A stretch of 64,000 nucleotides of DNA from the NCBI GenBank assembly GCA_025786725.1, contig JAHLTZ010000050.1:54115-118114 (forward strand). The letters run 5' to 3'. Below the pieces are notes generated by a model. That model searched no databases and had not been told where the DNA came from. It saw only the letters and a program-made list of their open reading frames with translations. The translations under genes were made by a program, and so were the position numbers. This DNA comes from Syncephalis fuscata (Eukaryota; Zoopagomycota; Zoopagomycetes; Zoopagales; Piptocephalidaceae). This document shows, in pieces, positions 1-64,000 of the stretch (its first letter is position 1; each line of letters begins with the position of its first letter).

Positions 1-1250
1 ATATCGCTAAAATGAGGTTTGCTTATTGTTTTACGAGTGGTAATGGTGTAGATTTCGTGACTTGGTGCCAAGATGTCAGGATAGAAAGGTGGTATGAATG
101 GTTCATTCTGCGGTCCAGCTGTATCGACAGTAACACTGCCATCCTCGATGTAGCCATACTTTTCTGCAAAAATATATTTGTATTACGTCTATTCTATAAC
201 CTTCTTCTATAAATATAGCATCTTTTTCACTGATATCAAACAAAGGCATATCGCATTTTTGTCTTTTTTGGTAAGGATTGTTTACGATGATAAGCCTAGC
301 CATCCGTATTGATTTAGCATATTCTAAAAAATAAGGAGTTTTTGATTTATCATACCATACAAGTGCAATGTCTTCTCTTTTAAGCTCAGTAAGATGTTCT
401 TCTAATCTGCTCTTGATATTTCTAGGAATAATATTCATTTCTTTGTTAAAGTCATAGCTCATGTCTGAACATGGAGAATTAAACTCAATACGACGGCCAG
501 TTGTTTTCTCCTCAAACCAGTGCGATAGTCGATACTTTTGTTTAAAACCACCAACACTTAATACAGGAAGGCCTTGATATGAAAAGTAATTTGGATTTAT
601 AAAATTATTGGCTGATGCTGCAACAATCATAATCACGCCATGTTTTGCAGCATCTTCTATTGTTTCTTTTAGTTTAGTACTGTATTCATCTACAATGGCA
701 ATCTCCGGCAATACAACAATTTTCATTTGGTCCTGGCGTATTGCAATTGTTATAGCTTTCAACACCAATGAGGTTGAAGTTGGATCTGTGCAACTAAATA
801 CGCGATAGGTGCCAAGTGTTGCCTCGGGTGCAACTCCAATAAAATAATTGGTTTTTGCAACGGCAATTCCAGCTAGACTTACACCACGTCTATTGCATTT
901 AGATGGATGTTTAGCTTGACTGTAATTAATAGACACAAGTCCATGATTATAATTATAATTTCCTTCAAATGCATCAGTGTTCGAATTAATCCCGCTGTCA
1001 ATAATTCCGAGTTTCACGCCTTTTCCTTTAATACCATTGGCATGAAGTGCTTTAACGCCGGTGGGTACATAATAAGGTGTTACATAAACTAGTTTACCGG
1101 TAATTCTAGAGCTAATATAGGGCCAGTCATAATTAGGTTTTGTGTAAAAATCATCTTCATATGTTTTGGCACTGTCTACGGTAAAGTGTGTGTTGAACAA
1201 AATAGCAACAATGTAAATATTACCAGTTGTTGTGCTTGTCTTGCTATCAT
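1..1250 (-). CDS. subtilase (S8)-like secreted protein, copy 1, cut by the window edge
   Basis: The start at 1250 opens a hydrophobic signal-like leader (MIARQAQQLVIFTLLLF). Next come a linker and a subtilase core with the Asp motif (GIIDSGI, about 985-1010), GVAPEATLGTYRVF, and the oxyanion-type Asn region (AASANN). A protease-associated-like insertion and the sequence leading to the catalytic Ser follow; the Ser itself lies beyond position 1. The family (Vpr-like fungal subtilases) normally has HGTHVAGI around the catalytic His, but here the segment reads RRGVSLAGI (about 866-897), so the His is replaced by Ser. The frame breaks near 1190 relative to copy 2 (one base missing) and again near 190-205; both may be consensus errors. 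It is an inverted duplicate of 19639-21465. It may be a catalytically dead secreted subtilase homolog, or a pseudogene. Confidence 0.75.
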
Positions 1251-1580
1251 AGTTATAAGCAACTGATGTATCAAAAAATAATTGTATGGTTTAATTATAG
1301 GAAAAGTGTCGACAAAAAGTAAATGAAAAATAAGACAATGTATATGAGACGAAAATAAATAAATAAATAATATTCAGATTCAGATGACATGGCTCTATAA
1401 AAGAATAATGACATGTGCTAGATGCCATTTTAGGTTATTAAACAAAATATTTAAGAAAGGTGTCCAAAATTGTACAACAGTAATGCGGTAGTTGAATAGA
1501 AACCACTAGTAATTCGATTTTTACTTGTTTAATTCTCCATTCTAGTAACTATCATGTGCCGTTATTCCTTCTTTAATCAA
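1..1580. repeat. inverted duplication arm A (subtilase plus upstream region)
   Basis: This segment is the reverse complement of about 19321-20905. It includes about 330 bp of upstream sequence beyond the start codon, for example the segment around 1500-1560. Similarity is high, with scattered single-base indels. The matching sequence extends to the window edge, so the duplication is probably longer. Confidence 0.85.
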
Positions 1581-3178
1581 ATGCTAATTTTATATTTTCT
1601 TTTGATAAAATTGATAATTGTGGTATTATACATCAATGTATATACATATAGTCTAACAATCGTTTTATAGGCCAAATAATTTGCAATCAATATTTAAATT
1701 ATATATAAACTATTGCATGGCATCGCTATGCCTGTTAAACAATAAAAGTTATAATAAATCCGCATACAATATCAAGTCATTTACTTATTATGCAAACATA
1801 TAAATTTGTTTATTCTATTGAATGTATACATTTTTGTATTAAGTTAATAATATGAAAGTAGTAGAATTGTAGTCAATGGTCGACGACTTATAAAACAAAA
1901 TGATTAGTTTGGATACTAATAAATGCGCTATAATCATTAATATTTCTCGCCATCCGGCTTCATCTTCAATAGAACGAATGTCTAGTTCAATTGCGAGAAT
2001 ATGATTAAATATAATCATTTAACACCAAATCGTATTAAATAACTAATAAATCTAACGTTTGCAAAAAGAAGAGGCATTTTTTTTCATAATAAACGAAGTT
2101 ATGTAATAATAATATCACAGTATATAAATAGCATAAATATAGTTTAAGGCAAAAAGAAATAACTTGTTGCTTGGTAGTCTCAGCCATGCATAATTTATTT
2201 AAAACTTGGCAATTAACAAGGCGCAAGGTATTCAGCACGGCTGTAAAACAAAGTATAATTGCTTTATTTCTGCCATGCATTAGTAAAATACTGGGGAGCA
2301 TGTGGATCGGCCGCTTCAAGGCATTGCTGTGGCAACATGTGCTCATGTTATGGACAGCCGCGTGCTTCAATCCTATACACTACAAACCTAAATGGCATAA
2401 GTTCTTTCGAGTTACCAAAATACAAAAAGAAACCGGTATACGTCCGTTCACGCGCTCTACACTAATGACACACAAAAGGAATGCCTGACAGTTAAAACCA
2501 CACACTCGACAACTCGCCACATCATTGTAGCACAGCCAATCTATAATAATCATAGAAGAATACGGTTATTGTCTTCTTCACACTTCATTCTTATTTCTTC
2601 ACACTATCAGCTACTTACTTGCCACATCCACTCACACAAATACGCACACTCGCCTATTGATTTCTATAAGAACAACTTTTTACTGCGCCATTAGTCGCTT
2701 TATACCGTTGACAGCCGACTACAATACTGTGTTCCTAGCGGACTCTGCTCAACCACCCATCTTACACCTTTACCTCCTTTCACTGGGACACGGCTCGTTT
2801 CCTTGTCCTCCCTTTTCTTTCTTTTCTTTTCTTTCCGATACACCGGCCTAGCTGTAGTGTGCGCGTACATACGAATAAAGGCGACTAACTATACGTTGTT
2901 CGTTTGAAACGGTAGGTAGCTGGCGTAATTAACGATAGGGACATCGCGAAGCTGTGCCTTCGTTATGGCAACGAATAAACAGAGCAAAGATCCACTAACT
3001 TGATTGCCATCTTCACTACCGCAACTCATGCCAATCTATCTTATTGTTTTATTGAAGACAGAATTATTTGGCGACAACTCGCTACTTCAAGCAACGTCTA
3101 TTGTGCAAGAAAGATAAAGTGAAGAACACTTGCAGTGTACCTAGTATTCGTATCTACGATAACAGCAATATTGGTAAT
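1581..3178. other. intergenic, no supported gene
   Basis: AT-rich spacer. ORFs at 2035-2488 have no recognisable domain and overlap one another on both strands, so I do not call them. Around 1905-2040 is a diverged fragment of the dispersed repeat that is amplified at 48-55 kb (shared TTCAATAGAACGAATGT-like core). 2640-3060 is the likely promoter and 5' leader of the PP2C gene and is rich in CT and CA. Confidence 0.5.
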
Positions 3179-4472
3179 ATGATAGCACAGTCATCAACGC
3201 CAGGCGAATCGGCTAGTTGCACGTATGCTAACGGGACTGCCTCGTTCCGCGTTGGTGTGTCCGAAGATCGCAATCGTCGATGCCGCCGTGTTATGGAAGT
3301 AAGTTGTGAATTAATTATGATAAATATAAGTATTAAGCAATTGATTAATAATGTGTAATAATTGTATAATACTAATAGGACACACATAGTATTCAAGCAG
3401 ATTTTTGTGGCATACAAGGCCAAGGATTCTTTGGTGTATTTGATGGACATGGTGGAAAAATGGCTGCTGAATGGTGTGGAGAACACTTTCATGAGGTAAT
3501 TAACCAATTACTAACTAACCATATATTGATCTATCAACATAATACTATTATTACTAGACATTGAAAAGTTGTTTACAAGAAAATCAAAACCAAGAGCCTA
3601 TTCCTGAAGTGTTAAAAAGGCATTTTTAGCTGCTGATGCTATATTGGGCGAGAATAAACAAGATCATTCAGGCTGCACGGTGATTACTGCACTGTTGACA
3701 GTCGAATCTGCTGCTGCGGGACAGAATAGCAATAACGTTGCTAATACTAACAACAACAACAACAATACAACTACCGCTATTAATAACACTAATAACAGTA
3801 CCAGCAATAACACTAACACTAGTAGCACTACAAATGCTAATGGTGCTACTGCACCTATAAAACGAAGACTATACACGGCCAATGTAGGCGATGCCCGTGC
3901 TGTTCTATGGTATGTCTATTATTACAACAAATACAGTATTCAATCAATTAACATTGTATTTAAAGTCGTGATGGCAAAGCAATCCGTATGTCATACGATC
4001 ATAAAGGTGCCGATCAACGTGAATCTCAACGTATTACTGATAAAGGAGGATTTATGATGGGCAATCGTGTTAATGGTAACTGCCAATTGTAACTTTAATG
4101 TTACAATCTATACTAATTACTTGATTTAGGTATGCTGGCCGTGACACGAGCCTTGGGAGATACAGCTATGAAAGAATTTGTAATTGGTCTACCTTATACA
4201 CAAGAAGTTGATTATGTGAAAAGATACGTGCCTTATTTTGGCTTGTGATGGCGTAAGTCGATATAAATGACTAATGGAAGCACGGTGTATTAACTATAAT
4301 CATGTTTATTAATAATATAAATTAGCTTTGGGATGTCTGTGACGACCAAACAGCCATCGACTTGATTAAAAATGTAGTCGATCCATTGGAGGCAAGCCAG
4401 AAATTGCTTAAATATGCCTTGGAGAACTTTAGTTCGGATAATCTTACCATTATGGTGATCCGCTTTAGTTAA
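3179..4472 (+). CDS. ptc1: protein phosphatase 2C (Ptc1-like)
   Basis: Metal-dependent Ser/Thr phosphatase acting in stress-MAPK and related signalling in fungi. Six exons: 3179-3298, 3379-3495, 3558-3909, 3966-4075, 4130-4252, 4326-4472. PP2C motifs appear in order: [19 protein letters not shown] across the first intron, FGVFDGHGG with the metal-binding Asp, [43 protein letters not shown], the CDG-LWDV junction, and a C-terminal [10 protein letters not shown]. Exon 3 carries an Asn/Thr-rich low-complexity insert (about 3740-3850). Two frame breaks sit in homopolymers: one A missing in the AAAAAGG run near 3613-3620 and one extra A near 4219-4223. Both lie in otherwise conserved sequence, so consensus error is likelier than gene loss. 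The start was chosen because it is the first ATG shortly before the PP2C core. Confidence 0.9.
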
Positions 4473-5049
4473 CTTGGTCTATTTACTCAAATGGTCTAGT
4501 TAACATTGGTTATATACGTATAATTACGTTGATTTACACATTCCTTATAGGCAGATAATGATTGTTTATCTGCCACTATTATTATTATTTCTACGAGATG
4601 GTAATGCTATTGATAATTTAATACTAATGATAATAATGTGACAATGGTATTTATATTGTCATCTACCAGTTGACAGTTAAATATTAATGATTAAACAACA
4701 GCTAGTGTTATATTATAATGCCACTACAACTATTATTATTACTACTATTACTGTTATTACTATGCTTATCATCGCCACCACCACCTCCTTTGTACCTGTT
4801 GGTAAAAAGATATCTGTTTGTGTTTGCATATATTGCAATAAAAATCTATTTCATCATTGTGCACGACATTTTATGTGAATGCAATGTAGTTGTATAGAAC
4901 TACAAGCAATTGATAGAGTTGGTTAAAAGGTGTGAAGCATTTTAATCACCTGAAGAAAGCTTATACCGTTGTATAAATGCATCTACATCGACAAGATCGT
5001 CAAAAACATATGCAATTGCATTGATACATGAACGCGTTTTATGGACAAT
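4473..5049. other. spacer between convergent genes
   Basis: Contains AT-rich and (ATT/ACT)-type simple sequence around 4720-4790. A short ORF at 4687-4878 has no domain and is not called. It presumably holds the 3' ends of ptc1 and of the uS10 gene. Confidence 0.5.
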
Positions 5050-5504
5050 TTAAACGTCAGCATGGTAACTTCAACCTCGACTCCTGGCTCAATGGAGATG
5101 GAGGTCTATAGTGTAATGGGCATATATAGTATATGGAAAACAATGGTTAGCAAGCTATTCATATCTATCTACAGCATATATGCTGCTGTACTTACAATCT
5201 GCTTAACGATTTCCGATGGGCTGTGGAGATCGATCAAGCGCTTGTGGATGCGCATTTCATAGCGATCCCAAGTCTTGGAACCTTCACCGTTAGGAGTCTT
5301 ACGGGTGGTGATGCGAAGGACCTTGGTTGGAAGACGAACTGGGCCCTTGACGCGAAGCTGCTTGTCCTTGGAGCGGTTGACCAAGTCGGCGCAGACCTTC
5401 TCGAGGTTCTTCACGTTGCGGCTGGTGAGCGTGATGCGGATGCGATGGATCTTGGCCTCAACAGCCTCCTCATAACCGGGCTTGCCCTTGGCGACGTAAG
5501 CCAT
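5050..5504 (-). CDS. rps20: 40S ribosomal protein S20 (uS10)
   Basis: Small-subunit ribosomal protein of the 40S head. Exon 1 (5196-5504) encodes the conserved [61 protein letters not shown] and SPSEIVKQI blocks. A 90-nt intron (5106-5195, donor GTAAGT, acceptor CTATAG) precedes a short last exon (5050-5105) with the C-terminal [14 protein letters not shown]. At 5061-5064 one T is missing relative to the universal TIAD ending; with it, the frame would stop at 5050-5052. The family is too conserved for this to be a real change in a functional copy. G+C is clearly higher than in the surroundings, as expected of a highly expressed gene. Confidence 0.93.
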
Positions 5505-5699
5505 GCTTATAGTATTCTTTTAGTTTTAAAAGTTCAACGGGGAACAAAGCAGATTGGCCCAGCGGTGACCAAAGATCTGGCAACAGTTAAGTAGTGGTAA
5601 AAAGAAAGAGGAGGAAAACAAGAAAAATGGTCAGTTGTTTTTTTCTTCAAAATGCACATGGGGCCCACCCCTGCTACTCAATTCAAATTAGAATAGTAC

Positions 5700-6480
5700 A
5701 ACTGCCGACTGGTTGGATTGTACTTTGACATCCACATTTGGAGTCCTCAAAGCAAAGTTCGTTTTAATTGAAGTCAATTGTAACAAAGTGGTTGTAGAAT
5801 GACCACTGTTACTGCTGTTATGCATAACAAAACACAAGTATAGTGTTTTTATTGGATTACTTTGAAATTCACAAAGCCTATTATTGTTGTTGTTGGTTAT
5901 TTGTAGAAAATTGATTAAATATTGATAGAAGCTATATGTTGCACTTTCATGTCGTTCCGCAGTTATTGTTATTGTTACTACATACAGTGTGGCTTATTGC
6001 GTCTGAATGGTTTCTTCTATTTTCCAATCTTCTACTGTTGCATTGTGGGTATATTTGCAATGTAAGATACTCGTCTATGGTGACAAAAAGATAGGACGAC
6101 TAGCGTTTCTGATGTTCATCATTGTCTTAAGTATTCTTAGCATCAACTTGGTAGATGCAGACTCTTTGCCAACCATTGATGAAGCAAATCGGCCTCCACC
6201 ATATGCAATAATGATAGTTTGGGTGTTTTCACCAGAAAGACCTTGTGGTAACAGTTGTAGCCAGAATATACGGCATGCCGTTGAGGTTGCTTGAACAGGT
6301 GTTGATGTAAATAAAAGAAATAAAGACTAGGAATTGAATAGTGTTTTTATTGATGTTCAAATACACATGTTATTTATATTGCTATATTCAACATTATTGT
6401 ATGATATATTACTGAATAAAACGATAAGATAACAATAAGAAAAAGTAATGAAATAAGTAAACAAAAATGTAGGAGTCAAG
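5700..6480 (+). repeat. direct repeat copy A (small secreted protein gene plus flanks)
   Basis: About 0.7-0.8 kb repeated in the same orientation at about 12080-12790. It covers leader, coding region and 3' flank. The 3' parts (from 6300 and from 12620) are nearly identical; the 5' parts are more diverged. Confidence 0.8.
6112..6294 (+). CDS. putative small secreted protein, copy A
   Basis: The ORF is open from 6007, but the Met at 6112 begins a classic signal peptide (MFIIVLSILSINLVDA, cleavage after Ala), so I prefer that start. The mature part is about 44 residues, Pro-rich in the middle, ends with a PCGNSC motif and stops at 6292-6294. No family is recognised. The paralogue at 12429 keeps the leader but differs by several small indels that shift the frame over short stretches, so the true mature sequence is uncertain. 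An AATAAAG-type signal follows the stop. It sits in a cluster of secreted-protein genes. It could instead be the first exon of a longer spliced gene. Confidence 0.45.
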   Translation: MFIIVLSILSINLVDADSLPTIDEANRPPPYAIMIVWVFSPERPCGNSCSQNIRHAVEVA

Positions 6481-8144
6481 GTAAAATGATTTGATCATGT
6501 AAATATTACGCGCTCAATCCAATGTTTTGTTTTATTTTAATATACAATTATACGACTTTTATCAATGATCAATAAATGAAATTAATCTGTCTTTCAATTG
6601 TTGCAATAATGTATAATATTAGCTGCTTACATTGATAAATAATTAGATTAAGCCTTATACTAGTTGTTTTAGTTGATGATCGTGTAAATATAAGTATATA
6701 AAAAGTTACAATGTGCTTGTAAATATTTATCTGTACAAACAACCACAATTACAAGTTATAGTAACAATCATAAGTATTTAATTACTAAACTTGTCAATTC
6801 AATTTTATCTACAACTCTTTGTTTTCTGTGCGTTATCTCAATTTAACGTTGCTGCTGTTCTAGCTGCATCAGCAACAGCCAACTTTTTGATAAACGTAGT
6901 CCAGCTTAGCATAGGTACAATGATTTGTTATAGGTCAAACCAGTAATCCTTTGAGCTGCTAATTGTTTTTCTATTGGTTTCTGCTTTGGCTTGTTCTTCT
7001 ACATTCCATCTTGTTTAACTTGTCAAAAGTGTTTTCATAAATGTAAGCAGCACTTAGGCCTTGGATAATTACCGGTTGATATACGATCCATTGACATTAT
7101 GCACTCGAAATTGCTGACATTCAATTGGAACGTTCTATTGTGTCTAGTCCAGTGTCTGCATATTGCATCGCGTGTAGTTTAGCCGATGCAATTTAGTCTA
7201 CAGCTAAAAACTGATGGCGAAAATGACTTGTTGAAATATTCCATTGCTCAAATGTCGTGATGCATTATCCTACAAACAGTACTTATTGTATAGTTGCTTT
7301 TAGGTAATTTGGATTAGCCGCCATTTGAATGATGGTAGTTGCACATGTGGCATGATATACCTTGATGTGATGCATTTGTGAATTCAGAACAATTGCTATC
7401 CCATAACAATGGCATAGTGGAATGAAATACACCCATAAAACCAATCAACACACTTTATAATTTAAAGAATGACGATTAATTTATATATAGCAGTAAAAAC
7501 CTGTATAAAAATACCAGTTTGATACATTAAGCTTGTTTTTGCATCAGTATTGTGTGCTATTCTGTATGCAACAAATATTGAGGACTGGATTGGTAGAAAT
7601 GGCAGCAAAGACATCATTATCTTTTTACAAACCAAACAATATACTTGCTTTTACCAAATAGTTAGACCGTGTAATAAAAAAACAGGTTAATGTGTCTATT
7701 TTTACCATATGTACTGGGTTATGAACACCGTTACAGTACTCGTGCAAATGACTAACGGATTGAAGTAAAGACCGGCAGGTTATGTGCTGTTTAGTATGCA
7801 TGCAGATATTGAGGACTGAATCGGTAGAAATGGCGGCAAAAATATCACTATTGCTTTTACAAAGTTAAACAATACCTTGCTTTTACCAAATAGTTAAACC
7901 GTATAATAAAAAAGCAGTGATGTACATGTCTCTATCGCACATGTAATGCTCATTGGAATTGCCGTGTCATTTGTGTAAATGCCGAGCAGGTTGAAATTAA
8001 GTTTGAAAGCATAATATCACGCCATGAATCTATTGGTGCATGTGCACCTCAAACCATTATTTGGATTGTTTTATTGGTTCATATTACACATCAATGGTAT
8101 ATCTCGTATACTACAGTATACTGGCATCTCAGCATGATTATAAG
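6481..8144. other. intergenic upstream of the micro-exon gene
   Basis: AT-rich, no supported gene. It contains a diverged tandem duplication (listed separately). The last few hundred bases are the probable promoter of the gene starting at 8289. Confidence 0.5.
7540..7935 (+). repeat. diverged tandem duplication, about 240-bp period
   Basis: The block around 7560-7700 (AATATTGAGGACTGGAT, then a TTTTACCAAATAGTTAGACC-type segment) recurs around 7805-7930 with about 80-85 percent identity by eye. No coding potential is apparent in either copy. Confidence 0.7.
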
Positions 8145-8152
8145 TATAAATA
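8145..8152 (+). promoter_or_regulatory. TATA box of the micro-exon gene
   Basis: TATAAATA lies 137-144 bp before the ATG at 8289. Between them is a pyrimidine/AC-rich leader with three copies of an ACACTCTACTCT-like motif (about 8191, 8212 and 8240), typical of a strongly transcribed short 5' leader. The transcription start itself is not determinable from sequence. Confidence 0.5.
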
Positions 8153-8288
8153 GCCCACAGAATATACACATCCAACTGCGGTATCCTCATCACACTCTAC
8201 TCTCTGCTAAACACACTCTACTCTCCACTTTATACCAACCACACTCTACTATCTCTTTTTTTGTTTGTCTTAACAATTCAATATCACC

Positions 8289-10588
8289 ATGAAGCTTTCC
8301 ATTGCCGTCGTTTGCACCATTGTCGTGGCTCTTGTGGCCAGTACAGCCATCGTGGATGCTAAACCAGCCTTAGTTCGTCGTGGTATGTTGCAATAACAAT
8401 AAATATGCCATAGTATCTGCTTATTAATAGTATTGCTAACTAATAATGCTATTAGATCGTAAGTTGTACTGTATATTAGCTAATGACTCATTAATTATAT
8501 TCATGCACTATGTGTATCAACAACTTAATACTAATAGTTAGTAAGTTCTATTATATACCAATAAATTATACACTAATTATATGTCATGTACTGTATCAAT
8601 TGACAACTTAATATTAGATAGCTGTAAGTTATATTGTATATTAGTTGATTGCTCACTAATTGCATGCTATGGACTATGTGTATCAACAAATTAATACTAA
8701 TAGGCAGTAAGTGATATTGTATATTGATGACTTATAATTAAGCATATATCATGTATTGCGTACATCGATAACTTAATGTCATAGTGGGTAAGTTGTATTG
8801 TGTATTAAATGACTATAAACTAATTATATATTATGTGTTGTATGTATCAATGACTTGATATTAGACCAATGTAAGTTATATTGTATACTGATTGCACCTA
8901 GCTAATTATATATTATGCGTTGTGTGTATCAATAACTTAATAATAATAGGCAGTAAGTAGCATTGTATATTAACTGACTATGTACTAACCACGCGTTATG
9001 CATAATATATATTAACAACTTAATACTAATAGGTAGTAAGTGATATTGTATATTGCTGACTTATGAATTAATTATATCAATATACCGTGTGTATCAAAAA
9101 ATTAATAATATAGAATGTAAGGTATATTATATATTAACTGTTCATTCACTAATTACGTGTTATGTATTTTATACATTAACAATTTAATATTAATAGGTGG
9201 TAAGTTGTATTGTATATTAACTGACTATACATTAACCATGCTATTTACTGATTGTACCAACTATTTAATATTAATAGGCAGTAAGTAATATTGTATATTA
9301 GTTAACTATACATTAATTATACTATTTACTAATGTATTAATTATTTAATATTAATAGTTGGTAAGTTGTATTGTATATTAAATAATTATACATTAACTGC
9401 TATTTACTGATTATATTGATTATTTAATACCAATAGACAGTAAGCGATATTGTATATTAACTGACTATAAATTAACCATGCTATTTATTGATTTTATCTA
9501 TTATTTAATACTAATAGACAGTAAGTGATATCGTATATTAACTGACTATACATTAACCATGCTATTTATTAATTCTGCTTATTATCTAATATTAATAGTC
9601 TGTAAGTGGTATTGTATATTGATCGACTATACATTAACCATGCTATTAATTGATTGTACTTATTATTTAATATTAATAGGTGGTAAGCTGTATTGTATAT
9701 TATTTGACCATATATTAACTATGTTATTTACTAATTGTATCAATTACCTAATATTAATAGTCGGTAAGTTGTATTGTATACTAACTGACTATACATTAAC
9801 TATGCTATTTACTAATTGTACCTATTGTTTAATGTTAATAGTTCGTAAGTGATATTGTATATTAACTGACTATACAATAACCATGCTATTTATTAATTGT
9901 ACCAATTATATAATATTAATAGGTTGTAAGTAGTATTGTATATTAATTGACTATATATTAATTACATTCCATTTACTAATGCATCAACAAATTAACATTA
10001 ATAGGTCGTAAGTTGTGTTGCATAATAACTAAATATATATTAATTATATGCCATTTATTGTGCACATCAATAACTTAATATTAATAGAATGTAAGGTATA
10101 TTGTATATTAACTAGCTATTTACTAACCACATGCTATTTAATGTATCCATCAACAACTTAATATTAATAGACAGTAAGTTGAGTTGTATACCAATAGAAC
10201 ATGCGCTAATTATATACTGTGGACTGTATCCACCAACAACTTAATATTAATAGCATGTAAGTGGTATTGTATATTAATTGATTACTTACTAATTACATGT
10301 TATGCATCATGTGTATCAACAACCTAATACTAATAGGTCGTAAGTAGCATTTTATATTGGTTGATAACCCACTAATCACATGTTATGCATCATGTGTATC
10401 CATAACTTAATACTAATAGACCGTAAGTAGCATTTTATATTGATTAATTACTCACTAATTACATGTTATGCACCATGTGTATCAATAACTTAATATCAAT
10501 AGACGGTAAGTGATATTGTATATTGATGGCTTATACACTAATTATATAACACGTACTATTTTTATTTATAAATGCAGATAACCCATAA
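8289..10588 (+). CDS. secreted six-cysteine peptide encoded by 28 exons, 26 of them 3- or 6-nt micro-exons
   Basis: Exon 1 (8289-8382) encodes a signal peptide (begins MKLSIAVVCTIVVAL, ends VDA), a short propiece KPALVRR with a dibasic Kex2-type site, and one base of the next codon. Micro-exons start at 8456, 8538, 8618 (6 nt), 8704, 8785, 8865 (6 nt), 8950, 9033, 9114, 9197, 9278, 9358, 9437, 9518, 9599, 9680, 9761, 9842, 9923, 10005, 10088, 10171, 10254, 10337, 10420 and 10503. All are 3 nt unless noted. The last exon is 10578-10588, stop 10586-10588. Every intron is phase 1, starts with GTAAG (the first with GTATG) and ends in AG, usually AATATTAATAG or AATACTAATAG. The joined frame is open: 62 residues, with a mature part of 31 residues and cysteines spaced C-X3-C-X2-C-X5-C-X3-C-X3-C. 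The total of 189 nt is an exact multiple of three. No family is recognised and function is unknown. The exon model is my reading; transcript evidence is not available here. Confidence 0.85.
8459..10577 (+). repeat. tandem array of about 81-bp intron-plus-micro-exon units
   Basis: About 26 units, each consisting of GTAAGTNNTATTGTATATTA, a variable middle, a TTAATATTAATAG-type 3' end, and a 3-nt slot (6 nt twice). Intron lengths are 76-80 nt. Neighbouring units resemble each other most: units in 9200-9920 share a CTGACTATACATTAACCATG segment, and units in 10260-10500 share an ACTAATTACATGTTATGCA segment. This points to stepwise local duplication. The last intron differs (ends AATGCAG). The 3-nt slot is the most variable position next to fully conserved splice signals. 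Confidence 0.9.
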
Positions 10589-12080
10589 GCATAAGGACAT
10601 TAGCATTGGTAGTGCAATCAAACCACTATTCCAATACAATTTAGGTATATATTCGGTGAAAAGCAAGACCATTTGACAATTACGCCGTCCAGTCTATTTA
10701 TATATCAAGTTTTGGCCAATGCTCCGGTTTATCCAGTCTTTAATCAATGGAATCATTATGTTACCAACATGTTTGCATCTAGTTGCCCATATTCAACTGT
10801 GCAAACTTATAGTAATAAATCCATGGTTCCATCTTAGCTATATACAATCAAATTGCTATATCTATAACCATGTTCTATTTGCATTCAATAATGACAATTA
10901 TCAATCAAATAGTTAAATTAATAACAAAATGTGTATAATTATATCGCCTAAGCTATAGGCATAGATTGGTATGGATAGTAGTAAAGCTATCATTATCATA
11001 TAGCCCAATAATAGTATGCTGAAATTAGAATAAATACGCTTTTTAATAAAACACGACAATAAAGCATACAATATTATAAAACAAAATAAATAGACAAGTC
11101 AAATGTGTGAATAGTAATAACAAAACTATACTGTATGCAATTAGCCAATAGTAATGAACGAAATGGATCAAGATCTGCTAAAAGAATACAGCTAGCAATA
11201 AACTTTTAGCTTTTATTAATATAATTTCTACAATTTACAATATTAATGATATAGACAGACATATAGTATGTGTATACAAGACAGATATGTACAGTACAAC
11301 AATAATGATAAATAAATAGCTTAATAACCAATGACACTCAACAGCCGGTTTCATCTTCAATAAAGCGGATATTTCGTTTAAATGTGTGGCTATTATAGCT
11401 ATTTAACTGCCAAATCACACTAAACAACCAATAGCATGCTCAATATTGTGGAAAAAGTGATCTTTATTTAGTTAATAAAAATATCATAAGATTTGATACA
11501 AATCAAGTGGTTTAAATGATCCGCCACAGCACCCTCTTAAGCTTCTTTCGCCATGTTCCACAGCTCTTTTAAATTGGAACATTGGAGCGACTACTGCGAC
11601 ATTTAAAATGAACGTTACGAGTAGATTGTTCTAGTTTATCAATGACAAATGCCATGTTGACGATTTTATTTTGCACATCTTCACTCTTGCTTGATACACC
11701 AACTAATTAATTTAAGTTGATCAAAGCAATAACACTTTTATGTAATTCGGAATTATTTAGTTGCTATATCTGATATTTAAATACTCTAAACCAATCTAAT
11801 CTTATTTGTTGGTTAGATTTAAATCTAAAATATTTATTAATTAAACAGTTTTTGTTTGCATTACAGTTTATTTATTTTGATAGTTGCTTCATTAGTAGTT
11901 TGTATTTATTCAATAAAAACGTTTATTTCAACATTAAATACTGTTCCAACACAATTAGTGCTAATCTTTACATAGCATGTTTTTGTATTGTATTTTGAAT
12001 TGCATTTGCCACAAATATATTGTTAAAGCCTTTTAACAAATAAAACATGATTAGCTTTTCAAATTCCCCTATTTTGCCTT
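10589..12080. other. 3' flank and intergenic spacer
   Basis: The 3' UTR of the micro-exon gene presumably occupies the first part (AATAAA-type motifs near 11030-11100). ORFs here lack domains. About 11325-11440 holds a diverged copy of the dispersed repeat family of 48-55 kb. Confidence 0.5.
11325..11440 (-). repeat. fragment of the dispersed repeat family
   Basis: It shares with the 49.6-49.9 kb arms a cluster of elements in the same order: AATGACACTCA near a CATCTTCAATA segment, then a block like CAAATCACACTAA. It is strongly diverged, so it is probably an old insertion or an ancestral fragment. Confidence 0.5.
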
Positions 12081-12790
12081 GAATTTCATATTTGAGTCCT
12101 CAAAGCAAAACTGGCTTCAATTGAAAACATGCTGTTATGTACAAGAAACATAGTTACAATATTTTCATTTACTTTCTTTGAAATATTGAGGCCAATCGTT
12201 ATTATTGTTGACCATGTGTAGAAAGATTGATTGAATATTAATAGAATTCACATCGTTGCAATTCCACATTGTTCCGCAGTTATTGTTGTTATTACCACGT
12301 ACAGTGTGGCTTATTGCGTCTGAATGGTCTCTTCTATTTTCCAATCTTCTACTGTTGCATTGTGGGCATATTTGCAATGTAAGATACTCGTCTATGGTGA
12401 CAAAAAGGTAGGACGACTAGCGTTTCTGATGTTCATCATTGTCTTAAGTATTCTTAGCATCAACTTAGCAGGTACAAATTATTTGCCGGCCATTGATAAA
12501 ACAAATCCCTCCACCGTATGCAATAATGATAGTTGGGTGTTTTCACCAGAAGACCTTGTGGTGACAGTTGTAGCCAGAATATACGGCATGCCGTTGAGGT
12601 TACTTGAACAGGTGTTGATGTAAATAAAGAAATAAAGACTAGGAATTGAATATGTTTTTATTGATGTTCAAATACGCATGCTATTATATTGCTATATTCA
12701 ACATTATTGTATAATATATTACTGAATAAAACGATAAGATAACAATAAGAAAAAGAATGAAATAAGTAAACAAAAAATGTAGGAATCAAA
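12080..12790 (+). repeat. direct repeat copy B
   Basis: Second copy of the segment at 5700-6480, same orientation, about 6.35 kb away. The two copies flank the micro-exon gene. Confidence 0.8.
12429..12623 (+). CDS. putative small secreted protein, copy B
   Basis: Paralogue of 6112-6294. The signal peptide is conserved (MFIIVLSILSINLA). Downstream, a 2-nt and a 1-nt difference first shift and then restore the frame relative to copy A (SWVFSPE against VWVFSPE). A further 1-nt difference in an AGAAAG/AGAAG run then sends the tail into another frame, ending at 12621-12623. The indels are at short homopolymers and may be consensus errors; if so, both proteins would end with the same PCGxSC tail. 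Function unknown. Confidence 0.4.
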   Translation: MFIIVLSILSINLAGTNYLPAIDKTNPSTVCNNDSWVFSPEDLVVTVVARIYGMPLRLLEQVLM

Positions 12791-13172
12791 GTACAGTAGC
12801 TTCCTACCAACTAATGATTTGTGACGGCAAAGATGTGATAATGATGTAAAAATAGTAAAATATTAAAGATTAATAAAGGTAATACTAGATTTATCTTAAT
12901 TTAGTTATGAATAAATAACTGATGTTTATGTGAAATTAATAAAGCTATATAAGTATTTTATCAAAATTACGTATAAAGCAGTCTTTATTCGTCATCATCT
13001 TTGTCAAATATACGTGTGTAATTTTCCATAGTAATAAAGACGTCAATAATCTTGGCAATATTATCTATATATTGGGTTCATTAGCAACGCACATATTATA
13101 TCTAACATTATAATTTGTTTGTCAGTTTATTAAGCAATTGTTTTTAAGTATTTGTTTGTTAAGTTGATAAAA
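12791..13172. other. spacer and promoter of the hydrolase gene
   Basis: AT-rich. I see no gene, repeat or RNA structure in it. Confidence 0.4.
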
Positions 13173-14378
13173 ATGAGTAGCTATATTCCAGTACAAGGCG
13201 TTTGTCAAGTTAGCGCAGACCGTGGCAGTAAGCCGTTAAACATTGTGTATCAATTGCACGGGACTGGAACGCAGCGAGTACTACTTATCATGGGTTGGTA
13301 CCATGTAACTACCGTACCGTAAATAGCTAATGTTGCCAATAGGACACAACGGCACTTTGGATGCATGGCAATTACAAACGAGATTTTTGGTTCAACATGG
13401 CTATCAAGTCTGTGTATTTGATAACCGTAATATTGGACGTTCTGGTAAGTAGCAATAAATATATTTGCTATTTACTAAGCATAGTAATTTATGTAGATAA
13501 AGCCAACGAGCCATTCACGTTAGTGTTATAATATTATTCTAATATCTAAATACTAAGTTTTTTAGTGTAATGGACATGGCATTGGATACAATCGAGCTAC
13601 TAAATCACCTAGAATGGACATCTGGTGTTCATCTAGTGGGAATAAGTATGGGTGGTGCAATTTCTCAGCTACTAGCAAGTCATTATCCACAATACTTTAT
13701 TTCAGTCTGCCTAACAAGCACATTTATGGATATAAATGCAATGAAGGTATTTATGAAAAAATGAATATTGTAATTGTTTATAATAACAATACGATAGAAT
13801 TCAAAATCGTACAACTTGATATTTAGTCCACCGGTCTATTCTAGTGAGAAAGAACGCATAGAAGTTTACAAATACATTTTATTTCCCAAAGTATGTGCCT
13901 TACAGATTGAAATAACAATATATTAACGTCAGCACCATTAGCACTGGCTAGATAGTCCATCGGAATTTGCTCCAACAAAGACCAATTCACAATTACTAAT
14001 TGATGTAACTACATACAAATGATTAGTCAATTCAGTCTATTGATAAAACTGTATCACTAGTTATACGAGGACTCTCCGTTTAAAACCGATAGTACTACTG
14101 TAGATCTTCAGCTTGAAGCCATTAGGCAATATGTCCTGACCAAAGAGGAAATAGACAGTATTCGTATAGGCAAACTACCAGTACTTGTGTGCACTGGCGA
14201 TGAGGATAGTTTGATTGACCCAAATAATTCGGAATGTATTGCCAGGGCCTTGGAATGTCCGTTAAAAATATTTAAAGGATGCGGGCATGTAGTTATCATA
14301 CAAGAGCCGGATCTTTATAACCAAACGCTCCTTAAACATTTCCAGGGCATTAAGAATTCAATCAAAGCCAACGCTTAA
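13173..14378 (+). CDS. alpha/beta-hydrolase fold protein
   Basis: Serine hydrolase-fold enzyme of about 280 residues; the substrate cannot be told from sequence. Early exons: 13173-13293, 13343-13444, 13497-13518, 13566-13746, then three more up to the stop at 14376-14378. Landmarks: MGHNGTLDAWQLQ (oxyanion HG-type loop), VCVFDNRNIGRSD, the nucleophile elbow GISMGG (Gly-X-Ser-X-Gly), the acid in CTGDEDSLIDP, and the catalytic His in GCGHVVIIQEP. All three triad residues are present. The second exon starts after an unusual GTTGGT donor. The exon beginning near 13828 reads PPVYSSEKERIEVYKYILFPK only if about two bases are added to a C-run near 13830, so a small consensus error is likely. It is convergent with the AFG1-like gene. 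Confidence 0.82.
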
Positions 14379-14733
14379 ACATCATCTTTTAAATTGCTAT
14401 GTAAATAAATCTATGGATTGCAATCAGCAATTTTACATTATATGCTATAGCCTATTATGCTTGGAGAATAAGCGTTCAAACATTGATATACATTTTAACA
14501 CACACATAATTGTTTATTTTCTATTTGTACTGTAATATTTGTAAACTTAACTAATTTGCTTAATATGCATATTATTAAGTATTGTTACGTACATATTAAA
14601 TAGAAATAATTTACGCATTTCTTAATCTATTATTATAGGTTCTAAATCACATAGCTTATTAATATTGCTTTAAATTAGAGCATTTATATTTATATTTATT
14701 CACCAACATATTTACTGTTGTATTTATTTTAGT
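14379..14733. other. spacer between convergent genes
   Basis: AT-rich 3' flanks of the hydrolase and AFG1-like genes; nothing else is visible. Confidence 0.4.
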
Positions 14734-16873
14734 CTATACTTTTGAATCGGCTATTTGTGTTGTTTCGGCTATATTCCAGCTTTGCATTTCAATCAAACGA
14801 CTAATGGCTCGATCAAATGCAAATACTTCTTCCTGTCCACTAAATATGTTGCTTGACAACTAATCAAATTAATTAATTACTAAATAATTATTAACACAAA
14901 TGGCTACTTGCCTGTTGATTTGTTAAACCAAGATCATCCATAAGCATTCGCTGGGCCGAATCCATAGATGAGCCGTTATTGCCGCCATTACCATCTGTTT
15001 TGTTTTCATTCTTTTCGCTAAATAATTCATGAATAGAACATTCGGCTAAACAAACGAGTTTAGTCTACTATATAGTTAGCATCAGTGTAATTCAAAACGT
15101 TGTATTCCAATATCACTACCTTATTTTCATACATGGCATCCAATAAAGTAATAAATCTCCGCGCTTCATTACGTCGCGTAAGACTCATACGTGGTATATC
15201 GGTAACAAATACTGTATGGTAATTGCGCACCAATTCGATATAATCGGCCGCACTTAATGCCTTCAATTGTGTAAGAGATACTAAAAGTGAAATCATGTTT
15301 TTGTAATTACCTCTGAGCAAAGTTCATAGAATGTAAATCGTGCAATTCCCTCAACCGACTGCGGTACAATTAGATGTCGACCAAGAAATTCAATTTTTTT
15401 TGTTTCCACTAAACTTTAATTAATTTTCAAGCACTATAAAATAACTGGTGTATTTACCTGGACGATCAGCCACTAGATCTTTAAACAAACGATCTATTGC
15501 TTGTCTGTTTTGTTGATCTGGTGGATAAAAGTACAAATTCTTGTGTGCTTTGGCTAATACATTCAGTTATTAGCCATCCATTTACTTGTTTCCATTCGGT
15601 AATCGCTTACCTAACCGGCGGTAATCTACACCTGAATCAAGATTGATAGTACCACAGTTCTTCTTTAATAGTTCAATACATGGAATAAAACTTTCTCGTT
15701 GTAATCCATTCCAATAAAGCTCTAAATAACAATAAATACTAAATACATACAATCAATCGTTAATTTACCATCTGGTGATCGATTTGAAGTGGTAATCATA
15801 ACAACACCATGGTCAAATAAAAGCGTAAATAGTCGACGTAGAATCATTGCATCAGCAATATCAGTCACCTATATTCTCTAGTTAGTATTAGGCTAATAAT
15901 CGCTCATCTATTTCTACCTGAAACTCATCAAAGCATAAAATCCATGCATCAGATACCAGATCCTGAGCAATAGGCGGTATTGGATCGATTGAACTATTCT
16001 GCATCTTTAATGCGTGAACACCTTCATTCGAATAAATTACACTGTGTTTCTATTGACGCACTACTTATTAACTACTTACGTCGATGGACATCCAACATAA
16101 AGTTGTGAAAATGAACACGTCGTTTACCAGGAATATTTAGACTCTTGTATAACAAATCCATAAGCATCGTTTTTCCAGTGCCTTTTAAAGACCGAATAAG
16201 TACTTAATTGCTCAACCAGTTCGTCTACGTACCAACACTTCCATAGCTATATTTTATCATAAATAAATCGTTTGTATTGACAGTGTAACAGTATTCACTT
16301 ACATATATACTCCTTTGGGCGGTGCAGATATTGTTTTCCGTGTAAATAATTTGATATCTAATTAAACATTAATTATTAGCTGTAAAATTATAACCAATCT
16401 TATTTACTTTAAGAAATAATCCCGATGATGGATTATCTTTAAACTGTTCTTGGAATCGTGTTTTATTATAAGCCAATACAAGATCGTATACTTCTTGCAG
16501 CTGATATACCACGGATCGTTGAAATATATCGTCACGTACTATTCCCGATTCCACTTGTGCATCGTAAGCTGCCATCGGCCCTATAAATTCATCGTATTAA
16601 TACACATATGCAACCATGACAGAATACATTATCTTCACATAGTTCATATTCCCTACCTTGTTGCTGCTCTTGGCTAGCTGCATTTTGTGATGCTTTAGCT
16701 AGTCCACTGTCTTGTACTTGCAGACGGGTATGTTCTGTTTGTGTACTACGATAGCGGAGAGCAGTAAAGTTGGCACGAACAATAGGTGCCACTAAATGAG
16801 CCCGAACAATTACTGGCGACGATGCAAAAGAAATAGTCTTACTTTGACGTACTAAACGAGATAGTGCAGTCAT
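14734..16873 (-). CDS. AFG1: AFG1/LACE1-like mitochondrial ATPase
   Basis: AAA-type ATPase of the mitochondrial inner membrane that helps degrade mitochondrially encoded respiratory-chain subunits (known for the family). The start at 16873 gives an Arg/Ser-rich presequence ([19 protein letters not shown]) suited to mitochondrial import; an upstream in-frame Met at 17002 gives a less plausible leader. Core motifs: [32 protein letters not shown] (Walker A, split by introns), [22 protein letters not shown] (Walker B), [38 protein letters not shown]. Introns are 45-70 nt. The frame looks intact by eye, with the stop at 14734-14736. Confidence 0.9.
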
Positions 16874-17281
16874 TGTGTAATAGGAGAGATGCAAGCAGCT
16901 AGGCAGCGAAGATAAAGAAGATAATAGGAGCGACAAACAATTATATGAGAACAGCGGTAACCGTGTCACACGGTTGAACGTCTGTTCCGAAGCAGAATGC
17001 AATAAAGAAACGATATTAAAAGTTAATTACTATCCTTTAATGTTATATTGTACGATTCTTCATACTGTTTAAAACTGCCCTAACAAAAGTAGTTCTACTA
17101 GTTAGTAGAAAAAGGATCGTAAACATATCTAGTATTCGTAAACTGTGTTTACAATATCCGTAAATTATATGTAATAACTGTAACAAAAAGGAAACTGTAA
17201 GCAGTTCCGTTTGTTACAATGACCTGTACTGAGATTAAATCTTCCGACGTACATCGCCATTATACTGTTTATTAGTTATTA
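16874..17281. other. spacer between the AFG1-like and msrB genes
   Basis: Promoter of the AFG1-like gene and 3' flank of msrB. No feature recognised. Confidence 0.4.
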
Positions 17282-17937
17282 TTAGTCTTTGAATGTCAAA
17301 CTAACGCTGTTAACACAATGACGCTCGTCGGTAGGCGTATTAAATTTTCGCCTTTGAAGACGTGGCCTAAATGGCCTCCACAGTTAGCGCAGCGAATCTC
17401 GGTGCGCACCATTCCCATGCTTGTATCCTCGAACCGAACGACGGCACCTATAATGCGGTAATACGATAAAATCAGCTTATTCAATCAGTTAATATTGCTA
17501 TCTTACCAGGAATGGCATCATAGAAAGCAGGCCATCCACAGCCTGAATCAAACTTGGTTGTCGATTCATATAATGGAGTACCACAGCCCGCACAGCCATA
17601 AACACCTTAGATAATAGTTATCGTCATTAGCAAAAAAAAACTTATTGCTAATAAAGCGGCTACCTTTTTTCGTATAGTGGTTGTATTCACCGGTGCCTGG
17701 GCTTTCTGTTCCGCCTTGACGTAGAATACGGAATTGTTCTGGGGAAAGCACCGCACGCCATTCCTCTTCGGTTCGTTGACCAGACATGTTGATTGGTGAA
17801 GAGGACCGAGAAAAGGTAGATAGCAATAAATGGCGGTTTGCACGATAAACAGTGGGCAATGACGAGCGAATAAGACTCGAAGCACGATAGAAATAAGTTA
17901 AACGGATTGAGAAACGGATTGGATACCGATAAAACAT
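17282..17937 (-). CDS. msrB: peptide-methionine (R)-S-oxide reductase MsrB
   Basis: Reduces methionine-R-sulfoxide in proteins. Exons: 17664-17937, 17507-17605, 17282-17447. The first about 50 residues are basic and Ser-rich, a probable mitochondrial presequence; an internal Met before [17 protein letters not shown] could serve a cytosolic form. Zinc-binding CxxC pairs are seen as CAGC and [12 protein letters not shown], with [13 protein letters not shown] between. One base is missing at 17341-17349 (A/T homopolymers). As written, the frame ends early and loses the catalytic segment RHCVNSVSL; with that base, the ending would be canonical and stop at 17282-17284. Consensus error is more likely than loss of the catalytic Cys. 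Confidence 0.92.
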
Positions 17938-19320
17938 GTAGTGGCGTATTTACTGTTGAATGGTGTGTTAAAAGATAGATATTTCTCTTTTACCAACTAG
18001 GAACAGGCCGAATAAAATATAATAGGAAAAATAGTGTTGAATCATGTGTGAAATAAAGGCGCAACAATTGTCCCACTATTACTAATACTGCCAATCAACT
18101 GTATAATGTAAAATTGCAATATAAGCACAATTTATATTGAGCCATGTACCCAGTAATAGTGATTTATTTATGTTAATGCTAGTACCTAAAAAATGTTCAC
18201 TATACGTAACAAGGTGGCCGCCATGGCCACTTAAACCATATCCATGTAGCTAATAGACACAACAATGCTATTGCAGTTATTTAACAAGTGTAAATGTAAA
18301 TAAAATAAAGAAAAAAATTGTGAGATACTTCATAAATATCAATAAAACTTAGTAGCCGTCATTAAAAAGTGATCATTATAATGATCTATATTTTGATTTT
18401 AAAGTTGATAAACTCCAAGGCAATTAGCTTCTTCGAAACCAATTCAGTATAGTATCACTAATTATATACTTTCAAAATATGCTTGGGATTCAAAGCATCA
18501 GTCAAATTACCATGCCATAATCTTGCACCTGTAAAAGTCTCATGAGTTTTCTTACAATTTGATTTGTGCACCTACAAACAGTTTAGATGTTAGAATAAAA
18601 TATACGCTTTGTATTCAGTCTATAAATTATAGTACCTTATAAGCCCATGGCACTTTACTCTTGTACAATTTTTATGTTAATACGGAAGTGGATTATCGAT
18701 TATTTTAAATGTTTTAGACTTGAAGCTTGACAAGTAGAACGGGTTTTAGAGCTATTATACTCATCAACTAAAAGTACGTTAAATCCATTCTTTTAAAGTA
18801 TACGCTCCAAGCCAGCACCTCGAATAAGTTCTTGGGACTTTACATGACTTGCAGACTAGTTATCAAATATCAAAATAGCATCACTGTCAAACTTGGATTT
18901 AAGCTTATTGGCAAGCTTTTAGTCAGCTTACTGCTGGCTAATGTACGAAGATAGTTTTAGTTTTTTGAACAGCCAGTTTTGTTCGATAGGATTTATATTT
19001 GTTTGATAAATGTAGTATGATGCTAGATATTGGCTGAATAAAACTGTTGTTTATGCTTATATGTTGAAGCATGCATTTGATTTCGTTAATTGTAACTTTG
19101 TTGTAGTAGCATTTGAAATGATTAAAGCCATTTGCCTAATCTATATTATTGCACTTTATTATGCTCATTGCTGTTTGGCAAGCATAGAAATAGCATTTAA
19201 CAGTTCTATATATAATTCAAAATGTTTAATATATAAAATAATTGTCGAAATACATATACACTGGTATATAATGTCGTGTTCAGCCAGTTCCATAAAACTA
19301 TATGAAAGTCATGGTGGTTG
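17938..19320. other. intergenic, no supported gene
   Basis: AT-rich. 18214-18230 is a GTGGCC-N5-GGCCAC palindrome that recurs at 47434-47450. 18440-18990 has patchy coding-like composition with many stops in all frames, possibly an old transposon, but I cannot name it. An ORF at 19061-19321 has no domain. Confidence 0.4.
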
Positions 19321-20905
19321 ACTAATGAAGAAGTAACAGCACATGATAGTTACTAGAATGGAGAATGTAAACAAGTAAAAATCGAATTACTAGTGGTTTC
19401 TATTCAACTACCGCATTACTGTTGGTACAATTTTGGACACCTTTCTTAAATATTTTGTTTAATAACCTAAAATGGCATCTAGCACATGTCATTATTCTTT
19501 TATAGAGCCATGTCATCTGAATTTATTTATTATTATTTTCGTCTCATATACATTGTCTTATTTTTCATTTACTTTTTGTCAACACTTTCCTATAATTAAA
19601 CCATACAATTATTTTTTGATACATCAGTTGCTTATAATATGATAGCAAGACAAGCACAACAACTGGTAATATTTACATTGTTGCTATTTTGTTCAACACA
19701 CCACTTTACCGTAGACAGTGCCAAAACATATGAAGATGATTTTTACACAAAACCTAATTATGACTGGCCCTATATTAGCTCTAGAATTACCGGTAAACTA
19801 GTTTATGTAACACCTTATTATGTACCCACCGGCGTTAAGCACTTCATGCCAATGGTATAAAGGAAAAGGTGTGAACTCGGAATTATTGACAGCGGATTAA
19901 TTCGAACACTGATGCATTTGAAGGAAATTACAATTATAATCATGGACTTGTGTCTATTAATTACAGTCAAGCTAAACATCATCTAAATGCAATAGACGTG
20001 GTGTAAGTCTAGCTGGAATTGCCGTTGCAAAAACCAATTATTTTACTGGAGTTGCACCCGAGGCAACACTTGGCACCTATCGCGTGTTTGGCTGCACGGC
20101 CCAACTTCAACCTCATTGGTGTTGCAAGCTATAACAGCAGCAATCAAGGACCAAATGAAAATTGTTGTATTGCCGGAGATTGCCATTGTAGATGAATATA
20201 GTACTAAACTAAAGAAACAATAGAAGATGCTGCAAAACATGGCGTGATTATGATTGTTGCAGCATCAGCCAATAATTTTATAAATCCAAATTACTTTTCA
20301 TATCAAGGCCTTCCTGTATTAAGTGTTGGTGGTTTTAAACAAAAGTATCGACTATCGCACTGGTTTGAGGAGAAAACAACTGCGTCGTATTGAGTTTAAT
20401 TCTCCGTGTTCAGACATGAGCTATGACTTTAACAAAGAAATGAATATTATTCTAGAAATATCAAGGGCAGATTAGAAGAACATCTTACTGGGCTTAAAAG
20501 AGGAGACATTGCACTTGTGTGGTATGATAAATCAACAACTCCTTATTTGTTAAAGTATGCTAAAATGATAAGGATGGCCGGGCTTATAATTGTAAACGGT
20601 CCTTCTAAAAAAAGACAAAAATGCGATATGCCTTTATTTGATATCAGTGAAAAAGATGCTTTGTTTATAAAAGAAGGCTATGCCAATAAGCTTGGATACA
20701 AATATAATTTTGCAGAAAAGTATGGCTACATTAAAGATGGCAGTGTTACTGTCGATACAGCTGACCGCAGAATGAACCATTCATACCGCCTTTCTATCCT
20801 GACATCTTGGCACCAAGTTACGAAATCTACACTACTACCACTCGTAAAAAATAAGCAAACCCATTTCAGCGATATATCAGCTGCTGTTGCATATGTTGCG
20901 GTGCA
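19321..20905 (+). repeat. inverted duplication arm B
   Basis: Reverse-complement partner of 1-1580, separated from it by about 17.7 kb. The match starts about 320 bp upstream of the subtilase start codon and runs to where copy 1 leaves the window. Confidence 0.85.
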
Positions 20906-21465
20906 GCTGCATTGATAGCTGAAATTGATAACAAGAGTTTGGTTGATGTTAACCATGCAGAACTATATTACAAAACAGCGCAGTTCCCGTCAAAGTCAGT
21001 AATGCAGATTCCTACGTTTCTCCATTATATCAAGGCTCCGGTATAATCAATCTTACCAAACTAATAGATACTAAAAGTGTTCATGTTGAACCATCGTTAA
21101 TTAATTTGGAGGACACGTATACCAACGCAGTGGATGTATTGATCAAACTTTCACCTCTATCTGACACATCAGCATCGTATAAACTTTCACATATTCCAGC
21201 CGCTGCAGTTTTGAAATCAAAACCTATTAGCAATACATCGTCAGGAAAACATGTGATTGCAACCGTTTCCCTTCCAGGATCTATTGATTTACGACTAAAT
21301 CAGATAAGCGAGATCAACATAAAGATTAGTGTGCCGAGGAATATACAAAATGGCGAAATATGGTCATATTCCGGGTATATTGTAATTGATCCTAATCCAG
21401 GAATTAATGGATCACCATCGAACCATGCTGTTTATGTTCCATATTATGGAACAGTTAGAGGTTAA
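19639..21465 (+). CDS. subtilase-like secreted protein, copy 2, with frame breaks
   Basis: Full-length counterpart of copy 1: signal peptide (MIARQAQQLVIFTLLLF), linker, subtilase core, PA-like insertion, Ser region, and a C-terminal beta-rich domain (21106-21465) ending YVPYYGTVRG, like the Fn3-type tail of Vpr/C5a-peptidase-type subtilases. The Asp motif is present. The His motif reads RRGVSLAGI, so the catalytic His is missing as in copy 1. The Ser is probably present in SDISAAVAYVAG, aligned to the usual GTSMAAPYVAG, with Pro to Ala. At least eight 1-2 nt losses break the frame (near 19859, 19875, 19895, 19980, 20098, 20210, 20382, 20901), mostly in short homopolymers. Either consensus errors or a decaying pseudogene. 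Confidence 0.75.
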
Positions 21466-22365
21466 ACAGCTTAGATACAGACTATGCTTAACATTGTTTT
21501 GTTACTTGTTGGCAGTATTGCTTTTATTATGGCTTAACTAGTAAACATATTAGATTTCACTTTTACTTTTTGACTATTGATTTAACATATTGTATGTTCT
21601 GTATGGTGTTTCAAATATTTTAATTTTAAAAACTTAATTCTTGTTGTGCAAGTCAATAAGCTGTATCAATCGTATAATATACTATATGTCATTTAACATT
21701 ATTATACAATTTGTTTTTATTAGCAATTTTACTAGCCATTTGATATAATTTGAGGATCAAATAGTTACATGTAACAATATTAACATAGTTGAACTCCACA
21801 TTCGTCCTAGTGAACATGGAATCGGGTAAATAACATCACTCATAATGACAATCTCATTATACTGTACGCATATATTATATACATACACATAATTAATGTT
21901 GTATATTTATACTGCTGTATAGCACTCTATCATACGTTGAGCACAATCTATTTGCTATAGTCCTTAACATGCTGCATTCATTTTATTCATTGAGTTGCAT
22001 GCAATATACCTTTATAACTTTAATGAATATACAGCGAGAGGTATGTGATTAGCAGTGCTAGCTATATAATTCAATGGATATAATAAATAAATGTACTAAA
22101 TTTATAATAAATAAAATATAGCCAATATACTACATAATGATATATATGTATAGTGGACAGCTGTATCTTTTATTAACATTAAAGGGTCACTTTACATCGT
22201 GATTTTACAAGTCAACACACGGTGCAATGGTTGTGATCTAAAAAGGTACGTTTCAATATTGATTCTTGGGATTATTTAATGGTGTCGTCATCATACACAC
22301 ATTTTATCTTTATACTTGCCCTTGTACTGCCACTGTTTATTGACTAACTAGCAAACTAACGAGTC
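21466..22365. other. intergenic, no supported gene
   Basis: AT-rich 3' flank of the subtilase and promoter of the CLYBL-like gene. No ORF with a domain and no obvious repeat. Confidence 0.4.
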
Positions 22366-24203
22366 ATGCTATCTTCCAGTCTGACCAATGTTCGTAGAAC
22401 GCTTTTACCATTGCTGAAGCGTCATAGCAATTTGCAACATTGCTTACGTCATGGCTATAGTGGTGTAATAGGAAGAAATAAAGACGGAGACAGCAATAAA
22501 TTACCAAGCAGTATTGAAGGAGCTGCCGGCTCTTTAGGCAATATAACTGATCGGTCTCGTCGTGCGCTATTCTATGGTAAGCGTATACTATATATAATAT
22601 ATGGCCTTTTGTAATTATACAAGTATTGGCTAACTGACCACTTCACCGTGTCTAGTACCCGGAAGTGACCAACGCAAACTAAAAAGTGCAACAAGATTGG
22701 ATGCTGACTGTCTAGTCTATGATTTGGAGGACAGTGTACCATTTGCACGCAAGGGAGCTGCACGCTCAATGGTGTTTGATGCACTTGAGGTAAGTAATAT
22801 TAAAAAGAGATTATAAATAATTAATAATATGACTATTCAACATTGAGGCTTCGGAGGGCCGAGTTAATGAAACAGCCGTGCGTATTAATGCTGTCGACTC
22901 GGGTAATTACATTTAAGCGATATAAATAAAAGAATATATAATTTAGCAGCAAATAATGGATAGGATTGGCCGTAGACGATTTGAATGTTACAGTAAGTCT
23001 ATTCACTAGTAGTACATTTAGTGTATACTAATAATGCATAAATTAAGTTACGTTCTAAATATCTGGAAGCCATTGTAATTCCCAAGGTGAATCGAGCAAG
23101 TGATGTGCATTTTATAAGTCGTATGATTGATTCAGTTGCACCTGCTGACCGGTAATTATAAGCTGTATATTTAACTATAAATAACATATTATCGTTCATG
23201 TGTATATATACTAGTCAAGGACACATACGATTGATTGCTTCAATTGAAAGTGCACAAGGTATTATGAATCTTAAAGAAATAGCAACTTGCGATCCACGTA
23301 TTAGTGCTTTATTAGTAAGTATACATATATATATATTACTGTTAATGCTAATACTAATAATGATAACAGTTTGCGGCCGAGGATTACTGTGCAGATCTAG
23401 GTCAGTAATCATTTATATTAATGATATAGTCTATTTACAGCATATCATACAGGTTTAATCCGCACGACACATCGACGTGAAATGCTTTATGCTCGTTCAG
23501 CACTAGTCACCACTGCATGTGCCTATGGTCTACAATCAATTGATCTAGTAAATAATGCGTATTATATCTAGTCTAGACAGTATTAATCCTATTAATAGGT
23601 GTGCATGGACTATAAAGATGAAAGTATATTAAAAGATGAATGTCAAGAAGGACGTGAAATGGGCTTCACAGGCAAGGTAATTATAGATACTTGTTGTTTA
23701 ATACAATCAACATAGCACTAATTGTAATATAGCAAGCAATTCATCCAAGTCAAATAGCCGGCATCCAGGACATGTTCCGTCCATCAGATAATGGTAATAG
23801 TAGATTCATCATTAAATACATTATTGACTTCAGACTAATATAATAACTTTATCAAAAGATCTTGTTCGTGCCGTCAAGATTGTTAAAGGTACATTAATAC
23901 TAAATAATAGTAGTTTATTTTAATGACTATAATTTATACAGGTTACGAGGAACATTCTAAAGTAGGCCTTGGTGCTTTTGGGCTAGAGGGCAAAGTGTAT
24001 GAACTTGCAACTATTAAAATGCTTTTACTAATGATCGTTAATACAATAGGATTGATTTGCCGGTAGTTAAATGGGCCGAGCGTTTAATCTCTCGTGCTCG
24101 TAGTGCCCGTGTTACCATTCCTACAGTGACCACAAGTAATGTTAACGATACAGGTGCACCCGTCACTGAAACAGATCAAATAAAGAGAAAAGAACAATCG
24201 TAA
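22366..24203 (+). CDS. CLYBL: citrate lyase beta-like protein (CLYBL / HpcH-HpaI aldolase family)
   Basis: TIM-barrel lyase. Animal CLYBL cleaves citramalyl-CoA in mitochondria; that specific activity is inference here. The N-terminus (MLSSSLTNVRRTLLPLLKR) is a good mitochondrial presequence. About ten exons with introns of 40-70 nt. Landmarks: RALFYVPGSDQRKL, DCLVYDLEDSVP (acidic metal-site region), ARKGAARSMV, EAIVIPKVN, GHIRLIASIESAQGI (metal-binding Glu), FAAEDYCADLG, ARSALVTTACAYGLQSID, GFTGKQAIHPSQI, and a C-terminal VKWAERLISRARSA. All exons join in frame by eye. The stop at 24201-24203 is only about 105 bp from the convergent PRP28 gene. Confidence 0.88.
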
Positions 24204-24307
24204 TATTACGAGATGTCTTTATTAATTGGTTTACATCTACTTTATTATGCGCATATCAATCATTACTACTAACACTACGATGATGATGAATATTGCTATT
24301 ATAATGA

Positions 24308-26563
24308 TTAATGAATAATGTCATCCTTCTTCTTGGCTCCCTTTCCACCACCACCTTTACTTTGAGCTGCTTCATGGCGATTCAGTTCAGGTGGTACAGT
24401 TGATAGAGATGATTTAAGTAGCATTTGTCGTAAATCATACATAACATCTTCATCGCTGTTGGACAGGAAAGTAATGGCTACACCTTGTTTGCCAGCACGA
24501 CCTGTACGACCAATACGATGCGTGTAATCTAGTGACAAATGTTAAATGATATACATAACAGCATATGTACTCTATACATATAACTTACCTTCAATAGTCT
24601 TGGCCATATCGTAGTTGACCACAAGCGAGACATCTTTGATATCAATACCACGACCTGCCACATCAGTGGCCACCAAATAGTGAGCCTGTCCGTTTTTGAG
24701 CTGAGCCAAAGATGCTTCACTGTAATATATCAAAATGGTATAAGCTATTCAGTGTCATCTAATTTATAATAAATTTACTTACCGCTGTTCTTGAGATTTG
24801 CCGCCATGTAGTGTAGCGGTACTAAACTGTATTAAAGCCATTAATATCCATTCTCTTTACAGTTAATTACTATTACTTACTCCAGACTTGGATAGAGACC
24901 GTGCCAATTGATCTACACCCTTCTTTTGATTAACGAATATAATCATTGGTGGTGGGAACTCGCCCGATCGCATAATTTCCATTAGACGGTTCCTATACAT
25001 GGATTAATAGCTATTTAATGAATACAGCAGGCTACTTACTTCTTCCTGCCGTCATCGCTAATCATTTCTACACGCTGCTCAACCGTATCAACCGCCTTGC
25101 CAAGTGTACCAATTGTGACCGTGGCCGGACGACGAAGATATCTAATATGCGTGTCAACATCACTGACTGACAATAGTAATGGCTACTCACACTCGTGCCA
25201 TACGTTCAACTGCTGGTGGCATAGTAGCTGAAAACATAACCGTTTGTCGATATCGTCGAATCTTACCGCCCAACTCGACCGACTTTTCATCTTCTTCATT
25301 ATCAGGCTTCTTATTGTCCACTGGCAATTGGTCGAGAATAAAGTTAACGTCATTTTCAAATCCCATATCAATCATACGATCTGCCTAGTATTGATTCGTT
25401 TGTTAATAATAAAAGTGTAATCACAATATTTACTTACTTCGTCCATGACTACATAAGTACACTGACTCAGTACAAGAATACGGCGATCTAAACAATCTCG
25501 AAGACGACCTGGTGTGGCGATAACAATCTCGGCACCATTACGTAAATTAAACGATTGTGCTTCCATAGCATGCTAAATATAATAGTGCTTATTAGATCAG
25601 TCATTGATTTGTAGCAATTACTTACACCACCAACAATGGATACACAATGGAAATTCATTGGTTTGGCAAACTTGATCGTTTCCTGTTCAATTTGTAGGGC
25701 CAATTCACGTGTTGGTGCAAGAATAAGCGCATAAGGACCGTGCATTTGATTCTCCTCATTAAGTTTAGGCAGTTCCGATATAAACATTAACATAGGAATA
25801 ACAAATGATGCCGTTTTACCACTACCTGTAATAAATCCATATTAATTGACAATATTTAACCTGTAACTGCTATTTACCCGTTTCTGCAATACCGATAATA
25901 TCACGGTTCTGTAAACCAATAGGAATGGCTTGTCGTTGAATAGCCGTTGGTTCTTTGTAGTTATTATCGTAAACGATCTTAACAATCTCTGGTAATAGAT
26001 TTGACTCTTCCCAGTTACGCATTGGATTAGGAATGTCACCACCTAATAACTGTGTCAATACTGATAGGTATCATTTAATACAACTACCCACCTTTAGTAC
26101 TAATATTAAAGTCTTCTTTAAGAATACGCCAGTCACGCTCTCGCATCTCCGTCAGTGGCTTCTCAGACCAATGGCGGTCATCCCACTGCTGTCGTTGTTC
26201 ACGTTTGCGATTACGTTCTATCAATTCACTTGGGGCGAGTAAGTCACTATCCAATGGTAGCGTTCTAGTATTGGCTTACCTTGCACGCTCTTTCTCTTCA
26301 TCCGTACGACGACTGACTGCTAAGCTGTCGTAAAAGTGTGAGCGTTGACGCTTTTGCTCGCTAACATCAAATCCAGCAATATGGCCTCTGCCAAATAACT
26401 GAGCGTCATGTCGATTTGCGTAAATTGGATTGAAGTCCTTTGATGTATCTTCATTAGCATCCCAATCAAAAACAAACTTCTTTTCAGTCATTTTACGGAT
26501 TTTACGTTTCTTTTTCTCGGCTCCCATGTAGCGTTGCTAATTACGTAAAATAATTAATAATTG

Positions 26564-26602
<39 letters not shown>

Positions 26603-27305
26603 TTACTATATAACATATATCCACCTATTTACTTACTTTAATAGCTTCAAGTTCTTTCTCGTTAACTGCTACTGTATTCTCGTTATCTTCCGGTGAGTCT
26701 TGGCGTTGTCTACGTCTATCATCGTTGCGAGGTGGAGAACGCCGTCCATCTCTGCTACGGCTACGATAACGGTCCCGACTACGGTTACGGTGATCTCGGC
26801 CACCGCCACGACCCTCACGGTCTCGGCTTCGATCACGATCGCGTCCCCGCCGTCCAGTATCGCGATCTCGTCCATATCTACTTGTATGGCCTCGATCATG
26901 ATCGCGATCGCGATATCGGTCGCGTGAATACCGGTCGCGGTCTTTTAGCAATTAGCAATCAAATGCTGCTGATTAAAAGTGCCATGACTTACCGCGATCG
27001 TGGTTTTCTACGGCTATCTTGTCAGCCTCTTTGTAGAATTCATCACGCTGCTGCTTTTCCTCCTCTTGTCTTCGACGTTGCTCTTCCACTTCTTTCTGGC
27101 GACGCTCTAATGCCAGACGGGCACGTTCCTCTTTACTAAGGAATTTAGGCTATCACAATAGGTTAGGCTTAATCAATTCTACTATTTGCTTAGTTAGTTA
27201 GTTACCCTTTCTCCTACTGCCTATATCGTTGATGGTTGTATAAGTATTATTCATGTATATTAGATAGTAGTGATGGCTTACATTTGGCTGGATTCCGTTA
27301 TTCAT
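24308..27305 (-). CDS. PRP28: spliceosomal DEAD-box RNA helicase PRP28 (DDX23/U5-100K)
   Basis: Helicase that exchanges U1 for U6 at the 5' splice site during spliceosome activation (family knowledge). N-terminal charged region ([19 protein letters not shown]), then an Arg/Asp/Ser-rich RS-like domain (26640-26950), then the [13 protein letters not shown] segment characteristic of Prp28. The helicase core follows: PIPMRNW-like [10 protein letters not shown] motif ([11 protein letters not shown]), motif I split by an intron (AETG-SGKT), PTRELA, TPGRL, motif II as DE-AD split by an intron, SATMPP (SAT), [23 protein letters not shown]. About ten introns. The start at 27303-27305 is followed by a very short first exon. 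No frame break seen. Confidence 0.93.
26565..26599 (+). repeat. (ATT)n microsatellite in a PRP28 intron
   Basis: About 11-12 perfect ATT triplets between two PRP28 exons. Confidence 0.9.
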
Positions 27306-27788
27306 GCTGAGAAAACAGAATATACAATATACTAGCAATAAGAAATGAAAGTGAAGCGAACAATAATAATAATGATATAATAATAATGACTAATTCGTAA
27401 ATTGTAACACCGCGCCAATCACTAAAACAATTTGATTGTAATAAATCCAGTATACATATACTTTTACTATTAAATATTTGTCATATTAATTAATCATTAT
27501 AGATTATAGACACTAATTACATCTGTGCGCAATATATTTTTTATGCGCTAGCTATTAATTGTTATAAATAGTGTATAAAGTATACTGTAACATTATAACT
27601 TTATATGATGTTTACAATCGATAGAATATGTAAATAAATGTATAATTTAATTTTTTATTATTATCAGTAGCCACTTTATTTGCTAATGATAAGCTTGAAT
27701 ATTATTAATTAATATAGTTTTTTAGTTGAAAATTAACAATTTTAGTAGAAATAATTGATACAAAGCCAGTTAATAGCTTATTAAGCTA
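27306..27788. other. spacer between PRP28 and the 7TM gene
   Basis: AT-rich, 480 bp; promoter of PRP28 and 3' flank of the 7TM gene. Nothing else recognised. Confidence 0.4.
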
Positions 27789-28729
27789 TTACCATCTGGT
27801 CTGAACCGCTCTTCTTCTATTACGCGAAGTGCTTTCATAGGTTGAGAACGCTAGACGCATTCGCTCATGCTGTCGAATAAGCAAGCACGAAGTAATGAGC
27901 CCTGTAAATCCATATTAATACCAACATAATTTACTTTTTCTGTTAACTTACAGTCATAAATAAACATCATTTCACTAAGGCCACCGATCACTTTAAAGGC
28001 CACAATGAACGCACATAAAACATTTGACAGGATTACACACAAAAGGTAGAGAATGCCGTCGGATTGCAGCTTATGCCAACACTTATTGCCCAGTGCTTGG
28101 TATTGTTGAATGACCACGCGAAGAAATACCGTTGAGAAAATACTATTGATAGACAAGTCTAATCCAAGGCGGAACCATGGCAAATACCACGGAAAAATGC
28201 TTGTACAAGCATTGTCAGCCGAATTTAATGAGAAACTTTCGACCCAAAAAATCCATATAGTTCCCGGTAATGGTAGCATTAAAACAATTCCCACAAATAA
28301 AAGTTTGCGATTATGACTTGTAATAGTATAGGCTCTAAGAAGTAGACATATACTAACACAGACACTAGATACTGTAATACCGCTTGAATACACCCAGTTA
28401 CACGTACGGCAAGTTGCTCCGCCAGGGAACACTGTCGATAGATTGACTATTTGAGTTGCCACACCCATGGCGGCTTGTACTAGACAACACCAGCCAGCTA
28501 TACTTGCCGGTTTTTGATATACGAGTTTAAAGGCTCGCCAGAAATTCCTCAGAAACACAGCAAACATAGTAGCATTCATAAATAATTGGATTGCATTACC
28601 ATATACGCGTTCGCGTGCATCCGCTAGACTTTCGTGTTCTTGCAAAAAGTCCCACACCGATGATTCTCCCCTAGGATCTATCGGGATATAGTTCCATAAT
28701 AAAACTGTTTCTGTCGTATTGATACTCAT
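27789..28729 (-). CDS. predicted seven-transmembrane protein
   Basis: Exon 1 (27952-28729) encodes six hydrophobic helices at roughly residues 47-65, 78-98, 112-132, 144-163, 180-207 and 226-250. A 50-nt intron (27902-27951, GTAAGT to TTACAG) leads to exon 2 (27789-27901), which supplies the end of the seventh helix (DWLITSCLLI) and a basic cytoplasmic tail (RNRRRAVQTRW). Reading through the intron instead gives a polar, unlikely end (KLTEKVNYVG), so the spliced form is preferred. The topology resembles a G-protein-coupled receptor, but no family motif is recognised. No signal peptide; the N-terminus is polar (about 40 residues). Confidence 0.72.
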
Positions 28730-29875
28730 ACTAATTAAGCTATTAGAGCATGGACTATATTAAGGAAAAGGCGATTTGGGGCTTATCGATTGCCTATCCT
28801 CATGGCTGGTTTAAATAGGACACAACCGGAAAAACCAAAAGCCACAATGTGAACATCACATACCAGTCTAATACTCGACTCATTGGTGTACCGTCTATGC
28901 ATAATTATCCTCGTGAAAAAGACAAGGCTCCAAAGATAGGCTTGCACAAACAGCACACCAATGGTTTGAGTAAATAAACTGGTTTTTATGTGGATATTAC
29001 CTCAGACGGAGACGACGTACAGGGAATACACTAATGAAGCACAATTCGATAGAAGCAAAAGACTTGTTTGCTAAGTATTATTTACTAAGCATAGGTTTTA
29101 TAGTATTTGTTAAAGATCAACAATTTAGCTATTGTAAGTTTGTGAATCGAGTATTCATAGTTATTTTGATATTGATGGCAGCTGTGTAACTGAACTAGCC
29201 ATGCATGATATTGAAGGTGAAACCGGGTGGTAAGTGACATTATAACAGCAAATCATCAAAGCACATTATGATTTAATGGTCAAATGACTAAACTGAACGA
29301 TAATTGCACAATTGAACTACACGCATGTTTTATTGAAGATGGAACTGGATGGTAAATGATATTACTCATCAAAATAGTCATTATCGTAGATTTATTGCTT
29401 AGTACGCATATATTCTATTTTGTTGCACACACATACTACTATATATCACTATAGCATATAATAATTACTGTTATTCAGAGTCATCATCCATTTGGTGCTG
29501 ATTTTATTCTTTGTAGACTTTGACGCAGTTTGCTTGTTCAGTTTTATCCACTATAACTTTACATTATGTTATCCGTTTTTATATGCTAGTGTATATTCTA
29601 TTATCTGTGCTTTATTGATAAAAACTTTTTATTATTGGCTAAAGCTTTAACATATCTATAATTGGTTCACTTAGGCATATACATGATACACTTACATAAC
29701 ATACTTTATCATCGATACTCATCTGGATTAATCACATTTTAACAAAGAAGGAAAAGGATTTTGGAATCATAGTTTACAGTTGCATTTCCAATATCGATTG
29801 AAAAGTAGAACTAAAAGGCATTAAGCCGAGTGCGCATTCATAATGAGCCAAATATTCCATGGCAATTATATCACA

Positions 29876-29910
<35 letters not shown>

Positions 29911-30375
29911 AATCCGCATTAGATTACAATTTAGTACAAAGTGCAGCCCGCTGTATACATTTCTACATTTTTACATTTTTATTTCTATAGTTGTGTTGTA
30001 TGTGCATGTGTAAGCAAGCCAGTAGACAGTAAATAGTAGCTACTGCTGGTGCTGGCCGTATATACAGTCAATGCATACACCGCGGCACCAGTAAAGTAGC
30101 CTTAAAGTCCCTTGTAGCTTGAATTGTTTTTACGCCATGTATAGCAGTAAAGATAAACTAATAACCACTAGGTAAAATCTGTATGAATACGGGAAAGAGG
30201 AAAAAGGATAAAGAGGAGAGACCTGGGCTCAGTGCAGACATGTGCTGTTTGCAGAAAAGGCATGTGCACAAGGGGTCGCGTGCCAATACATCATTGCATG
30301 TCGCACACACACAGGCCGCAAAGCATGTTAACTATAACCAGTCGCCAAATTACTGATGGTTGTTGATATCTGGGA
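28730..30375. other. intergenic with repeat fragments
   Basis: No gene supported. About 29150-29400 carries diverged fragments of the dispersed repeat family (GGTAAGTGACATTAT, TGGTCAAATGACTAAACT-like pieces, in the same order as the arms at 50.4-50.7 kb). 29878-29910 is an (AGT)n microsatellite. Confidence 0.5.
29878..29910 (+). repeat. (AGT)n microsatellite
   Basis: About 11 perfect AGT triplets in intergenic DNA. Confidence 0.95.
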
Positions 30376-30597
30376 CTATCGCGATACCACTATATTCGGT
30401 TTTGGGTGTTCACGGTTTTGAAGATCAGGCACAGTTGTCGCGGATGGCGGCGGCAATTCAAGTGGTGGTTCTCCCCCATAGTTGTCTACGCACAGACGTA
30501 TGAATAACTACTCGATAAACAAAAGGCTTTACTTATCCGGACTAACTTCTAAATCTGCATGGTCCCAGAGCGGCGTGGTAGATGTAGTATGTGACAT
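30376..30597 (-). CDS. possible short Pro-rich protein, two exons
   Basis: The minus strand from 30597 reads MSHTTSTTPLWDHADLEV, followed by an intron-like gap ending GCGTAG at about 30485. It then has a coding-like stretch rich in Pro, Glu and Leu (GGEPPLELPPPSATTVPDLQ) to a stop at 30376-30378. G+C is higher than in the flanks, which is why I list it. The phases do not join with a canonical GT donor in the sequence as given, so either the splice site is elsewhere or a base is missing near 30535. No family recognised. Confidence 0.3.
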
Positions 30598-33029
30598 GAT
30601 AAATAAGGGTGTTTGTATAGTGAGGTTTAGTTGGTAGTAAGTTGGTTTGTATAGAAAAGTTGAAGTGACGATAACATAAGGTGGCGTATTTATGTCCCAT
30701 CTTAAAAATAGGTTAAGGGGTCAGTTTTAAATGGAGTCATGTTTTACTTCAATCCTCTAGTATTTGACTTTCAAAGCAAGAGAATCGATACCCTACCATG
30801 AAAATTAATCGGAAAACAGCCTATCAAATGAGCTGTTTAATAGTGTATGTAGGAACCACAATTGAGTGCACATCATTCTTATCCCTCCCTTTACATGAAA
30901 CAAACGGATAAATAAGCTAGGCTCCGGGCTGTGGTTCAAGAGTGGACAAGTGAAGGTAGCAGCAGCAGGCACATAAGGGGATAAGGGTGTAACTGGTAGT
31001 AAAGCCACAAGTAAGTATGTAAGAGTAAATGAAGTTTGAAAGGCCAAATTAACGAGAATATACTTTCTTTTGATACTTTGTATAGAGATATAATTGATAA
31101 TATCCACTTTCCTGTCGTCACACGTAATGGCGGTAAGTGCTTTTGTTTCCTCTTTCTTCATCGTTGATAAATGTTAGGTAGATACTTTTACTACACATTT
31201 GATAGCAGTAATCTACCGTTATAACTTTGATAACAGTAGTCTGCAGCTACATAACAAATTTTAGCGAGCACAGCGTAAAACATGCGAATGCCTACATGGT
31301 CTATGTTTTCTCATTTTATCATTAGCACCTTTACTCACTAGTATCTTGTCTTTTTAGGCCATTGTTTTCTACCTTGTTAATTTCCCAACACTACAGGTTT
31401 TGACAATTTTTAAAAATAGCTACTATTATTGGTTGGCAACATGTATAAAACCCCTCCTTTCATTATAATTGTGCCACTTAATAAACATAGTGATGATGAA
31501 AAAGGCAAAAGTGCTGTTTTCTCCATAGAATAACCAAAAACAGCATAAAGGCGCAAATACTACAATAATGAAATAATACAAACAATTCAATGGTACTGTC
31601 GTATTTAATCAAATCAAATTGTTTTAACAAACATCTATGTATGAAGCAATATTATAACTACATAAAAAATGAACAAAATCAAACAACTTACTGTGTTTAA
31701 TGTCGCAATAAAAATCATTGCTGCTATCTTGAACCAACCAACCAATGGTATTCAAACGTGACTAAATTTAGCCAGTAAATACAGGCTTTGAGTAGTGAGT
31801 AGCATATCGTATGGCTGTGACAATTGTTGGTTTGAGAAAAGGCTTGCACCAAGTTACTATGAGCTGTAGCACTATAACTTTCTCTCAATGGCCTTGGTCA
31901 CACCATTGAGTCGTCATTGGCGTCATTGGCCTTATTCAAGGTGGTACAAGCATTATTTTAGAAGCAACTTTACTTCATGACGACTTTCCAATCACTTATT
32001 TAACTTAAACTGCTTAAATAAAGTAAAGCTTAAAGTTCTTATTGTAAAAAATTTGCAAATACTTTCATACAAAATTTAAGCTGTTTTATAAGTAAATTGC
32101 AGTACACATATAAAATAGTTAGAAGTTATAACCATGAATATCATACAAAATCTTTTTAGAGATCAAAGCGTATGCCTTACCACTGTGCATGTATTTGTTT
32201 TAAAACAGCATTACTGACGACGGAAAACGTTTTTCAAAAGAACATCACGAGACCCAGTCCAACGGCCATTGCCTTTTGTTTTACGGCAATAGTTTGCCGT
32301 CGCCTATTCATTCTTGGCATGAGCACTGTTGAGGGGGGTATTCTGAAGCATTCTCTCTTTTTCTCTCTCTCTCGCCTTTTCCATTCTATACAATAGCTAA
32401 TAATGACTACAAGAATTTTGTTAAAATAAAGTAAAAATAAGCGATACTTTATAGATATGTAAAATAAAGTAAATGTGTATTATAATTGTTGATAAAGTGG
32501 ATTATTTTTAGCTGTTAATTTAATGACAATAAATGAATCGACGTTAAACGTAAATTAATACATTAGAATATGCTTAAAATAGTTATTTCATGGATCCCTT
32601 AAGTGCATAGTTTTTGCATGAAATATAATTAATAATGATGTAATTAGCATATCACATTTTTAATAAGAAGCAGTTTATTAATTCAAACCAGGTCGAATCT
32701 TTGACTGCAAGCACTAATGACCTTCTTGAAAATGTTACATTTCCTCACTGCTCTCTAGCGCTCCTTACTTCCCGTCTTTTTACTATGTTTAAATGTTTTT
32801 CATAGTACACCTGTGTTTTTGCTAAATACTCCAAAGTGTTACCATCACCAATGCTTTATTTCCGCTTTCTATATTTCGCTATGTTATATGTTTTATCGGT
32901 ACATAATAATATGTTTGCTATAAATTATAGTGTGACGCATTTATCATAATGCTTAAGTAAAACAATAGACGACCATATTGCAGTCACTAATACTTCAATT
33001 GTCTATTTTAACGCAAAACAGCCATTCAG
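30598..33029. other. intergenic, no supported gene
   Basis: 2.4 kb of AT-rich DNA. ORFs at 30805-31161 and 32172-32396 lack domains and have no plausible exon partners. No tRNA or other RNA gene seen. Confidence 0.4.
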
Positions 33030-35840
33030 TTATTTATTTAGCAAAATCAGCCATTTGTCACTATTATGATAATAGATTAGTTTATAGTTATAGCTATTGC
33101 TTATAATTGCGCTGGAACGTGAAAGTTTTATCAATGGAACAATGGATGGTCTAACAACCTTTATTAATGTAGACTCATTGGTTGATTTTAATGCTTACCT
33201 TCCGTGGGCACATTGAAATGGATGTCTGCATCTTCCTAGTAACTTCATTAGACGACAGCAAGACTGATAGTCCAAAGGATCATTGAATTTGATTGCACCT
33301 AATAAACAAATATAAGCTTTGACTATTAATAATGTCAATTTCGTACGTTTACAGGCCATTTCTTTTAATGCATTTTGAATTGAGGAGGGACAGGCTACTA
33401 TGTGGCTGCAACTTGGTTGTGCGGCAAGTTCATGAATGCAATCCTGCACTAATCTTGCTAATATACAAGGATTATGCATATAGTGTTCATAGATCATCGT
33501 TGGTATACGAGCAGTAGAGTGGTCCTGGTGGTCTATGGACAAGTGAATAACAACGCCCCAATAAGCCAACTCAACAAGTCGCTCCTTGGCCATGACCTGT
33601 TCCTGGTGTGAAAGTGGCACAACAAACTGCTGCATATCACACTCGAATCCGTCCAGTATTCCCTTGCTAATGGCTATATATTGATCTTGCAGCCATTCCA
33701 GCAATATTCTTTCGTGAGCAGCATGCTGATCAACAAGAACAACCAAAGTAGAATTGGCTGATCCAGTTTGACAGTGTGGTATGGGCATCAGGCCAGCGAT
33801 AAACTTGTTATCAATTTGGCTTAACACTTGAATGGCCCGCAAGCTTTGATGGGGCAATTGAACTAAACAGCTATCTGCCATGGCAGCCGGTAGTGCTAGC
33901 GAACCAGAATAGTTATTTGATATCACCTTTGTATTACAATCGTATATAAACATTTCTGGTATTGGAAAGACTGGATCTATCCATGTCTGTAATGCGCTAT
34001 TAATCATTGTTGTTTAATAAAAATATAACTATTAGTATCTACCTTAAACAACTGATGATACCAAGAAATAGAATTTGCTGTTGTAGTCGTTGGTGTAATC
34101 AATAAATTTGTTGTTCTATTTTCATTTATAGCAACTGAGCTGTATAGCAATACAAATAGTCAATCAATACAGTCATCCTGTAAACAAAGCATACAACATA
34201 CTCTACCATTTGAATAGTACGCTCTTGATTATACACTGGTAGTATCGGATTTGTTGTATTATTTCCAAGTATAGCATGTCGAATAACACCAGTATCTAAC
34301 TGGAGAAACTCATCAACCAACTGGTTAACTGCTTTTCTTAGAATGTTTAATTGCTATAGTATATACGTTAACAAGTCAATAAATAGTAGATAAAATGCAT
34401 ACTTTACAACTTTCGCTTATTCTATCATAATAATTTTCACTTGGTTGACAATTAAATATAAATATAAAGGATAGTTGCCCTTTAAGCAAATCATGTGACT
34501 TATAAACTACATCCAGTTGAAGCATTTTCAACATTTGTTTGTACATCTACAAACATTGTAAATTAATGCATTTATTACATAATCCAATAGAGTTTACCTT
34601 TCGTGTACAGTTTGCATTTAAATCTTTGATAATTGCCCTGCAATCATACTCATTTCTTAACCAGTATTGATTAATATCTACATATATGAGTTAACGATAT
34701 AAAGATGCTATAAATCTAGAAAAGGATACAGATATATTGAATAGTCTATAACACATTAGTATTAGTAGTAGCATTTCAAACATATGGATATTTTGTAGCT
34801 AGCCTACTTTTACTGTCCATCTAGACCATGAAAGCCATCCAGTAAGAACAACATTGTCGCTATACTTGCGTACTCTTTCAAAGAATAGCTAATGATACCA
34901 GTTAGCAATATATTCTATGTTCATATTATTACAAGTACTTGGCCTATGTTTTTGCCATAGATATTACGTAGCCGTTGCGGCATAGTTCCCTACATCAATA
35001 TTAAATACACTGATATGTATTGTTTTATTACATACAGTTGGAATATCTAAAAGACAATCTTCTGTTGATTTATCCCACAAAGTAAATCGAACATTACAAT
35101 GTCTTAGCGAATAAGCAACAATATGGTAAATTGTACTAGCAATATGACGTGTCCGTGGTATTTGATGTAATATACGCTGTCTAACTAAACACTATTGAAT
35201 TTCAGTATATTGTTTAATTTAACTTACATTATAGAAAAGTGCAGTAACTTGTACTCTAGTTCCGTAGCTTTTTAAAAAAGCCACTTTATTTATTTGCATT
35301 GTTTTAGCATGCATGAGTTTAACTGTAACTGGAATAGATTCGCTTGTATGCCAACTAGTAATAAACAATTGGGCAATACAAGATAGATTTGCCAATGCTA
35401 ATGAACACTTATTAGTATATTATTACATATTGAATAGCACGCCTCACCTTGACCACGATAGCCATAACACATGGCTACATCATCCTCTCTTTCAGGATCT
35501 TGTTTTGAAGTGGCTATATGCAAATTAGTACAAATAGTATAACAGTGTAATAACATATACATACCATAGTAACCAATGGAAAATAAATTACTTTTGGTCA
35601 TGCCTATGCCATTATCCTCTACTGTAACATTTGAAGAATCGATATAGATTTGTATATGATTAGCTTTAGCATCTAGACCTTTTCAAAAGATTAAATATTT
35701 GATAATAGCTATACTAAATGGTATTTACTATTCTCTATCAAGGCACATATACAGCTAGATATTGTAGATATTTTCGCAGATGCCTTGATATGCTGTTGCT
35801 CATCCAGCTCCAACAGCTGTATGCCGTTATATTCAGTCAT
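33030..35840 (-). CDS. MLH3: DNA mismatch repair protein MLH3 (MutL homolog)
   Basis: MutL-type protein that pairs with MLH1 to nick DNA in meiotic crossing-over and mismatch repair (family knowledge). The start at 35838-35840 gives MTEYNGIQLLELDEQQHIKA, then the GHKL ATPase core: ENSLDAKANHIQIYID, VTVEDNGIGM, YYGTSKQ, YGYRGQGEA. About ten exons. The C-terminal endonuclease motif DQHAAHERILLE fits DQHA(X)2E(X)4E exactly (about 33695-33730). A downstream intron joins ACK to RAIKFND, then FQCAHGR joins across another intron to PSIVPL, the MLH3/PMS signature. The stop at 33030-33032 follows a short divergent tail. Oddity: the position matching the catalytic Glu (E29 of E. coli MutL, in KELVENS) appears to be Ala (CALIENS). 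Confidence 0.9.
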
Positions 35841-36098
35841 TAATATATACCACACTTAATTAAAAACAAATAAAAGGGATGGTTATTAGACTGTTAACAG
35901 TGGTTGCACTGTAATATGACTGTTACCAGATATTTAATTAAATGTAAAAATGTAACTGACTTTATTTTATTATATTTTTGCATTAAAAATGTAATTGTAA
36001 GCAATGAACTGTATTTATGAATCAAATATGTATTTTAATCATCAATTTCAGTATTTTGTTCTTTACCTTTTTCAACTTCTCATCTTTTTATTTTCATT

Positions 36099-36911
36099 AT
36101 GGAAGCCCAAGAACTTGCCAGTTATAAGTACCAGCTGGAGCAGGTCGAGACTCTCTTGGCCGATGATCCGGAGAATGCTGAGATGCTTAAACTGAAAACC
36201 GATCTGGAAGAGCTTATTGCTTTGTCGGCCAACTTGGTGAGTGAGGTGTCTGATACACGCAAGCCTGCTACAACCTTGGAATCGTCAGCTCCAGTAGATA
36301 AATCGGAGATGCCCGATGAAGAAGTAGATGTGCTTCTACGCCGTATGGAGGCCGATCTAAGCAGTCGCCCTATTACAATGCCTGACGACGAGCGTTCACT
36401 AGATGCACCACGTGCCAAATGGGTAGTAGGTGATCGTATTCAAGCCCGTTACAAAAACGACGGCAAACTTTATTCTGCACGTGTTGTATCCGTTGGTGGC
36501 AGTGACGCAGCACCGGTGTATTCAGTTGTATTTAAAGGCTATGAAGGCGATGCACCCGAGATTGTAGCACATGCCGACACTTGTCCTCTGTTAAGTGCAA
36601 AAACCGCCGGTGGTGATAGACCAAAAAAACGCAGTGCACCAGAGCCTATTACAGGAGAAGAGGCAGAAAAGAAGATAAAAGGCACAGCTGCGCGTAAAAT
36701 GCGCCAGCAAGAACAACGAGAACGACAACAAAGCTGGCTATCATTTGCATCGGGCGGCAAGAAGAAAGCCGTTAAAAAAACGGGTGCTATTAATAAGAAA
36801 TCCATATTTGCCACACCTGATAATGGTCAGGGCCGTGTTGGTGTTGTAGGCAGTGGCCGTCCAATGACGCAATTTGGCAATAGAAATAAGCATGTATATG
36901 AAAATAAATAG
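36099..36911 (+). CDS. spf30: survival-of-motor-neuron-related splicing factor SPF30 (SMNDC1)
   Basis: Tudor-domain splicing factor needed for tri-snRNP joining (family knowledge). Single exon, 270 residues. N-terminal helical region (LASYKYQLEQVETLLADDPE), then a Tudor domain at about residues 107-160 (KWVVGDRIQARYKNDGKLYS, VVFKGYEGD), then a Lys/Arg/Gln-rich nuclear C-terminus (KMRQQEQRERQQSWLSF and KKSIFATPDNGQGRVGV, typical of SPF30). The divergent promoter shared with MLH3 is about 260 bp. Confidence 0.9.
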   Translation: MEAQELASYKYQLEQVETLLADDPENAEMLKLKTDLEELIALSANLVSEVSDTRKPATTLESSAPVDKSEMPDEEVDVLLRRMEADLSSRPITMPDDERSLDAPRAKWVVGDRIQARYKNDGKLYSARVVSVGGSDAAPVYSVVFKGYEGDAPEIVAHADTCPLLSAKTAGGDRPKKRSAPEPITGEEAEKKIKGTAARKMRQQEQRERQQSWLSFASGGKKKAVKKTGAINKKSIFATPDNGQGRVGVVGSGRPMTQFGNRNKHVYENK

Positions 36912-37383
36912 TCGTGAAATAAAATGGCTTTTACTTGTACAGCATTCATTGCTTTTGTTTAATCAAATAAACTGACTAATATTTTATTAACAAATTACAT
37001 CAACTATTATGTATGTTGCTTATACGATTGTTATATTTACACTTGTATCCAAGTAGAAATCATTGTTAATATAAATGCAATCAATTAAAATACAAAGACA
37101 TTATAAAAAGTCATTTTATTACTAGTAAATGTTAACTATTCACTTAATAAACTCGATAAGCCTCTCGTCTATTCACTCACACTTATGAGCACGTGTTATA
37201 ACCTTCACCGTCATTCACTCATCTTGACGTCCACTCTTTCTTTTCACTCTCACTACTATATCTTACTGTAAGCAATCCTGCCAACCAGACCAGCCAGTCC
37301 ATAAACGCTGCTCTATTGTACGCACCATCGGCCATAGCGCCTTATTAAGCCACAATATTGATTTTTCTACATTCATTTAACCA
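36912..37383. other. spacer
   Basis: AT-rich 3' flank of spf30 followed by a CT/CA-rich stretch (about 37160-37340), a probable promoter and leader of the next gene. No other feature. Confidence 0.4.
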
Positions 37384-39665
37384 ATGTCTAAAGTTGCCGA
37401 TCTTATTGCTCGCTTCAGTAAGAAGCCAGCTGGAGAGGAGCCTGCCGGACCGTCATCTCGCGAACCAATAGTCAGTGGTGGAATTGGGTCCATCAAAGCA
37501 CGACTTAGCTCTCAAAAGCCTGCCGACTCGACAGAAGAAGAGGCCGATGTAGATCGACCAGCACCAGTACGGGGCAGTGTACAAAAACTCTGGGAAGCCC
37601 GTAAAGAACAGCGAGAGAAAGAGGAGGCTGAAGAAGCGGCCAATGAACGATCTCAGACCAACACTGACGACAATGAACAAACGACAAGTGGAAGTAGTGA
37701 GAATGCTGCGTTTGAAGCGGGTCATGTAAGTTAATAGCTGACTCTAATAGGCAGAATAGATATTGATATAACAAGTAGGTTGACAAACTAGCCAATATCA
37801 TGGCCAATAGTGGAGCAGTACCTATTATTAAACCAATGGATTATGCGGCTAAACGAGCAGAAGTCAAAGCTAAGGAGGAAGAAGAAGAACGGTTAAGACA
37901 GGCAGCTGAAGAGGAAGAGCAGGCTAGAAAAGCAGCTGAAGAAGAACAAGCAAGACAGGCAGCTGAAGAAGAAGAAGGTTAAGAAAAGCAGCTGAAGAAG
38001 AACAAGCAAGACAAGCAGCTGAAGAGGAAGAGCAGGCTAGAAAAGCAGCTGAAGAGGAAGAACGGTTAAGAAAAGCAGCTGAAGTGGAAGAGCAGGCTAG
38101 AAAAGCAGCTGAAGAAGAACAAGCAAGACAGGCAGCTGAAGAAGAAAAGAACGATAAAAACAAAGAGATTGAAATAGATGAAATAAATAAAGAAGTAGAG
38201 AAAGATGAAGTGAAAGAAGTAGTAACAACAAAATCTACTGAACTTGAAACTACTAAAAAGAAAGAAGAACCAATAACTACTACTATTGTTGTAAAAGAAG
38301 AACAAGAAGAAAAGGAAAGCAATATTAATCCACAAGTGTCAACAACATTTAATCAACAAAAAGAAGTAAATGATCATATTGAAATTAATAGTAAACAAGA
38401 TGAATCAACAGACACTACAATTAATGAACAGATAGAAATCATTTCAGATAACAATGACTCAACTGAAAGTAAAGACAAATCTAATCCCCAACTTACTCGT
38501 AGTCAAACTGCCCCACTGAAGATGTAGACAACAAAGTACCTGATATACGTTCATTGGCACGTATGCTATCAGATCAAGTAAGTAGTTTATTAATAACAAC
38601 AAATACAATATATTAATATTTAATATAGGCTGTACATCGAGTTAAAGATAGACCTGCATCATATTCTCCAGCCAGTGACACAAATGATATGGTTGATGCC
38701 ACATCTCCTCCTCGTCCCTTCAGTATTGCTCTTCCTGGTCTAGCCAATCCAGTCCGTGTTCCTTCCAAACAAGATACTGATAATGAAGATGACACTAAAG
38801 ATGAACAGTCAGCCACTGATACATCAAATGGACCATTAAAACCTTTAACAGGTCGATTTAGTAAACCTGCCAATAGAGGCCGTCGTCTACCAACCCGTGT
38901 ACGTAAAGAATCAACTGAAAAGACAAATGACACAACAGAAAGTGAAGTGTCTAATAACACCTCTACTGAAGAACAAAAGACTGAAACACCCATTGTATCT
39001 ATTCAATCAATGGAATCATGTGACGATGAAGTAGAGGCAACATTAAATGATGATACAACTTATATGTTAACTGAAGAACCTGTACTAATTATTGAACAGG
39101 CTGAAACTGATGCCAATACTAATGATATACAGTTACATGTCAATGTAGCAGCCATTAAAGATAAGAAACAACAATCAGCATCAGTGCCATCATCGCCTAT
39201 AACAAAGCAGTCAAAGGTATCTCATGGTAGAAGTTCTTCAGTGACTAAAGGTCATGTAAAGACTAAATCAGGTTCATTAAAGAAATCGGATATACCATCT
39301 GGTGGATCTATTAAAAAAACATCCAGTCAATCATCGACTGGATCAAGTAAATCGGCCACCACTTCCAGTGTAAGACGCACAACAGCGATAGAGGCCTCGA
39401 GTCGACTCTACGCGCCTACAGCATCTTCAGCGGCTAAACAGCGTGTACCAGTTACCACCAAGTCACCAATGATGGCCGTCTTAGTCCGATGCCGAGTCGC
39501 AGTCCACCCAACCGTAACATGTCACGATCACCCTCCCGTATGAGTATGCGAAGTGATAGTCATGATGGCTATCATAGTGGCAATAGTAGTTCATCTGAAC
39601 CGATGCCCTCCACCTCACATAGTAGAACTGCTTCTGGTGATCAACATCGATCAGGGACACTATAA
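37384..39665 (+). CDS. coiled-coil, low-complexity protein of unknown function
   Basis: Exons: 37384-37725, 37779-38577, 38629-39665. N-terminus MSKVADLIARFSKKP. The second exon has a heptad-like Glu/Ala/Arg repeat (units of AAEEEQARQ, AAEEEERLRK; about 37860-38150), predicted as a long charged coiled coil. It continues into an acidic Thr/Ser/Lys-rich region. The third exon has basic Ser/Pro segments (RFSKPANRGRRLPTRVRK, SPPNRNMSRSPSRMSMRS) suggesting a cytoskeletal or phosphorylated scaffold protein; that is inference. Three single-base losses interrupt the frame: near 37977, near 38513 (C-run) and near 39463. In each case the neighbouring frame continues in obviously matching composition to a stop at 39663-39665. 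No known domain. Confidence 0.7.
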
Positions 39666-39880
39666 TAACATTTATTAGGATTATCCATTTACTGCACCTT
39701 CATCATTCACACTATCCAATTAACTAGTTATTGTGAATAAAATATTAATATGTTATTATATTAAATATGTTAAATGGGTTGTGTTAATGTTTATTAATTA
39801 GTATTTTAACATTTTAACATTTAAATCCCTTTTGTTTCATACAATTGACTTTTTGTCTATTATTTCTCACTTTTTATTCA

Positions 39881-41427
39881 ATGCCGAGTAACAGCGCTTT
39901 ATCTATTCTACGTGCTCATTATGCACAGGCTGCTGAATTACTATTACTGCGCCGCTTAGACGAGGCTGAAGTGGCTTGTGAACGGGCACTGGGTCAACTA
40001 GGACCGATGATTAGAGAAGTAAAGAAAACAACGCGCTCTGAAGATAGTCGACGTAACGTGGACTGGCCCAGAAAGGTATGGCTTCTACGTATTGCCCTTA
40101 CCAGTGCCCAACTTGAAGAACAGCCTATATCCACGGTAAATGATGAACAACTACTCCTTATTAATGAGCGCGTACGTAATAGTTATGCGGATAACGAGGA
40201 TATCCATCCAGATATTATAGCTGCATTGTAAGTATAAACGGAATGGTGAGTGCGTGGATGAGTGAGTGTGACCGTCGACTAAATGTTCGGCAATCAATGT
40301 GCCGCACTCCTATTACCCATGTTCCCATAATACATATCAATATGTTTATTAATACATTGATCTACTATTTAATGAATAGGGAAATGCTGGCCCTTAAGTT
40401 TAATTGTTTAGATGCTGCACGTATTATTGCCGAGACTTGGTTGGCCAGTCTAACGGATGTTATTTTTGAAGCGGTCACTCGTGCCAATACACTTATTACA
40501 GATCCTAGTCAGAGTGGCACACTTACGGACCGTGAACTATCTGGATCTACAGTTCTATTATCGCATCCATCGACGACGAATGATGCAGATAGCAGTAATA
40601 CAACAGCGAATGTAGAGGAACAATTAAGAAAAGGATATGAACGAGTAATAGAACTGTATACACTTCATGTACTGCCTCAATTAGATGAATGGGAAACTGC
40701 CCATGAATTTCTAACTTATAATGATATGTTACATACAACTAACAGAAAGTAAGATGAATATATAAATATATAGATATGGATAAGTACTAATGAATCTATA
40801 AATGTTTACGAATAGATATGTCTCAAATCATTAAAGCGATTAAGAAAGGCAGCTATTAAAGCACAAAATAGTTTAATTGAACAACAACAACAACAGGATA
40901 TTGAACAAGATACAAGTTGGATGGAATCAACATGGATATCAACCACAAGTGGTAGAGCAGCAGAGAATGGACAAGCATTAACATCTAATGCTACATTGTC
41001 ATCGACTTCTCCTTCTCCTTCTCCTTCTTCTTCCTCTCCTTCTACGTCATCGCCTTTATCGTCTTCACTAGTCAATGGTAGTAATTCATCTCATGTAATA
41101 TACAGCATCAAGGAAAAGATGTTGTAACTAGTGGATCTACTTCAACTGGACCGTCTAAATCTACAAGACATACATCAACTACCTCTTCCCTCCTCTCCTT
41201 CATCCTCCTTCATCATCTCTTGGCTAGTACGACTAGAACAACAATGTCGTTTACTATTTAGAAGAGCTGAATCATATGGCATTAATTATTGGATCATTAC
41301 ATTAACCATACTATGGATACTACGTCGTCTTCTATCGAGTCAACCAACAATTAATAGGCTATTGAGTCAAGGATGGCAGAAATTTTTACAAACTATTAAA
41401 ATGGGCACCACAGTTACATATGTTTAA
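39881..41427 (+). CDS. tail-anchored PEX26-like peroxin (tentative)
   Basis: The first exon (39881-40227) has AAELLLLRRLDEAEVACERALGQL, very like the helical repeat at the start of PEX26. A 152-nt intron leads to exon 2 (40380-40748) with an IIAETWLASLTD ... YTLHVLPQLDEWETAHEFL block, again ordered as in PEX26. A Ser/Pro-rich linker follows, then one transmembrane helix close to the C-terminus (NYWIITLTILWILRRLL) and a short tail, as in tail-anchored PEX26/Pex15, the peroxisomal dock for PEX1-PEX6. The frame changes at about 40748-40815 and once or twice in 41090-41190, so exon borders or base errors there are unresolved. It ends 36 bp from the convergent MED22 gene. Confidence 0.55.
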
Positions 41428-41462
41428 TAAATAAAGACCACTATATTAATAATAGCATTTAA

Positions 41463-42091
41463 TTACACAGATCGTCGATAAGGTGTGGAAAAGTAGACAT
41501 GTTCCATTGTTTGTAGTAAAGTGTCCAATTCAGTAATAACCTGTTGGGTTGTATCGCGCATTTGTTGTTGTTCTTGTTGAAGTGTTGACATTCTATCAGC
41601 CACAATAGAGGCCAGTGATTGAGTCTCATTAAGAACAAATGTTCTCTTTAATTCCGATACCATTGACATAAGTGATTCGGCAGCAAATAACTAATTATAT
41701 GGATTAATAATGACGAGTGGCTATATTAATGTAATCATGATGTATCTTACAATATTAGTGGCGCGTGTCTCTAAAGCAAAGCCTTCTTCAGCCAGTTGGA
41801 ATTTATCTTTATTTGTTACCTATATATATATATATATCGTTGTATTAGTTTAATTTTATTAGGTTATCTCTAGCTTACGGTGGCCATACGAATGATATCG
41901 GTAAAGCCATCGGCTAATTGGTCAAGTTCATTGTCTAATCGACGATGACGCGACTCTTCTAATTCCGATAATAACTCGGAAGAAGTGGATGGCTGCTGGG
42001 TCGGACCTGATGCAGACGATGATTGAGGTACTGAAGGTGTTGCACCGGCTGAAGTAGCCGGGTGGTTAGTAGAAGTAGAGGCACGTATCAT
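41463..42091 (-). CDS. MED22: Mediator complex subunit 22
   Basis: Head-module subunit of Mediator (Srb6 in yeast), linking activators to RNA polymerase II. Exons: 41879-42091, 41751-41819, 41463-41690. N-terminal Ser/Pro/Thr-rich stretch, then the conserved helices: LDNELDQLADGFTDIIRMATV, FQLAEEGFALETRATNI, LFAAESLMSMVSELKRTFVL. A Gln-rich helix (STLQQEQQQMRDTTQQV) ends the protein. About 170 residues, close to the family size. The second intron is a (TA)n tract. Divergent from the TMEM209-like gene, sharing a 155-bp promoter region. Confidence 0.87.
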
Positions 42092-42246
42092 ATTAGAATA
42101 GTTATGAAATAAAGAATACGGTGACGATATTTGTTATTGATGTGTATTTACACTTTTTTGTTTTCTTTTAAACCATTGTGTACACGCGTCACTATTAACC
42201 TACACTTTCTTTTTTTTCTTTCTGTTACGTGCTGTTTATCGCGAAT

Positions 42247-45157
42247 ATGGACGTGCCTGATCTATTATCGACCTCGCGTATTTATCATTCGCGTCCATCA
42301 AAGACCAACTATACAAGTGCTAGGAGTGCGCATGTTGCTACTACCACACCCAATACGTCATTTATATTTGGACCGGCACCTATAGCTACTGCCGCCCATA
42401 CTAGCACTGCTACTGTTGCCGATACAGATACGCCTATAGGTCATTGGGAACATCCAGCTATAAAGTTACTCGATCAACAACGACGATCTAATGAGACACT
42501 TTTAGCAACTCGTCGACGATTCCGGATTAATGTCGCATTTCTTTTATTGTTTATTGCTATAACGAATCTTGGTTATTATAGGTAAGTTTTAGCGTATTTT
42601 AGTATATTGACTAAATATTGTTTTGTAGAAGTGTTATTGGATTTATTGGATGGGTCATTCCTGGTCTAGGCAATCTATTCAGCTATGCAGGTAAGAACGA
42701 AAGTTGTTTAAGACTATGGATAGTATTGTTAATCAGTATCTATGAATAGAATGGCTAGTCTATCTAGTATTTGGTGTTAATATTACAGATGCATGGATTA
42801 GATGGACTAAACCCAATTCGGCTTATGCTTCACTGCCCTTAACTCAATATCAACGACGATTATTGGGATTACCAGAATTAGTTGATGTAAAATGTTAGTA
42901 CATTAATACTTATTAATATTGTTATATTTACTGTTAAATAATAGCACCTAAGGAGGGTACGGAAATGATGGCAGCCCCTCGATATCAACCTATTGTTAAT
43001 AGTGTAAGTTATTAGTGCACTATTAAATGGTTAATTAATTATATTGAATCAGTTACGTCAAAGTGTATCAACAACACCAGCTGGTCCATCTCGTCGATAT
43101 CCAGCAACTACTACACCATTTGGGTAATTATCTATATGAACATGAATATTTATGTATTAATTATTAGTTAATTAATAAATTAATAAATTAATAGAACGAC
43201 CCCACGAGGTATTATGGGAATGACCACCACACCACTCAATTCACCACCACCACGATCAATGTTATTTGGTAACAATCATGGATATTTACGTGAAAGACAA
43301 AATAGAAGTACATTTGGTAAGTGATTTAACCTATATTGTGGATAATATAATCTAATATAATCTAATATATATATATATATTATGTGTAATTATAGGTGAT
43401 ATTAGTGGTCAACCTTTAACGGAGGCCAGTGAAATTGATGCATTAATTGATGCCAATGAGCCTACATTAAATATGTCCATGTTATCACAAAGTACGTATT
43501 TATTACAATTCTATTTATAGATAACTATAATATGGTATGTATTTAGGTGGTATTATGGATCGATCTGGTGCTTCTACACTTCATTTAAGCGCTTTATCAC
43601 CTGGCAATGGACAAGGACTATCTACAAATTATGGACAGCCACCTATTCCAACATTTGCTTACCAAGAAGCATTACCAATTACTAAGCGAAATCTAGCAAC
43701 TGCCACTGTAGAACGTGCACTAGATGGACTTGGCTACAAAGATCCACAAACGGTAAATATCCAGTCTATAGCTATTTTAGCATACTTATAGCTATTGTAA
43801 TAGGTATTGGACGAACTAGGTGTGGATTTATACATCGATACCTGGACAGAGAATTTGCGTATGGTAATTAATAGAATATTTGTATAGGCCACTACTAATC
43901 TAATAGATTAATAATAGTGGTTATCCAGCCGTGTATTACGCAGTATAGTTCAGCTAGTCAATGAGGTTGATCAAGAGTTGTCACAACAAGGATTAGCCCA
44001 TTTGGATTCATCAAAGTGTCAACTTCCACTAAACGAGTATCCAGCTATTGCTATGGCATTGGAACCCAATAAACCTGCCCCTGCAACCACAGCCACATCT
44101 GGATTAATAAAACCTTGTAAGTTGATAATATCAATAGTATAGTAATACTATAAAATAAATACTTATAATTGGTACTATTATTGTAGTTGGATTTGGACAG
44201 ACAGGAACTGCTTTTGGAGCATCGACTAATCTACAACCGCAGCCATCACAAATACCCCAAACATTGGTTGAATTAGTACAGCGGTATCCTCAGGTAATTT
44301 ATTGTTAATCATTAAATAAACTACTTGCTAATTAATAGCAATTAGATGCCATTGGTACGCAAACGTATTGAATTAGAGAGATATTTAAATATACCAGGCT
44401 ATACATGTCGTGATTATATTATAGCTCGTATTAAAGGTAAGTGTATAGATAGACGAGTATATAGATGGATAAATAAGTATACTAATGGATAAAATGATAG
44501 ATTTGGCTGTAGGTGGTGTATTGGCAGCCTATAGGTGGGATAGTGGCGCTATTATTTGGAATGATGATAAGAAATGGACACCTGAAATGCCATCAGATGC
44601 ACAGGTAATGAAGTGGCAGTAATGATCTAAAGTAACTCTATTAACCTATAGTTATTAGTTAATACTGCATTTGTTTTGTACATTCCTTGATATGGTAACG
44701 CCTGACAACGATGTTACTTTCCCTATGAATGTACCATTTTCTAGTCTACACTATCTTGCTGAAGGTACAAAGCCAGGTAACTATTACGGCATAATTATAT
44801 AACGAATGATTAATTATGGTTATTATGGTATTTAGATCCAAATGTGGCTATTCAGCTTAAACAAGTTAAAAAGCACCCTCCTCACTACTGTTTAGTGGTG
44901 GACAATAAGTACTGGGATGTTTATCCGGTAAGTAGAAGCGATAGATGAGCATTAATTGAATACCAATAGTATGATTAGAAACGCAGCAATTTATTCCATA
45001 CATTAGTGCTGTTTACATTTTATGCTAATACACGATGTGCTGGATATTTGGGGTAAGTAGATTAACAGCAAAACAAATAGAAAACTTATACACTTTGACT
45101 AGATTGTTGAAACTGTCCAGTAAAGCAGTAGGATTGAGTGAAGTAGTTGCTGAATAA
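42247..45157 (+). CDS. TMEM209-like nuclear-envelope membrane protein
   Basis: Member of the family labelled cytochrome b561 N-terminal (PF09786), represented by human TMEM209, a nuclear-envelope protein; assignment is by conserved blocks. N-terminus polar, then two transmembrane helices (FLLLFIAITNLGYY and a second across the next exons). A long Ser/Pro/Asn-rich linker follows, then the conserved C-terminal region: FAYQEALPITKRN, VRKRIELERYLNIPGY, YIIARIKDLAVGG, WNDDKKWTPEMPSDAQ, LHLFCTFLDM, HPPHYCLVVDNKYWDVYP, LFHTLVLF, CAGYLG. About 15 short introns (40-70 nt). At two places the acceptor must be the second of two nearby TAG sites (near 44346 and 44658) to keep frame. Stop 45155-45157 overlaps an AATAAAG motif. 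Confidence 0.8.
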
Positions 45158-46981
45158 AGAACTATTGGTAGTAAATGATATGAGTATTACTATTATTATT
45201 ATTATTATTATTAGCCATTTAGATATTGAAATTCAATAATAAACCTTTAAATATATATATGGCTATGGCTATGGCTATGGCATACTGTAGTATCAAGTCG
45301 AAAGATATTGATTGAGCACTGTATAATTAATATGTTGACATTGTTGTGCATAATAGTATTTAGTTTGTGCATTGAGTGGACTGGATGTATGCGCTAATTA
45401 TTAATAAAGTAATAAGTAAATAAACGATACTGTTATATACAGAAGAACGAGTAAAGAAGAGAAAATGATAAATGATAATGAATAGCAAATACTATCTAAA
45501 AGAATGGCTTATGGAAAAAAGACAAGATTTGCATAAATAAATTTAGTGTTAACCAAATAGCAGTTTAAATAGCGTATATCTAGTATACAATAGATGGATA
45601 TACAACGACAATAACAGCAATATTGGTATTGACAGTAGAGTACATATAGTTTAATGAGCACAGTAAGCGAGGCGAGTCAAAATTCATAAGTAACAGAGCT
45701 ATTGCAAAGCAGACAATAGCAATAGATGGCGCGTAACGATTATGCAATAAATTCATTTATATATATATATATTAGAATGACTATACAAAACACGAGTGCA
45801 AATAGTAGTGTTTAAGCTACATTGCATATATACATGAGTGAATGGGTGAAAATTTGAGATAAACAAAAAACGTTAGAAATAAACAAAAACTGCTTTGGAT
45901 AAAGAAAGGCTAGGTGAGTATAAATTGATACACAATAGAATGAATATACAATAAGAAGAGCGTAAATATCAGTGTTAAAGTTACATGTGTATATAGCGTA
46001 ATAAGTGAAATGAGCAAACTATATTGTCGCATATAAACAATAAAATGTGTCTAGTGTGTCATTTTATAATACATATTAATATGGTACAGAATGGGAATAA
46101 TGATATAGATGAATGGTGGATATATGCGTACTGGATAATAAAGCTACAATAATGAGTATTTAATGATTGATGTCACTACCACCCAACATCATGTTCAATA
46201 GATTGAATGTGTAGTTTAATTGCGCGAATGTTACAAATAATAGTCTTTTGTCTTCATAATAATAATAAATTATTATTAATATTAAACGACACACAAAACG
46301 TTATAGTTTTAATATATTTAATTAATAAACATTAGAATATACTGCTATTATATAACATATAGCACAAAGGTAACGGACAATCAATGCTGAACCCTTACCG
46401 ATTTTCTTACAAGGAAATTACAATATTATTTATTATTTCGTCTTAGTTATTAACAATAATTACAGCTATAAATAGCTGTAATAACATACATTTTAATAAA
46501 ATTATCATTCGTTATCTATTCAGGTTAGGCCACATTATTGTAAAAGTTTATATTTTATTTTGGTTATATGTAACAACCGTAAAACAAGGTATAATGGAAT
46601 AAAGATAATCTTTTATTAAACAGAAATTGTGTATTATTTATAAGCTTTGCGGAGCTTTAAATTAAAGTGTTGTGGGAAAATAATTGCATAATATTTAAAT
46701 TATACAATTATTTCTCGTAACGAATATAATTTCGTTACATTATAGTTATGTGTTTTATATTATTTGTAAAAAAATATTTTATTTAATTATAGGTGTTATA
46801 TTGCTTTGCTTCCTACAACGTATGTTTATTTAGTACTCAATAATTTAATTATAGTCATATTGAAAACTATAAATATAATTATATTTACAATCATTGAGTA
46901 CTAAATAAACATACGTTGTCGTAATGCAGGGAAGCAAATGACAATCTATAGCTGAAAAGTAGTAAATTTTTATCTTTATAT
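45158..46981. other. intergenic with repeat fragments
   Basis: No gene supported. (CTATGG)n simple repeat at 45261-45282. About 45990-46260 is a diverged copy of the arm sequence of the 48-55 kb element (matches 49470-49830 in the same order). A stem-loop-like inverted repeat follows at 46815-46919. Confidence 0.5.
46815..46919. repeat. 27-bp perfect inverted repeat with 51-bp loop
   Basis: 46815-46841 is the exact reverse complement of 46893-46919 (arm begins ACAACGTATGTTTATTTAGT). The loop is AT-rich. Sequence just outside both arms is also partly mirrored (GCTTCC / GGAAGC). It could be a foldback or MITE remnant. Confidence 0.9.
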
Positions 46982-47460
46982 TTAGCTGGTGTGAGGCAAC
47001 GGTCCGTAGGACCTATCCGCTTTAGGCAGAACTTGCCTGCCACATGGCATGTGGTGGCTCCTCAGTTGGCTATTATTTGGATGGGTGGGTGGTGGTTGCT
47101 GTCGCTGTGCAAGTGGTAGTCTTAGTCCCTGCAGTTTATTTGGCATTGTGTATTCTTTTCTGTGTGCATCCAGTGTTGCATTGTTGCCAGAGTACCATAG
47201 TATAACATGGTGCTTCTTAGCCTCCTCTTCTTGTTGCTTGATATATCGCATTGGTCAATTGCGCGATTTGTTGTCATATCCATTAATCCGTTCTTCTCTG
47301 ATTTGGATCTTTAGGGGGAGTGATTATGATTTTATTACTGATCTGCTTAATTCTATCAGGATCCAAAACTGGCATTTCTGGCTCTTCTGATTGGATAATG
47401 CTCTCGACAGTTTTTGTACACTCTTGTAACAAAGTGGCCACCGTGGCCACTAAATTACCA
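46982..47460 (-). pseudogene. unidentified coding-like remnant
   Basis: Minus-strand frames from about 47455 down to 46982 have protein-like composition with higher G+C than the flanks (for example EEPEMPVLDPDRIKQISNK, then after a frame change MRYIKQQEEEAKKHHVILW), but no continuous frame. No family recognised. It might be a decayed gene or mobile-element gene. Its 5' part contains the GTGGCC-N5-GGCCAC palindrome. Confidence 0.25.
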
Positions 47461-48105
47461 CTCAGCTACGCATGGCAAATACTAGATATAGTAATGCTTA
47501 ATTACAATTACTATATATATACTAAGTATAATTATATTTTTACTATTTTATTTTCTTGTATATTGTTCTACTCCGACATTCTAACCATTAACTAGAACAA
47601 TATATAAAAACATACCTGTTATTACAAATAAAGACATTATCAGTTTTTACACGAATTTACGCTTATATTTCTCTAGCTTGTCATTTGTCACTTGCCCAAG
47701 TAATCCGCACACTCCGTGTATCTCATCAGGTTACAAATCATTAGCGGCTATAGGTATGGTACTACTATTCAATTATTCAACGAACACATTTGAATAAAGA
47801 AGCAGTATTAAATTGATTAGCTACACCAAAAGTAGATTGGCCAACACGAGTACGCTTGGTAAAATACGTAGTAATGAGAGAGGACATTTGCGTATTTTTT
47901 GCTTAAAGCGAAATAAAATAAAAACTTGAATAGATGTTAATTCAACGTAATAAATATCTTAGTCAATAAAGGATTGGTTATTGAATATGATAAATAGTTT
48001 ATTAATTAGCCTCATATACCATTCAATATATATAGCAATAATATGCCACCTGCTAGCTATTGTAAATGCGGTGATGTTTACAACCATTACTGCATTACTG
48101 ATTTC
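47461..48105. other. AT-rich spacer
   Basis: No feature recognised except AT-rich simple stretches. Confidence 0.35.
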
Positions 48106-48200
48106 TGTAACAAAAAGGAGTACGCGCATGTTACTGTAGCAAAAGGAGTATGCGCATGTTACTGTAGCAAAAAGGAGTATGCGCATGTTACTGTAGCAAA
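48106..48200 (+). repeat. short tandem repeat, 3 units of about 29-30 bp
   Basis: Units have the form CTGTAGCAAAAAGGAGTATG followed by CGCATGTTA; three copies in a row with one or two differences each. Confidence 0.9.
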
Positions 48201-49944
48201 ATAATAATAATGACATATTGTAACAACATCATTCATTTAACAATAATAATAGTATTTTATTTAGACGTCATTTATATTGTGTTGCGTTAATATTTAATAA
48301 GTTTTTTATAATTTGGTAATCAAATGATTACATTTATTAAGACTTATTTCATTAAATATAATGCTAGGTGGTGAATAATATCAATTATTAAATACTCATT
48401 ATTGTAGCTTTATTATCCAGTATGCATATATCCACCATTTACTTGCATTATTCCCATTCTGTTTATGCTGTACACTTTTATTTTATTAAATGTTGTTGTA
48501 CATTGTTATACAGTATATTGGCCACACTCTATCGGTTGGCGTTGTCCATTCGACTCTAGCTTTATAGCTGAATTGGCCCTTCATTACGCTTTTTCTGCTA
48601 ATGACCATATTACACAGTCACAGTTGGGCATATTGATAAAGTTAACAGTAAATTAACGAATATATATACTGCAAATCCGATTGGTTCTGCGTACTCGCAT
48701 GACAATTCTGGCTATAATAAACCAATAAAATAAAATGTCTAAATATTTATTGTTTTTATTTAGAATTGTATACGCATATCATAGCAATATTGGTCAAATA
48801 TTGGTGAAAATCGTTAAATATAAATATAAATTTGTTTATTTATCGCTATGATTTGTTTATTATGCTAGTTTGTCGATTAGTGCATAGTATACTGGCTGCT
48901 GGCTGCCAATCTGGCTTATTCTAGTGCAGTCATTGCAGTCATTGCAGTGATTTCAGCTAATGACCAGTCAGTATGGTCCTTGCAGGTCCTTACTCGTATA
49001 TCAGCTAGCGTATTTTGTTTGTTTTACGCCGCGTATGCATCGATTGCATTGCCCGGGTTGTTTCTGGCTATTGAGCTATGTAGTGGTACGCTTTATTCGT
49101 TCTATTTCACTCATATTGGCCTCAATCTACACAGCACGCCACTACATCACTTCCGTTTTTTGTACCACCTTCCTAATATGGAGTATTGCCGTGACTCGGT
49201 TTAACATTCAACTCCAGAGCCCGTAGTAATACAGCCACCCATTGGGCCATTTCCGGCTGACCTTGCCATTACTGTGGATACGCATTGTTTTGCTTGATCA
49301 ACACCAAAGCCATTGCTAATTGACAATTGCCGGCTTGTCTAGCAGACGGTTACAATAATTCGATTTGTTAATAATTAGCCTGGTGCAAAAATAAACATGA
49401 TTTTGGATTGAGGAAAGATGGGCGATCATAGAAAACATAAAAAGCGGTGTCAAAGCTACAGTGTGTATAGTGGAATGAGTGGAATGAGCAAAGTATATTG
49501 CCGCATATAAACAATAAAATGTGTCTAGTGTATCGTAGAATGATACATAGTAGTGTGGGACAGAATGGGAATGATATAGGTAAATGGTGGATATATGCAT
49601 ACTGGATAATAAAGCTACAATAATGAGCATTTGATAATTGATGTCACTCACCGCCCATCATCATGTTCAATAGATTGGGCGTTATTAAAAATAGTCATTT
49701 AACCACCAAATCACAATAAATGTAATAATGCGACGATTAAATAAAACTCACCACTTGTCCCCATGTTTAATAGAACGAAAATGTAGTTCAGCTACGCGAA
49801 TGTTACAAAAAAAAGTCATTTGACCCCCAAATCACACTAAGCAATAAACGATTTTAGTTAAAAAAAGCTATAATGTGCTATATAATGGTATATAGTGATA
49901 TATAATGGTATATAGTGGTATATAGTGGTATATAGTGGTATATA

Positions 49945-50335
49945 GTGATATATACTTTCTTATACCGCCTTACACCGTCTTACACCGGCTTATACCGTCT
50001 TATGGAGCGGTACGGAGCGGTATGGAGCGGTATGGAGCGGTACGCAGCGGTACGCCGTCTTATACCGTCTTATACCGTCTTACACCGTCTTACCCGTCTT
50101 AACCGTCTTACGCCGTCTTACGCCTCTTAACCGTCTTATGGAGCGGTACGCCGCGGTACGGAGCGGTACGCCGTCTTATACCGTCTTACACCGCTTACCC
50201 GTCTTAACCGCTTACCCTTACACCGTCTTACGCCGTCTTATACCTTCTTACACCGTCTTATGGAGCGGTACGCCGCGGTACGGAGCGGTACGCCGTCTTA
50301 TACCGTCTTACCCGTCTTACACCGTCATATAATGG
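49945..50335. repeat. 10-bp minisatellite, block 1
   Basis: Arrays of about 10-bp units of two alternating kinds, TACACCGTCT / TATACCGTCT and GGAGCGGTAC / GGAGCGGTAT. G+C is far above the AT-rich surroundings. Flanked on both sides by TATAATGGTATATA-type repeats. Confidence 0.9.
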
Positions 50336-52164
50336 TATATAACAATATTATATTTTTATAATTGTTTATTTAATCATTACATTATTACATGTAGTGTGAT
50401 TTGGGGGTCAAATGACTAAATTTAATAACATTCGCGCAATTGCACTGCACATTCACTCTATTGAACATGGGGACAAGTGGTGAGTTTTATTTAATCGTCA
50501 CATCATCACACTTATTGCTTTTTTGGGGGACAAATGACTAATATTTAATAACACCCAATCTATTGAACATGATGATGGGTGGTGAGTGACATCAGTCATC
50601 AAATACTCGTCATCATAGATTCGTTATCCAGTATGCATATATCCACCATTTACCTATATCATTCCCATTCTGTCCCACACTACTATGTATCATTCTACGA
50701 TACACTAGACACATTTTATTGTTTATACGCGGCAATATACTTTGCTCTTCCACTCATTCCACTATACACACTGTAGCTTTGACACCGCTTTTTATGTTTT
50801 CTATGATCGCCCATCTTTCCTCTATCCAAAATCATGTTTATTTTTGCACCAGGCTAATTATTAACAAATCGAATTATTGTAACCGTCTGCTAGACAAGCC
50901 GGCAATTGTCAATTAGCAATGGCTTTGGTGTTGATCAAGCAAAACAATGCGTATCCACAGTAATGGCAAGGTCAGCCGGAAATGGCCCAATGGGTGGCTG
51001 TATTACTACGGGCTCTGGAGTTGAATGTTAAACCGAGTCACGGCAATACTCCATATTAGGAAGGTGGTACAAAAAACGGAAGTGATGTAGTGGCGTGCTG
51101 TGTAGATTGAGGCCAATATGAGTGAAATAGAACGAATAAAGCGTACCACTACATAGCTCAATAGCCAGAAACAACCCGGGCGATGCAATCGATGCATACG
51201 CGACGTAAAACAAACAAAATACGCCAGCTGATATACGAGTAAGGACCTGCAAGGACCATACTGACTGGTCATTAGCTGAAATCACTGCAATGACTGCAAT
51301 GACTGCACTAGAATAAGCCAGATTGGCAGCCAGCAGCCAGTATACTATACACCAATCGACAAACTAGCATAATAAACAAATTATAGCGATAAATAAACAA
51401 ATTTATATTTATATTTAACGATTTTCACCAATATTTGACCAATATTGCTATGATATGCATATACAATTCTAAATAAAAACAATAAATATTTAGACATTTT
51501 ATTTTATTGGTTATTATAGCCAGAATTGTCATGCGAGTACGCAGAACCAATCGGATTTGCAGTATATATATTCGTTAATTTACTGTTAACTTTATCAATA
51601 TGCCAACTGTGACTGTGTAATATGGTCATTAGCAGAAAAAGCGTAATGAAGGGCCAATTCAACTATAAAGCTAGAGTCGAATGGACAACGCCAACCGATA
51701 GAGTGTGGCCAATATACTGTATAACAATGTACAACAACATTTAATAAAATAAAAGTGTACAGCATAAACAGAATGGAAATAATGCAAGTAAATGGTGGAT
51801 ATATGCATACTGGATAATAAAGCTACAATAATGAGCATTTGATGACTGATGTCACTCACCGCCCATCATCATGTTCAATAGATCGGGCGTTATTAAAAAT
51901 AGTCATTTAACCACCAAATCACAATAAATGTAATAATGCGACGATTAAATCAAACTCACCACTTGTCCCCATGTTCAATAGAACGAAAATGTAGTTCAAC
52001 TACGCGAATGTTACAAAAAAAAGTCATTTGACCCCAAATCACACTAAGCAATAAACGATTTTAGTTAAAAAAAGCTATAATGTGATATATAATGGTATAT
52101 AATGGTATATAGTGTATATAATGGTATATATGGTATATAGTGGTATATAGTGGTGTATAGTGGT

Positions 52165-52575
52165 GTATAGTGATATATACTTTCTTATACCGCCTTACAC
52201 CGCCTTACACCGGCTTATACCGTCTTATGGAGCGGTACGGAGCGGTATGGAGCGGTATGGAGCGGTACGCAGCGGTACGCCGTCTTATACCGTCTTATAC
52301 CGTCTTACACCGCTTACGCCGTCTTATACCGTCTTACGCCGTCTTACGCCTTCTTATACCGTCTTATGGAGCGGTACGCCGCGGTACGGAGCGGTACGCC
52401 GTCTTATACCGCCTTACACCGTCTTACACCGTCTTATACCGCCTTACACCGCCTTACGCCGTCTTACGCCGTCTTATACCTTCTTACACCGTCTTATGGA
52501 GCGGTACGCCGCGGTACGGAGCGGTACGCAGCGGTACGCCGTCTTATACCGTCTTACGCCGTCTTACACCGTCAT
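52165..52575. repeat. 10-bp minisatellite, block 2
   Basis: Same two unit types as block 1, slightly longer, with a different order of units, showing gain and loss of units between blocks. Confidence 0.9.
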
Positions 52576-54399
52576 ATAATGGTATATAACAATATATATA
52601 TTTTTATAATTGTTTATTTAATCATTACATTATTACATGTAGTGTGATTTGGGGGTCAAATGACTAAATTTAATAACATTCGCGCAATTGCACTGCACAT
52701 TCACTCTATTGAACATGGGGACAAGTGGTGAGTTTTATTTAATCGTCACATCATCACACTTATTGCTTTTTGGGGACAAATGACTAATATTTAATAACGC
52801 CCAATCTATTGAACATGATGATGGGTGGTGAGTGACATCAGTCATCAAATACTCGTCATCATAGATTCGTTATCCAGTATGCATATATCCACCATTTACC
52901 TATATCATTCCCATTCTGTCCCACACTACTATGTATCATTCTACGATACACTAGACACATTTTATTGTTTATACGCGGCAATATACTTTGCTCCTTCCAC
53001 TCATTCCACTATACACACTGTAGCTTTGACACCGCTTTTTATGTTTTCTATAATCGCCCATCTTTCCTCTATCCAAAATCGTGTTTATTTTTGCACCAGG
53101 CTAATTATTAACAAATCGAATTATTGTAACCGTCTGCTAGACAAGCCGGCAATTGTCAATTAGCAATGGCTTTGGTGTTGATCAAGCAAAACAATGCGTA
53201 TCCACAGTAATGGCAAGGTCAGCCGGAAATGGCCCAATGGGTGGCTGTATTACTACGGGCTCTGGAGTTGAATGTTAAACCGAGTCACGGCAATACTCCA
53301 TATTAGGAAGGTGGTACAAAAAACGGAAGTGATGTAGTGGCGTGCTGTGTAGATTGAGGCCAATATGAGTGAAATAGAACGAATAAAGCGTACCACTACA
53401 TAGCTCAATAGCCAGAAACAACCCGGGCAATGCAATCGATGCATACGCGACGTAAAACAAACAAAATACGCCAGCTGATATACGAGTAAGGACCTGCAAG
53501 GACCATACTGATGGTCATTAGCTGAAATCACTGCAATGACTGCAATGACTGCACTAGAATAAGCCAGATTGGCAGCCAGCAGCCAGTATACTATACACCA
53601 ATCGACAAACTAGCATAATAAACAAATTATAGCGATAAATAAACAAATTTATATTTATATTTAACGATTTTCACCAATATTTGACCAATATTGCTATGAT
53701 ATGCGTATACAATTCTAAATAAAAACAATAAATATTTAGACATTTTATTTTATTGGTTTATTATAGCCAGAATTGTCATGCGAGTACGCAGAACCAATCG
53801 GATTTGCAGTATATATATTCGTTAATTTACTGTTAACTTTATCAATATGCCCAACTGTGACTGTGTAATATGGTCATTAGCAGAAAAAGCGTAATGAAGG
53901 GCCAATTCAACTATAAAGCTAGAGTCGAATGGACAACGCCAACCGATAGAGTGTGGCCAATATACTGTATAACAATGTACAACAACATTTAATAAAATAA
54001 AAGTGTACAGCATAAACAGAATGGAAATAATGCAAGTAAATGGTGGATATATGCATACTGGATAATAAAGCTACAATAATGAGCATTTGATGATTGATGT
54101 CACTCACCGCCCATCATCATGTTCAATAGATTGGGCGTTATTAAAAATAGTCATTTAACCACCAAATCACAATAAATGTAATAATGCGACGATTAAATCA
54201 AACTCACCACTTGTCCCCATGTTCAATAGAACGAAAATGTAGTTCAACTACGCGAATGTTACAAAAAAAAGTCATTTGACCCCAAATCACACTAAGCAAT
54301 AAACGATTTTAGTTAAAAAAAGCTATAATGTGATATATAATGGTATATAATGGTATATAGTGGTATATAGTGGTATATAGTGGTATATAGTGATATATT

Positions 54400-54690
54400 A
54401 TACTTACCGTTAAGCTTATACCGTCTTATGGAGCGGTAGGAGCGGTATGGAGCGGTAGGGCGGTACGCAGGTACCGTCTTATACCGTCTTATACCGTCTT
54501 ACACCGCTACCGTCTTATACCGTCTTACGCCGTCTTACTTTACCGTCTTATGGAGCGGTACGCCGCGGTACGCCGTCTTACCCCTACCCGCCCCCCCCCC
54601 CCCTTACACCGTCTTATGGAGCGGTACGCCGCGGTACGGCGTCCGTCTATACCGTCTACCCGTCTTACACCGTCATATAATGGTATATAA
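54400..54690. repeat. 10-bp minisatellite, block 3, poorly resolved
   Basis: Same unit types but with truncated units and a 13-base C run (54591-54603) not seen in the other blocks. This looks like a failed consensus across a repetitive GC-rich tract rather than real sequence. Confidence 0.75.
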
Positions 54691-55759
54691 CAATATATAT
54701 ATTTTATAATTGTTTATTTAATCATTACATTATTATATGTAGTGTGATTTGGGGGTCAAATGACTATTTAATAACATTTGCGCAATTGAACTGCACATTC
54801 AATCTATTGAACATGATGGTGGGTGGTGAGTGACATCAGTCATCAAACACTCATTATTGTAGATGTATTATCCAATATGCATATATCCTCCATTTACTTA
54901 CATCATTCACATTCTGTTTATGCTGTACACTTTTATTTTATATAATGGCGTTGTACATTGTTATACAGTATACTGAACACACTATCGATTGGCGTTGTCC
55001 ATTTGACTCTAGCTTTATAGTTAAATTAGTCATTTATTACACTCATTATGCTAATTACCATATTACACAATTACAATTGGACATATTAAAAAATTAATAG
55101 CAAATTAAAAATATACTGCAAATCCGATTGTTTATGCGTACTCACATGACAATTCTGGTTGGTTAGTTATAATAAACCAATAAATTTGTTTATTTATCAA
55201 TATAATTTGTTTATTATGATAGTGTGTCGATATATGTATTGCATACTGGCTACTAGCTATCAATTGAGCTTATTCTAGTGCAGTCATTACAGTCATTGCA
55301 GTAATCTTAGCTAATGACTACTCGGTATGGTCATCGCAAGTCATTACTCGTAGATCAGTCACCATATTTTGTTTATTTTACGTAATTTATTCATTACTCG
55401 CTTTCACATATATTGTTTTACGTATTTATTTATATTCTACTACATTTGCTTTAAATTACTTGCTTTTGCCCCAATATACCCAACATATCACTACAGCAGC
55501 TCACCTTTCGTGCCGCCTTACTGATATAGTAACATGCCATGAACTGGCGTCAGTCTATCGCCTCGAAAACAAAAAAATTGTAGAATTGACTGGAAGGGAC
55601 ATGGCAAATTGTATGATCTTGTCTGTGCTTGAAAGCATGTTTAGTTGAATAAACACAGCAATACTTGCCTGCTAATGCAAAAATTACATGTTTCATGTAT
55701 ATCCTAATATAATATACTACAAAAGAATACTTTGTAATAATTCATCACACCTGTATGTG

Positions 55760-56460
55760 CGCAGCTGTAGCAACAGTGGCGGATGTATTGTTGTACTGCC
55801 GTTGAACACTCATTCAATGACTATACCAACAGCATTCCTGTACTGTTGTTGCTGTATGTGCATAGTAGCTTGCAAGCTAATTATGTTGGTGGTCTACTAC
55901 CAAATACACTGGTACTTTGGTCTATTGTAGACCACATAGACATTCATTGTAATGAGTGCCGTACACATACAGTTGTAGGGACAGTGGTGGATGTACTACT
56001 GTGCTGCCATCGAATACCCGTTTAATGACAATGCCAACAGCACTTCCTGTACTGTTGCTGCTGTATGTGCGTAGTAGCTGTGCACGATAACTGCGGTGGC
56101 CATATGCTGCTAGATCCGTTATATGTTTGGCTTGCCGTAGGCCGTTCGTACTGTCGTCGCGCGGACTACCGTGCGCGTACAGTAGTAGTGACAGTAGTGG
56201 ATCGCACTGCTGTGCTTGCGTTGAAAACTTGTTCAGCGACTATACTGGCAGGCCAATCTACTACTATTGTTAGTGTATGCATACAGCAGCTGTACATGAT
56301 GACTGTGATGGCTATATGCTGTCAAGATCACCGTATACTCTGTTTTTCTATAGATAGTCAATACAGATCGTATTGACAACAGACTGCACCGTCTTGAAAG
56401 TGGTAGATTGCACTGCTACCGTTGAGATTGAAGAGCTGTTGTCAGTTGACCTGCAAGAGC
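55760..56460 (+). repeat. diverged tandem repeat, about 208-bp period, 3-4 copies
   Basis: Copies begin near 55762, 55970, 56179 and about 56396. Each has AGTGGTGGATGTACTACTGT-like sequence, a GTTGAA-ACTCATTCAA-like block and CCTGTACTGTTGTTGCTGTA. ORFs on both strands run across it, but the repeat explains them. Confidence 0.75.
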
Positions 56461-56660
56461 AATCTATAGTAAAAATAAGGCATACAGCGGATCTTTGCAG
56501 CATATATTCAATATGGCATAAAAACAAAGCTAGAAATGCACTTACTATGTCAAATAAGCTGCCAACACCAATGATCGGAGTAATGAAGGTGATTTGCAAA
56601 AGGCCAGATTACAAAAGAGCAATGCAAGTACATAGTGTAAATAGTGTTTGTACTAACTAG

Positions 56661-57263
56661 TGGTCAGTCAACTTCTGACACTATCTATGTAGCATATATA
56701 GAGCGTACAAATATATGCTATGGATATATGCTATCAAGTGTGAAGAAAGAGAAAGGAAATGTGATGACGTAGTTTGTGAGATGTGAGCCTGTCAGTCAAT
56801 ATTTATAAACAGATGAGTTTAATTAATAAATGGAGTGGGAAGTAATAAAAGTCAATCTACCCAACATGTCGGTACATCATAGAATAGATTAATAGTAAAT
56901 GAATAAATACATTAAGAATAAAAGTTATTTACTTTCAAAACTACTCATTATTATAAAACATATATTCAGTATAATAGTGAATGTAATAAAAGATTAATTA
57001 AAAGAATAAAAGTCATTCACACCCAAAAAACACTCATTATTATAGAACGTAGCTTCAGTATAATGGCGAATGTATTAAAAGAATAAAAGCCATTTGACAC
57101 CAAAACCATTAAAATGAAACGATCATTTATATACTAAATAAAAGAATATTTACAATATTTATTGGTAACATATAAGCAATGAATAGATGATGTAAAGCAA
57201 CTAAGTATATTAGATAGTTAGCATTATGATTTGATTGATTGTTAATGAGCTCTTACCTTTTAA
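56661..57263. other. spacer with repeat fragments
   Basis: AT-rich. 56985-57110 contains two tandem copies of a block like AAAAGAATAAAAGTCATT plus CACCAAAA, related to the arm ends of the 48-55 kb element. No gene. Confidence 0.45.
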
Positions 57264-59629
57264 CTAATATGCACCTTTATTGAGACGGCATTTTCGGAAG
57301 GGAATTGACCGTTTGGCAGCACCTTGTGATTTGTATTTTGAGTAGCATCGGCGCTTTAGGCGGCGTCGCTGTAAAAGCTTAGACGCTAGCCGCTGCTTCT
57401 TTGTTGTTGGCCCAGATGCTGCTTGTGTTGGTGGTGATGGTGTTGTTATTGGCGTCGTTGGTGGTGGTGATGTTGTTGTTGATGCTTCTGGTTCTTCTTC
57501 ATTTAAAGAAACAACATTAAGTGGTGCAGCCGCATCCACTTGTTCTTCCTCCTCATCAAACCAGTGACAAGCCAGCGCGTCTTCTGCTGTACAACGCGTG
57601 CTACTATCAATGGTCAGTAGCCGCGTTATTAAATCAATAGCTGCGCAATGTTAGTTATTGTTAATAAATAAATATTCAACTTACCTTCATCGCTGAGATG
57701 ATTTCCTTGTTCAAAACCAAGCGGTGTATTTAATACATCTTTTAAATATCCAAAAGCGCCATGCTGAGTATCATAGGGATAATTGCCTAAGTACAGTATA
57801 GAATAGTTAGTACTATATATTGTTTTTGTTTGCACTTACCTGTTAACAACTTATAGAGCGTTATACCTAAGCTCCACATGTCAATGGGTGTCCCATATCC
57901 ATTAACAGTTGATGAGTTTAGCTGGTCACGAAACTCTTGATTTTCGTCGCCTAGTGCAATTGACAATAGATTTTGCCGCATAGTTGATGCCAACATCACC
58001 TCGGGTGCTTTATATGCCATGGTGCCACCACTGCTATATGGCATGGAAGGTCGTATAAACCGAGCCAATCCAAAGTCCGTATATACGACTTTAGGGCACT
58101 CAGAGTCCGCAACCAATAAAATGTTATGAGGCTATTTAATCGTTAATAATAACGCGTAATATTAAATAAATAAATTACCTTGATGTCTAATTATGTGATA
58201 ATAATAGCAATCATTAACAATTATATTGTAGATAAATGAATGTACTTACCACCATGCGCAATATTCAGACTGTGTAAAATCTAATGCATTATTAGCTTTT
58301 TGATTATTAATTTATAATAATACTTACCAAAACACCTTCGAAAAGTTGTTTAAAGATATGTTTTACTTCCATCTCTGGAAGTGGGCCATGGCGGCGAACA
58401 TATCTGGCTAGATCGCCACCTGCCATGTACGGGAGGACTATGTACACATTATGAGCAGTGTATCGCTCATCCAAATACATTACAAAATGAGGATCGCATT
58501 TTATACTACGTAAGGCATTGATCTCATTTATAATGGATTCTTCGTTATTACGACGTGCTACAATCTTTACTGCAACACGTTGACCTGTGTTGCGGTCCAA
58601 TGCCAGACGTACTGCACCAAAGCCGCCTCTGTTACAAATAGTTGGTTGGTTATCTAGTTATTTTATTTAGTCTAACTACTTACTTGCCAAGAAAATCATT
58701 GGTAATTTTATAACGTCGGTGAACGTTCTATAATAGCAATAGCAGTGTTATTTTGGTATCTGATTGTATTTGTAATCTTACCTCGATATACTCTGAACTA
58801 AGTTCTTCTGGCACAATAGTGGCCAGTTTAAGGCTGTACACAGTAAATGTGGCTGCAATGTATAATTAATAATGATAATAATAATGATAATAATAATTAA
58901 TACTTACTTTTACAACCTGGAATCTTAATAAAGCATTTATCGGTATCTTGATCTACTTCGTTTTGAACTACCTTATGGTCATTTACTAAATTAAACGTTA
59001 ATAATTTGATTTCTATTACTTATTAAAACTTACCCATTAAAATTGGCAATCCCATGTTCTAATTTACTAATTAGTAATAAAAATGTTAATAATTATGTAC
59101 TTACCGTGCATGAGACTGTTGTATGGTCCTATGATGATTTATAGTTAATGATTAGTTATTAAAGTGTATAATATACTTACTGCTGATACTGCGAAGCAGA
59201 CTTGTGGCATATCAGCCACATCTAACTGGTAGTCACTATTGAAGATTTGGCATATTGTCAGTTTGATACTATTTATAAACTTAATGTTACTTACCATTGT
59301 TGGCTAGTACCAACGGTAAATTTTACACCGTCTTTTAAGACGTGTTCTAAACAGCTATTGTTTAGATTCAAATATGTTCAATATTATTCCAACACACCTT
59401 GAGGCTCTTCTCCGTATACTTCGAGCCATCCGACAGCGCTATTGCGCTCTTCTTGTGTCAAAGCATCCCAACAAGCTGGAATCTTTGCGTAAAACGCAGT
59501 ACCATTGCCTAGAAGGCTCGATGGCAATACAGCGGTAGAAAGAGCCGCGACAGGCGAGACTGAACGCGGACTAGAGGAAGTGGACTCAGAAGCTGTAGTC
59601 ACCGCTTGTTGATTGTTTGAAGGATTCAT
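57264..59629 (-). CDS. Ser/Thr protein kinase with possible N-terminal FHA domain (CHK2/Rad53-like, tentative)
   Basis: Start 59627-59629. A Ser-rich leader is followed by several tiny exons whose joined sequence (KFTVGTSQQ, DYQLDVADMPQVCFAVSADH, NMGLPILMG) resembles a diverged FHA phosphopeptide-binding domain. The kinase domain follows: GGFGAVRLA loop, VAVKIVARR (Lys), ESIINEINAL (alpha-C Glu), VLPYMAGGDLARYV hinge, catalytic loop read across introns as HGDIKPHN, TDFGLARFI, YKAPEVM, DMWSLGITLYKLLTG. The tail (57264-57540) is Thr/Pro-rich then strongly basic, likely nuclear. FHA plus kinase would fit DNA-damage checkpoint kinases; that assignment is inference. The usual HRD is HGD here. About twelve short introns. 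Confidence 0.72.
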
Positions 59630-62600
59630 GGTTGTAAGATATCAAGTAAAAACAATGGAAATGAGCAATTGTTTAAAGCAAAGAAACAAAAGATGAAAGT
59701 GTAATAGCGACAATGCTTAAAACAAAATGTATGTTTGGCTCACGTTAAATAGTACCATCTGTTTTTTAGACAATTGTAACAATAAAATGAATCGACTTAA
59801 ATACGCTTATAATAGTATAATATCAGTCAGTATTGAAGATAATATAACGATAGTATGTTTTATTTTACAAGTAATCTAGCGTTGCATTTGCTGTAGTATG
59901 TTCTGCTTACTGATGCCATAGTTCTGCCTTAAGTTGTATAGCAAACTATTGCGCATATCGGTATTTTATATAATCACTTGGCTAAGCATGCATGTGCCAC
60001 ATCATACTAGTTTTCATGTTAGCCTTTGCAGTCGATATGGTTACGTGTTTATTCCTGTTTTTACTTCATAGCTTTAACGGACTTTGTAATGTAATATGAA
60101 CAACGTGTATTTTATTTCTATTTAGTAGCATTGAAACTCAATCGGTGAATTATTTTATAGACCATATTTCTAAAGAAAAATAGTCATTTTTATTTAACTA
60201 ATACAGTAATAAATTGTGTGGATCGATTAATCTAATTGTGTGGAATGGCAAGAATGTTGGGGGAAAGTGAAAATACCCGCTAGACCCTGACAATATTGAT
60301 AGCATTGGAAAGAACCACTATTATAGTGGTACAGCTGATTAAGAATGGTCGCATTTGGCTATGTTTCAGTTGTATTAGCCAATTGATTCAACTAGCCAGT
60401 GTAGATATGCTGATTATGCGCGGAAATGACCAGCAAATGGAAGGCAAAAAGTGAGCAAATATGGAAATAAGGAAGGGATTATAATCCAATTTACTGATAA
60501 GATGGTATCTAGCATTAGAAGGTTTCAGTCAGTTGCAGCGCGCCAATGAGCAGCTACCACATACTCTTTACCAACATTGTCCATTCTAATTGGTAGATAT
60601 GTTTTGGGGCAATTTTATAAGGTTGTGCTGAGATTACTTTTGCTCATTACCTCGCCTTCTTCTGTTTCCAGTTGTTAATGTGCTGTAAGCCGTTTGTTAA
60701 TGGTCAGCACCAAATCTAGTAGTTACATCCGGTGGTGTGTGGTCCTCTTGTTGGTTGACCATGAAATACTGTGTTCTTACTTGTGTACTGTATTGAATGT
60801 GTAATATGATATTGCAGACTATTGTATTGTACTGGCTCAATAATTATATGGTTGCCTGTAATAGGCGACTGTATACTAGTGTAGTGCGGAGACATGTGGG
60901 ATGCTAGAGCGTGCAGTGCAGTGTTTAGCAAGTCAGTATTGCTGTGCGCTCCCTCATGTTGATGCGGCGACCTGTGATAGGTGGCTATATGTTAGTGTCC
61001 ACTTGTTTGTAATGCGCACTGGAGGTGTGTGGCAGTAGTCAACTTGCTGAACACTGCCATCACACACTAGATTGGTGTGATATGTGGATAATTTGTGATG
61101 AGTGCCACATATCAACTACTGTTTACTTGTGGGCATTATTAAATGAATTGCAGTATATTACTAGTCTCAAATATCATAGAAAATACCTGGTTCACTAGTG
61201 TCCATGAAGACAATGTTGAGATTTGCTAGGGGATCGTTGGATTTTAGATAGTATTTCTGCGATTGGTTAGAGCGTGGTAAAGATTAAATACTATGTTGTA
61301 ATCATTTGATAATGCAGCAGCATATGGTAATATCCGTTTTTCAAGCGTAATATGCAGTAGTGTTCATTTGCTTAGTTTTACGCATTGGATACAATTGGGT
61401 GAACCAGCAATCTAATGGAGTTTATTACTACATTTGAATTTTTACTGCATATCATATCGTTTATTAAACCGTATTGCCATCTGGCGATGGCTAGTATGAG
61501 CTATGTGCTTCTGACATATGATTTTGCCTTAAAGGGGATCGTCAGTATTCCGGGTGGACGCGTAGTTCTATACTAGATGATCGTCTCGATTAACAACTTT
61601 TTCAGTTTTTTGTATAACACTTAAAATAACACTGTCCAAACAACAAACAACCACACTACATGTACGCTATGAATCATATATGAACAGCGGCTGACTAGAT
61701 GTATGATATTATATTACTACTAAGCAATACTAAAACATTTTTCTATAGTCATTCAAGCATTGGTGCCAGTCAGCAGATACATTTGGGCTATATTTTTATC
61801 ATGCACCATTGTTTCTGCATGCAACTTACAATACCGATTATTACCTTTATTTACATAAATATCAACTGTAGCTGGTGCCAGCACTTGGTATGGTTTTCCA
61901 AATGAAAATATATATTCATTTGGTTTTTTATCCAATCAAGTGCTAATTGCTATTGCTATTGCGTGCTTCTTGGATGTATCGCTTAAATAAATAAAACATC
62001 AGCAGTAGTAAAGTAAAAAGAGAATTATATATATAACAACACTAAGTATATATTTTTGGTATAAAAAATGCCATAGCAGCAAATGATATCATCCGTTCTT
62101 ACAACTGACATTATGCACAGAAGTGAAAATTCAATATTAATCTGAGCTGCCTTACAGTACGGTGTTGAATAGTACTGCATACGTTTACAGAACATTACGG
62201 GTACTGAATGTTGAACAAATCTTTCGTTTATGGCAACTCGCCTATGCTAATTATGCACAATAAACGTGAATGAATATCAATATCGCCTTTTTTTATTGAT
62301 TGATTTGTGTTACGTTGAAAGCCATTCAGCCATTTTGCCACTCCCCAAATCAAACACTACGCTCCCATTTTCCCTTTGGTAGCATCTGTCTCAATACACT
62401 TTACACTCACTAAACGTTTAGTAGCTACAAGATTACCACTGTTTATTGTTTTAAATGTTTTAGTTAAGTAGATGGGTGTGCGGAGTGTAATGTAGTTATG
62501 CTTTTTAGTTATGTTGTTTGATAACACTTCAGATATATAGTCGGCTAAAACTATATAATAATGCGGCGATATTTTAATATGCTGCATAAGTGGTTTCAAT

Positions 62601-64000
62601 ATTGCATGGCTAACTGGCCATACTATTTGGTAAACCTGGATGTTTACTAGGTGCTTGCGTGCGTAGTTACATTGATATAGCTATTTAGCTGTTGAGACGC
62701 ATAAAACTTGTGCTCGAAGATATTTGTTAACCTACAATTTGTATTGATATCTAATATTTTGATGGTGCAAATTTATGTTGTTTAGACAGCTGCTGTTAGT
62801 TGTCATGCTGCATAGAAGTGATAGGATTGTATACAAGTAACGTAGACATTTGCTTCTATGATGATGCAGTTATGAAAGTAGCAGTGGTGACAGCATGAAA
62901 CAGCTATTGTTCCGTGTTATTTTACAACTGAGACGACGTAAGGATTGCTGTTTTGCAACTATGTGTAATAGCTGTCCCAAATTGCTTATTCAATGTGACT
63001 ATACAGCAAACATTATTGCCATAGTTGATTTGCACGTATAATCTTACTAATATAAATTTGAGCAGATATATTTCTTAGTGATGCTTATATTCAACAAGAA
63101 TATAGCCTTATTACATTACTCAATTATTTGGTTTGTAGATTATATTGTATTTGACAATGAAACATTGGTATATTTGCATGAATTTACATATTACAGCTAT
63201 ACAAAAAAAATGAATAGGCTAAGCCAATAGTATTGAGCAAACGAGTAGACATAATGAGTGAGCAAGTTCAATTGGATTTTATTAATACCATAGATAGAGC
63301 CAAAAAAGCAATATTGGATTGCAATACAATGGTATTGTGGTGTACAATAGTTAGTAAATAAACTTGAATGTTTAGCTTTAAATTACAGTACCAACATTTT
63401 ATTGCTTATTGACAATATATAAACCATGTAGAAATAAAATAACATAGAATGCTATAATTGAGCAAGTGAAAGTGCAGAGTGCCGATGATAAGTTATAGCG
63501 TTTACGACAAGATGAATTGATATCTATAATAAATATAGCTAGTAATGAACAAGCAGCTTTTATTAATGGTAGTAGCCAATGAACAGTACACTGATATATA
63601 GCATGATGAATGGACAACGTGCAAATAAAGAAGTGAAATGTATGATAGAAATGACATTGTCATGACAAATAGAATGTAGAGTATAATTATGGTAATTACA
63701 CGGTATCATTTATTATTTATCTTATTAGTACGTTAAGCCTATTTTCTTTTAAAAAGCTTTATTATTCGAATCAAAGTATAGTAGCATGCATACGAGCAGC
63801 AATGCCAATATCTTACCTTTAAAACTATACGATATGGCCGCCACAAGACTAACGGCTGGATAAAAAGCAGACAGACTAAGCCAAAAAGCTAAAGCTAATT
63901 ATTTAGTGGTTCTAATCATGTAAACCAGCTGTTTTGATGCTAGTTGTTAGTGCTATTACCAGCCAATTGAACAAATAAAAGTGATCAGTTCAATGATGAT
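59630..64000. other. 4.4-kb region with no supported gene
   Basis: AT-rich. ORFs at 60716-60931, 61753-61935, 62357-62599 and 63399-63617 have no recognisable domain, signal peptide or exon partner. A 35-residue ORF at 63254-63361 (begins MSEQVQLDFINTIDRAKKAI) has protein-like composition but stands alone. No tRNA, rRNA or clear repeat seen. Confidence 0.4.

Follow-up and report, generated by a model that had tools for sequence, protein, structure and literature searches.

The stretch of DNA from Syncephalis fuscata (Zoopagomycota, Piptocephalidaceae) analysed here, 64,000 nt of contig JAHLTZ010000050.1 and called the window below, holds a gene whose signal-peptide exon is followed by a long run of micro-exons, nearly all of them 3 nt in length. 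The start of the signal exon is present as a single copy within the window. The parts of the gene are:

8145..8152, + strand: TATAAATA, which resembles a TATA box, in a 5' region common to the family described below
8289..8382, + strand: exon 1, 94 nt, with start codon, signal peptide, the ending ...LVRR and one base over (phase 1)
8383..8455, + strand: intron 1, 73 nt, GTATGT...TAG, less alike than the rest (61-71% identity to the repeated introns)
8456..10505, + strand: array of 26 micro-exons (24 of 3 nt, two of 6 nt) with 25 tandemly similar introns of 76-80 nt
8618..8623, + strand: 6-nt micro-exon ATAGCT, directly before the first Cys
8865..8870, + strand: 6-nt micro-exon ACCAAT, before the second Cys
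10506..10577, + strand: last intron, 72 nt, ending TTTATTTATAAATGCAG
10578..10588, + strand: coding part of the last exon, ATAACCCATAA, ending with the stop codon

The array, first proposed in a sequence-only reading, is in the window as described there. Each of the 26 slots between 8456 and 10505 is flanked by AG upstream and GTAAG downstream; 24 are 3 nt and two 6 nt long, and canonical GT-AG splice sites are present at every unit. The intron length of 76-80 nt given in that reading holds for the 25 inner introns; the first is 73 nt and the last 72 nt. The window has 27 occurrences of AGNNNGTAAG where 6.7 would be expected (the maximum in 100 shuffles was 13), and 24 of these 27 are slots of the gene. 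The 3'UTR that follows ATAACCCATAA is shared with the intronless paralogs discussed below. An Rfam scan and a tRNA scan of the window found nothing. RNA secondary structure as a guide to splicing was considered and rejected: the region 8384-9200 folds less well than its shuffles (z = +2.16, 20 shuffles).

Joining the predicted exons gives a 189-nt frame that reads MKLSIAVVCTIVVALVASTAIVDAKPALVRR, then DLNSCMDQCSKCGIDNICVVRCQYTCHHDNP, then a stop. The predicted product has a signal peptide, an RR pair and then 31 residues that include six Cys, with the stop codon 11 nt into the last exon; the unbroken frame, the Cys count and the early stop claimed before could all be reproduced from the sequence. 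For this gene alone the open frame is unremarkable, as 59% of 2000 shuffles of slot order stay open, while six Cys are reached by 0.05% of 2000 slot shuffles. The protein has no Pfam match at curated cut-offs, and the mature peptide none in the PDB up to E=10. No contiguous copy of the spliced product was found in the genome, a kind of search whose empty answer is uninformative.

The window has other features of note. Two related open reading frames (103-1290, - strand; 20433-21465, + strand) are presumably subtilisin-like, a name given by eye. Three clusters of 10-bp minisatellites of similar make-up (49875-50331, 52076-52573 and 54330-54551), with units such as TACACCGTCT and GGAGCGGTA, start about 2.2 kb apart. 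At 37878-38146 a unit of about 57 nt is repeated in tandem (period 30 was called as well), in an open frame with EEEEQARKAAEE-like repeats.

A genome-wide family of arrays

Is this gene a one-off? It is not; it is one of a large family. The pattern TAATAGNNNGTAAGT (exact TAATAG-NNN-GTAAGT) has 2,716 sites (1235 + 1481) in the 28.95 Mb of the Syncephalis fuscata genome, and the reversed control pattern has 5 (1 + 4). The first 30 nt of the signal exon have 195 genome sites within 3 mismatches (control, 0). With 2 mismatches allowed, the last-acceptor pattern fits 90 sites (control, 1), a number that may include chance matches. A query made of the 5' region and exon 1 (8120-8400) returned 283 candidates, of which the 40 scored, itself included, were 88-100% identical. 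Dividing the 2,716 sites by about 17 per locus (from 680 sites in 42 loci, some of them incomplete) puts the family at roughly 160 arrays.

Relatives were found in this fungus only. A profile of 20 members searched against 5.8 billion proteins gave 11 matches at E<=1, all from Syncephalis fuscata, in a search that finds only relatives sharing 5-residue words; a search with one intronless member gave 3 proteins, again all from this species. The slot pattern had one match in viral contigs. The signal region is more widely shared than the arrays, because signal peptides of the family also precede quite different mature parts, as in the deposited proteins P0003 (G000:C68:511268), P0002 and P0037.

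Array anatomy was analysed by dynamic programming with a parser that demands AG and GT or GC and favours 3-nt exons. In 30 loci it delimited 797 internal exons (754 of 3 nt, 36 of 6 nt, six of 2 nt and one of 8 nt) with, as demanded, 777 GT and 20 GC donors and 797 AG acceptors (779 TAG, 17 CAG, 1 AAG). Adding 12 more loci brought the number of array loci to 42 and of internal exons to 1042, of which 981 are 3 nt, 51 are 6 nt and 10 have other lengths, so that the coding region consists mostly of very short exons whose lengths are multiples of three (981 + 51 of 1042); introns are 55-90 nt in 1027 of the 1042 cases. A count free of any length prior addresses the parser's preference for 3-nt exons, not its demand for AG and GT or GC. 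The 42 loci contain 822 TAATAG sites. GTAAGT follows within 46 nt at 700 of them, and the spacing is exactly 3 nt at 680 of the 700 (reverse strand, 1 of 4).

A recurring insert, roughly 0.4 kb long, sits some 20 nt past the donor in array introns. Both of its ends were seen in seven loci (L033, L034, L037, L038, L044, L045, L059); L035, L039 and L099 also have long introns, and the window gene is without it. Direct repeats such as GTGATATTGTATATTA flank the insert in L033 and L044. It looks like a SINE targeting the repeated intron, since its reverse complement starts with what we take, by eye, to be tRNA-like A and B boxes. ARAGORN found no tRNA in the insert at default settings and, when relaxed, one doubtful tRNA-Leu on the other strand.

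Reading frames were followed through the 33 array loci that reach the last exon (in the other 9 of the 42 it was not found or fetched). Twenty of the 33 are open through every micro-exon and have a stop within 17 nt of the last exon. Among these open loci, L033, L037, L044 and L045 each have one long, insert-bearing intron. The other 13 are not clean: a slot length indivisible by three occurs in eight, an internal stop in four and a first donor other than GT in one. The stop lies within the last two codons of the array in L046, L059 and L097 and early in L102, where two introns of odd length are perhaps parser misses. These 13 loci may be pseudogenes, assembly errors or parser errors.

Twelve complete arrays lack long introns. 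Read in the phase set by exon 1 they contain 2 stops, compared with 18.5 in shuffled slots, and 62 Cys, compared with 30.2; of the 2 stops, one comes from a placeholder border in L055 and is an artefact. The other two phases give 5 stops with 2 Cys and 23 stops with 19 Cys. Cys-rich open frames thus occur in these arrays only in the phase that had been deduced from the one base left over by exon 1.

Most peptides of the array family seem to be small and rich in Cys and are predicted to be secreted. The 20 open loci encode 2 to 8 Cys per peptide, with near-copies among them (L042 and C1m; L044 and L050), and sizes range from short peptides such as YHELCDPRNPCKP (L096) up to 46 residues with 8 Cys (L056). 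Short two-Cys peptides, some of them Pro- or Trp-rich, are encoded by L046, L059, L096 and L098, and DPCDPFHPCTS by both L046 and L059; such arrays are perhaps a separate sub-type of the family.

Intronless paralogs and deposited proteins

Some paralogs have no array. L040 shares its 5' region, signal exon and 3'UTR with the arrays, but its frame is contiguous, with GGKSPQCTSCMATKCKKGMNASICNDICKKECSA after the RR pair. As a query it returned 364 candidates; among the 40 scored, 13 match over the whole length (72-100% identity) and 27 in the 3' part only. All 13 of these intronless paralogs, several of which are near-copies, are open and encode CxxC/CxxxC peptides in one exon. For one of two that were queried, Pfam gave TIL at E=0.018, below the cut-off.

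Do the slots spell peptides of the same kind? Ten arrays (the 12 complete ones minus L046 and L055) were compared with seven representative intronless paralogs, and in 10/10 the score was equalled by 0-3 of 1000 slot shuffles, a result that in part re-measures the Cys excess already counted. The window gene is closest to DYDSCMFECRMGCSYPDYGMICKTVCDRECRRANP of C289a (0/1000 shuffles equal its score). We hold this match to be the strongest evidence that the slots, as predicted, are coding sequence.

A tree of the 5' region was made from 41 array and 13 intronless rows, which came from similarity searches with the window gene or L040 or from matches to the two patterns (signal exon, last acceptor). 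It has 5 changes between array and intronless, at least 3 of them forced by well-supported branches. Many arrays have a 6-nt exon at a place like that of ATAGCT in the window gene, before the first Cys, which suggests that the arrays have one origin.

Deposited gene models were also fitted to the genome. For BDF19DRAFT_453770 (P0034), on the contig of L060, there is one spliced solution with GT/GC-AG introns of 45-119 nt: exon 1, an intron of 74 nt, CCA, an intron of 78 nt, AAG, an intron of 75 nt, ATC and read-through to a stop. The public annotation of this protein would therefore imply two 3-nt exons at the predicted borders, after which the model reads into an intron. Of the other two models tried (three in all), P0001 was fitted without a micro-exon and P0035 had no solution.

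Divergence and probable recombination among arrays

Slots diverge faster than their surroundings. In 16 locus pairs the differences amount to 0-10% in exon 1, 0-21% in introns and 0-59% in slots, and in 13 of the 16 the slots are 2.1-4.4 times more divergent than the introns. The three pairs without a slot excess are L044/L050, L046/L059 and L037/L038, the last two loci being almost identical where both sequences are present. Over 297 homologous 3-nt slots from 11 pairs the three slot columns differ in 41, 34 and 48% of cases, and the flanking columns (-30 to +32) in 0-33%; the middle slot column (34%) is barely above the highest flanking one, the seventh intron base (33%). AG and the G of GT show no change because the parser requires these letters, and their constancy was not used as evidence.

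Pooled over 13 pairs that share loci, changes affect 72 of 179 synonymous slot sites (0.40) and 342 of 826 nonsynonymous ones (0.41). As the two rates are equal, the fast divergence of slots is no proof of selection on the protein, and we do not claim positive selection from dN/dS. The equal rates, together with the keeping of Cys codons in 46 of 75 aligned cases in the same 13 pairs, are the grounds on which slots seem to be swapped whole rather than fine-tuned.

Several paralogs are mosaics. L044 and L052 have slots 4-12 in common, with flanking introns at most 3% different, and beyond this block both slots and introns diverge; L056 and L057 share shorter blocks of the same type. In 5 of 11 pairs the introns beside changed slots are more diverged than those beside unchanged ones (p < 0.05, uncorrected); the contrast is not significant in L042/C1m, L044/L050, WIN/L043, L047/L048, L053/L047 and L050/L056 (WIN being the window gene).

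A neighbouring array, L032 (G000:C246:36830), lies on the same contig about 25 kb upstream of the window gene, outside the window. The two are identical over 249 nt of the 5' region and the 94 nt of exon 1. In this pair, the one compared in such detail, the arrays are colinear at the ends, with 85-100% intron identity, but the order of the best-matching introns is disturbed in the middle. Unit number is 26 in the window gene and 30 in L032, in which one 2-nt slot breaks the frame. Within the window array, adjacent introns are 79% alike on average and those at a spacing of 9-11 are 73-74% alike. This layout and intron likeness fit unequal recombination between introns, and the mosaic structure of some paralogs suggests that new peptides arise codon by codon when introns recombine.

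The gene model, the alternatives to it, and known micro-exon systems

Taken together, the family, the intronless paralogs, the variability of slots and the deposited protein support the gene model with its 189-nt product that was proposed at the outset. We are highly confident, as far as genomic sequence can tell, that the locus codes for a small, secreted, Cys-rich peptide and belongs to a hypervariable gene family whose exons would be joined codon by codon. The spliceosome would remove 27 short GT-AG introns and join exon 1, the 26 micro-exons and the last exon into 189 nt. Since 3 nt are hardly enough for exon definition, splicing would proceed intron by intron, probably stepwise, each step adding three bases to the upstream exon. 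Cleavage would take place behind the signal peptide, and probably also behind the RR pair, leaving the 31-residue peptide with six Cys. Because the micro-exons are phase 1-1 and multiples of three, units could be gained, lost or exchanged by recombination between similar introns with the frame kept, which is probably how the peptides diversify. The intronless copies may have been made by reverse transcription; the SINE-like element in several arrays suggests that reverse transcription was active in this genome in the past.

A broader reading, to which we give a little less than an even chance, is that the arrays are a codon-by-codon generator of diversity at well over 100 loci. Each cassette, set between near-identical introns, would carry a residue, recombination would insert, delete, duplicate or swap residues in frame, skipping could add combinatorial variants, and spliced copies would become intronless genes through reverse transcription. 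Syncephalis fuscata parasitises other fungi, and it is our guess that the peptides have a role in mycoparasitism, against the fungal hosts.

Are all the micro-exons normally included? If they were mainly optional, transcripts would skip many of them and one gene would yield many in-frame peptides. The splice signals are much alike at every unit of the array loci, and the 20 clean loci have only phase 1-1 micro-exons in multiples of three (by the definition of that class), so that any subset would stay in frame. The product of full inclusion, however, resembles the intronless paralogs in Cys framework and length, which suggests that selection sees full inclusion, and we consider predominant skipping unlikely. 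Far less probable is that many arrays are decaying pseudogenes, open by recent descent, with the intronless genes as the functional members. A defect of some kind in 13 of the 33 arrays with a last exon and the SINE-like insert in several arrays would agree with decay, but 20 of the 33 are open, stops in the 12 complete arrays number 2 rather than the 18.5 of shuffled slots, and the inserts examined sit inside introns. The least probable alternative, a non-coding intronic minisatellite whose mRNA joins exon 1 to the last or another exon, would account for the tandem repeats called by TRF over the introns of the window gene (periods near 81 nt) and for the fact that no deposited family protein, among the 13 examined, covers an entire array, but we reject it on the evidence of slots that are open and Cys-rich only in exon 1's phase, match the intronless paralogs and are 3 nt in 680 of 700 prior-free cases.

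If the preferred model of full, codon-by-codon joining holds, the gene lies near the lower limit of exon size, with 26 exons for 28 codons' worth of sequence. It would offer a natural test system for consecutive 3-nt exons and stepwise splicing, and a test of the long-standing proposal that introns, through recombination, make it easier for new proteins to arise. Array genes seem to be missed by ordinary gene finding, since the sole deposited model fitted with micro-exons stops after two, and similar families may therefore be overlooked elsewhere.

The sequence-only reading knew of no gene spliced about one residue per exon, and none came to light: among the matches in open-access PMC papers, a source that leaves subscription papers mostly uncovered, no title or opening of an abstract describes consecutive one-codon exons or this S. 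fuscata family. Isolated tiny exons are on record as a 1-nt exon in Arabidopsis (PMC4674806), a 1-nt exon in Fusarium CYP621A (PMC12940212), plant microexons of 15 nt or less (PMC8831610) and a microexon of Trichoderma Xlr2 (PMC11121469). They indicate that very small exons can be spliced, in fungi included; they are apparently single and in otherwise ordinary genes, whereas those of the arrays are consecutive.

Recursive (ratchet) splicing offers another parallel. Ratchet points keep no bases, whereas three would be kept per step here, in a stepwise order that we infer. The likeness, in what is accessible of one account, lies in an acceptor directly before a donor and in stepwise removal (PMC8605326).

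The nearest designs are found in two animal gene families. Aphid bicycle proteins have paired CYC motifs; they differ from the peptides described here, which belong to a fungus and not an aphid, and proteins of the array family were found only in Syncephalis fuscata. The bicycle genes form a large family too; they encode divergent putative effectors, have many small exons and can be recognised, like the arrays, by gene structure; many microexons are described, but one-codon exons or tandem intron copies are not reported in the available text (PMC9168663). The micro-exon genes (MEG) of Schistosoma, 35 in number, have exons of 6-81 bp (3-81 in the abstract), mostly 15 bp, and introns of 0.1-5 kb; on the available part of that paper they resemble the arrays in encoding secreted variable proteins from mostly very short exons, mostly multiples of three (PMC10526429). 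Compared with MEG as described there, nearly all internal exons here are 3 nt rather than mostly 15 bp, the introns are near-copies of 72-80 nt in tandem rather than 0.1-5 kb, the family is larger and the genome that hosts it is fungal; we do not claim sequence homology. We rate the arrays as an extreme new form of micro-exon genes, with the Schistosoma MEG and the aphid bicycle genes as their nearest counterparts in design.
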